Part shown: positions 1-33,928 of the stretch, piece after piece
How the letters are laid out: the number at the start of each line of letters is the position of its first letter
How positions within the stretch are numbered: the first letter of the stretch is position 1
Virus record (IMG/VR): IMGVR_UViG_3300046747_000218
Coordinates: 1 to 33,928 of that record
DNA from: a virus
Direction: 5' to 3' (one strand)
DNA: 33,928 nt
Program-made: the position numbers and the translations under genes
Notes under the pieces: model-generated
Databases searched by the model: none
The model's input: only the letters and a program-made list of their open reading frames with translations
Told to the model about the DNA's origin: nothing

Positions 1-683
1 GTCGGATCCCATGCGGCTACCAAGAATATTCCCGACGCTCCGGTCGTAGAAATGGACCCGGTCGTTACCGCATTCGTGTCGGACGATCCGGCAGAGGTCG
101 AAGAGACCAAAATGGGACGCTTGCCGTATTCGACCGGCGGCGATGCCTCTTGTAATACCCCTAAGTTCGTTCGGTCCACCCGACGGAAGAATACGTCCAG
201 CGGATCGGTCGGCCAACCGGAGCCTGCCACGGCATGAACTGAGGAATCTGCCAGACCTCGATTACTGGCCCCGCCGCTGACGACGAAGGTAAGTGACCCG
301 GGAGTGCTGTAATTCGGCCACAACTCGACGATCGTATCGTCTGCAACCGTATCGACACCGTTGGCCTCGTAAGCCGGGATTGCAATTCCGAGGCTTTCCA
401 AGCCGCCCGGAGTGTCCACGGGCAGTCCCGTCGTACCGTCGATGTAGACTTCCACGAAGCCGTACGAGTTGTCCAGTACGTGCCCGTTGATCCGGGCGAG
501 GATCGGGTAGGACGCCCAATCCCGCAACTGCATCCCGCCACTGTCCACACCCATCCCGGCGGTGCCGCGGTCCGCTCCCTGTGCCTGCTGGAGGGCGTCC
601 ACGGACCGGAAATACTGTCCCATGTCCGTAGCCGTCGGCGGACGGCCCGGACCGGGGTAACGGCGGTCGGGCGGGTTGATCAC
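1..683 (-). CDS. Tail-tip or tail-fibre-like protein, partial (runs off the left edge)
   Basis: An open frame begins at a GTG that overlaps the stop of the upstream gene (GTGA junction) and stays open to base 1, giving 227 residues without a stop. The N-terminal part is Pro/Gly rich and includes TATDMGQYF and DSGGMQLRDW. The middle looks like a beta-rich virion domain (YGFVEVYIDGTTG, GGLESLGIAIPAY). The last visible part (SISTTGASGIFLVAAW) resembles the start of the beta-sandwich domain that opens the 452-residue protein at 18143-19501. Its position behind the tape measure and one further tail gene suggests a tail-tip or fibre role. No enzyme motif is visible. The start is chosen from the overlap; an internal ATG about 20 codons later is possible. 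Confidence 0.6.
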   Translation of the reverse strand, partial: MINPPDRRYPGPGRPPTATDMGQYFRSVDALQQAQGADRGTAGMGVDSGGMQLRDWASYPILARINGHVLDNSYGFVEVYIDGTTGLPVDTPGGLESLGIAIPAYEANGVDTVADDTIVELWPNYSTPGSLTFVVSGGASNRGLADSSVHAVAGSGWPTDPLDVFFRRVDRTNLGVLQEASPPVEYGKRPILVSSTSAGSSDTNAVTTGSISTTGASGIFLVAAWDP

Positions 684-1645
684 GGTTCCGGAGTAAAGAG
701 GTTGGCGAATGCCGTCTGATTGTAGAGGTACTTCGTCGGACTGATGAACTTGTAAATCACCGTCTTGAACGTGCCGTCTCCGTTTGGACGAGGCAATTTC
801 CTCCATCCGTTCGGTCGGTAGGTGAAGTAATAAGGCAGGTCGTAAAACCAGTATCCTGACGCACTCTGATACTGGCTGAGTTCGTTAGCCAGACCGCGAA
901 AGAGTAACGTGTCCTGTGCGAAAGTACGGTACGTGTAAATCCCGTCGGGACTGCGGGCTATCGGCAGAGTTATATCCGCCGAGTTGGAGGTTCCGAGTGA
1001 TGCGTCGATCGCCGTCCACGGAACGCAGTCCGCCGGTATCTGAATCCACGACAGGAAGATGTCCTGTTCCCGGTCCATGACAAATGCTGGCGATTTGATA
1101 AATACGGTCGGGTCGTCTTCGATGACGAGTTGGTAGCTATTGACCGTGAATTCTCTGGCACGCGGTCGAAAGATCGGGATGACGTACCGCTGTGCTTCCT
1201 TGGGAGTCGATGCGATAGGCGGATTGGAGATACCGGCCAAATCCACCACGAAGTACCGGAGACGGGTAAACGTCAGTTGGTAAATACACCAGTCGGTCGT
1301 GAAGAACTTATTGAACGGGTTTGACTGGTTCGCACCGCCTTTGGAACTAGACGGATACTTGACGAGTGTGGCGTCGGTACACCACAGATTCCAGATGTGC
1401 GGATGTGCCGCCGGTAAGTATCGGTTGAAGTAGCTCCCGCCGTGCATCCCGATCCCGGTCGCGGAGAACGTCACACCGAGAATGTCTCGGACGAAGTAAT
1501 CCGCCGTGACCCACGGCGTACGGACCTTGAGTGTCGAGTTCGACGCCTCGTTCGTGTTCTGCTCCCGGTAGTCCTCGAACAGGTACTCGAACGGAACACC
1601 GGACGCGGTGTAGATCGGATTGATAAGATCGGGGAATGCGGGCAT
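680..1645 (-). CDS. Distal tail-type structural protein, hypothetical
   Basis: A 321-residue protein encoded directly after the tape measure gene, whose stop abuts this ATG. It is rich in aromatic residues (for example YWFYDLPYYFTYRPNGW) and has no transmembrane segment or catalytic motif I recognise. The slot after the tape measure in siphoviruses normally holds distal tail or baseplate proteins, so that role is inferred from order alone. It overlaps the next gene downstream by four bases, which suggests translational coupling. Confidence 0.6.
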   Translation of the reverse strand: MPAFPDLINPIYTASGVPFEYLFEDYREQNTNEASNSTLKVRTPWVTADYFVRDILGVTFSATGIGMHGGSYFNRYLPAAHPHIWNLWCTDATLVKYPSSSKGGANQSNPFNKFFTTDWCIYQLTFTRLRYFVVDLAGISNPPIASTPKEAQRYVIPIFRPRAREFTVNSYQLVIEDDPTVFIKSPAFVMDREQDIFLSWIQIPADCVPWTAIDASLGTSNSADITLPIARSPDGIYTYRTFAQDTLLFRGLANELSQYQSASGYWFYDLPYYFTYRPNGWRKLPRPNGDGTFKTVIYKFISPTKYLYNQTAFANLFTPEP

Positions 1646-3019
1646 TTACTTCAGTGGGTTATTTTGTTTGTCGGCTGCAATCTTGATTGTTTCGGCAATA
1701 TTGAGGAGAATGTCTATCATTCCATTATTATCCGCAACTTGACCGGCACCGCCGGCCGCGGCTTGGTCTCCACCGGCCTTCGCGTACGCCGATGCCGCGG
1801 CGTAGTAACCGGCCCCAATCTCCTGGAAGTCGCCACCGACCATTTGATTCGCGGTGTGATCCGCCGTTCCGCCCGGAAGATTTCCCGTCTTCAACGCACC
1901 TTCCAGATACGTCTTCCGCTTCATTGCCTCCCCCCGTGCCTCGCCCATTTCTCCGGGTCCGGCCGGATTCCACCACGGTCGCTTGTCGAACTGGTCTCCC
2001 CGCATGTTCGCCTTTTGAAGTGCGATTTCATCCTGTACGGCCTTTTTGAAATCCTCTCCCGTCTTGCCTTGGAACTTCCGTTCGTACTCTCCAGCCAGCG
2101 GATTCACTTCATTCTGGGTGAGTTCTCCCCGTTCGTACCGCTGCCGCGGAAGCGTACCGGCCGCACCCTGTACCAAGGTCGCTCCCGTCTCCACCGCCGC
2201 AACAAGCATCAGTCCCCGTCCAGCACCACGGGCCGCACCGCCGCCCTTGCTTATCCCTTCCGACATCCCGCCGGGATTCAAACCCTGGGAACCATATTGG
2301 GCTCGGTACGCCACCTCTGCCGGCGTCGGTCCGCCGGTTGATGAATATCCTCCCAGTCGACTCAGACCTTCGTATCCGGCCGATGCGGCACCGCCGATCC
2401 CCTTCCCGAATACCTGCCGAGAAAGCACCTGAGCACCGACCGCTCCGGCGGTTAATGCCAATCCGCCTCCTAGAACTTCCTGCTGACCAGTCGACAATCC
2501 GCTGAGCCAGTTAGCAAACTTCGCCAGACCGGTCGTCGCCTTGTTGAGTGTCGGGGTGAGCGTATTGCCGAGTTCCCATGCCACCCGGTCCATCTGATTT
2601 TGGAACCGGGCCATCGGAACAGTTCCGGACATGCCCGATAGACCCAATGCAAATCCGCCGGCTCCAACCCCTCCTGCGATTGTGGCCGCTGGACCGGCAG
2701 CCGCCCGGAGTGCCCCGCCGACGGCGCCACCGCCAAACCGCAACCCGCCTCCACCCTTTGGGCTCGCCAGATTAACCCGCTCCTGTGCCCGTGCCACTTC
2801 GGTCAGAGTCCTAGCCTGTTCTTTCTGGACCCGTACACCGGCCTCAAATATCCGGACCATCGACGGCATCGTGCGAAGGGTATTGTCGAGTACCTTCTGG
2901 TAGGCTTTGCCGGCGGTAATCGCCGATTCAGACGTGACGACGGCACGCTTCAGTCCAGTCTCGATCTTGTCGAGACCGGTAGACCGAAACTCAACCATCT
3001 TTACGAACGTATCGGCCAT
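1646..3019 (-). CDS. Tail tape measure protein
   Basis: A 457-residue protein with features of a short tape measure: a helical, charged N-terminal region (residues 1-85), then long Gly/Ala-rich hydrophobic stretches (about 90-140, 180-225 and 265-285) typical of the segments that enter the host membrane, then a charged helical C-terminal part. It follows the tail-tube and assembly-chaperone genes, as expected. Tape length scales with tail length, so the tail is likely short for a siphovirus. A GGGTGGGG sequence four bases before the ATG can act as ribosome binding site. The gap to the upstream chaperone gene is filled by an oppositely oriented gene. Confidence 0.75.
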   Translation of the reverse strand: MADTFVKMVEFRSTGLDKIETGLKRAVVTSESAITAGKAYQKVLDNTLRTMPSMVRIFEAGVRVQKEQARTLTEVARAQERVNLASPKGGGGLRFGGGAVGGALRAAAGPAATIAGGVGAGGFALGLSGMSGTVPMARFQNQMDRVAWELGNTLTPTLNKATTGLAKFANWLSGLSTGQQEVLGGGLALTAGAVGAQVLSRQVFGKGIGGAASAGYEGLSRLGGYSSTGGPTPAEVAYRAQYGSQGLNPGGMSEGISKGGGAARGAGRGLMLVAAVETGATLVQGAAGTLPRQRYERGELTQNEVNPLAGEYERKFQGKTGEDFKKAVQDEIALQKANMRGDQFDKRPWWNPAGPGEMGEARGEAMKRKTYLEGALKTGNLPGGTADHTANQMVGGDFQEIGAGYYAAASAYAKAGGDQAAAGGAGQVADNNGMIDILLNIAETIKIAADKQNNPLK

Positions 3020-3047
3020 TGCACCCCACCCAGTTCAGGTCTATACT
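3019..3047 (+). promoter_or_regulatory. Candidate promoter for the plus-strand zinc-ribbon gene
   Basis: TTGCAC at 3019-3024 and TATACT at 3042-3047 are separated by 17 bases. The -10 matches sigma-70 consensus at five of six positions, the -35 only at TTG. A start site near 3054 would leave a leader of about 25 bases before the GTG at 3079. It lies immediately outside the tape measure start codon and would give the reversed gene its own expression. Confidence 0.4.
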
Positions 3048-3078
3048 TCTTATCCCATCGCCCTATGGAACCGTCTCC

Positions 3079-3552
3079 GTGAACACCGGCGAGCCGATCC
3101 GATTCTCCTGTACCGATTGCGGCATCCGATTGCGTGCCGCCTTCGCCCTCATCGGATCGAAAATCACCTGCCCCGCCTGCGATGCCCGCGTAGACGTCCC
3201 AATCCCGGACGTCGAATTCGACGACGACGAGTCGGACGACTCCCCACCGTTACCCACTGCCAACCCCGTTCCACCACCCGACGTACGAATCGTGCGTTTC
3301 CGGTGTCTCCTATGCCGCGTCTGGCTGTCCGGGCCATCGTCCGACGCGGGACACGAGGTTGAATGCTCGCGGTGCGGGTACATCGTCAAGGCTCCGGCGG
3401 AATCGGTTATCGACACGTCCATCGGAGAACCCGTATTGTCCCAAGAAAATCCACCCTCGAATCCCGTCGTGTCCGCCGCGATCTGCGTCCTTGGTACGGC
3501 ACTTCTGTTCGTTCCGTTCCTCTGGTTCTTTGCAGTAACGATTCATCACTAA
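3079..3552 (+). CDS. Double zinc-ribbon protein with C-terminal membrane anchor (moron-like)
   Basis: About 157 residues from the GTG at 3079; a TTG at 3019 in the same frame is less likely. Two CxxC...CxxC zinc ribbons are visible: FSCTDCG paired with ITCPACDARVDVP, and FRCLLC paired with ECSRCGYIVKAP. An acidic linker (FDDDESDD) separates them. The C-terminus has one hydrophobic segment (VVSAAICVLGTALLFVPFLW), so the ribbons probably face the cytoplasm of the host. The gene points against the virion operon and exactly fills the gap between tape measure and chaperone; its stop overlaps the chaperone-frame stop by two bases. This style of ribbon is common in planctomycete proteins, so I infer a host-derived accessory gene. 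Function unknown. Confidence 0.7.
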   Translation: MNTGEPIRFSCTDCGIRLRAAFALIGSKITCPACDARVDVPIPDVEFDDDESDDSPPLPTANPVPPPDVRIVRFRCLLCRVWLSGPSSDAGHEVECSRCGYIVKAPAESVIDTSIGEPVLSQENPPSNPVVSAAICVLGTALLFVPFLWFFAVTIHH

Positions 3553-3821
3553 ATGTCGGGAATATGCGTCAAGGTCTTCCCGAACATCGACGCCACCGGG
3601 TCCAGTCCTTTCGACGCCCTCTTGAGGTTGAAGTTCTTCAGCACTTCCAGCGGAGACAACTGCGACGGTGGCTGCATTCGCTTCGCCGATTCACCGAACA
3701 CCGCGTCGAACAGTTGATGCGGCGTCTGTTCTCCAACCTGAGACGGCAGTACCCCGTGGTTCCTCATCAGCACTGCCGCCAACCGATCGAACTCCCGTTG
3801 AAATCTGACCGCCAACTCCAA
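3549..3821 (-). CDS. Tail assembly chaperone, second (T-like) frame
   Basis: A 90-residue reading frame immediately after the chaperone gene and in the +1 frame relative to it. The only early start is a TTG at 3821, with no Shine-Dalgarno sequence at normal distance. The frame is open upstream into the end of the first chaperone frame, so it is better explained as a frameshift extension, as in the G/GT arrangement of phage lambda and many siphoviruses. The sequence (VDPLELAVRFQREF, QLFDAVFG) is helical and charged. Such extensions recruit the tape measure during tail assembly. Confidence 0.6.
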   Translation of the reverse strand: MELAVRFQREFDRLAAVLMRNHGVLPSQVGEQTPHQLFDAVFGESAKRMQPPSQLSPLEVLKNFNLKRASKGLDPVASMFGKTLTHIPDI

Positions 3822-3825
3822 CGGG

Positions 3826-3837
3826 TCAACTTTTGGA
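3826..3837 (-). other. Candidate +1 frameshift site in tail assembly chaperone
   Basis: The first chaperone frame ends TCC AAA AGT TGA. A tRNA-Lys on AAA at 3834-3832 can slip one base forward onto AAA at 3833-3831, moving translation into the second frame at GTT and giving ...DSK-VDPLELA. A purine-rich, Shine-Dalgarno-like GGGGAAG lies a few bases upstream and the UGA follows closely; both features favour +1 shifts in known cases. Efficiency cannot be judged from sequence. Confidence 0.4.
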
Positions 3838-4254
3838 ATCTTCCCCGTCCTCCGGAGTGAGTTCGTTAATCATCGACTGAAGAACGTCCAGACAGTTCAC
3901 TTCAGTGATAATCGCCTCGCATTCCTCCACCCGCAATCCGGCGTGAGCCTTTCTCGACCGCATCCACAGTTCCAACGCCACGCCTTTCGGACTGGTCCGG
4001 GCCTCGTTCATCGCGTCCAGTCCGGGCAGTTCCATCGCCGCTTCGGTCCGGACGCATTCGGCCACCGCCGGGCCTTGCAAGTGACGCGGAATCTCGTCGA
4101 TCATCTCCCGAGTCCGACGCCATGCGTTCCCGGCTTCTTTCGCCTGCATCTTGCGGAGAAGGACGTTCAGCCGCAATTCTTCCGCGTACCCGAGTTCCGA
4201 AACCGTGAACGACTTGCCAGCGACTTCGACTGTACCGACCAACGGCTTACTCAC
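3826..4254 (-). CDS. Tail assembly chaperone (G-like)
   Basis: A 142-residue, charged and mostly helical protein, located between the tail-tube-like proteins and the tape measure, the standard slot for the tail assembly chaperone. The N-terminus (KPLVGTVEVAGKSFTVSELG) resembles the small beta region seen in this type of protein, followed by a helical body (RRTREMIDEIPRHL). It overlaps the upstream gene by four bases (ATGA). The C-terminal end (LTPEDGEDSKS) carries the candidate shift site. Assignment rests on gene order, size and the overlapping second frame rather than on a motif. Confidence 0.6.
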   Translation of the reverse strand: MSKPLVGTVEVAGKSFTVSELGYAEELRLNVLLRKMQAKEAGNAWRRTREMIDEIPRHLQGPAVAECVRTEAAMELPGLDAMNEARTSPKGVALELWMRSRKAHAGLRVEECEAIITEVNCLDVLQSMINELTPEDGEDSKS

Positions 4255-4685
4255 CTAGCCACCCCCTCCGTGACCCGGCCGCCCATGCCGGTCAACGTGA
4301 CCCGCACCGCATCGCCGAGGTTGTTGTTGACTATCTGAATCGAAACCAGCGTCGTCTGGTCCACCTGATCGTAGACCGCTAAGGTACTCGATCGCTGATT
4401 CCCGCGTTTGAAGAACGCCTGATAGATCACATCTCCCTCTTCCAGACCTAGTACTGACGGATCATTCGCATCGTCGAGCGGAAACGAGACCGACCACGAC
4501 GCAACCCCGATGACCGGTAGCAACGTCATCCCGTCCCCGTTCCCGGCAATCGTCACGGGAGTGTATTCACACCCCCAATCCCCACGCCAGAAGGCCGTAT
4601 TGACCCGGACAATATTGGAGTTGGTGGCATCCGTTTGGGTCGAGTAATACTGGAATTCCCCGACGTGGGCGTTGACGACGGCCAT
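4251..4685 (-). CDS. Tail-tube-like protein, copy 2
   Basis: A 144-residue beta-rich protein, a paralogue of the product of 4695-5096. Both begin with an A-[IV]-[LV]-N-A-H motif and end with DAVRV...GxGGxxTEGV. Strong ribosome binding site AGGGGG five bases before the ATG. Position between the tail terminator and the chaperone suggests a tail-tube protein or a tube-associated decoration. No catalytic features. Confidence 0.6.
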   Translation of the reverse strand: MAVVNAHVGEFQYYSTQTDATNSNIVRVNTAFWRGDWGCEYTPVTIAGNGDGMTLLPVIGVASWSVSFPLDDANDPSVLGLEEGDVIYQAFFKRGNQRSSTLAVYDQVDQTTLVSIQIVNNNLGDAVRVTLTGMGGRVTEGVAR

Positions 4686-4694
4686 TCACGCCCC

Positions 4695-5096
4695 CTAGTT
4701 CGTGACGCCTTCGGTGAGATATCCGCCCCTGCCCCGAATCACGACCCGTACCGCGTCGTTCGTGTTGTCGTTCACGAAGTCGATTGATTCGACGGTTGTC
4801 AGGCTCACTCTTTCGCCCGTCCCGGAAGAACCAAACGCCCCGTAGATTTTTGTGAGTGCTAAACCTGAACTGACCAATGCATTCGCTCCGGGATACTGGG
4901 TCGAATCCAACGGGGCATCGACTTCCCAGGACGGGTCATTGATGATCCCGAGGTATTGACTCCCCGTCGTCGCCGACGTGGTGATATCGGCCAGTCGGGA
5001 ACCGCCCCCGATAGACCAGCGGGCGTTGTTGAACGTCGCGGCGGTCGTGGTCGCCGTGAATACGAACGGACCGAAGTGGGCATTGAGAATAGCCAA
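4695..5096 (-). CDS. Tail-tube-like protein, copy 1 (TTG start)
   Basis: About 133 residues from a TTG at 5096. This start was chosen because the resulting N-terminus (xAILNAHFGPF) aligns with the paralogue next door (MAVVNAHVGEF), and GGGGGAA lies five bases upstream. The longer upstream frame overlaps the previous gene and is unlikely to be coding. Beta-rich, Thr/Ser rich, with the shared C-terminal NDAVRVVIRGRGG...TEGV. Likely arose by tandem duplication; one copy may form the tube and the other decorate it. Confidence 0.6.
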   Translation of the reverse strand: MAILNAHFGPFVFTATTTAATFNNARWSIGGGSRLADITTSATTGSQYLGIINDPSWEVDAPLDSTQYPGANALVSSGLALTKIYGAFGSSGTGERVSLTTVESIDFVNDNTNDAVRVVIRGRGGYLTEGVTN

Positions 5097-5107
5097 GGGA
5101 GTTCCCC

Positions 5108-5626
5108 CTAAGTGGTCCCGGTAATGAAGATCGCCGCGGTCACGTCGTACGCACCCGGATTCGACAGAATCAGAAGCTTGTTCGTACTGGTCACGCCCCA
5201 ACCGGAAACGAGGTTATACTGCTCGTACCCGCCGAACCTCACATCGACTTTCGCTTGGGTCGCTCCGAACCCGAGAACGGCACCATTCGCCACGCTGGAC
5301 GGTCCGAGAGTGTAAACCGGGTCGGTCGCCGTTGTTCCCGATGCCGTGACCGCCGCCTGGAGCGTCTTGACCTTCGTCAACGTCATCGCCGTTCCGTCGA
5401 GTGCCTGTAGCAAGGTCAGGTCGATGGTCCGCGTGTTTCCCGCCGTCACCGAGGTCGTGACCATCGTCGCCGCGTTGCACTGGTTCGTCGTCGTTCCGAA
5501 CGACATCGTCAGATTCTGGGATGGGAACGGACTGGACGGGTAGAACCCGGCAGCCACTCCGCTGCCGTTCGATCCGGTCACGCCGAACAAGTCTATCCAC
5601 TGACCCTGTAGCGTAGCGTAAGGCAC
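5108..5626 (-). CDS. Probable major tail or virion structural protein
   Basis: A 172-residue, Thr/Ser/Gly/Ala-rich protein with GTG start, encoded directly after the tail terminator gene. The composition and length (QNLTMSFGTTTNQC, GAVLGFGATQAKVDVRFGG) fit a beta-barrel virion protein such as a tail-tube subunit. It differs from the two paralogues downstream, so the operon contains three candidate tube or decoration proteins in a row. The exact role is not resolvable here. Confidence 0.5.
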   Translation of the reverse strand: MPYATLQGQWIDLFGVTGSNGSGVAAGFYPSSPFPSQNLTMSFGTTTNQCNAATMVTTSVTAGNTRTIDLTLLQALDGTAMTLTKVKTLQAAVTASGTTATDPVYTLGPSSVANGAVLGFGATQAKVDVRFGGYEQYNLVSGWGVTSTNKLLILSNPGAYDVTAAIFITGTT

Positions 5627-6073
5627 TTAAACCCCCGAACTAGCACCTTGAACCCAGACTTCCCATGCGAACTTCGCGGCCACCACGTCCGACTTCGCCC
5701 GAAGCGGGAACGTCGTATCCGCCGAACATTCCTTCGGGGTGGCCCCGATCACCGTTCCGGCACCGTTCCTAACCATCGCCGTCGCTCCAGCGTACAGAAC
5801 CGGTATTGCCAGTCCTACCGCTTGTTCAACGCCCTGAGCCTGAGTCGACGTCGTCTGATCGACCATCACCCCGAGGTTGACCGTGAACTTCGGTAGTTCG
5901 GCATTGCTGGTGTATTCCGTATTCCCTTCCCTTGAAACCGTGAACAGACCGTAAGGAGATTCCGCGGTTTCGTTTACCCGACCGTTGAACAGTCCTCCCG
6001 AAACGACCGACGTCACCGCCGCGACGTTGATCCGGCTGTAGAACCACGCGGCGACGTCGTCGGGAACAATCAC
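5627..6073 (-). CDS. Tail terminator / tail completion protein
   Basis: A 148-residue protein with a GTG start directly abutting the upstream stop codon. The N-terminal layout (DDVAAWFYSRINVAAVTSVV, then GGLFNGRVNE and SPYGLFTV) and the later beta region (FTVNLGVMVDQ) match the general pattern of siphovirus tail-completion proteins, which begin with a helix naming a short insertion region and continue with a beta sheet. Gene order (after the gp10-like protein, before tube proteins) agrees. Confidence is limited by low sequence conservation in the family. Confidence 0.55.
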   Translation of the reverse strand: MIVPDDVAAWFYSRINVAAVTSVVSGGLFNGRVNETAESPYGLFTVSREGNTEYTSNAELPKFTVNLGVMVDQTTSTQAQGVEQAVGLAIPVLYAGATAMVRNGAGTVIGATPKECSADTTFPLRAKSDVVAAKFAWEVWVQGASSGV

Positions 6074-6448
6074 CTAGACCCCTCCCGCCAGGAGCCGTTC
6101 GTACTTCGTCCCGTTCGCCGCCATCGTCGGGACGACCCACTTGTGGTTCAGCTTGAACTCCTGGACCGGCATGTAAATCACGTTCGTACCAACGACCGCT
6201 ACCAGTTTGTCCTTATCGACCGTGTACGAAACACTCGCCCGGCCGCGACCGGTCAGTTTCCGGGGCGGTGCCCCGGGAGTTGCCTTTGTCGCGGCATACA
6301 CCCGACCGGAAATCTTCGACACCTTCCGCGGTGCCGGTACGCTCAGAATCTTCTTGAGATCGGTCGTGCAGGCAATGGCGGTGCGGGTCAGCGACCGGAC
6401 GGCTTGTGCCCGGATTTCTTCGGCCAGTGCATCGCCCCAATCCGCCAC
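6074..6448 (-). CDS. HK97 gp10-like neck/tail component
   Basis: A 124-residue protein with the typical features of the HK97 gp10-like family: basic helical N-terminus, a PGAPPRKLTGRGRASVSYTV stretch at about residues 58-77, a VGTNVIYMPVQEF strand region, and a C-terminal KWVVPTM. Such proteins sit at the head-tail interface and connect the neck to the tail terminator. Placement between the head-closure candidate and the terminator supports this. Confidence 0.65.
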   Translation of the reverse strand: MADWGDALAEEIRAQAVRSLTRTAIACTTDLKKILSVPAPRKVSKISGRVYAATKATPGAPPRKLTGRGRASVSYTVDKDKLVAVVGTNVIYMPVQEFKLNHKWVVPTMAANGTKYERLLAGGV

Positions 6449-6451
6449 GGT

Positions 6452-7147
6452 TTACCTCGCTAGTTCGACTTCGGCCGATTGTAGTTCTTCCAGAGACTGT
6501 GGATCGGCCATCGACATCACGTTGTAACTCGTACCGCTGACGTTCAGAGTATCCGTCGCCAGCAATCCCGAGACGTAAGTCTGAAAGTAGATCGTCCCCT
6601 TCGTCGGCAACTGCGTCTTGTCGAGTAGCGACTGCTCCGTGGCCGCACCCGACGTCTGAAACCATCCTGTTATCGCCGCCGCATTCGAGGTCGTCGGTAG
6701 TATCCGGGCCGTCGTATCCTTCGTCCCTACCCGCCGCTGGACCGTCACCGTCACCGCGAACGCCGATCGGACTTCCAGCAGGACACAACTCAACTGCCAG
6801 CACCCCAACGCCCCGACTTCCGTCTGGCTCAGGACCGTCCAACTTCCCGATACCGGATCGATTCCGGACGTCGTGTTCACTACCAAGTCCGCCGGAAGCG
6901 GGTCCGCTGTGAAGCCGCCCGCGGTCGCCATCTCCTTCGGCAGATACCACCGGCGGTAACGCTTGACGTACACCCCTTGCGTCGGCTGACCTTCATGCGT
7001 CTCGTCCGGCCGATACCAGCAGTTCGCAATCGTGTAGTTCTGGTACGTCGGAGTCGTTGCGGTACGCCTTCGGTACGTCACCGACCGCCGGTCCGGAACC
7101 TGTCGCCACATCGCCCGCAGTGCGGGTGCGTTAATCGCCCCGGGCAC
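6452..7147 (-). CDS. Probable head-closure/neck protein
   Basis: A 231-residue protein starting at a GTG that shares one base with the upstream stop (TAGTG). The N-terminal third (PGAINAPALRAMWRQVPDRR, then ATTPTYQNYTIANCW) reads like a small neck protein that carries a beta fold; the rest is Thr/Val rich. The genomic slot after the connector is that of the head-closure (stopper) protein. No specific motif was recognised, so the assignment is mainly positional. Confidence 0.5.
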   Translation of the reverse strand: MPGAINAPALRAMWRQVPDRRSVTYRRRTATTPTYQNYTIANCWYRPDETHEGQPTQGVYVKRYRRWYLPKEMATAGGFTADPLPADLVVNTTSGIDPVSGSWTVLSQTEVGALGCWQLSCVLLEVRSAFAVTVTVQRRVGTKDTTARILPTTSNAAAITGWFQTSGAATEQSLLDKTQLPTKGTIYFQTYVSGLLATDTLNVSGTSYNVMSMADPQSLEELQSAEVELAR

Positions 7148-7863
7148 TAGAACACCCCCCGGGCGGTCTTCCAGTCCCGGTAACTGTCCAGAATCCCCCG
7201 GGCACTCCCCAACGCCGGAACGTTACCGCGGGCCAGTTGCTCCGTGATGAACCCGCTCCCTACGCTGACGTCGATGTAACTGCCGGTCGTCGTAATCAGC
7301 CCGCCGTTGTCCGTGGCGAGGAGGATGTAGTCCGCCATCGCACAAACCGCCGAGACGATGTCGGCCGGGATCGTCGCGTATCCGGCGGTATAGGTCGCCT
7401 TGATGCACCCGGGCCACCGCGGCCAGCCGATGTACGCCGTTCCCCTTCGGGTTAGTCCGGCCCATCCCCACGGGGACGCCGACGACCCGATCGACCCGAG
7501 TGGCCACCACGCCGGTAGCGTCCGCGTCTGCAACACCCCCCGATCGGCGACGTAGAGGTAATTGACGCCGAGCGTCAGGAGTGTCGTGGACGGGAAGGCA
7601 CCCGACGTCTGACCGTACCCGCCGTTGATGTCCAGGTAGACGACCGGCGGGACGGTCGTGGAAAGCGGGAACCTTTTCAGGGGCAGTTCCGGATAACCGT
7701 TCCCGTCGTAGTATTCCGTGTTTTCCGCCAACGCGAACGACCGACCGCAGTACCGTTCCGCCGCCGTGGAAGCCGCGTCTAATGCCCGCTGGACCGCCCC
7801 GATGCCGATACCGGATTGCGACGGACACAACGACTGGAAGTCCTGGATGCACGCGAGCGACAC
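7147..7863 (-). CDS. Head-tail connector (gp6-like adaptor)
   Basis: A 238-residue protein with GTG start. The N-terminal segment (AVQRALDAASTAAERYCGRSF) is the amphipathic helix with AAxxxxxYxGRxF spacing found in gp6-like head-tail adaptors, followed by NTEYYDGNGYPELPLKRFPL, a frequent sequence in this group, and later CIKATYTAGYATIPADI with helical AVCAMADYILL. These proteins form the ring under the portal. The stop of the upstream glycosyltransferase lies three bases before the start. Confidence 0.7.
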   Translation of the reverse strand: MSLACIQDFQSLCPSQSGIGIGAVQRALDAASTAAERYCGRSFALAENTEYYDGNGYPELPLKRFPLSTTVPPVVYLDINGGYGQTSGAFPSTTLLTLGVNYLYVADRGVLQTRTLPAWWPLGSIGSSASPWGWAGLTRRGTAYIGWPRWPGCIKATYTAGYATIPADIVSAVCAMADYILLATDNGGLITTTGSYIDVSVGSGFITEQLARGNVPALGSARGILDSYRDWKTARGVF

Positions 7864-7866
7864 ACG

Positions 7867-8838
7867 TCACCCCGCGTTCTGGAAGACCCGGCGAACGCCC
7901 ATGTCGTCCTCGGTGGCGTTGACCGACATCCAATTCCGATGGGCGAAGACCCCGTCACTCGCCGATCCCTCCAACGCCGCCTCGGGCGTCGGATAGGGGT
8001 CGGCCATGCCGAGTTCCGGTGCCTCCGTCGCCCACCGGCGGGCCGACTGCGGAAAGAAGTCCATCGGCAACCGCCGCGGTGGTCCGACCGCGGTCAGCTT
8101 GTAATGCACCGCCCATGCGTCCCAGTTGCAGTAGATCGGCCAGCCCGGCTTTCCGCGGCTGCCGGCCTGCATGTTCCGGGAGAAGAAGACGTCCTCGGTG
8201 CTGGCCTTCTCGACCCGTTCGTGGGGGATCGAATGGCCGCACGTCTGGCACTTCTTCTCCATGTTCCCTTTGTGGTCCTTCCACTCGTATTCGAATCGCG
8301 GGTGCGGCATCTCGGCGACGGCCTTCATGTTGATAATGCAAAGACCGGTCGGGAGTGCCGCTGCCGGTTTGATCCCCGACAGGAACGACGCCGTGTGCCG
8401 GTCGTACATCTCGATCCGGGCGTTCGGGTTCGGAATCTGGTCCTGATCCGAGTTCCACCGGAAGACGTAGACGCATTCCTGCGGGGACGGACCGCAGTAC
8501 GGGGCGGCGATCATACCCGCCTTCGGGTTGTCCAGCATGAACTCCCATGACGATTCCCAGAACGGTTTCGCCCCGTTCTCGACCCCGATGCAGTCCGGTC
8601 CCATGTCGCTGTCGATCATCACGACGTAGTCGCATCTCTGGGCTTCGGCCGCGACGAGGGCCAAATTCCGGGTCATGGTGATCGGCGTATCGGACTTCCG
8701 CCACGGGATGACGTTCTCGACCCCGATCCGCGGATCGTTCGACATCTTGTACATGACCGCCGCGACGTAATCCGACGCGGCGGGATGGGTCGAGTTGTTG
8801 CCCGGGAATTGGGCCACGAATACCCGATACTTCGGCAT
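7867..8838 (-). CDS. GT-A fold glycosyltransferase in the capsid region
   Basis: A 323-residue predicted glycosyltransferase. The N-terminus (residues 4-10, YRVFVAQ) fits a first Rossmann-like strand; CDYVVMIDSDMG places the metal-binding DxD at D76-D78; STEDVFFSR near 213-221 resembles the acidic ExD region of GT-A enzymes; NWDAWAVHYK near 238-247 fits the C-terminal acceptor part. An insert contains CQTCGHSIPH (C197, C200, H202 or H206), a likely zinc site. Ribosome binding site AGGAG lies four bases before the ATG. The gene sits between a small beta-rich protein and the connector, so sugar transfer to virion proteins is a reasonable inference. Donor and acceptor are unknown. Confidence 0.65.
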   Translation of the reverse strand: MPKYRVFVAQFPGNNSTHPAASDYVAAVMYKMSNDPRIGVENVIPWRKSDTPITMTRNLALVAAEAQRCDYVVMIDSDMGPDCIGVENGAKPFWESSWEFMLDNPKAGMIAAPYCGPSPQECVYVFRWNSDQDQIPNPNARIEMYDRHTASFLSGIKPAAALPTGLCIINMKAVAEMPHPRFEYEWKDHKGNMEKKCQTCGHSIPHERVEKASTEDVFFSRNMQAGSRGKPGWPIYCNWDAWAVHYKLTAVGPPRRLPMDFFPQSARRWATEAPELGMADPYPTPEAALEGSASDGVFAHRNWMSVNATEDDMGVRRVFQNAG

Positions 8839-8845
8839 AACGCTC

Positions 8846-9208
8846 CTAGCCGTTGGCGAGCTTCTTCTGTTCGATGAGGTTCGACACCACGTTCGTGACC
8901 CCGGTTCCCGCGAAATCGTACCGGACCTGAAGAAACCGCTGATCCCGCAGGAATGTCAGTCCCGTCACGCCTGCCGTGGTGGCCGCGAGGGTCGCCCCCG
9001 TGATCGCCGTGTACGTCCCGGTCGACGTGGCACACTGGAACACGTTGGCGACGGTGTACGTCGCGTTCATGCCGTTGGTGCCGTACGTCAGGTTGCAGTT
9101 GCCGTCGCCCAGGATCATGTCGCAGGCCGGACCGGTGACGGTCGCGGTGATGCTGGATTGCGTCAGTGCCAGCGGGTAGATGGCACTGTTGATGTCGTGA
9201 AGATACAT
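8846..9208 (-). CDS. Small beta-rich virion protein after the capsid gene
   Basis: 120 residues from the ATG at 9208, with GGAGG ten bases upstream. Thr/Ala/Gly rich (SSITATVTGPACDM, TYTAITGATLAATTAGVTGL), with no transmembrane segment. In HK97-like phages the gene next to the major capsid protein often encodes a head decoration or fibre. That role is inferred from position and composition. Confidence 0.55.
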   Translation of the reverse strand: MYLHDINSAIYPLALTQSSITATVTGPACDMILGDGNCNLTYGTNGMNATYTVANVFQCATSTGTYTAITGATLAATTAGVTGLTFLRDQRFLQVRYDFAGTGVTNVVSNLIEQKKLANG

Positions 9209-9236
9209 GGTCCGAAGTCCTCCGGTGGTTCGTGGA

Positions 9237-10748
9237 TTAGGTCGTCGGCAGTAGGGTGTCGATGTAACCGAAGGACGCATTGTGCCGCGGTCCGGCGTCG
9301 AGGTACTGGACGGTCCGGAGTTGCGTCTGCAACTGGTTGAAGTACGTGTACGGGTTCGTGTCGAACTCCACGACGCCCGACCGGGCGATGAACCAATCGG
9401 AGAACGCACCGACGAGGAGGATGGTCAGATTCGTCCCGTTACCCTTGATCCGGTTCGACGGGACGTTGTAGCTCGTTACGACCCGGTTCCCGTACAACCC
9501 GTTCGGCAAGCCCGTTTCCGGGTCGCGGTTCAGGTTGAACACGAACGGCCCGGCCTGGTCCGCGGCCGTAATCGCGTCCGCCCGGCGGGACATGATCGCC
9601 ATCGCCAACGGGGTGTAAAAGATGTAGGACTTCGGCATCGCCTGCACCGGGTCGGGCAGGGATTGGGACAGCTTGATCGGGTCTTGCGGCTGAAGCGTGT
9701 TCCCGTCCGAAGCGGTCGTGCTGGCGGTCCGCAAGAGAACATTGTCAGTACCCTGAGCCCAGACAGCGTTCGCGGCACCCGTGGGGTAGTTCAGAAGACC
9801 GAGGATTTGCGTTCCCCCGGTCCCGTTGAACATCGCCGAGTCCGCCTTCAGACCGGCCTGCATCGCCTGATCGTACCGGATGATCCCTTCGGCCTGCGGA
9901 TCGCTGAACCGCTGAAGCTGGGCACTCAGTCGGGTCAGAACCGCCAGCGTCTTGGCTTCGAGGTACAAGTTCGAAGTCGCGGCATCGCTTTCGGTGATCG
10001 CCGCCGCTTCGCCGACCCAATAGGCCGTCGAACCGCCGACCTGCTTCGGGTAGCTGATCCGACCTTGCGGCGGGAGCGAAACTTCCCGGGCACCCGCCCG
10101 GGTGAACGCTTCGAAGTTCCTTTGCAGGTCGATGAACTCGCCCTGAGCCGGGGCCGGAACGAGCGTACCGCCGAGCGAATCGACCGTCTGACCCATCGCC
10201 TTCTGGCCGGAAATCTCCTGCATCGCATCCGTCTCGTTCGTCAGGCCCTTCGCCCGCATGTACGAGTAGAGCATGTTCTTGACGTCTGGTCGGTCGAAGT
10301 CGTACCACTTCGGAGCCGTCGCCAGCATCTTCTCTTTAATTTCGCCCTGGAACTTGATCATGAAGTCGATCGGCTGACCCTTCGCGGTATGGGTCGGCAG
10401 GAACCGACTCGACCCGACGGCGAGAAAGCCGCGTTCGCCGCAACTCGGCTGGAACCCCATCGGCTCCAAGGCTTCGCGGAGGAACCGGTCCGTTTCGACT
10501 TCTTCGGGTGCCGATTCGGGGAGGATGAACCCCTTCGATACGGCGATGGCACGGGCGTAGGAATAACCTGAGGACGGCTGGAGCCGACCGTGCGGTTGCA
10601 GGGCACCTTTCGCCCCGAGCATCCCGCCCGGCGATCGGCCGCGGTAGTCGGCCCCGCGGTCCCGTCCCTTGGACTGGTCGGCCGCCTTGTCTGCGAGTTT
10701 CTTCGCCGCGAGGGCTTTCGTCTTGAGTTCGGCGAACGTGGACGCCAT
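9237..10748 (-). CDS. Major capsid protein, HK97 fold
   Basis: A 503-residue protein encoded behind the prohead protease. The first 150-200 residues are charged and helical (FAELKTKALAAKKLADKAA), like a cleavable delta or scaffold domain. The remainder has hallmarks of HK97 capsid proteins: GGTLVPAPAQGEFIDLQRN, an ISYPKQVGGSTAYWVGEAAA E-loop/spine-type region, KTLAVLTRLSAQLQRFS, and FNGTGGTQILGLLNYP in the A-domain area. The ATG is preceded by GGAGG at seven bases. It assembles the procapsid shell, which is matured by the upstream protease. Confidence 0.85.
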   Translation of the reverse strand: MASTFAELKTKALAAKKLADKAADQSKGRDRGADYRGRSPGGMLGAKGALQPHGRLQPSSGYSYARAIAVSKGFILPESAPEEVETDRFLREALEPMGFQPSCGERGFLAVGSSRFLPTHTAKGQPIDFMIKFQGEIKEKMLATAPKWYDFDRPDVKNMLYSYMRAKGLTNETDAMQEISGQKAMGQTVDSLGGTLVPAPAQGEFIDLQRNFEAFTRAGAREVSLPPQGRISYPKQVGGSTAYWVGEAAAITESDAATSNLYLEAKTLAVLTRLSAQLQRFSDPQAEGIIRYDQAMQAGLKADSAMFNGTGGTQILGLLNYPTGAANAVWAQGTDNVLLRTASTTASDGNTLQPQDPIKLSQSLPDPVQAMPKSYIFYTPLAMAIMSRRADAITAADQAGPFVFNLNRDPETGLPNGLYGNRVVTSYNVPSNRIKGNGTNLTILLVGAFSDWFIARSGVVEFDTNPYTYFNQLQTQLRTVQYLDAGPRHNASFGYIDTLLPTT

Positions 10749-10826
10749 GTCGAACCTCCGGTATTGAACCGGGGGTCCGCGTGTCCCTGAAATGGGGGCG
10801 GGCTTATCCCGAAACGTATCAGCAAA

Positions 10827-11018
10827 CTACCGGGACGTTTCCCGGATCGAAATCACACGACTGACCGGGTTGCCGTCGTTCAGATTGACGGTCAACCCTA
10901 ATTCACCGGTCATCTTCTTCCGCACGGCTTCGTCGTAGGCCTTCTGCATGTCGGCGAAGAACCTCGCCCGCCGGTCGGGGACCGTTTCCTTCTCTTGAGC
11001 AAACCCGTTCGCGTGCAT
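10827..11018 (-). CDS. Small hypothetical protein between protease and capsid
   Basis: 63 residues, charged and helical (RARFFADMQKAYDEAVRKKM), with AGGAA five bases before the ATG. No recognised family. It lies in the gap between the protease and capsid genes, where small head-assembly helpers are often found. Confidence 0.5.
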   Translation of the reverse strand: MHANGFAQEKETVPDRRARFFADMQKAYDEAVRKKMTGELGLTVNLNDGNPVSRVISIRETSR

Positions 11019-11026
11019 TCCGGTTC

Positions 11027-12526
11027 CTACAGGACGGATTCGAGGACGACCTTGGCGTCCGCCAAAGCTTCGTCGTGTTCGGTCAGTTTGGTTTCGAGGG
11101 CGTCGATCCGTTCCACGAACGGTCGGAGCAAGTCATCGACCATCTCGGCCGGCGTGCGTTCGCCGAATGCCTTCCCGTGCCACGCATCGAAATCGGCCTT
11201 CGTCACGACTTCTCCGACCGACTTCTCTTCGTCGTCTTTCTTCGGCTCGTCGTCCGTATCGCCCTTCTCCGCGTCCTGAAGTTCGGCTTCCTCTTCATCG
11301 TTGTTCATCGCCGCGTCGGGTTCTTCGCCGAGTGCGGCGTATTCGGCCGCGACCCGGGCCGGTTCCTCGAATTCGCTGGCGTAGTCGGGGAACATCTTCA
11401 TGCCGTTGTCGTACATGTCCCCGACCATCTTCGCCATCTGGCCACAGGTACGGGAGAAGTAGGATTTCACGTCCTCGCTGTCCGACTGCGGCACCATGTC
11501 CATGATGCCCTTGCAAGCACCGGACATCGCCTCCATCGCGGCCTTGAAGATTTGGCCTCCGACCGACATCACGATCTCTTCGGCCGGTGCCGGACCGTCC
11601 GCGGCTTTCGACTTCGTCTCGTCGTCGGGCTTCTTGTCGTCGTCCGCCTTGGACTTGACGGCCTTTTCGTCTTCCGGTTTCTTTTCGTCGTCTTTGACGG
11701 CCTTCGTTTCGATCTTCGGTTCCGTCTTGACGGGGACTACCCCGGCCGAGAGCGGGGCTTTCTTTGCGATGCTCGCCATGAACGGACCCCCGAAGGATTG
11801 ACGTAACGCTAACGTCTGGAATGGTAGTCGGCTAGAGAACTTGGGAATTTTGTTGCCGGGTGACACGCCCTTGACCCGCCAATGGGACGAGGCGAACCCC
11901 TTCGGTTCGGCGAATGGGGCCAGATCACGGGCCATCGAATCCGGCATCTTCTCGCCGTGCAAGTGGCCTTTGTCGATGACACTGGCGAGCCCCGCTCGAT
12001 CGACGTACCCGTCCCACGATTTGATCGAAAGGAGCATCGCCGCCCGGTTCATCCCTACGGGAACACAGGAGCATTCGACTAATTCCGGATTGAGGATGCG
12101 AGTCACCGGCCCGTTGTGTCCGAACTGTGTGCCCGGCATCGTCTCCGACTTCGTGGCGATGAACCCGACCGAGACCATCTTCAACGTGCCCTCTTTGTAC
12201 AGGGCGTACGTCATCGTCCCTTGCGGATTCGCCTGCGAGAACCGACACCCGAGTACAAGCCGTTCTTCGGACTGGTCGCACGCCACGGTTCCATTCGGAC
12301 GATAGCCGGCCCCGATGGGGAGGCTGGATTTGTCGTGTGCCCACAGCCAGACGGGGTTCGCCTTCCACTCTTCGACGTTGTAGTCCTGCGGAAAGATGAT
12401 CTCGTCTTCGCGGTCGACTTCGGGAACGGACGCGATGAAGTCCGCGTACATCTGATCGTCCGCAGCCGATAGAAGTGCGTTCGGACGAACCTTGTACGCG
12501 GCGGGCGTCTTCGCTTCCTTGGTCAC
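11027..12526 (-). CDS. HK97-type prohead protease fused to scaffold-like domain
   Basis: A 499-residue protein starting at a GTG that overlaps the upstream stop (GTGA). Residues 1-170 match the HK97 prohead protease: WLWAHDKSSLPIG with catalytic His at 64, then LKMVSVGFIATKSE with catalytic Ser at 119, followed by NPELVECSCVPVGMNRAA, a conserved ending. Residues about 260-345 are a low-complexity Lys/Asp/Glu stretch, and the rest is acidic and helical, ending in a coiled-coil-like ALETKLTEHDEALADAK. The C-terminal part likely acts as internal scaffold that is degraded during maturation. The protease cleaves head proteins from inside the procapsid. Confidence 0.8.
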   Translation of the reverse strand: MTKEAKTPAAYKVRPNALLSAADDQMYADFIASVPEVDREDEIIFPQDYNVEEWKANPVWLWAHDKSSLPIGAGYRPNGTVACDQSEERLVLGCRFSQANPQGTMTYALYKEGTLKMVSVGFIATKSETMPGTQFGHNGPVTRILNPELVECSCVPVGMNRAAMLLSIKSWDGYVDRAGLASVIDKGHLHGEKMPDSMARDLAPFAEPKGFASSHWRVKGVSPGNKIPKFSSRLPFQTLALRQSFGGPFMASIAKKAPLSAGVVPVKTEPKIETKAVKDDEKKPEDEKAVKSKADDDKKPDDETKSKAADGPAPAEEIVMSVGGQIFKAAMEAMSGACKGIMDMVPQSDSEDVKSYFSRTCGQMAKMVGDMYDNGMKMFPDYASEFEEPARVAAEYAALGEEPDAAMNNDEEEAELQDAEKGDTDDEPKKDDEEKSVGEVVTKADFDAWHGKAFGERTPAEMVDDLLRPFVERIDALETKLTEHDEALADAKVVLESVL

Positions 12527-12825
12527 GCTTTCTTCCTTACCCGGTCCGGCTTATCCGGAAAGACGACCGGCGGCGGACTACTCACATTGCCCTCTACCGT
12601 ATTCGCTTCGGCCTTCCGGCGAAAGACTTCCCGGATATTTTCCCGGACCTTGAGACGTTGAATACCGATTACGACTGCTGTTCCGGGTCCGTCTTCTTCA
12701 GCCACGATGATCGATCCGGCCGCAACGTAGAACGGTACGCCGGGGACCGTTGTCGGAGTGAGCATGACGTGCCCGACCGGTGCCCCGTCTGCGTTCAGCG
12801 GTACGCTCGACCAGTCAGTCGGCAT
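12523..12825 (-). CDS. Hypothetical protein (small, beta-rich)
   Basis: 100 residues. It overlaps both neighbours by a few bases. The central part (YVAAGSIIVAEEDGPGTAVVIGIQRLKVR) looks beta rich; the C-terminus is basic (KPDRVRKKA). No family recognised. A weak GGGGAA precedes the ATG. Confidence 0.5.
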   Translation of the reverse strand: MPTDWSSVPLNADGAPVGHVMLTPTTVPGVPFYVAAGSIIVAEEDGPGTAVVIGIQRLKVRENIREVFRRKAEANTVEGNVSSPPPVVFPDKPDRVRKKA

Positions 12826-13132
12826 CGACGTTCCCCTTTTTCCATTCTTCCCCGGCTATTTCCAGGACACGAATGTAGTACCCGTCTACCCGGTCGCTGC
12901 GGAATACGGCTGCACACATCTGTCGATCAATCCGATCCCCGTTCGGGTCTTTCGGATTGAACCCCATCATGTACCCTTCCTTCCCACCGGCAGAATCGGC
13001 CATCGCCTTACACAACTTCTCCGCACAGTCTTTCAACGCACGTTCCGGACACCGGAACCGAACGTACTCACCGCTAAGTATGACGATGAATTCGTACCCG
13101 CAGTCTTCGTCGTTTGGCCAGTCAATCGGCAC
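12815..13132 (-). CDS. Hypothetical protein
   Basis: 105 residues from a GTG with GGAG seven bases upstream. Sequence features: PIDWPNDEDCGYEF, then RFRCPERALKDCAEKLCKAMAD with a helical character and four cysteines, then DGYYIRVLEIAGEEW. No recognised domain. Coupled to the following gene by a short overlap. Confidence 0.5.
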   Translation of the reverse strand: MPIDWPNDEDCGYEFIVILSGEYVRFRCPERALKDCAEKLCKAMADSAGGKEGYMMGFNPKDPNGDRIDRQMCAAVFRSDRVDGYYIRVLEIAGEEWKKGNVDAD

Positions 13133-13355
13133 GGGTCAACTCCTTCAGTCGCATCGCCGCTACCCGCATCGGAGTGACCGGTTGTAGCGGAATTAGATAG
13201 CTAAGCATGGTGAATTGCTTGACATCTAATGCCCCTAACGCTTGCATATCCGGATTACTTTCGGCGGCACGCAAAACGTCCTCGATAAGCCATTGCTTAA
13301 CCTTCTTTCCGTACCATTCGGTTGTTTCTTTTAGGGGGTCGATAGTTTCGTTCAT
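13122..13355 (-). CDS. Hypothetical protein downstream of MuF
   Basis: 77 residues from the ATG that overlaps the stop of the MuF gene (ATGA), with GAGGAG nine bases upstream. Helical and charged (TTEWYGKKVKQWLIEDVLRAAE). No family recognised. The coupled start means its translation depends on ribosomes reading through the intein-bearing MuF gene. Confidence 0.55.
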   Translation of the reverse strand: MNETIDPLKETTEWYGKKVKQWLIEDVLRAAESNPDMQALGALDVKQFTMLSYLIPLQPVTPMRVAAMRLKELTRAD

Positions 13356-15028
13356 TCCGGCATCTCCTCGATATTCGTGCAGTAACAATTACTTGATATA
13401 ATGCCATTGCCCAATAGGTACATCGTGTCCGCTGTCCCAAAATCGTAAACGGAGACGCCATGCCCGCACGCGTCACGGTCGATCTTGAGAAGCTTCGACG
13501 TTGCTACGAGTCCCGGGATAGTGTTCTGAGCATGGCGGATACGTTCGGTGTAAGCCGTCCGGTTATAATCAGGAGACTCAAGGCAATCGGATTGCCCATT
13601 CGGTCCTTTTCGGAAGCCCAGACCGAAAGAAACGCCCGCCTTACTCCAGAGCAACGCCTGAAGTTCACGTTCGCGGCCCACGAGGCCGTACGTGGCGTCA
13701 AGCAATCCCTTGAGCATCGCACGAAGATAGCAGCTTCCAAGGCCGCCGCCGCCGGCATACCGGCTTCCGGATACGAAGGCCAGATGGCCCGGTGGCTTAT
13801 GGATCGGGGTATCTCTCCGGTCCCACAGTATGCCCTTGGTCCATACAACGTTGACCTCGCCCTTACAGAGTCTCGCATCGCCGTGGAGATATTCGGGGGT
13901 AACTGGCATAGTACCGGACGTCACGCTGTCCGATTCCGCCAGCGAACGGAATACCTGCTCGGCCAAGGGTGGTTGCCAATTTATATCTGGGCTGTCAAAG
14001 TCTGGAAAACCGTACGGTTTACGGAAGCTAGTGCAGAGTACGTCGTCGCCCTCCATAAGGTCCGATGCTCTGGCAAAACCGGTGGGAGTCAAGAGCATGT
14101 GATTCGGGGTGACTGCTACACGACTCCCATCGTCAAAGTGAAACCGGAAAACGGGGCCTTGATACTTGGCGTGCATCGCGGAAATAAGCGACACGCCCCA
14201 AACGGGTGTTTCTGCTAGAACGCAATGCGGATGCGCCGGGGCGTGGTAGACGACCCGGTACGCCGGGTTGCCCTTCGGGTGGATGTAAAACGGCTCGCCG
14301 ATCTTGACCGTCTTCCCGTCCAGTGGACGGCAGATTTCTTCGCAAGCGTCCGACGACGCCAGCCAAGTCCACTCCGTCACCCCGAGTTCCTTTGCCGCGA
14401 TACCCTGGCCGGCGTGAACCGCCCGGCTGGATTCCGTCTGAGCGATCGTCGCGGCACGCCTGGGAGAAAACGCTTGCAACCGGATCCGTTCCGCCATCGC
14501 CGCGACCGGTTCTCCCGCCTGCAACCCCGCGGACAACTCCTCCCGGATCATCCGCCGCGTGTCTTCGACGATCGTACCGGCGAGACGCAAGGCAAGTCGC
14601 TCCGCCTCGATCCGAACTTCCGGACGGAACAGTGTCCAGTCGAACGTCAGCGAGGGCGGTTGAGGAATTCCCGATGCCGCTCCGGCTGCGGTTGGGGGGA
14701 TTCCGCCGACGGCTTTAACCCTAACGCTTTGAGTGCCCCGCTCATCAGAATAGCCCCGAGACACAACGCCGCGAGGAAGTATCCCGCTTCGGACAGATTG
14801 TGCACGACCAGCCCCTTTCATTGTTCGGAGGTATCCCGCCGCTAGTTCGACGCCGAGTGCGTTCAACGCCAGCCGGTAGACCATCTCCCGCATCGGACCG
14901 GAATCGGGCACGTATCCCGCCTCGATCATCGGCTTCGCCTGCTCCCACAACGCCCGGAACATGCGGGCGAGTGCCCGGGCGAATCGGCGTCCGGATGGGA
15001 TTCGGCGTCCGTGGCGGGGGTCGATCAT
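13352..15028 (-). CDS. MuF-type head morphogenesis protein interrupted by an intein
   Basis: 558 residues as translated, 279 after removal of the intein. The start at 15028 overlaps the radical-SAM gene stop (ATGA); a longer upstream frame is a shadow of that gene. The N-terminal part is helical and basic (RRFARALARMFRALWEQAKP). The C-terminal part is a clear SPP1 gp7/Mu F-type domain: FSPRRAATIAQTESSRAVHAG, TEWTWLASSDACEEICRPLDGK, then YHAPAHPH. The conserved final HPxCxC is broken by the intein at its first Cys and restored by splicing to HPHCYCTNIEE. MuF proteins are minor head proteins associated with the portal. In most phages the gene follows the portal directly; here about 8.7 kb of other genes intervene. 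Confidence 0.85.
   Translation of the reverse strand: MIDPRHGRRIPSGRRFARALARMFRALWEQAKPMIEAGYVPDSGPMREMVYRLALNALGVELAAGYLRTMKGAGRAQSVRSGILPRGVVSRGYSDERGTQSVRVKAVGGIPPTAAGAASGIPQPPSLTFDWTLFRPEVRIEAERLALRLAGTIVEDTRRMIREELSAGLQAGEPVAAMAERIRLQAFSPRRAATIAQTESSRAVHAGQGIAAKELGVTEWTWLASSDACEEICRPLDGKTVKIGEPFYIHPKGNPAYRVVYHAPAHPHCVLAETPVWGVSLISAMHAKYQGPVFRFHFDDGSRVAVTPNHMLLTPTGFARASDLMEGDDVLCTSFRKPYGFPDFDSPDINWQPPLAEQVFRSLAESDSVTSGTMPVTPEYLHGDARLCKGEVNVVWTKGILWDRRDTPIHKPPGHLAFVSGSRYAGGGGLGSCYLRAMLKGLLDATYGLVGRERELQALLWSKAGVSFGLGFRKGPNGQSDCLESPDYNRTAYTERIRHAQNTIPGLVATSKLLKIDRDACGHGVSVYDFGTADTMYLLGNGIISSNCYCTNIEEMPE
13388..14224 (-). other. Intein within the MuF gene
   Basis: 279 codons in frame with the host gene. 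Block A is CVLAETPVWG (Cys1). Block B is VAVTPNHMLLTPTGF with the expected TxxH at T39 and H42. Block F/G is VSVYDFGTADTMYLLGNGIISSN, ending in Asn279, with Cys as the +1 residue of the C-extein. The usual penultimate His is Ser278. The middle (about residues 70-250) contains HGDARLCKGEVNVVW, which fits a long insertion that I associate with inteins of phage structural genes but cannot verify here. No LAGLIDADG or HNH domain lies in the intein frame. Instead a nuclease is encoded on the opposite strand. Confidence 0.85.
13460..14218 (+). CDS. Vsr-like (EDxHD-type) homing endonuclease, antisense within the intein
   Basis: 252 residues. GGAG at 13451-13454 lies five bases before the ATG, a good ribosome binding site. 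Residues 10-50 form a helix-turn-helix (SVLSMADTFGVSRPVIIRRL). The catalytic part spans about 103-182: GYEGQMARWLMDRGI with E106, LGPYNVDLAL with D132, RIAVEIFGGNWHS with E143 and H150, then R-rich FRQRTEYLLGQGWLPIYIW. This is the pattern of very-short-patch-repair-like nucleases, including the EDxHD homing family typified by I-Bth0305I. It is encoded opposite the intein, from residue 255 back to residue 3. The last 50 residues have no recognisable domain and may be tolerated read-through. Role inferred: spreading the intein into empty MuF alleles. Confidence 0.75.
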   Translation: MPARVTVDLEKLRRCYESRDSVLSMADTFGVSRPVIIRRLKAIGLPIRSFSEAQTERNARLTPEQRLKFTFAAHEAVRGVKQSLEHRTKIAASKAAAAGIPASGYEGQMARWLMDRGISPVPQYALGPYNVDLALTESRIAVEIFGGNWHSTGRHAVRFRQRTEYLLGQGWLPIYIWAVKVWKTVRFTEASAEYVVALHKVRCSGKTGGSQEHVIRGDCYTTPIVKVKPENGALILGVHRGNKRHAPNGCFC

Positions 15029-16827
15029 CCGTAGGCCGCTACGTGAATGTGACCGTTTGGCAGGTTTCGGGATGCGAATTCCATCCCGCCAGATGGCCAT
15101 ATCAACCCCTTGTCGGATCGAGGAAATTCCCCTTCCCAGGTTTCGCTGGATCCGATCGATACAAACCTCAATCGCATAGCCGCTTGATCGCCGAGATGAC
15201 ACTTGGCGAAGAAATCTCCGATCGGGATCACACCATTTGCGGTCAACATCCCCACTTGCCTCCACTTCGGAGATTCCGTCGTCCCGTTCCAACCCGCCCC
15301 GAGTTCCCCGCCGTGGTCGATGTGCCGGACCGCCAGTTCCGGGATTACGTGCCGTTTGCCGGCGGGGAACTGCTGCATGAACCAGGAGTCGATGCCGCCG
15401 GCTGAACAGAACTCCTCCGACATTACGGCAGGCCATTTGTAGCGGATTGCCGATGCCCGCTTGTTGAACAGTTGGAAGTACCCGTTAGGCTCCGAATTCA
15501 GACCGCCGCCCTCGTTCCGGCTTGCCCCGTACAGCACCCCAGGATTCAACGCATGAGTCCGCACGTACTCCCGAAGATTGCCCGGCAGGAAGCAATCGGC
15601 GTCCGTCAGCACGACCCAATCCGCGTCGGGGGCGAGTGCCTTCAACCCGTCGTTGAGCATCGCCCCTTTGTTGAAAGCGAAGTCACGGTCGTCACATCGG
15701 GAGGACAGCCATATCCGAATTCCCATCATCATCGCCGGAGATGTGCGTTGGATTCCAGAGACAACCCTAAACGATTCCTTATCCTCCGGATGAATCACTG
15801 CGATCAATTCGTCCACCTGCCCCGCATTGTGCTCCAGCGTCTGCCGCAGGTGTTCCGCCCGCCCCACGCACACCACGACGGCGGACAGCTTGCGGGGCAT
15901 CATCGACCGGTTGTCCGGCGAGACTCGGGGGCCGGCGGTATAGTTGTCCTTTGTCACAACTTCTCGATGCTCTCTATGAACTTCCGGATCGAATTGAGCA
16001 AAACGGTTTTTCTTAACCGCGGGACTTCCGACAAGCTCCAGACGGACAACATGGTTCTTGCCAAGGATATCTCTCTCGACAGAGTCAACAGCACTTGGTC
16101 CTGGGAGACATAGGCTGCACATTTCGCACAAGTGTATTTGGTCTCCGAACTGGTCGGGATTTCGTCTCCACCATCCGTCTTCGATGGGCCAAGCGTTTCG
16201 CCCATTGTTGTAGAGCAAGTCGAGTGTCCCGGCGTGTTCGCAGAAGTATGCCCCTTTCGGCGTGATGCTACCGCTCCAGGTGTTTTGCACCCAGCAGGCG
16301 TCCCGGTACTTCGGGAAGTCTTCCCACGGAATGCCGAGGGCTTCGCACATTTCTTGGGCATCGACTAGCCCCGTTTGGTGAACCCCGCCGGCCGTGTGGT
16401 CGTTTGGATTCCAGTGCGAGAACGTGTCCATCACCGTTTCGTAGTGGTCGATGAAACGCGGACCGAACGACGTCCAGAGTCCCCGTCCGTTCGACCGGTC
16501 CCATAGCCGCTGCTCGGCGAACTGGTTGAAGTCCGCGATCGGTTCCCGGCCGTGGACCGGATCGGCACCCGGGTTCCATTCCTCCCGAAAGACTTTGCAC
16601 ATCTCGGAAAACTGCGAATGAAGTGTCGGTTCGCCGCCGATGAGGCCGACGACTCGTCCGGGCTGCCACCAGCCTTTGAGCGATCGGAGGGCGTCCCGTA
16701 ATTGATCGGGGGACATTTCCCGCTTGTGTGTCTGATGGGCAACGGCACGGGTGCAATTCGAACAGGATAGGAAGCACCTGTTCGTGATGTCGATGACGAG
16801 TATGTCCATCTCAGCCGGCGAACGCAT
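15025..16827 (-). CDS. Radical SAM enzyme fused to a GT-A glycosyltransferase
   Basis: 600 residues from the ATG at 16827, chosen because GGAG lies just upstream; a GTG 12 codons earlier is weaker. Residues about 8-260 are a radical SAM domain: ITNRCFLSCSNCTR gives the CxxxCxxC cluster site (C18, C22, C25), and GLIGGEPT at 62-68 is the GGE region. C178, then GAYFC (C196) and CEMCSLC (C234, C237, C240) resemble a SPASM/twitch auxiliary iron-sulfur site. Residues about 313-520 are a glycosyltransferase: KLSAVVVCVGRAEHLRQTLE, RDFAFNKGAMLNDGLKA, and VVLTDADCF with DxD at 409-411. A fused protein suggests radical chemistry and sugar transfer on one pathway; the substrate is unknown. It sits directly upstream of MuF. 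Confidence 0.8.
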   Translation of the reverse strand: MRSPAEMDILVIDITNRCFLSCSNCTRAVAHQTHKREMSPDQLRDALRSLKGWWQPGRVVGLIGGEPTLHSQFSEMCKVFREEWNPGADPVHGREPIADFNQFAEQRLWDRSNGRGLWTSFGPRFIDHYETVMDTFSHWNPNDHTAGGVHQTGLVDAQEMCEALGIPWEDFPKYRDACWVQNTWSGSITPKGAYFCEHAGTLDLLYNNGRNAWPIEDGWWRRNPDQFGDQIHLCEMCSLCLPGPSAVDSVERDILGKNHVVRLELVGSPAVKKNRFAQFDPEVHREHREVVTKDNYTAGPRVSPDNRSMMPRKLSAVVVCVGRAEHLRQTLEHNAGQVDELIAVIHPEDKESFRVVSGIQRTSPAMMMGIRIWLSSRCDDRDFAFNKGAMLNDGLKALAPDADWVVLTDADCFLPGNLREYVRTHALNPGVLYGASRNEGGGLNSEPNGYFQLFNKRASAIRYKWPAVMSEEFCSAGGIDSWFMQQFPAGKRHVIPELAVRHIDHGGELGAGWNGTTESPKWRQVGMLTANGVIPIGDFFAKCHLGDQAAMRLRFVSIGSSETWEGEFPRSDKGLIWPSGGMEFASRNLPNGHIHVAAYG

Positions 16828-16841
16828 AAACTCTCCATTGG

Positions 16842-17087
16842 TCAAACAGGTCCACCACGCCACTCCCGTTTAACCCGTGCCCGGTGGGCCTGAATCCGCT
16901 CCTCCAGCTCGTCCGGGTCGAACACGTCCTGAGCCTTCATCAGAATCCGGGTCGTTTCCAGGATTACCCTATCCGGCTCGCCGCGGTTCAACGGCCTGAT
17001 CCGCTTACGGCACTTAGCCGAAATGGTCTCGTTAGTGATCCTATTTCCTCCACCACGCCAGCGACGGCCCAATGCGGGTAAACCCAC
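16842..17087 (-). CDS. Small charged hypothetical protein
   Basis: Up to 81 residues from a GTG at 17087 that overlaps the upstream methyltransferase by about 47 bases. The distal part is helical and charged (EPDRVILETTRILMKAQDVF, ELEERIQAHRARVKREW). The start is uncertain: a strong GGAGG lies seven bases before an in-frame ATC at 17039, which would give about 65 residues without overlap. No family recognised. Confidence 0.45.
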   Translation of the reverse strand: MGLPALGRRWRGGGNRITNETISAKCRKRIRPLNRGEPDRVILETTRILMKAQDVFDPDELEERIQAHRARVKREWRGGPV

Positions 17088-17565
17088 CGCGTTCGTTCAA
17101 GGCCTGCTTGACCCCGGGGAACCAGGAGTAGTCGTGGCAAGCGATCACACCGTTCCGTTTTACCACCCGTTCCCATGCCGCGACGTCCGCCTTGACTGAC
17201 TCGTAGTTGTGGCAAGCGTCGATGAACACCCCGTCGAGGCATTCCTCCGGGAATAGCGTAGCCGCCTCTGCCGTGTCCATCCGGATCAACGAAACCGACC
17301 GAAGATAGCGATCCCCTACGTTACTCAACCAAGTCGCGTACGCGGTTTCCGGTGAATGACCCTTGCCGGACAAGAGGTCGCTCGGATCGGTCGAGCCGAC
17401 GAACGTGTCCACGCAAATCACCTTGATTCCCGCGTCCGCGATCCGGCAGGCCGTCGCCCCGACCCACGACCCGACTTCGGCGACCAGACCGCATTCGTAT
17501 CGGCGGAATATCTCGATAAGGTTGGCCGTGTCCTCACCGTTCGATTCCATGCCCAAATGATTCAT
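17041..17565 (-). CDS. SAM-dependent methyltransferase (Methyltransf_24-like)
   Basis: 174 residues, coupled to the upstream gene by ATGA. GLVAEVGSWVGATACRIAD is the SAM-binding motif I, ICVDTF the acidic motif II, and GVFIDACHNYESVKADVAAW the FIDxxHxYExVxxD signature of Methyltransf_24 enzymes. GVIACHDYSWFPGVKQAL follows, also typical. Members often methylate sugars or other small acceptors in surface-glycan and natural-product clusters, which fits the glycosyltransferases nearby. The acceptor is not predictable. Confidence 0.75.
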   Translation of the reverse strand: MNHLGMESNGEDTANLIEIFRRYECGLVAEVGSWVGATACRIADAGIKVICVDTFVGSTDPSDLLSGKGHSPETAYATWLSNVGDRYLRSVSLIRMDTAEAATLFPEECLDGVFIDACHNYESVKADVAAWERVVKRNGVIACHDYSWFPGVKQALNERGGFTRIGPSLAWWRK

Positions 17566-17750
17566 TGGGACTTCCCGCTGGCCGCGTTAACCTTCTCCTT
17601 GCATTCCGCCACGCCCGCGTGTTTCTCGCACCGCAGCACTTCCTCGAATTGCCGATGTTTTCCGCCGACGGCGTACCGACCTACGGCCGGCAACTGGCAT
17701 CCGTCGTGGTCGCACAGGAGCGGAAGTGCAGGCGTTTCGGTATCGGGCAT
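17562..17750 (-). CDS. Small Cys/His-rich protein
   Basis: 62 residues. LLCDHDGCQLPAVGRY and VLRCEKHAGVAECKE supply a possible zinc site (CxxxxC with CxxH). The stop overlaps the start of the methyltransferase (ATGA), so it is part of the same translational unit. No function can be assigned. Confidence 0.5.
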   Translation of the reverse strand: MPDTETPALPLLCDHDGCQLPAVGRYAVGGKHRQFEEVLRCEKHAGVAECKEKVNAASGKSQ

Positions 17751-17783
17751 GTCTTTCCCCTCCGTTTGGAACCGCGGCCTGTT

Positions 17784-18092
17784 TTATGAACCCGGATGCC
17801 CCTTGAGCATGGCCGGGTGAGGTCCTACTTCGTATTCGGCCACGCTAAAGAACTCGGAATACTGGTCAGGACTAAACGGCCATTCCTTGCTCGCGGCTAG
17901 TTTTTCGATGACGACGTCTGGGTCATGATCGTCCGGAAAGTACCTTCTGTAGTCAATTCTGCCTCCCTCTCTTCCCCTTGCCGTCCATTCGCGGGCGGTG
18001 GACGCATAAACATCTGCCTGAACCCGATTGGCGAAGACGCGACAAACTACATGATCCTCTTGGGTGGTCGATTCAACGGCATAGACATTCAT
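17784..18092 (-). CDS. Hypothetical protein
   Basis: 102 residues. The N-terminal half (MNVYAVESTTQEDHVVCRVF, then ADVYASTAREW) is like small phage proteins that pair a short sheet with a helix. No recognised family, no transmembrane segment. It lies between the repeat-bearing virion-type protein and the Cys/His protein. Confidence 0.5.
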   Translation of the reverse strand: MNVYAVESTTQEDHVVCRVFANRVQADVYASTAREWTARGREGGRIDYRRYFPDDHDPDVVIEKLAASKEWPFSPDQYSEFFSVAEYEVGPHPAMLKGHPGS

Positions 18093-18142
18093 CAGTGTTT
18101 CCCACTAGGTTCGGTAATCCCACCAGCAGGGCAGTTCTGAGT

Positions 18143-19501
18143 TTACCACGGGAAGGAAGTAGCGGATAGGACCAAGTCGTCGTCCTCCTGAGTCCGCCAC
18201 GCTTCCAGGACGAAGGCGTCGAAGTCCTCAAACCGGGATTTGACCTTTGCCCGTTCCGCCAGCATCCGATCCTCAGCGAATTTCTGCTCCCATGCCCGCG
18301 ACCACTTGAACTTACCGGAAGGCATAACCTCGGCACCGTATCCGTAGTTCTTGGCCACCCGGGACGGCGTCGCCGTGAACGGCTCGCCCATCTGGAAGGC
18401 GTCACCCTGCCATGCATCAAGCTGGAAGGCACTCAGGTTCGGGACAAGTGCCACGGCGACGGATGGTACAAATGTAGTCACGACTAACGCCAGCGTGTCG
18501 GGAACCACGAAGGCATTCGCGGTCGCCACTATGGTCGGAACGAACGGCGTCAGCGTGAGGGCAAGCGTGCCGGGCGTGACGAATCGGTTCGCCGTAGCCA
18601 CGACCGTCGGCGTAAACGGCGTCAGGACAAGAGCCAGCGTGCCCGGGACGGCACCCACGAAATTGAACTGCCACCCGACCTGGAATCCTTCGCCCTGCCA
18701 CGCGTTGGTCTGGAACGAACTCTCGTTGTGGGTCGTAATTGTCGGGGCGAACGACGTGAGTACGAGGGCGAGCGTTCCGGGAACGACGGATTGGGGGTTA
18801 AAGATACGGCCGTCTTGAAAGCCATCGCCCTGGAATGCGTCTATCTGGAATCCGGAAGATCCTGCATCACCGGCCACTTTGAACGCCGCCGCCACGATCC
18901 CCCATAAGCCGGTAGTACACGTTGCGGTGGCCGACTCACTCGCTGTGACAATGTGGTACTCGTCTGCGAAGTATTGGGCGTCCGATCCACCGGCACCGAA
19001 TTGATCGAGTGAGTACCCACTACCAGCAACGCTGCCATCGTTAAGCGCGAATATGCCGGCCATGATGACCGCGGACGAAGCCGTTACCGTCACTGTACCC
19101 GAATCGATCGGAGTAAACGGACCAGTAGCAGATGGCGGAGCAGATTCCAACACACTCGACGTCTCCGCCCCGCTGAACTGTCGAACGGAGATGGCGAAAT
19201 AGGTCGCGGTTCCCGCATCCACCGTTGCCGTTACGACGTTGGCGGCATTCCCAAGGCAATTCGCCTTGTAGAACAACTGCATCACGTTGCCGGTGACGCC
19301 GGTATAGGGACTGCCGACCGCCGTATAGGAGTTGCCCGCCGTGTCACCGAGTGTGACCGAAGACGCACCGCCAGAGATGGGGAATAGAACATAAACGACA
19401 AGGAGGTTACCGGCGGTGTGGGATGCCGCCGAAGTCGAGACCGCAGAGAGCGGTGCCGACGTCACGGTGTTCTGTGCCCGGTTGACGAACGCGAGAGCCA
19501 C
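18143..19501 (-). CDS. Virion/adhesin-like protein with beta-sandwich domain and repeats
   Basis: 452 residues. Residues about 1-210 form a beta-sandwich domain of a kind found in phage fibres and bacterial surface proteins (SHTAGNLLVVYVLF, VTLGDTAGNSYTAVG, then ATYFAISVRQFSGAETSS). Residues 219-370 contain three xAxQGxxFQ motifs (DAFQGDGFQ, NAWQGEGFQ, DAWQGDAFQ) and four PGTLALxLTxFxPT-type repeats. The C-terminus is charged and helical (RAWEQKFAEDRMLAERAKVK). It has no signal peptide. Likely displayed on the virion; it is surrounded by sugar- and methyl-transfer genes, so it is a candidate for being modified. Confidence 0.6.
   Translation of the reverse strand: MALAFVNRAQNTVTSAPLSAVSTSAASHTAGNLLVVYVLFPISGGASSVTLGDTAGNSYTAVGSPYTGVTGNVMQLFYKANCLGNAANVVTATVDAGTATYFAISVRQFSGAETSSVLESAPPSATGPFTPIDSGTVTVTASSAVIMAGIFALNDGSVAGSGYSLDQFGAGGSDAQYFADEYHIVTASESATATCTTGLWGIVAAAFKVAGDAGSSGFQIDAFQGDGFQDGRIFNPQSVVPGTLALVLTSFAPTITTHNESSFQTNAWQGEGFQVGWQFNFVGAVPGTLALVLTPFTPTVVATANRFVTPGTLALTLTPFVPTIVATANAFVVPDTLALVVTTFVPSVAVALVPNLSAFQLDAWQGDAFQMGEPFTATPSRVAKNYGYGAEVMPSGKFKWSRAWEQKFAEDRMLAERAKVKSRFEDFDAFVLEAWRTQEDDDLVLSATSFPW
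18458..18787 (-). repeat. Four 17-residue PGTLAL repeats in the adhesin-like gene
   Basis: Units begin at residues 239, 284, 308 and 332 of the 452-residue protein; each follows V-x-P-[GD]-T-L-A-L-x-[LV]-T-x-F-x-P-[TS]-[IV]. The last three are spaced 24 residues apart; a WQG motif inserted after the first lengthens that interval to 45. Nearly identical codons are used for TLAL, consistent with recent duplication. Confidence 0.75.
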
Positions 19502-19974
19502 TACGTCCCCTTACCGCGTTTGGTCAGCGTGACGATCAGGTCTTGGGCCGCCTCTTTCCAGAACGTCACCGCGTGCTGCTGGTACTCCTGATTCCGGTTC
19601 ACAATCGCCGGATGAAGGCCGTACCCGAGCGTGTGGTCGAAGTCGCACCGATACGCCTTCCCCCACGGGGCCTGAGTCTTCCGCCACGCCCGGTTAAGGT
19701 GCGGGAACCACGCCTCCGTCACCGGCGGGTACACGAACGACAAGTCTCCCATCGACCGGGCCGAACACCAGTGCGGGACGATCAACTGGGCCTTCCCGCC
19801 GACCTTTAGCACCCGGAACAGTTCGTTGGCGAAGTGAATCCGCTGCTTCGGGGTCAGGAACGGGACGAGGTTCGTCGCCTTGACGAAGTCGATCGTCCCC
19901 GTCTTGTGCGGCCACCTCCGGCGGACGACCGGAAGGTCCGTCGTGGTCAGTTCGACGTTGCGTTCTTTTACCAC
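19501..19974 (-). CDS. Methyltransferase-like protein lacking SAM motif I
   Basis: 157 residues from a GTG overlapping the end of the upstream glycosyltransferase. The sequence matches the second half of class I methyltransferases: IDFVKATNLVPFLTPKQRIH, ELFRVLKVGGKAQLIVPHW (post-motif with a GG turn), and MGDLSFVYPPVTEAWF. The usual N-terminal GxGxG strand-loop is missing, so it is either truncated, dependent on a partner, or expressed as an extension of the preceding protein (see the slippery site at 20043-20049). Confidence 0.55.
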   Translation of the reverse strand: MVKERNVELTTTDLPVVRRRWPHKTGTIDFVKATNLVPFLTPKQRIHFANELFRVLKVGGKAQLIVPHWCSARSMGDLSFVYPPVTEAWFPHLNRAWRKTQAPWGKAYRCDFDHTLGYGLHPAIVNRNQEYQQHAVTFWKEAAQDLIVTLTKRGKGT

Positions 19975-20690
19975 GTGGTATCCGTTTGTACGTCTAGATG
20001 GCCGACCTTGACGGAACAGTCGACTGCGAAACGATAGCCATACTTTTTTGCATCAGTTGCAAAAAAAAGGTCTTGTGTGGCAATCCCATCTTTCTTCTGA
20101 GTCACGAACCACGGCCTTCGGAGTTTCTTGTCTTTGAACATCTTCAGACGCCACAAGGCGAACCCCATTCCGATCCCATTGCACTCGACCAAACCACCGG
20201 ACGGATCGGGAGGTTGAGGTCGGAAGTTGAGGACAGGGTCTTTGACATCGCCCCAGGCCTGAAATACACCGCCTTCTCCCTTAGTCCAATATCCCCCGCT
20301 GATCGCATCGAATTCCGGATGTGACTCAATGCTCTCCAACAACCTCAGAACTCCGTCGGACGGCGGAAGGTTATCATGCTCACACGTCAAGACGTATTCC
20401 CACTTACCGAGTTCCGGATGGGACAAGACTTGCTCGATCGCCGTCGAATATGCTTCGCCTACCTCCATGCCCACGGCGAGAATGCGGGCCACTCCGTTAT
20501 TCGGTGGAAACGCCAAGTTCCATAGACTCAACGCCACTTTCGCCGGAATCATGTCCGAGGTCGGAATCAGCACAACTATTCGCTGTCTCAACCACGATTT
20601 CGACCGGTCCAACCGCGTCCGCGTCTTCCCCGGCGAGCCGTTGTGCCGGCCCGCTGTTTCGAGATTCTGCAAAAGAAGCTGCGGCTTCAC
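19968..20690 (-). CDS. Glycosyltransferase-like protein
   Basis: 240 residues from a GTG at 20690. QRIVVLIPTSDMIPAKVALSLWN and WEYVLTCEHDNLPPSDGVLRLL (E104-H105-D106 in the DxD position) fit a family 2-like GT-A fold; SGGYWTKGEG, VECNGIGMGFALWRL and ATQDLFFATDAKKYGYRFAVD continue the fold, with QD in the usual ED/QxxRW area. Third-position GC supports this frame from about the GTG onward. The start is uncertain because the only coupled ATG (20742) opens a different frame. Likely transfers a sugar in the same pathway as the rSAM fusion. Confidence 0.6.
   Translation of the reverse strand: MKPQLLLQNLETAGRHNGSPGKTRTRLDRSKSWLRQRIVVLIPTSDMIPAKVALSLWNLAFPPNNGVARILAVGMEVGEAYSTAIEQVLSHPELGKWEYVLTCEHDNLPPSDGVLRLLESIESHPEFDAISGGYWTKGEGGVFQAWGDVKDPVLNFRPQPPDPSGGLVECNGIGMGFALWRLKMFKDKKLRRPWFVTQKKDGIATQDLFFATDAKKYGYRFAVDCSVKVGHLDVQTDTTW
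20043..20049 (-). other. Candidate -1 slippery heptamer A AAA AAG
   Basis: The glycosyltransferase frame reads GCA AAA AAG, so the classic A AAA AAG heptamer is in the correct phase. A -1 shift here enters the frame of the downstream methyltransferase-like gene with no stop codon before its GTG, giving a fused product. The heptamer is preceded by an AT-rich inverted repeat (TTTTTTGCA / TGCAAAAAA, 20044-20066). No clear downstream pseudoknot was seen, and the linker encoded in the -1 frame looks non-domain-like. Confidence 0.3.
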
Positions 20691-20741
20691 GCCAGTACCC
20701 GTGGTGTTGATTGAGGAACGGAATCCACTCCGGACCGAGCA

Positions 20742-21050
20742 TTACCGCACCTGAGAAACGATCAGATTCAAGTCGTCCGGTATCCGGTGGCAGGGCGGGA
20801 CCGGTTCGTAGCTCGGGTGAACGATTCGGAACAAAAAGCAATCGCTTTCCGGTTCGTAATGGATCGCTTCGATCCTTGCGTCGGAAGGAATACCGCCTGT
20901 AACGTCTGCCCGTCCCGATAACAGTCCGTGAAATCCCCACGATGGGAACCTAAGTATCCTCACTCTCCGGTCATCAGCCGCACGGTCTAAGATCGCGTTT
21001 CCCTGTTTCGCTTTCTCGTCGAGTTCTTTCATCGTCTCTTCTAGCGACAT
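20742..21050 (-). CDS. Hypothetical protein
   Basis: 102 residues from the ATG at 21050. The N-terminal helix (SLEETMKELDEKAKQGNAIL) is followed by a beta-rich part (RRVRILRFPSWGFHGLLSG, IEAIHYEPESDCFLFRIVH). No family recognised. The stop overlaps an ATG (TAATG) opening an 81-codon frame, described in the findings. Encoded just after the beta-rich virion protein at 21062-22171. Confidence 0.5.
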   Translation of the reverse strand: MSLEETMKELDEKAKQGNAILDRAADDRRVRILRFPSWGFHGLLSGRADVTGGIPSDARIEAIHYEPESDCFLFRIVHPSYEPVPPCHRIPDDLNLIVSQVR

Positions 21051-21061
21051 TGGCAGTCTCC

Positions 21062-22171
21062 TTACCGTGTGTCCCGGACGAAGTTCCAGTACAGCCGGGC
21101 GAGGCTGTAGTTCTGCACGTCCGTCAGTACCAGACTCGCCGTGGCACCCGACGAGTTGATCCCCGTCCCGAGCCACGGCACGGCCTGTGTCGAACTGTTC
21201 GGGGCCGTGCTCGACCCGAGCATCCGGAATGCGGACAGGTTCTCCGCGATGTTGACGACCCGCGAGTTCGACCCGTTGAAGTTCGTGAACGCCGTGGTGT
21301 AGTTGATGCTCGTCGTCCCGCCGCCTCCCGAACCCGTCGAGTATCCCTGAGCCATCCAGTAGTTCCCCGCCGGGATGACCGTCGTCAGCGGAACCACGTC
21401 CATGCACGACCCGCTGAACCACGGGACCGGGAGCGTGACCAACGAATCCATCGTGGAGACTTGCATCGTGCTGGCACCCGTCGAGAACGTCGCCGAGGTC
21501 GTGATCCCCGTCGACGTCGTACCGCCCGCCGTGTCCCACTGGCTAATCAGGCCGATCGTGAGGGCGTTCGTCGCCACCATCCGTGTTCCGCCGGACTGGG
21601 AGAGCGTCAATGACCGAGTCGCCGAGACCGCACACTGGCCCGTCCAGATCGTCGACAGTCGCGTAACCAGAGATCCGGTCCCCTGCGAGTAGATCGCCGC
21701 GTTGTGATACCACAAAGCCGTCGCCGAGTACGCCCCGAGGCTCGACGTGTTCGCACTGACGTTGCAGGAGAAGTGCGAACTGTCCCGGACTGCGAACAGG
21801 TTAATCCGGCCCGGACCGATGGCGTACGGCAGCACGAACGGCTGGAACGTCCACGTCCCCATCGTCCCCGCGACGACCGTCGAGTTCGACTGCGGTTGCG
21901 GGTACGGTTCGTAGAACCCGGCCGTCGCGATCCCCGCCGTGATGCCGCCCGCACCCGATACGCTCGACAAGCCGTTCCCGAAGTTGAACAGGCTCGCCAC
22001 CTCCGCACCGGTCAGGGAGAGCGCCGTCGCGTGGGCACTGTTCCAATCCGAAGGACGAGCGAGGTCCGACGCCGACGCGGTGGTCGTGCCACCCGTCGAG
22101 TTCGCCACCGTCACCGTCCCGGACCAGTCGGCGACGGTCACGGACTTCACGTGGCTAATGGTCATGGGCAT
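21062..22171 (-). CDS. Beta-rich virion protein with RPSDWNSAH motif
   Basis: 369 residues from the ATG at 22171 (AAGG ten bases upstream); an ATG at 22165 overlapping the methyltransferase stop is equally possible. The N-terminus (TVADWSGTVTV then LARPSDWNSAHATAL) is a recurring signature of phage tail or fibre-associated proteins. The rest is Ser/Thr/Gly rich with beta character (AAIYSQGTGSLVTRLS, VPWFSGSCMDVVPLT). No enzyme motif. Probably on the virion surface. Confidence 0.6.
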   Translation of the reverse strand: MPMTISHVKSVTVADWSGTVTVANSTGGTTTASASDLARPSDWNSAHATALSLTGAEVASLFNFGNGLSSVSGAGGITAGIATAGFYEPYPQPQSNSTVVAGTMGTWTFQPFVLPYAIGPGRINLFAVRDSSHFSCNVSANTSSLGAYSATALWYHNAAIYSQGTGSLVTRLSTIWTGQCAVSATRSLTLSQSGGTRMVATNALTIGLISQWDTAGGTTSTGITTSATFSTGASTMQVSTMDSLVTLPVPWFSGSCMDVVPLTTVIPAGNYWMAQGYSTGSGGGGTTSINYTTAFTNFNGSNSRVVNIAENLSAFRMLGSSTAPNSSTQAVPWLGTGINSSGATASLVLTDVQNYSLARLYWNFVRDTR

Positions 22172-22707
22172 GGCTTGACCGCCTTCGCGTAGAGGTTCAT
22201 TCCGTCCGTCGCCACCGTCACGTTCTCGAACCCGGCCGTCATCAACGCCCGGGCCAGCGTCTTCCCGCTGAACGCCCCGTGGTGGGCGAACGCCGGCTTG
22301 CCCTTCTCGATCAAGACACTCCAACCGTACAGGACGTCGTGGAACGTCACCGGTTTCCCGTCCACTCGGTACCAGACGTCGTCCAGGTCCATCCCCTTGC
22401 GGAACATCTCCTCCAGCATCGCCCGCACGTCCGGCACCCGCACGTCCACGAACCCGCCGGGCTTAGCTGCCGACCACAATCCTTCCAAAACCGACGGAAC
22501 GTCGTGCGGTTGGAAGTGCTCTAGGCAATGCGAGCACAAAACCGCGTCAAATTCTTCTTGCAAATCGGGACGTCGACCCAACTCCTTCGCGTCCAGAAGC
22601 ACGTCCGGCTCGCACGCCGGGTCGACGTCGAGCAACACCTGCTCCCACCCCTCGTACCCGGCGGGCAAGTACCGACCGCCGCCGCCGACGTTGAGGACTT
22701 TAGGCAA
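22162..22707 (-). CDS. Class I SAM-dependent methyltransferase (type 11-like)
   Basis: 181 residues. VLNVGGGGRYLP (residues 4-15) is motif I, VLLDVDP the acidic motif, FDAVLCSHCLEHFQPHDV motif IV with the common HCLEHF sequence, and AAKPGGFVDVRVPD the post-motif strand. FDV-type methyltransferases with LEHF are often O- or C-methylating enzymes in glycan pathways. It precedes the beta-rich virion protein and overlaps its start. Confidence 0.75.
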   Translation of the reverse strand: MPKVLNVGGGGRYLPAGYEGWEQVLLDVDPACEPDVLLDAKELGRRPDLQEEFDAVLCSHCLEHFQPHDVPSVLEGLWSAAKPGGFVDVRVPDVRAMLEEMFRKGMDLDDVWYRVDGKPVTFHDVLYGWSVLIEKGKPAFAHHGAFSGKTLARALMTAGFENVTVATDGMNLYAKAVKPCP

Positions 22708-22717
22708 GGGTGAATTC

Positions 22718-22828
22718 CTATTTCTGGCCGAACACGTGGATCATGACGAGCGACAGCCCCCACGTGGCGTACCCGATCAAGGCTAACCCGCCCAGCACGC
22801 CGTACACGATCTTGTCCTGCCGATTCAT
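22718..22828 (-). CDS. Single-pass membrane miniprotein
   Basis: 36 residues, ATG at 22828, stop at 22718. The N-terminus is polar (MNRQDK) and a single hydrophobic helix follows (IVYGVLGGLALIGYATWGLS). A short GGAGAA sequence lies just upstream of the start. No family recognised; small hydrophobic proteins in structural operons can be virion or lysis-related, which cannot be decided here. Confidence 0.5.
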   Translation of the reverse strand: MNRQDKIVYGVLGGLALIGYATWGLSLVMIHVFGQK

Positions 22829-22840
22829 TGTCGTTCTCCG

Positions 22841-23263
22841 TTAGGCAAGGGTGAACGTCCCCGATGCATTCATCGTGATCGTCAAGGTATTTCCGTCCGT
22901 GGCCGTTACGTCGGCACCGCCGCTTTCGAGCAAACAGAAGCACAAGATCGAACCACCCACCTCGTAAATGGCCGCCCACTTCGCCGTGATGCTGCCCCCG
23001 CTCGCCGTCCACACCATCGACGTCGCCGTCGTCCACTTCACCGTTGTCGTACCCGACAACGCCACCGTGATCGCAATCCCGCCCGTCGTGTACCCGAACG
23101 CACTAGCCACCTCGTTAGTCAAGAGTGCGTAAGTGGTTGAAGCAGTCGTCAGGTTCGACGTCGACAGGAACAACGCGATCTTGTAGCTGTCCCCGCTGAC
23201 GAGCGTGCCGTTCAGGATGTTCGTCCGGGCCGTATCGGTGAAGGTCCAATTCCCGGCTGCCAT
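22841..23263 (-). CDS. Beta-rich phage structural protein
   Basis: 140 residues. It has the outline of a common small phage virion family: an N-terminal short strand (NWTFTDTARTNILNG), SYKIALFLSTSN, then NEVASAFGYTTGGIAITV, WTTATSMVWTASGGSITAKW and AIYEVGGSILCFCLLESGG, ending NASGTFTLA. Members are usually encoded next to tail or head fibres. Position after the portal-proximal gene agrees with a virion role. Confidence 0.6.
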   Translation of the reverse strand: MAAGNWTFTDTARTNILNGTLVSGDSYKIALFLSTSNLTTASTTYALLTNEVASAFGYTTGGIAITVALSGTTTVKWTTATSMVWTASGGSITAKWAAIYEVGGSILCFCLLESGGADVTATDGNTLTITMNASGTFTLA

Positions 23264-23266
23264 GCG

Positions 23267-23707
23267 TTAGTCCTCGTACTCGGGAATGGATCGGCGAACC
23301 CCGTCGCCGTCGGTTTCCAGGCGGAACGACTTCGGCTGTCGGGGAACGGGCACGACCGGCTGTGGACGATTGGCGATCGCTATCAGGGCGGAAGCGATGG
23401 CGTCCAATTTATCCATGACCATCTTGATTCCGATGCCGAATTCGCCGGTCAGCCTCTCGACCGTCGCGTTGACCGACTTTCCGATCCCGTCGGAGATCGG
23501 GCCGGCGAGTTCCTTCGTCGTCACCGTGATTTCATTGCGGGGGGACTGCACCGTATTTTTGACGTGGACTTCCGGGGTCTTGACCAGATTCGTGACTTCA
23601 ACGGCCGGCGGGGTGGTGACTTGGTAGGTCGTCCCCATCCGGTCCATCTTCTTGCGGTGGATGACTTCCGCCGCCGCCATCATCGTGTCGTATTCTTGGT
23701 CGGTCAT
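23267..23707 (-). CDS. Hypothetical protein downstream of the portal
   Basis: 146 residues. The N-terminus is charged (DQEYDTMMAAAEVIHRKKMD), the middle includes VEVTNLVKTPEVHVKNTVQ and GKSVNATVERLTGEFGIGIK, and the C-terminus has PVVPVPRQPKSFRLETDGDG. The start shares a base with the portal stop. Small proteins in this position are frequent in siphoviruses but are poorly characterised. Confidence 0.5.
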   Translation of the reverse strand: MTDQEYDTMMAAAEVIHRKKMDRMGTTYQVTTPPAVEVTNLVKTPEVHVKNTVQSPRNEITVTTKELAGPISDGIGKSVNATVERLTGEFGIGIKMVMDKLDAIASALIAIANRPQPVVPVPRQPKSFRLETDGDGVRRSIPEYED

Positions 23708-25305
23708 TAGAACCGCTCCTCGAAGTCTTTCATGGCCTTCAGCTTGAGTTCGGCGACCGTGTATTCCTTAGGGACTTTCGCGTGCCCGTTCGTGTCCGCC
23801 AACCGGTTGACTAACCCCTTGTCGCCGGATTCGAACGTGCCCACATCAGGCTTAGGAACCTTACCGAACGCCCCGTCCGGCTTTTCCTGACCCGGTTCCT
23901 GATCCCATCCAGCCATATCGCCGCCGAGTGCGTCCAGCGGGTTTGAAGGCAGTTCGTCCGCCGCCGGGTCTTCCGACGGTTCCAGGTTGAGCAATTCGGT
24001 GCGTATCTCGTTCTTCGTGACCGCGTTAGCCCGGACCGCAACATCCCAATCCGCCCGTTTCGCGTCCGGGTCTTCCGTCGTCGTGTTCGGCAGGTAGATC
24101 GCACGCAGGTCCGGTCCGAATCTGGGAAGAAGGCATTCCGTCAGGATAGCCGCCCGGTTTTCGAGACGGGGACCGTAGACACTGTTGAATAGGGAGTTTT
24201 TGGTGATGACCGCCGCCGCGTAGGTGCTGTGGTTGGCGAACCCCATCATCGACTCGTCGAGTCCGAAGTGGGCCATGATGTACTTGCGAAGCTGGTCGCT
24301 GGACTGCAGGTAGGCCAGTTCCCAATCGCCGGTCGGAGGAATCCATTCCAGGCCGCCCTCTAGGATCAGAGGCCGTAGGAAGTTCGTCGGACCGCCGTTC
24401 TTCGCCAGCAGGCGTGCCTCCAGACGGTCGATGATGTCCTGGCTGGTCTGGACGTCGGGCGGGAACTTGAACGCCCCGCCGGCCATCGTGCCGTTCTCCA
24501 GCCCCGTGTAACGGGCCGTCTCGGTCATCTCGTAGGCGTCGATGGTCGTGCTGGCGTTCTGCACCCGCGACGAGACGTAGAGCGGGTGGAACGGGGAATC
24601 GTTCTTAGACCAGATGATGTCTTCGGGTGCGAAGTATTCGACGGGTCCGTTGACCGCCCGGACCTCGAAGTAATCGACCATCTTACCGGATATTCCATCG
24701 CACCGCGGCGTGACCCATTGGGAGGGAATGACCCACATTTCGACCGGCGTTCCGGCCGCGTTGGGAACCACCCAGATGAACGACTCTCCGGTCAGTTCTT
24801 CATAAGTTCCGCAGAGTTGCCAGAACTTGATACCCGTCTGGAATTCGTTCGGGTCGTTGACCAGTCGCACCGGCGGGGAATCGTCGGGGAGGAATTCGTA
24901 CTCTTCGTGGGCCTTGACCGGCCCGACCGCCGCCTTCGACCGGACCCGCGAGAGGAACGCCCGGTATGACGGCGGATCGCCGACGCATCCCTTCGCCCGC
25001 CACTGTTTGGTCGCCACCCCGTACCGTTCGCGTTCGCCCGCTTTGGTGACTTTGACGATCTCCGGCGGGACGCGGACACCTTCGGACAGGAACTCGACGC
25101 ACCGAGCCACCCACGATCGGTAATGGCTGACCTGGTTGAACTTGTCCCACAACCGATTCGTGCCGATCCGGGAGGTGCCATAGCTACCGATTAAGCCGGC
25201 CATCCGGGCTTCGCCGCGATTGCGGCTGTTGAACGGGTCTTTAAGTTTGGCGAAGAGTTTGGCCCCGGCGTGGGCGAGCCGGTCGTAGAGTGAAGCGTGT
25301 TTCAC
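23707..25305 (-). CDS. Portal protein
   Basis: About 532 residues from a GTG at 25305; an alternative TTG at 25353 overlaps the terminase. Portal-family signatures include SHYRSWVARCVEFLSEGVRVP, YEELTGESFIWVVPNAAGTP, ITKNSLFNSVYGPRLENR and LDESMMGFANHSTYAAAV, a conserved late portion (membership in the HK97/SPP1-like portal fold). The C-terminus is Asp/Pro rich. Portals form the dodecameric ring through which DNA is packaged and to which MuF and connector proteins attach. Confidence 0.85.
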   Translation of the reverse strand: MKHASLYDRLAHAGAKLFAKLKDPFNSRNRGEARMAGLIGSYGTSRIGTNRLWDKFNQVSHYRSWVARCVEFLSEGVRVPPEIVKVTKAGERERYGVATKQWRAKGCVGDPPSYRAFLSRVRSKAAVGPVKAHEEYEFLPDDSPPVRLVNDPNEFQTGIKFWQLCGTYEELTGESFIWVVPNAAGTPVEMWVIPSQWVTPRCDGISGKMVDYFEVRAVNGPVEYFAPEDIIWSKNDSPFHPLYVSSRVQNASTTIDAYEMTETARYTGLENGTMAGGAFKFPPDVQTSQDIIDRLEARLLAKNGGPTNFLRPLILEGGLEWIPPTGDWELAYLQSSDQLRKYIMAHFGLDESMMGFANHSTYAAAVITKNSLFNSVYGPRLENRAAILTECLLPRFGPDLRAIYLPNTTTEDPDAKRADWDVAVRANAVTKNEIRTELLNLEPSEDPAADELPSNPLDALGGDMAGWDQEPGQEKPDGAFGKVPKPDVGTFESGDKGLVNRLADTNGHAKVPKEYTVAELKLKAMKDFEERF

Positions 25306-25337
25306 GGGGTCAGAATAGCCGAAGGGTGAGGAAATTG

Positions 25338-26645
25338 CTAGCGGACCACCCAAGTTAGCTTTCGCTTGCCGTCCCGGTAGCGGACAAGGTATCGCATCGC
25401 GTCCATCCCGTGGTCGTTGTCCTTGACCGGTTCGTCCTTGCCGTCCGGGTGCCAGACGTACCCGGCGAACTCCTCCTCAGTCGACGTGGGCTTGCCGGCA
25501 TCACCTAACGACCGGTCAGGACGTTGACAGGCACCGGGGACGATAAAGAGGCGTGGCTTGCCGTCGGTGTGGACTTCGATCCGCTTGGCGACTTCCTGAA
25601 TCCCGGCCTTCACGGTCTTATCCGCCGGGAGGACAGAGAACCCGGAATGCCGTTCGAACGTCGCCCGCCCTTCGGCATCGTGGTCGCCGACGACCGCGGC
25701 GGGTCGTGGCTCAGGGCCGGGCCGTCCGTCGATGACTTCGGTTTCCTGGCGGATGAGTTTGGCGAGGTCTTCGACCAGCATCCCGGTGCGGTAGATTTCG
25801 CGGTACATATAGAGCCGGCCGTCGCCGTCTTCGGCCCAGAATTGGTAGACGAGCGGGTTGACCCACCCGAAGTCGATGCAGTGGTAGCGGGTCCATTCCT
25901 TCGGCGGTTGCCAGCCACGTTCTTTCAGGTTGTGCGGCCCGAACCCGTCGTAGACCAATCCTTCGGCCGCGGCCCAGACCCCCTCAAGGAACCGCTTGCG
26001 GCGGAATCCGGTGAGGAGCCGGAGCTTGTCGAGATAGGACGTCCCTTCGCTGGTCCAGCCCCACGCCCCGTCTTGGGACTTGGCGTAGTACCGCGGGTTG
26101 TCCTTGTGGGTCGTGGTGATAAGCCGGAGGTTGCCGGACTGGTAGCGTTTGTAGAGCCAGTGGTGCGGGAAGGTCGGGTTGCAGTCGGCCGCGATTTGCT
26201 GGTAGGGCATCACGTTCGATCGGAGCCGGCTAATGAGCGTTTCCCACTCCTCCAGTTCCAGTTCGGTCGCTTCCTGGGCGTAGATGAAGTCGTATTCGGA
26301 CGACAGGACTTTCTCCGGCTTGTCGAGGCCGGCGATGATGATCTCCGATCCGTTCGGGTGGTGGTAGGCCTGGCGGACCCGGCGAAGGTTAGCGGGCAGG
26401 GAGAGTTCGGAACCGGGTCCGATGATGTCCCGTTCGAAGCTGACGAGTGCGGTTTCGGTTAGGGACGAGCGGGTCTTGCGGCAGATGAGTTGTCGTGAGC
26501 CGGGGTACTTCTGGGCGTTGTAGAAAATCTTGGACAACCATGCGAGCGACTTGCCGGTTCCGGCCGGACCGGCAAGTAGCACCTGCGAATCGCGGGACAT
26601 GAACCCGTCGTAATTGCCCCGACGCAATTCGAGCAGTCGGCTCAT
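25338..26645 (-). CDS. Terminase large subunit
   Basis: 435 residues, coupled to the small subunit by ATGA. Walker A is GPAGTGKS at 26-33; the Walker B region is EYDFIYAQEATE at 117-128 with catalytic Glu125; an adenine/coupling-type segment AADCNPTFPHHWL lies near 152-164. The nuclease domain shows RYHCIDFGWVNPL (D258), VVGDHDAEGRATFE (D321, D323) and the late DNDHGMDAMRYLV. It translocates and cuts DNA during head filling. Length is normal for the family. Confidence 0.9.
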   Translation of the reverse strand: MSRLLELRRGNYDGFMSRDSQVLLAGPAGTGKSLAWLSKIFYNAQKYPGSRQLICRKTRSSLTETALVSFERDIIGPGSELSLPANLRRVRQAYHHPNGSEIIIAGLDKPEKVLSSEYDFIYAQEATELELEEWETLISRLRSNVMPYQQIAADCNPTFPHHWLYKRYQSGNLRLITTTHKDNPRYYAKSQDGAWGWTSEGTSYLDKLRLLTGFRRKRFLEGVWAAAEGLVYDGFGPHNLKERGWQPPKEWTRYHCIDFGWVNPLVYQFWAEDGDGRLYMYREIYRTGMLVEDLAKLIRQETEVIDGRPGPEPRPAAVVGDHDAEGRATFERHSGFSVLPADKTVKAGIQEVAKRIEVHTDGKPRLFIVPGACQRPDRSLGDAGKPTSTEEEFAGYVWHPDGKDEPVKDNDHGMDAMRYLVRYRDGKRKLTWVVR

Positions 26646-27007
26646 TCTTTCTCGGACGTGTCGTCGTCGCCCTTGAGAATGACGAGCGGTTCCATTTTCT
26701 TGCCGTCGGCACCGGTCAGTTCCTGGCGTTCGACGTAGCCGCGGTCTTTGCCAAGAGTCCTAAGAGCGAACTGCACTGCCCACGGGGCGCCCTTTTTCAT
26801 GGCGGCAAACAATTTCAGTTCCCCGGTATCGACCACTTTTCCGCGTTCCGATCGCATGACCGAAGCGATAGCCTTGTTCTTTTTGGCCCGGTAGTAGATC
26901 GTATCGGGGTCGCATCCGATGCTGGCGGCGGCGAGGTAGACCATCCCTTTTTTGGACTTTAGGGCGGAGATGATCTCTTCCGTGGAGTACGTGATTTTTC
27001 TTGGCAT
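26642..27007 (-). CDS. Terminase small subunit
   Basis: 121 residues, immediately before the large subunit. YSTEEIISALKSKKGMVYLAAASIGCDPDTIYYRAKKNKAI is a helix-turn-helix DNA-binding region; GELKLFAAMKKGAPWAVQFALRTLGKDRGY is the oligomerisation-type helical segment typical of small terminases; the C-terminus is acidic (DDDTSEKE). It recognises packaging sites and recruits the ATPase. Confidence 0.8.
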   Translation of the reverse strand: MPRKITYSTEEIISALKSKKGMVYLAAASIGCDPDTIYYRAKKNKAIASVMRSERGKVVDTGELKLFAAMKKGAPWAVQFALRTLGKDRGYVERQELTGADGKKMEPLVILKGDDDTSEKE

Positions 27008-27071
27008 ACCCGTCCGTACCTAAATACCGAACGCTATAAGCATACAGCCGTTCCGGATTTTCCGCTACGGT

Positions 27072-27242
27072 CTAAGGCTTAACCCCACGCTCGATAAGGT
27101 CTTCGACCGCGGCCCGGATTGTCCACCGCTTTCCGGAAGCCCATTTCCTCAATCTATCGGCCGCGGACGGGTCGATTGCGATTGTGAGAACAGCCCGCGG
27201 CTTTTTTCCGGGTGGTCTACCGGGTTTCTTTTGGGTTTCCAT
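27072..27242 (-). CDS. Small ribbon-helix-helix-like protein
   Basis: 56 residues from the ATG at 27242; an ATG at 27269 is alternative. The basic N-terminus (KKPGRPPGKKPRAV) resembles an AT-hook or DNA-contacting tail, and LTIAIDPSAADRLRKWASGK looks like a ribbon-helix-helix segment. It lies first in the leftward operon, near the divergent promoters, so a repressor or regulator role is plausible. No Shine-Dalgarno sequence precedes the ATG; see the promoter entry. Confidence 0.55.
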   Translation of the reverse strand: METQKKPGRPPGKKPRAVLTIAIDPSAADRLRKWASGKRWTIRAAVEDLIERGVKP

Positions 27243-27248
27243 GCTAGG

Positions 27249-27276
27249 ATTATAGCCGTTTCCGGTCATTTGGGAA
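27249..27276 (-). promoter_or_regulatory. Leftward promoter candidate
   Basis: On the minus strand, TTCCCA (27276-27271) and TATAAT (27254-27249) are 16 bases apart. The -10 is consensus, the -35 matches four of six. The predicted start, about seven bases beyond the -10, is at or near the ATG at 27242, implying a leaderless transcript for the first gene. Confidence 0.5.
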
Positions 27277-27290
27277 ATATTTTTATATTT
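27275..27290. promoter_or_regulatory. Possible operator palindrome between divergent promoters
   Basis: AAATAT-TTTT-ATATTT is a perfect six-base inverted repeat in the AT-rich region between the two promoters, overlapping the leftward -35. It could bind the small DNA-binding protein encoded next to it. AT-rich sequence readily forms such repeats by chance, so this is tentative. Confidence 0.3.
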
Positions 27291-27304
27291 TGCTGTTTAC
27301 CGTA

Positions 27305-27333
27305 TTGACAGAAACTATCCCCGCTCTTATATT
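27305..27333 (+). promoter_or_regulatory. Rightward early promoter
   Basis: TTGACA at 27305-27310 and TATATT at 27328-27333 are separated by exactly 17 bases. The -35 is perfect and the -10 is close to consensus, so this is a strong sigma-70 type promoter for the early operon that starts about 38 bases downstream. Confidence 0.7.
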
Positions 27334-27370
27334 ACGTGTGTAAAGACGAACGACACGAACGGAGAAAGCC

Positions 27371-27451
27371 ATGACGACTCTGAAACTGATCGGCGAATGG
27401 GTGATCGGGGCGATGACCCTGAAGCTGATCTGGGAGTTATGGAATGACTGA
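27371..27451 (+). CDS. Leader-type miniprotein
   Basis: 26 residues (MTTLKLIGEWVIGAMT...), with GGAG six bases before the ATG and the stop overlapping the next start. Hydrophobic and helical. It is the first coding frame after the early promoter and may serve as a coupling leader for the HNH gene. No family recognised. Confidence 0.4.
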   Translation: MTTLKLIGEWVIGAMTLKLIWELWND

Positions 27452-27890
27452 AATGGAAACCAGAATATGCAACAAGTGCTTTGTTGAAAAGCCGTTAACG
27501 GAATTCGCTAAGCACAAGTCTTCTTTGGGTGGAAGGATCAGAAAATGCAAGTCGTGCCATTCCGCCTACGCAGCTAAATACCGGAGACAGAACAGGGAAA
27601 AAGTCTATCAGCAGAAACTCGCTTGGAAAAGAACGCCTGCCGGACGAAGGCTGATTTCTGAGAACGGCACGAAAAGTTGCAAGATCAACCGGAAGAAATG
27701 GAATGCGAGACAACAAGCAAGAAGGGCGGCAGCTAAAGGGAAAATCGCAAAGACTCCATGCGTGTTTTGCGGGAGTCAAAGGGTTCAGGCTCATCACGAA
27801 GATTACGATAAACCGCTTGAGGTTGTGTGGGTTTGCTACACGTGCCATGCTGAAAAAATTCACGGGTGCGTTGTGACCCACGGTTTTTGA
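27444..27890 (+). CDS. HNH-type endonuclease with zinc knuckles
   Basis: 148 residues, GGGAG seven bases before the ATG. The N-terminal knuckle is CNKCFVEKPLTEFAKH with CKSCHSAYAAKYRR (C9, C12, C35, C38), followed by a basic helical linker. The C-terminal part, CVFCGSQRVQAHHEDYDKPL with VCYTCHAEKIHG (C106, C109, H117, H118, C131, C134, H135, H140), is a typical HNH layout with structural zinc. It could be a free-standing homing or DNA-processing nuclease. Confidence 0.7.
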   Translation: MTEMETRICNKCFVEKPLTEFAKHKSSLGGRIRKCKSCHSAYAAKYRRQNREKVYQQKLAWKRTPAGRRLISENGTKSCKINRKKWNARQQARRAAAKGKIAKTPCVFCGSQRVQAHHEDYDKPLEVVWVCYTCHAEKIHGCVVTHGF

Positions 27891-27947
27891 TGGAACGATT
27901 GAACCCCAACCCGCCGCCCCACGCGGCCCCTTGCAGGAGGATTGACC

Positions 27948-28097
27948 ATGCTGAAGATCACGTACATGACGTTCAGCCCGATTCTGAACAAGCACTTCAC
28001 GGACTACGGGTTCTTTAAGACGGAATCGGACTACCGCTTGTTCATGTGCTCCTTGTTCGGGGGATTGTGGTCGACCATTAGCGTCGAGAAGGCCTAA
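27948..28097 (+). CDS. Small hypothetical protein
   Basis: 49 residues. AGGAGG at 27935-27940 precedes the ATG by seven bases, an unusually good site. Aromatic-rich (TYMTFSPILNKHFTDYGFF, LFMCSLFGG). No recognised domain. Confidence 0.55.
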   Translation: MLKITYMTFSPILNKHFTDYGFFKTESDYRLFMCSLFGGLWSTISVEKA

Positions 28098-28141
28098 ACC
28101 TTAACCGGGGCAAGGACGCCCATTTTTCAGGAGGATTTCCC

Positions 28142-28288
28142 ATGCCAGCGATTCCCACGTTCGTCGTCCACGTCACGCCCGAGGAGCTTGCCGCCGCGGT
28201 GGCCGAGGCCGAGGCGGGGTATTGCGAGTACTGCGGGGACGGCCCGGAGTGCGTCGTGTGCGGACGTGGCGACGAGCAGGATTACTGA
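28142..28288 (+). CDS. Small double-CxxC protein
   Basis: 48 residues, AGGAGG close upstream. The N-terminal part is a strand and helix (VVHVTPEELAAAVAEAEAG), and CEYCGDGPECVVC (C28, C31, C37, C40) supplies a compact zinc knuckle. Function unknown. Confidence 0.55.
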   Translation: MPAIPTFVVHVTPEELAAAVAEAEAGYCEYCGDGPECVVCGRGDEQDY

Positions 28289-28450
28289 CCCTTACACGTT
28301 CCCGGACGTAAGCGGCGTCCAGACTAGCGTTTGCCGGTGGAACTGGCGGGAACACGGACGACAGACCCACCCCGGGGCGTTGCCCGGGATGGCGGCGGGG
28401 GGATTGGTCTCTCGACCCGCCGACGTACACGCGATCCAGGAGGGCTTACG

Positions 28451-28660
28451 GTGCTGATTATCTCCCTTCGGACCGAGGACACGGCCGACGACGTCATCAT
28501 CCGCGACGCCTCCGGCCGGAAAATCTGCGAAGTGAAGCTGATCGAGTGCAGCCGCGTCCGTGCCCGGCTCGGGTTCGAGGCGGACAAGGCAAGCGTCCGG
28601 ATTAACCGCCGGTCGATCGACCGGCTGGCGTACCCGGGCGATTACCCGGAGGTGAAGTAA
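28451..28660 (+). CDS. CsrA-like small RNA-binding protein
   Basis: 69 residues from a GTG with AGGAGGG six bases upstream. The N-terminus LIISL, the central KICEVKLIECSRVRARLGFEA and the INRRSID ending follow the CsrA outline, in which the first strand and an Arg shortly after the GxxA turn bind GGA motifs in mRNA leaders. An extra segment lies between strands 1 and 3. If correct, it could regulate translation of phage or host mRNAs. Identity is moderate and needs structural prediction. Confidence 0.5.
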   Translation: MLIISLRTEDTADDVIIRDASGRKICEVKLIECSRVRARLGFEADKASVRINRRSIDRLAYPGDYPEVK

Positions 28661-28965
28661 TGCCCCGAGACGTCGACGGGAAATGGTATCCTCCACGATC
28701 CTATGGGTGGCGAGAGTGGAAGGTGGCATTCACGGAAATGGTCGCTCCGAACAACATGAAGTACGCCGCATGGATGGCCCAGATATGCGAGACGGAGAAG
28801 GAGAACCCCATGACATTCTTGAAGCGGTGGGCCTACTGGCACGGAGCGTTTGAGCGTGGCGAGATGATTCCCCCGAACTGGCCGGAGGCCTTGACTCCGG
28901 GAGACTGGAAGAGTCTGGTTTTATTCTCCGAAAACGAAACTAAGAACAAGCGAGAGACGCCATGA
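28660..28965 (+). CDS. Hypothetical protein
   Basis: 101 residues, start overlapping the CsrA-like stop (TAATG). Trp/Tyr-rich (KWYPPRSYGWREWKVAF, FLKRWAYWHGAFERGE). No family recognised. Its stop overlaps the next start by four bases. Confidence 0.5.
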   Translation: MPRDVDGKWYPPRSYGWREWKVAFTEMVAPNNMKYAAWMAQICETEKENPMTFLKRWAYWHGAFERGEMIPPNWPEALTPGDWKSLVLFSENETKNKRETP

Positions 28966-29135
28966 CCGACGCACCCGACCCGATCCGGACGCACTGCGTA
29001 ATTTGTGGCGGGGAGTTGTGTCCCGCGTCGGTCGACGAGACCGGCATGGCCCACGACTATTGCAGTTCGGAGACGATGGCGGAAATCCGAGATGACCGGT
29101 ACGTTCCGGTCTACTTGAACCACCCGACCCGGTAA
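28962..29135 (+). CDS. Small Cys-rich protein
   Basis: 57 residues, coupled by ATGA. THCVICGGELCPASV with a later DYCSS gives a possible zinc knuckle (C12, C15, C20, C34). No function assigned. Confidence 0.5.
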   Translation: MTDAPDPIRTHCVICGGELCPASVDETGMAHDYCSSETMAEIRDDRYVPVYLNHPTR

Positions 29136-29184
29136 CAGCGGATCGAGTACGAATCCGCCCGGTGAGGGATTAGGGAGGTTTTCC

Positions 29185-30213
29185 ATGTCCGAGTTAGCGA
29201 TTGCCGACGTGCGGGAATCACGGATTGCGACCCGTCCGCTTTTGACGCGGGCGATTCTCGACCAGGAATCCGAGCAGCGGAAACTCCTGGGAGAGTTTGT
29301 CAAGCGGGAGATGATCGAAGGCCACGACTACGGCGTCATCCCGGGTACGAAGGAAAAGACGTTACTCAAACCGGGTGCGGAGAAGTTGACGGGTCTGTTC
29401 CGGTGTGCCCCGGAATTCGAGATCGAATCGAAGATCGAGGACTTCGACAAGCCACTGTTTCACTACGCCTTCCGGTGTCGGATCGTCGGTATTGAGTCGG
29501 GGGCGAAGATCGCGGAGGGGTTCGGGTCGTGCAATTCCCGGGAAGGGAAGTACCGCTGGCGGACGGAGGATCGGAAGTGTCCGAAGTGCGGGGCGGCGGC
29601 GATCATGCGGAGCAAGTACCCGCCGCGGGACGCACCGGACGAAGAACCAGGCTGGTATTGCTTCGCCAAGAAAGGCGGGTGTGGTCAGAACTACTCAGCC
29701 GGCGACGAGACGATCGAGAGTCAGACGACGGGTCGGGTGGAGAACGACGATATAGCGACCCTGAACAACAACATTCTCAAGGTCGCAAAGAAGAGGGCGC
29801 TCGTCGACGCCTCTTTAGCACTCGCCCGGTGCTCGGATATGTTCACGCAGGACATGGAGGACGTAGACATGGGCGGACCGGACAAGAGACCGGAGGGTAA
29901 GAAGACCGGAAATTTTACTTCGGCCCCGACGACTTCGACCGGACCGCCCCGTACTGCGACGACTGGCAATGGAAATGACCCGCCGGACAAGGCCGAGGTG
30001 GACGAGTGCCTGGCCGCGATGAATGAGTGCCGCAACCGGGACGAACTCAAGGAGATTGCCGCTACGTTCGCCACGGTCAAGAATCTCACGGCGGACGGGA
30101 AAGCCCACCTGAAGGCGGAATACGTCCGCCGGTGGAAGGAACTGCCGAAGGCCGTTCCGGTCAATGAGGATTCCGAGCCGGAGCAGAATTCCGACAACCT
30201 GCCGCCGTACTAA
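29185..30213 (+). CDS. Zinc-finger recombination-type phage protein
   Basis: 342 residues, GGGAGG six bases before the ATG. The order is characteristic of a widespread phage early protein: KREMIEGHDYGVIPGTKEKT, LLKPGAEKLTGLFR, EGFGSCNSREGKYRW, CPKCG with GWYCFAKKGGCG (C132, C135, C159, C166), then RVENDDIATLNNNILKVAKK and RALVDASLALARCSDMFTQD. Such proteins are often encoded near single-strand annealing and replication genes and may adopt a Rad52-like fold. The C-terminal third is a low-complexity linker plus a short helical region. Function is not proven. Confidence 0.65.
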   Translation: MSELAIADVRESRIATRPLLTRAILDQESEQRKLLGEFVKREMIEGHDYGVIPGTKEKTLLKPGAEKLTGLFRCAPEFEIESKIEDFDKPLFHYAFRCRIVGIESGAKIAEGFGSCNSREGKYRWRTEDRKCPKCGAAAIMRSKYPPRDAPDEEPGWYCFAKKGGCGQNYSAGDETIESQTTGRVENDDIATLNNNILKVAKKRALVDASLALARCSDMFTQDMEDVDMGGPDKRPEGKKTGNFTSAPTTSTGPPRTATTGNGNDPPDKAEVDECLAAMNECRNRDELKEIAATFATVKNLTADGKAHLKAEYVRRWKELPKAVPVNEDSEPEQNSDNLPPY

Positions 30214-30224
30214 ACCCATCACCC

Positions 30225-30246
30225 GCCCGGCAGTTCGCTGCCGGGC
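30225..30246 (+). other. Stable hairpin with TTCG loop
   Basis: GCCCGGCAG-TTCG-CTGCCGGGC forms a perfect nine-base stem with a four-base loop between two genes. No run of T follows, so it is not a standard terminator. It ends immediately before the AGGAG ribosome binding site of the next gene. Confidence 0.6.
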
Positions 30247-30260
30247 TAGGAGCACACGCC

Positions 30261-30617
30261 ATGCCCCTGCCCGACATGCTGATGATCGACGGCGTCGAGT
30301 ACCGTCGGGTGGACCGGGACGCGCCGGCGGCGGAAGACCCGACGGCGGGACACGGACCGCTTCCGTGGACCACCTTTCACCGGCACATCGGCTCGGCGGA
30401 CGGGATGTACGTGTGCGAATCCCCTGCCCACGAAACGATCGGGCGCCATGCGTGGGACGCCAACCGTGCCTTTATCATCCGCGCGACCGCCCATCACGCC
30501 GAACTGCTGGCGTTCGTGGATAGCATAGGATCGAACGCCGGGAGTCGATACGACGCCTGTTCCAGTTCGGTCCGCCGGGAAGCCCGGGAACTCCTCTCCA
30601 AAGTGAAGGGGACGTGA
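30261..30617 (+). CDS. HTPGPW-like small phage protein
   Basis: 118 residues, AGGAG eight bases upstream of the ATG. The C-terminal half (NRAFIIRATAHHAELLAFVD) matches the ANAxLIxxAxxxxxxLxA ending of a common phage family whose first member motif is HTPGPW. The N-terminus (LPDMLMIDGVEYRRVDRD) is a short beta region. Function unknown. Related to the product of 30944-31297. Confidence 0.5.
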   Translation: MPLPDMLMIDGVEYRRVDRDAPAAEDPTAGHGPLPWTTFHRHIGSADGMYVCESPAHETIGRHAWDANRAFIIRATAHHAELLAFVDSIGSNAGSRYDACSSSVRREARELLSKVKGT

Positions 30618-30922
30618 TGCCCAGAGGTTCAGGCAACGAGCCGGCGACGATCGGGCCGGCAATGGCTCAGCGGATAGCCTGTTACGAATCCGCCGCGAGA
30701 CGGAACCCGATTGGCGTCATCTGCGAGGAGACGAAACTACCGCCGGCAACCGCGATGCACTTCCTCTGCCAGTTGGTGAAGGACAAGCTGCTGGTCGAGG
30801 AACCGGACGGCACCTACCGCCGCACCGATTGCCTGACGGAGAGTAACGGAAAGCTCCAGCATCACCGCATCCGATCCGTACCGGGTCGGAACCGGCGGTG
30901 GGGCACGCGGGAAGGCGGCTGA
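30617..30922 (+). CDS. Winged-helix-like hypothetical protein
   Basis: About 101 residues from the ATG at 30617, overlapping the upstream stop (TGATG). PIGVICEETKLPPATAMHFLCQLVKDKLLVEE reads as a helix-turn-helix, followed by a wing-like GTYRRTD. The C-terminal tail is basic. It could bind DNA; partner genes unknown. Confidence 0.5.
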   Translation: MPRGSGNEPATIGPAMAQRIACYESAARRNPIGVICEETKLPPATAMHFLCQLVKDKLLVEEPDGTYRRTDCLTESNGKLQHHRIRSVPGRNRRWGTREGG

Positions 30923-30943
30923 CACTCACACGGGAGGAACGCG

Positions 30944-31297
30944 ATGGCAGGGCATACGCCGGGTCCGTGGTCCGTCGAAGATCGGCGAGCAGCGTCGTTG
31001 AAAAATGTCCGGATCGTCTCCGGACAAGTTCCGATTGCCGAAGTCAGTCACGTTCACCAGCGGGATTATCTCGGCACTTTCGACGGCGACCATGCGTCGG
31101 CAGATCAGCTCGACGCTATCGGACTGGCCAACGCCGCCTTCATCGTCCGGGCCTGCAACGCCCACGAGGACTTGCTGGCCGCGTGCGAGGCGGCTCTTGA
31201 GCGAATTCAGTCCTTTGCGGAAACGTATGGGGTTATCGAGAAAACAAGGCTGGCTATTCACGGATGCATCAAGGCGATTGCCAAGGCCCGCGGCTGA
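30944..31297 (+). CDS. HTPGPW-family phage protein
   Basis: 117 residues, GGGAGG six bases before the ATG. HTPGPWSVED at the N-terminus and ANAAFIVRACNAHEDLLAACE in the middle are hallmarks of a widespread phage early protein of unknown function. The C-terminus is helical (ALERIQSFAETYGVIEK). Confidence 0.6.
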   Translation: MAGHTPGPWSVEDRRAASLKNVRIVSGQVPIAEVSHVHQRDYLGTFDGDHASADQLDAIGLANAAFIVRACNAHEDLLAACEAALERIQSFAETYGVIEKTRLAIHGCIKAIAKARG

Positions 31298-31342
31298 CGC
31301 CGGGATAGGACTTGCCGAGCGGAACCCCTTACCGGAGACAAG

Positions 31343-31750
31343 ATGCCGAAGATTCCAGGCGAACACCGGCCGGCGAAGATACGGAAGACGATCGAAAAGC
31401 TTCTGAAAGTTCCCGCCGCTGCCGAGAAGCCGCCGGCACCCCCGAAGCAGCGGGCGTGCTGTGCCACGCCGTCCGGGTCGGGTCCGCACGGCCCGGAGTG
31501 CAAGCACCTGCGGGAGAACCGGAAGCCGCGGGTGAACAAGTTGGCGAAATGGGAGGCTCAGCAGCGGTGGCCGGCGGGGACGGCCATCATGTGCGTCTGG
31601 GACGGTCGGGAGTGGACGCTGAGCGTGGCCCATGGGGACGGGACGGTCCAGAAACACGTCGGCACCGGCATTCACCCGCTGTTGTCCCGGGCGTACCAGG
31701 AGTGGAAGACGAGTCAGAAAGAGGTTGCGAAGACGGACACGGTTTCGTAA
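31343..31750 (+). CDS. Hypothetical protein
   Basis: 135 residues, GGAG five bases before the ATG. The N-terminal region is basic and Pro-rich (PKIPGEHRPAKIRKTIEK), a CCATPSGSGPHGPECKH motif may bind metal, and KWEAQQRWPAGTAIMCVWDG is conserved-looking. The C-terminus is helical. Not recognised. A gap of about 120 bases follows, in which an eight-base inverted repeat (GCTACCGG at 31765, CCGGTAGC at 31820) is the only structure seen. Confidence 0.45.
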   Translation: MPKIPGEHRPAKIRKTIEKLLKVPAAAEKPPAPPKQRACCATPSGSGPHGPECKHLRENRKPRVNKLAKWEAQQRWPAGTAIMCVWDGREWTLSVAHGDGTVQKHVGTGIHPLLSRAYQEWKTSQKEVAKTDTVS

Positions 31751-31873
31751 ACTAACGACGCCGAGCTACCGGCCACCAGAACTAGAACTGACACACCGTT
31801 TCCCCGCCCGGCTTTCTTTCCGGTAGCACGGCATACGCCGAGCGGGGGACGGTGCGTACACGGGCGGCATTCG

Positions 31874-32701
31874 ATGCCCAACCGAATCCTGCGGGAAGGG
31901 ATTCTCGACTCCGATAAGGTCGAGCGGCTGAGCTTTCATGCCGAGGTCTTCTACCGCCGGCTCATGTCCGTGGTCGATGACTTCGGCCTGTACGACGCCC
32001 GGACGATGGTTTTGCGGTCCAGACTGTTCCCGCTGCGGGTGGATCGGGTCACGGACGGGGAAATTGAGGAGTGGCTACGGGAGTGCGTCGCGGTCGGATT
32101 GATCGAAACCTACGAGATAGACGGCCGTAAGTATCTGCAATACCTGAACTTAGGCGAGCCAAGAGCCGTGAAATCCAAGTTCCCGAAACCTTGCACTCAT
32201 CTGAAATCATCTGCAAGCACTTGCACGCAGACGCAAGCAGATGATTTCAAGTGCGAGCAGACGCATGCAGACGCAAGCATCCGTACCGCCTTACGCCTTT
32301 CGGATTCGTATTCGCCTCCGCCTTCGCCTACGGGCAAAAATGAGAAGGGAATGGTAGAGGCAATCGGGAAATGCTGCGGAATGGACCCGAACCTACCGGC
32401 GAACGATGCGGAATTGAACAAAACCGCCGTTTCGCTTCTAAAGGCCTCCTATGGCCCGCAGGACGTCGAAGCGTTCGGATTGGACTGGCGTCGGTTCTGC
32501 CCGGGATCGGACGCCAAAACGCAAGATTACCCCACTACGGGGCAATTGGGGAGATACATCGGCAAGGTGCGGTCTAACCGACCCGCCAAACCTGCCAAAA
32601 CGGTGATGTCCGAAGCGGTTGCCCGCGACCGTCTGCGGAAGGGAGAACCCGTCTCGCAGCAGATTCTCGACCTGTACGGATTGACCGCGGCCGCCTCCTA
32701 G
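31874..32701 (+). CDS. DnaD-like replication initiator protein
   Basis: 275 residues. The N-terminal domain (MPNRILREGILDSDKVERLS, EVFYRRLMSVVDDFGLYDAR, LRSRLFPLR, IEEWLRECVAVGLIETYEID) is a winged-helix region found in phage replication proteins. The linker at about 105-140 is encoded by a repeat-rich origin-like sequence, and the C-terminal part (PANDAELNKTAVSLLKASYG, QDVEAFGLDW) resembles a helicase-loader-type region. Proteins of this plan bind origin DNA within their own gene and recruit helicase. The ribosome binding site is weak. Confidence 0.65.
   Translation: MPNRILREGILDSDKVERLSFHAEVFYRRLMSVVDDFGLYDARTMVLRSRLFPLRVDRVTDGEIEEWLRECVAVGLIETYEIDGRKYLQYLNLGEPRAVKSKFPKPCTHLKSSASTCTQTQADDFKCEQTHADASIRTALRLSDSYSPPPSPTGKNEKGMVEAIGKCCGMDPNLPANDAELNKTAVSLLKASYGPQDVEAFGLDWRRFCPGSDAKTQDYPTTGQLGRYIGKVRSNRPAKPAKTVMSEAVARDRLRKGEPVSQQILDLYGLTAAAS
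32202..32279. repeat. Iteron-like origin repeats inside the initiator gene
   Basis: A 13-base perfect inverted repeat (TGAAATCATCTGC at 32202-32214, GCAGATGATTTCA at 32237-32249) encloses a 22-base spacer. Direct repeats of GCAGACGCA occur at 32227, 32257 and 32267; two extend to GCAGACGCAAGCA. Intervals of 30 and 10 bases put the copies on one helical face. A second short inverted repeat, GCACTTG / CAAGTGC, lies in the same area. Position in the linker of the initiator, as in phage lambda O, supports an origin. Confidence 0.65.
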
Positions 32702-32738
32702 CTTGGGATGGCCGCACACCGAACGAAGGAGGACGGTG

Positions 32739-32969
32739 ATGGACGGCAAGACTGAACTTCTCGCGGCTCTGATTTCCGGTCGTGCCCGGTGGGAGGCGTC
32801 GCCCGTGAACCCTACGCTCTGCGGCTACCTGTTCGTCCCCACGGTCGGGCGGTACTTGTTGCTGCTGAACGGCACCGGCTGCCCGAAGGTGACGGCCGAA
32901 GTTCATCGGGTGCTAGAACTGGCCCGGGTCGAAACGAAGGGGGGGAAGCCATGCTCCGCGACGGATTAA
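32739..32969 (+). CDS. Small hypothetical protein
   Basis: 76 residues from the ATG at 32739, AAGGAGG six bases upstream. RARWEASPVNPTLCGYLFVP and GRYLLLLNGTGCPKVTAEVH suggest a beta-rich fold. No family recognised; overlaps the next gene. Confidence 0.5.
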   Translation: MDGKTELLAALISGRARWEASPVNPTLCGYLFVPTVGRYLLLLNGTGCPKVTAEVHRVLELARVETKGGKPCSATD

Positions 32970-33343
32970 TTGGTCACGACGACTTCCCACCGGAAACGCC
33001 CGTCCTGGCCCCGAAGCCACCCGCCGGGCCGCTGGACCTGCCGGCCGAGTCGATGGCGAACATGGACCGGGTGTACTGGGTGACGGTCCTCCGGCCCCAG
33101 CTCATCGCGGACGGGAACCTGATCGAAACAGACGAAATGAGGAAAGAGTTCAAGAAGCTGTCGAAGGTGGTGAAAACACCGGGAAAAGATCATTTACGGG
33201 TCGCCCCTGAAACGATCCCACCCGCCCCGCTCTCCGCCGCGGTGCGGACGCCGGCCGGGGACTACGTGCCGCCGCCGGTAGACTTCAAGGCCCGGGCGAG
33301 CGGGGAGAAGGACGAACCGGAACCGGGGGATGTCCCGTTCTGA
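32951..33343 (+). CDS. Hypothetical protein with SSB-like acidic C-terminal tip
   Basis: 130 residues from the ATG at 32951, with GGGGGAA just upstream. The middle is helical and basic (ETDEMRKEFKKLSKVVKTPG); the C-terminus is Pro-rich and ends DEPEPGDVPF, similar to the acidic-hydrophobic tip (DDDIPF) that single-strand binding proteins use to bind replication partners. No OB fold is obvious. A replication-related role is inferred from that tip and from the neighbouring initiator. Confidence 0.5.
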   Translation: MLRDGLIGHDDFPPETPVLAPKPPAGPLDLPAESMANMDRVYWVTVLRPQLIADGNLIETDEMRKEFKKLSKVVKTPGKDHLRVAPETIPPAPLSAAVRTPAGDYVPPPVDFKARASGEKDEPEPGDVPF

Positions 33344-33359
33344 TCACAAGGGGGAAGTG

Positions 33360-33551
33360 ATGACGTACCGAGAATGTTTTTCAGAACTGGGAATAACCGT
33401 CAGTTACGAGCCGGTGGAGATGTCCAGATACTTCTGGAACGCCGCAGTCGAGAGGGCGGCGAAGGTGGCGGACCTGGAAAGTAACTGCGGCGACGACCGG
33501 CACGGGAACACCGTGTCCGCCGCTATTCGCGCCCTGAAGGAGACGCCGTGA
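33360..33551 (+). CDS. Small hypothetical protein
   Basis: 63 residues from the ATG at 33360, GGGGAA upstream. FWNAAVERAAKVADLESN and HGNTVSAAIRALKETP are a pattern frequent in small phage early proteins (helical, AAxxIRxLK ending). Function unknown. Its stop overlaps the next start (GTGA). Confidence 0.5.
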   Translation: MTYRECFSELGITVSYEPVEMSRYFWNAAVERAAKVADLESNCGDDRHGNTVSAAIRALKETP

Positions 33552-33865
33552 ACCGACGCATCCACGACCGCAAGTGCCGGGACCGGTACAGGGAAGAATT
33601 GAACCTGGCGAGACTTTACCGTGACAAAGGGACGGGCATCACTCATGCCGCCAGATGGATCGGCATCGACGCCCGCACGATCAAGCACTACCTGCCCGAC
33701 GGCTGGCGGGACGCCCGGCACGACAACCGCGGACCCGCACGGGACATCAACAAACGGTGCAAGATCAAGTTTTTACGCCGCAACAACCATTCCGTCGCGG
33801 AGATCGCCGCAGAGATGGGTGTGTCCCGGCAGCGGGTGTACCAGATCCTCGCAGAGGAGAAGTGA
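33548..33865 (+). CDS. Helix-turn-helix protein
   Basis: 105 residues from a GTG coupled to the previous stop. Two potential helix-turn-helix units are seen: GITHAARWIGIDARTIKHYL and HSVAEIAAEMGVSRQRVYQI, the second resembling resolvase-type HTH. Basic throughout, so DNA binding is likely. Could be a regulator of early genes or a DNA-packing helper. Confidence 0.6.
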   Translation: MNRRIHDRKCRDRYREELNLARLYRDKGTGITHAARWIGIDARTIKHYLPDGWRDARHDNRGPARDINKRCKIKFLRRNNHSVAEIAAEMGVSRQRVYQILAEEK

Positions 33866-33928
33866 TGCGAGAGATCGAACTGATTACCTGTTCCTGCGGG
33901 GGTACGCCGGTCGTAGTTCCTCAGACCG
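33865..33928 (+). CDS. Partial Cys-containing protein (runs off the right edge)
   Basis: The ATG overlaps the previous stop (TGATG) and the frame is open to the window end for 21 codons. LITCSCGGTPVVV shows a CxCGG element. Too short for a call. Confidence 0.4.
   Translation, partial: MREIELITCSCGGTPVVVPQT

Follow-up and report, generated by a model that had tools for sequence, protein, structure and literature searches.

Canonical inteins that contain homing endonucleases (HEN; e.g. PI-SceI and TliVMA, 7QSU) carry the nuclease as a domain fused in frame, within one polypeptide. Phage fractured genes reportedly combine split inteins with EDxHD/Vsr-like nucleases, the intein and the host gene both being split in two (Dassa et al. 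2009). Enzymes of the EDxHD type are also found in introns: I-Bth0305I is encoded in a group I intron, and phage group II introns carry EDxHD/Vsr-like nucleases (PMC12350094). A nuclease in a second reading frame has been described in ShiLan-type loci, where a same-strand, out-of-frame HNH gene lies inside a non-splicing methylase insertion (PMC11855218), and antisense homing endonuclease genes (HEGs) are known in nuclear group I introns (e.g. I-DsqI; PMC9548176). Inteins in the MuF genes of Guernseyvirinae have already been annotated in Snoke (PMC6776784) and in the UPWr_S phages (PMC8425127).

The window analyzed here, a 33,928-nucleotide stretch of viral DNA (IMG/VR record IMGVR_UViG_3300046747_000218), contains an intein and a Vsr/EDxHD-like nuclease in an arrangement unlike each of these classes. 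It shares with canonical HEN inteins a Hint domain, insertion at a conserved residue and a putative homing endonuclease within the intein DNA, but the nuclease is a separate protein encoded on the opposite strand. It resembles the fractured genes in nuclease superfamily, phage setting and the nuclease being a gene of its own within an intein-bearing locus, although in those the host gene and intein are broken whereas the MuF/intein frame of the window is continuous. The catalytic domain of the EDxHD intron homing endonuclease I-Bth0305I (3R3P) matches the window nuclease by profile and by fold, but its DNA-binding region differs and it is not dual-coded. ShiLan-type insertions likewise place a homing nuclease in another reading frame of an in-frame phage-gene insertion, but use the same strand, belong to the HNH family, and lack both splicing domains and a ribosome-binding site. 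The I-DsqI-type genes are likewise carried by a self-splicing element, on the strand opposite the host gene, and have their own expression, but the intron acts at the RNA level, the enzyme is of the His-Cys box type, and the gene sits in a large insertion within a peripheral segment of the intron, where it overlaps no protein-coding frame. The Guernseyvirinae inteins belong to the same family and interrupt the same gene as that of the window; the Snoke record has no annotation of the antisense nuclease gene, and neither the Snoke paper (PMC6776784) nor the UPWr_S paper (PMC8425127) mentions such a gene.

The MuF-type head morphogenesis gene (13352–15028, minus strand) is part of an open reading frame (13352–15436, minus strand) that matches Phage_Mu_F (Pfam, 3.3e-11) and, weakly, the intein splicing profiles PF14890, TIGR01445 and TIGR01443 (20 bits). 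Its limits rest additionally on start choice and mature length; the probable start is the ATG at 15028, which overlaps the stop codon of the upstream gene (ATGA). The 558 aa precursor consists of a 268 aa N-extein, a 279 aa intein and an 11 aa C-extein (CYCTNIEEMPE; 13355–13387, minus strand), with a predicted mature product of 279 aa. The intein (13388–14224, minus strand) is inserted at a conserved Cys-x-Cys of the MuF head protein; it begins with C1 at 14224, contains the block B motif T39-x-x-H42, and ends in SSN279 at 13388 with C+1 next. Residues C1, T39, H42 and N279 are invariant across 37 diverse homologues, and Cys is present at +1 in all listed loci. Blocks F and G form the last 24 residues of the intein (13388–13459, minus strand), outside the start of the nuclease gene, as delimited by sense-frame constraint and codon-position substitutions. 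An AF2 model is confident at residues 1–70 and 240–279, moderate at 85–130 (~82) and disordered at ~135–235, and has a Hint fold with TliVMA (5.6e-6) and the Mtu RecA inteins as the best Foldseek matches (probability 1.00). A PDB search with the single intein sequence gave only one weak, unrelated match, and profiles were required. The features expected of a class 1 intein are all present—N-terminal Cys, block B TxxH, C-terminal Asn, Cys +1, Hint fold, and exact in-frame insertion with intein-less alleles—and self-splicing is inferred from these, there being no splicing data.

Three other kinds of element were considered and ruled out. A group I or group II intron carrying an HEG is excluded by the absence of any Rfam match in 12900–14700 and by the insertion being open in frame; a split intein or fractured gene, by the unbroken sense frame of the window and all 59 relatives described below; and a ShiLan-type insertion, by the opposite-strand, Vsr-like nuclease and the presence of a Hint fold.

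Directly upstream of the MuF gene is a radical-SAM-domain gene (15025–16863, minus strand; 1.6e-6, slightly below the Pfam cut-off) and beyond it a Methyltransf_24 gene (17041–17565, minus strand; 7.7e-16), both of which are unusual cargo for a head-gene cassette and lie between the portal and MuF genes.

The antisense gene (13460–14218, plus strand) encodes a 252 aa protein with a helix-turn-helix (HTH) at residues ~9–45, a helical linker, a Vsr/EDxHD-like core (~104–180) and a C-terminal tail. The gene runs from a start codon facing His255 of the intein to a stop codon facing residue 3, and ~90% of the intein is therefore dual-coded. The product matches the nuclease family MTES_1575 (E 1.4e-8, 35.2 bits), narrowly missing the Pfam gathering cut-off of 38.2, and profile searches match 3R3P (I-Bth0305I; E 4e-5) and 1CW0 (Vsr; 0.014); a PDB search with the single sequence found no match, and profiles were again required. 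The AF2 model (pLDDT 86) contains the HTH, the helical linker and an alpha/beta core, and its top three Foldseek matches in the PDB are Vsr 1CW0, I-Bth0305I 3R3P and Vsr 1VSR, with a probability of 1.00 although E values of merely ~5e-3 to 1e-2. Among members of the family, 53 of 62 match MTES_1575 and ~30 of 62 match HTH families. The catalytic region (13758–13997, plus strand), placed by alignment conservation and the codon map, comprises E106, YN-x-D132, E143-IFGGNW-H150 and R162, and is opposite intein residues ~76–155. By sequence and fold the product is an HTH protein with a nuclease of Vsr/EDxHD type; that it cleaves DNA is an inference, without cleavage data. In Gordonia phages Vivi2 and Angelicage (L061, L082) and in loci L064–L066 the EIFGGNWH motif is altered (VEVHRS.., VEIYSxHP..) with the frame still open, and activity may differ.

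The first-pass annotation, made from sequence alone, had claimed a MuF intein at 13388–14224 with Cys1, TxxH, Asn and Cys+1, and this held exactly; a 252-codon antisense gene fully inside it with a Shine-Dalgarno sequence, which also held, with the GGAG site and the frame at 13460–14218; and an HTH with a Vsr-like/EDxHD core, which held on profile and fold matches. Of its proposed catalytic residues (E106, D132, E143 and H150), conservation is confirmed (in 47 homologues D132, E143 and H150 are invariant and E106 shows conservation of at least 90%), but that they correspond exactly to the active site of I-Bth0305I is not established. It was to be refuted by the lack of a Vsr-like profile match or by absence of the antisense frame from close relatives of the intein; neither applies, given the profile match to 3R3P and the Foldseek matches to 1CW0 and 3R3P, and the frame being present in all close relatives.

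A ribosome-binding site and start codon (GGAG, short spacer, ATG; 13449–13462, plus strand) lie opposite intein block F (sense H255-G-V-S), the sequence upstream of the nuclease gene being cGGAGacgccATG. Most members have the ATG of the nuclease facing the His of a block F motif, GHVY[ND]L[QE]T, which read backwards is GGAGGTnnTAnACATG; in the window the block F Leu is replaced by Phe, and an inserted Gly-Val-Ser provides the GGAG. The start codon is ATG in 59 of the 68 distinct members, and in 61 a Shine-Dalgarno-like site lies opposite block F at roughly the correct distance. For the block F Leu, 62 of 81 members use CTC, whose reverse complement is GAG, whereas the Leu usage of the individual genes predicts 22 (z = 10), and from this excess the synonymous choice of the intein appears to preserve the ribosome-binding site of the other strand. 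A promoter scan of the plus strand upstream of the nuclease found no sigma-70-like promoter (1.1 expected). Small genes on the same strand as the nuclease are situated directly upstream of it in Edwardsiella and Klebsiella phages, suggesting that read-through from other transcripts is possible. Antisense transcription of the nuclease gene is thus inferred, with no transcript or protein data and no promoter found.

A scan of IMG/VR with the nuclease identified 59 loci (32–46% identity, except for one near-identical contig), and a rescan with an alignment returned 59 loci on identical contigs. In all 59 the strand opposite the nuclease is a long uninterrupted frame, in all 59 the two frames are in phase 0 (codons exactly in register), and the sense proteins contain MuF sequence, an intein start (C[LFVI]..) and an intein end ([HSK]N|C). 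Among 50,697 phage records searched by tblastn, 125 had a match, mostly beneath genes annotated as head morphogenesis, MuF, head or hypothetical protein, in phages of Salmonella (62), Pseudomonas (15), Gordonia (15), Klebsiella (8), Vibrio (4) and other hosts. The antisense-in-MuF-intein arrangement is present in 17 of 19 inspected phage records, the remaining two being free-standing relatives, and is also found in a PVC-group MAG contig, a Candidatus Promineifilum breve plasmid record and Escherichia phage Snoke; a scan of genome contigs gave one locus (L084), arranged likewise. Conversely, a search with only the 84 aa around the N-terminus of one family intein (L044) recovered 27 family intein loci, all 27 with antisense nuclease sequence (HMM), together with one unrelated helicase intein. 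An intein search of control genomes produced no loci that could be used to compare the family with the cyanobacterial DnaX intein.

The phase 0 register has a simple consequence for coding, as sense TAA, TAG and TGA correspond to antisense TTA, CTA and TCA (two Leu codons and one Ser), all of which are replaceable. Because the codons are exactly in register, avoiding these three is enough for any nuclease sequence to be encoded with the sense frame left open. None is present in 65 nuclease genes, compared to ~420 expected from the codon usage of each gene's MuF exteins; in AT-rich members (e.g. L033) ~21 would be expected in a single nuclease gene. Such codons do occur in two free-standing relatives, with 12 in the nuclease of Acinetobacter phage P1068 and 15 in that of Rhizobium phage TM61.

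Two further analyses show constraint in both frames. When synonymous codons were permuted within the window intein, retaining the intein protein and its codons, 300 recodings averaged 73 bits and reached at most 115 against a nuclease family profile from which the window sequence was excluded, whereas the true antisense frame scores 243.8 bits; four further members respond alike. Substitutions between relatives, expressed as sense position 1/(position 1 + position 3), fall mostly at sense position 3 in the exteins (0.33 and 0.32) and in the block F–G tail (0.22), but favor sense position 1, which is nuclease position 3, opposite the nuclease core (0.61, P 1e-6) and the HTH (0.60, P 1e-8), where the antisense product shows less amino-acid change than the sense product does. 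An intermediate value (0.42) applies to the N-splicing region, which faces the nuclease C-terminus. Some related pairs share a sequence and are not independent, so the P values should be taken as indicative only. The exteins and blocks F and G are therefore constrained in the sense frame and the nuclease region in the antisense frame. The disordered part of the intein model (~135–235) is opposite the HTH and linker, consistent with the inverted substitution pattern there, and the sense stretch opposite the HTH is likely a disposable, disordered linker.

The MuF gene of Salmonella phage horsemountain has the same layout as that of phage sidste minus exactly 816 nt (272 codons) at HPN|C, and represents an empty site. 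Outside the insertion region horsemountain is 98–100% identical to intein-bearing phages in 60-nt bins, but identity beside the insertion falls to 0.60–0.80 over ~−129 to +51 relative to sidste and to 0.88–0.95 over ~−69 to +51 relative to demigod. Diverged flanks with tracts of differing length are as expected from co-conversion during homing, although homing itself is inferred and the comparison concerns Salmonella phages rather than the window's own MuF gene. Of 501 records in a blastn search, 69 span 80% or more of the sidste region that bears the intein; the rest include many Guernseyvirinae that lack the insert. In Escherichia phage fEg-Eco06 (L172, 1356–3293) a diverged intein of the antisense-nuclease type occupies a second MuF site, after DSRTSTT and upstream of the usual HPN|C.

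Decay of the nuclease is also evident. Three loci (L096, L101 and L102) have shrunken inteins and decayed antisense nucleases, with splicing residues intact and the sense frame open; L096 has lost the HTH and has stops and deletions in the nuclease frame while its 188 aa intein remains open, and L101 and L102 have internal deletions in the nuclease. In Acinetobacter phage P1068 (L071, 2330–3993) an intact, intein-less MuF gene is followed directly by a free-standing homologous nuclease on the opposite strand, and such a MuF-targeting free-standing nuclease is a possible, though only inferred, ancestral state.

The element is likely a mobile MuF intein whose homing endonuclease is a complete opposite-strand gene inside it, not fused in frame. 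The two genes, their phase, selection in both frames, the empty site, the flanking tract and the decay are directly evident, while splicing, antisense expression, cleavage and homing are inferred. A working homing gene is supported because of the codon-position substitutions, the avoidance of TTA, CTA and TCA, the ribosome-binding site preserved by synonymous choice, and the exact empty site with a co-conversion-like tract. In the proposed mechanism a late sense transcript would yield the MuF precursor, from which the Hint domain would splice itself out; a separate antisense transcript would yield the HTH/Vsr-like (EDxHD-type) endonuclease, with its ribosome-binding site read out of block F. 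Where a co-infecting phage has a MuF gene without the intein, the endonuclease would cut that gene near the insertion site, and repair from the intein-bearing copy would insert intein and nuclease together.

Three rival explanations can be considered. The best surviving, although unlikely, is that the nuclease is real but now mostly inactive or serving another role (e.g. excluding related phages without homing), with the intein inherited vertically. The decayed copies (stops in L096, internal deletions in L101 and L102) and incomplete motifs such as VEVHRS in place of EIFGG in Vivi2 favor this, but the nuclease frame is under purifying selection, and the patchy presence, empty sites in near-identical phages, short diverged flanks and two MuF insertion sites argue against it. 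The second, which is very unlikely, holds that the nuclease is functional and the sense insertion is an in-frame loop that is tolerated without splicing, an idea already put forward for the methylase insertion of ShiLan. The weak intein profile scores (20 bits) are in its favor and splicing itself is inferred; however, the splicing residues and C+1 are conserved across the 37 diverse homologues, the Hint fold is matched with a probability of 1.00, sense constraint is present in the N-splicing and F–G blocks, insertion is exact at N|C, and the intein persists where the nuclease decays. The third, that only the intein functions and conservation of the antisense frame mirrors the conserved sense protein through in-register codons, is all but excluded: codons in phase 0 do mirror one another, the sense block HGDG...INVV is a reflection of the nuclease core, intein-preserving shuffles still average 73 bits with the nuclease profile and AF2 confidence is moderate (~82) at sense residues 85–130, but the true antisense score (243.8) far exceeds the shuffle maximum (115), the substitution bias inverts opposite the nuclease with purifying selection in its frame, and there are independent family and fold matches, a Shine-Dalgarno codon bias and a free-standing homologue without an intein.

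Returning to the mobile intein, a bolder reading is that it represents an ancient and widespread lineage derived from a P1068-like free-standing MuF-targeting nuclease, with splicing and homing encoded codon-for-codon on opposite strands, both frames selected, a ribosome-binding site encoded by block F, and an architecture not described before; the balance of evidence tips modestly towards it. MuF inteins, EDxHD nucleases and antisense nuclease genes in group I introns are all known already, and it is possible that their combination is new, with priority only partly checkable. No antisense nuclease in an intein was found in the full-text literature searched, which excludes Gosselin 2025 (bioRxiv 10.1101/2025.01.02.630785) and Gorbalenya 1998 (NAR 26:1741), both of which Arsenault et al. 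cite for overlapping frames. The first-pass claim of novelty is to that extent only partly checked, without precedent in what was searched, while its claim that homing and splicing share the same DNA on opposite strands is supported more strongly than it was made, with splicing, transcription and cleavage inferred.

Encoding the intein and its putative homing nuclease as separate proteins on opposite strands of shared DNA would permit the nuclease a timing unlike that of a late head protein. The locus is an unusually clear and conserved full-length antisense pair, in the sole register that allows free dual coding, and is relevant to how overlapping genes evolve. Direct tests of homing, of splicing and of expression from the antisense strand are feasible, since the arrangement is present in laboratory-tractable Salmonella and E. 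coli phages with near-identical intein-less siblings. Surveys of inteins restricted to in-frame nucleases would miss genes of this kind, and the two-way gene lies unannotated in ~200 other phage sequences, including those of common Salmonella and E. coli phages. One MuF gene among the IMG/VR loci (L014; 3300020233_000030) apparently has two inteins, one of another type at DDRT|C and an antisense-nuclease intein at HPL|C.
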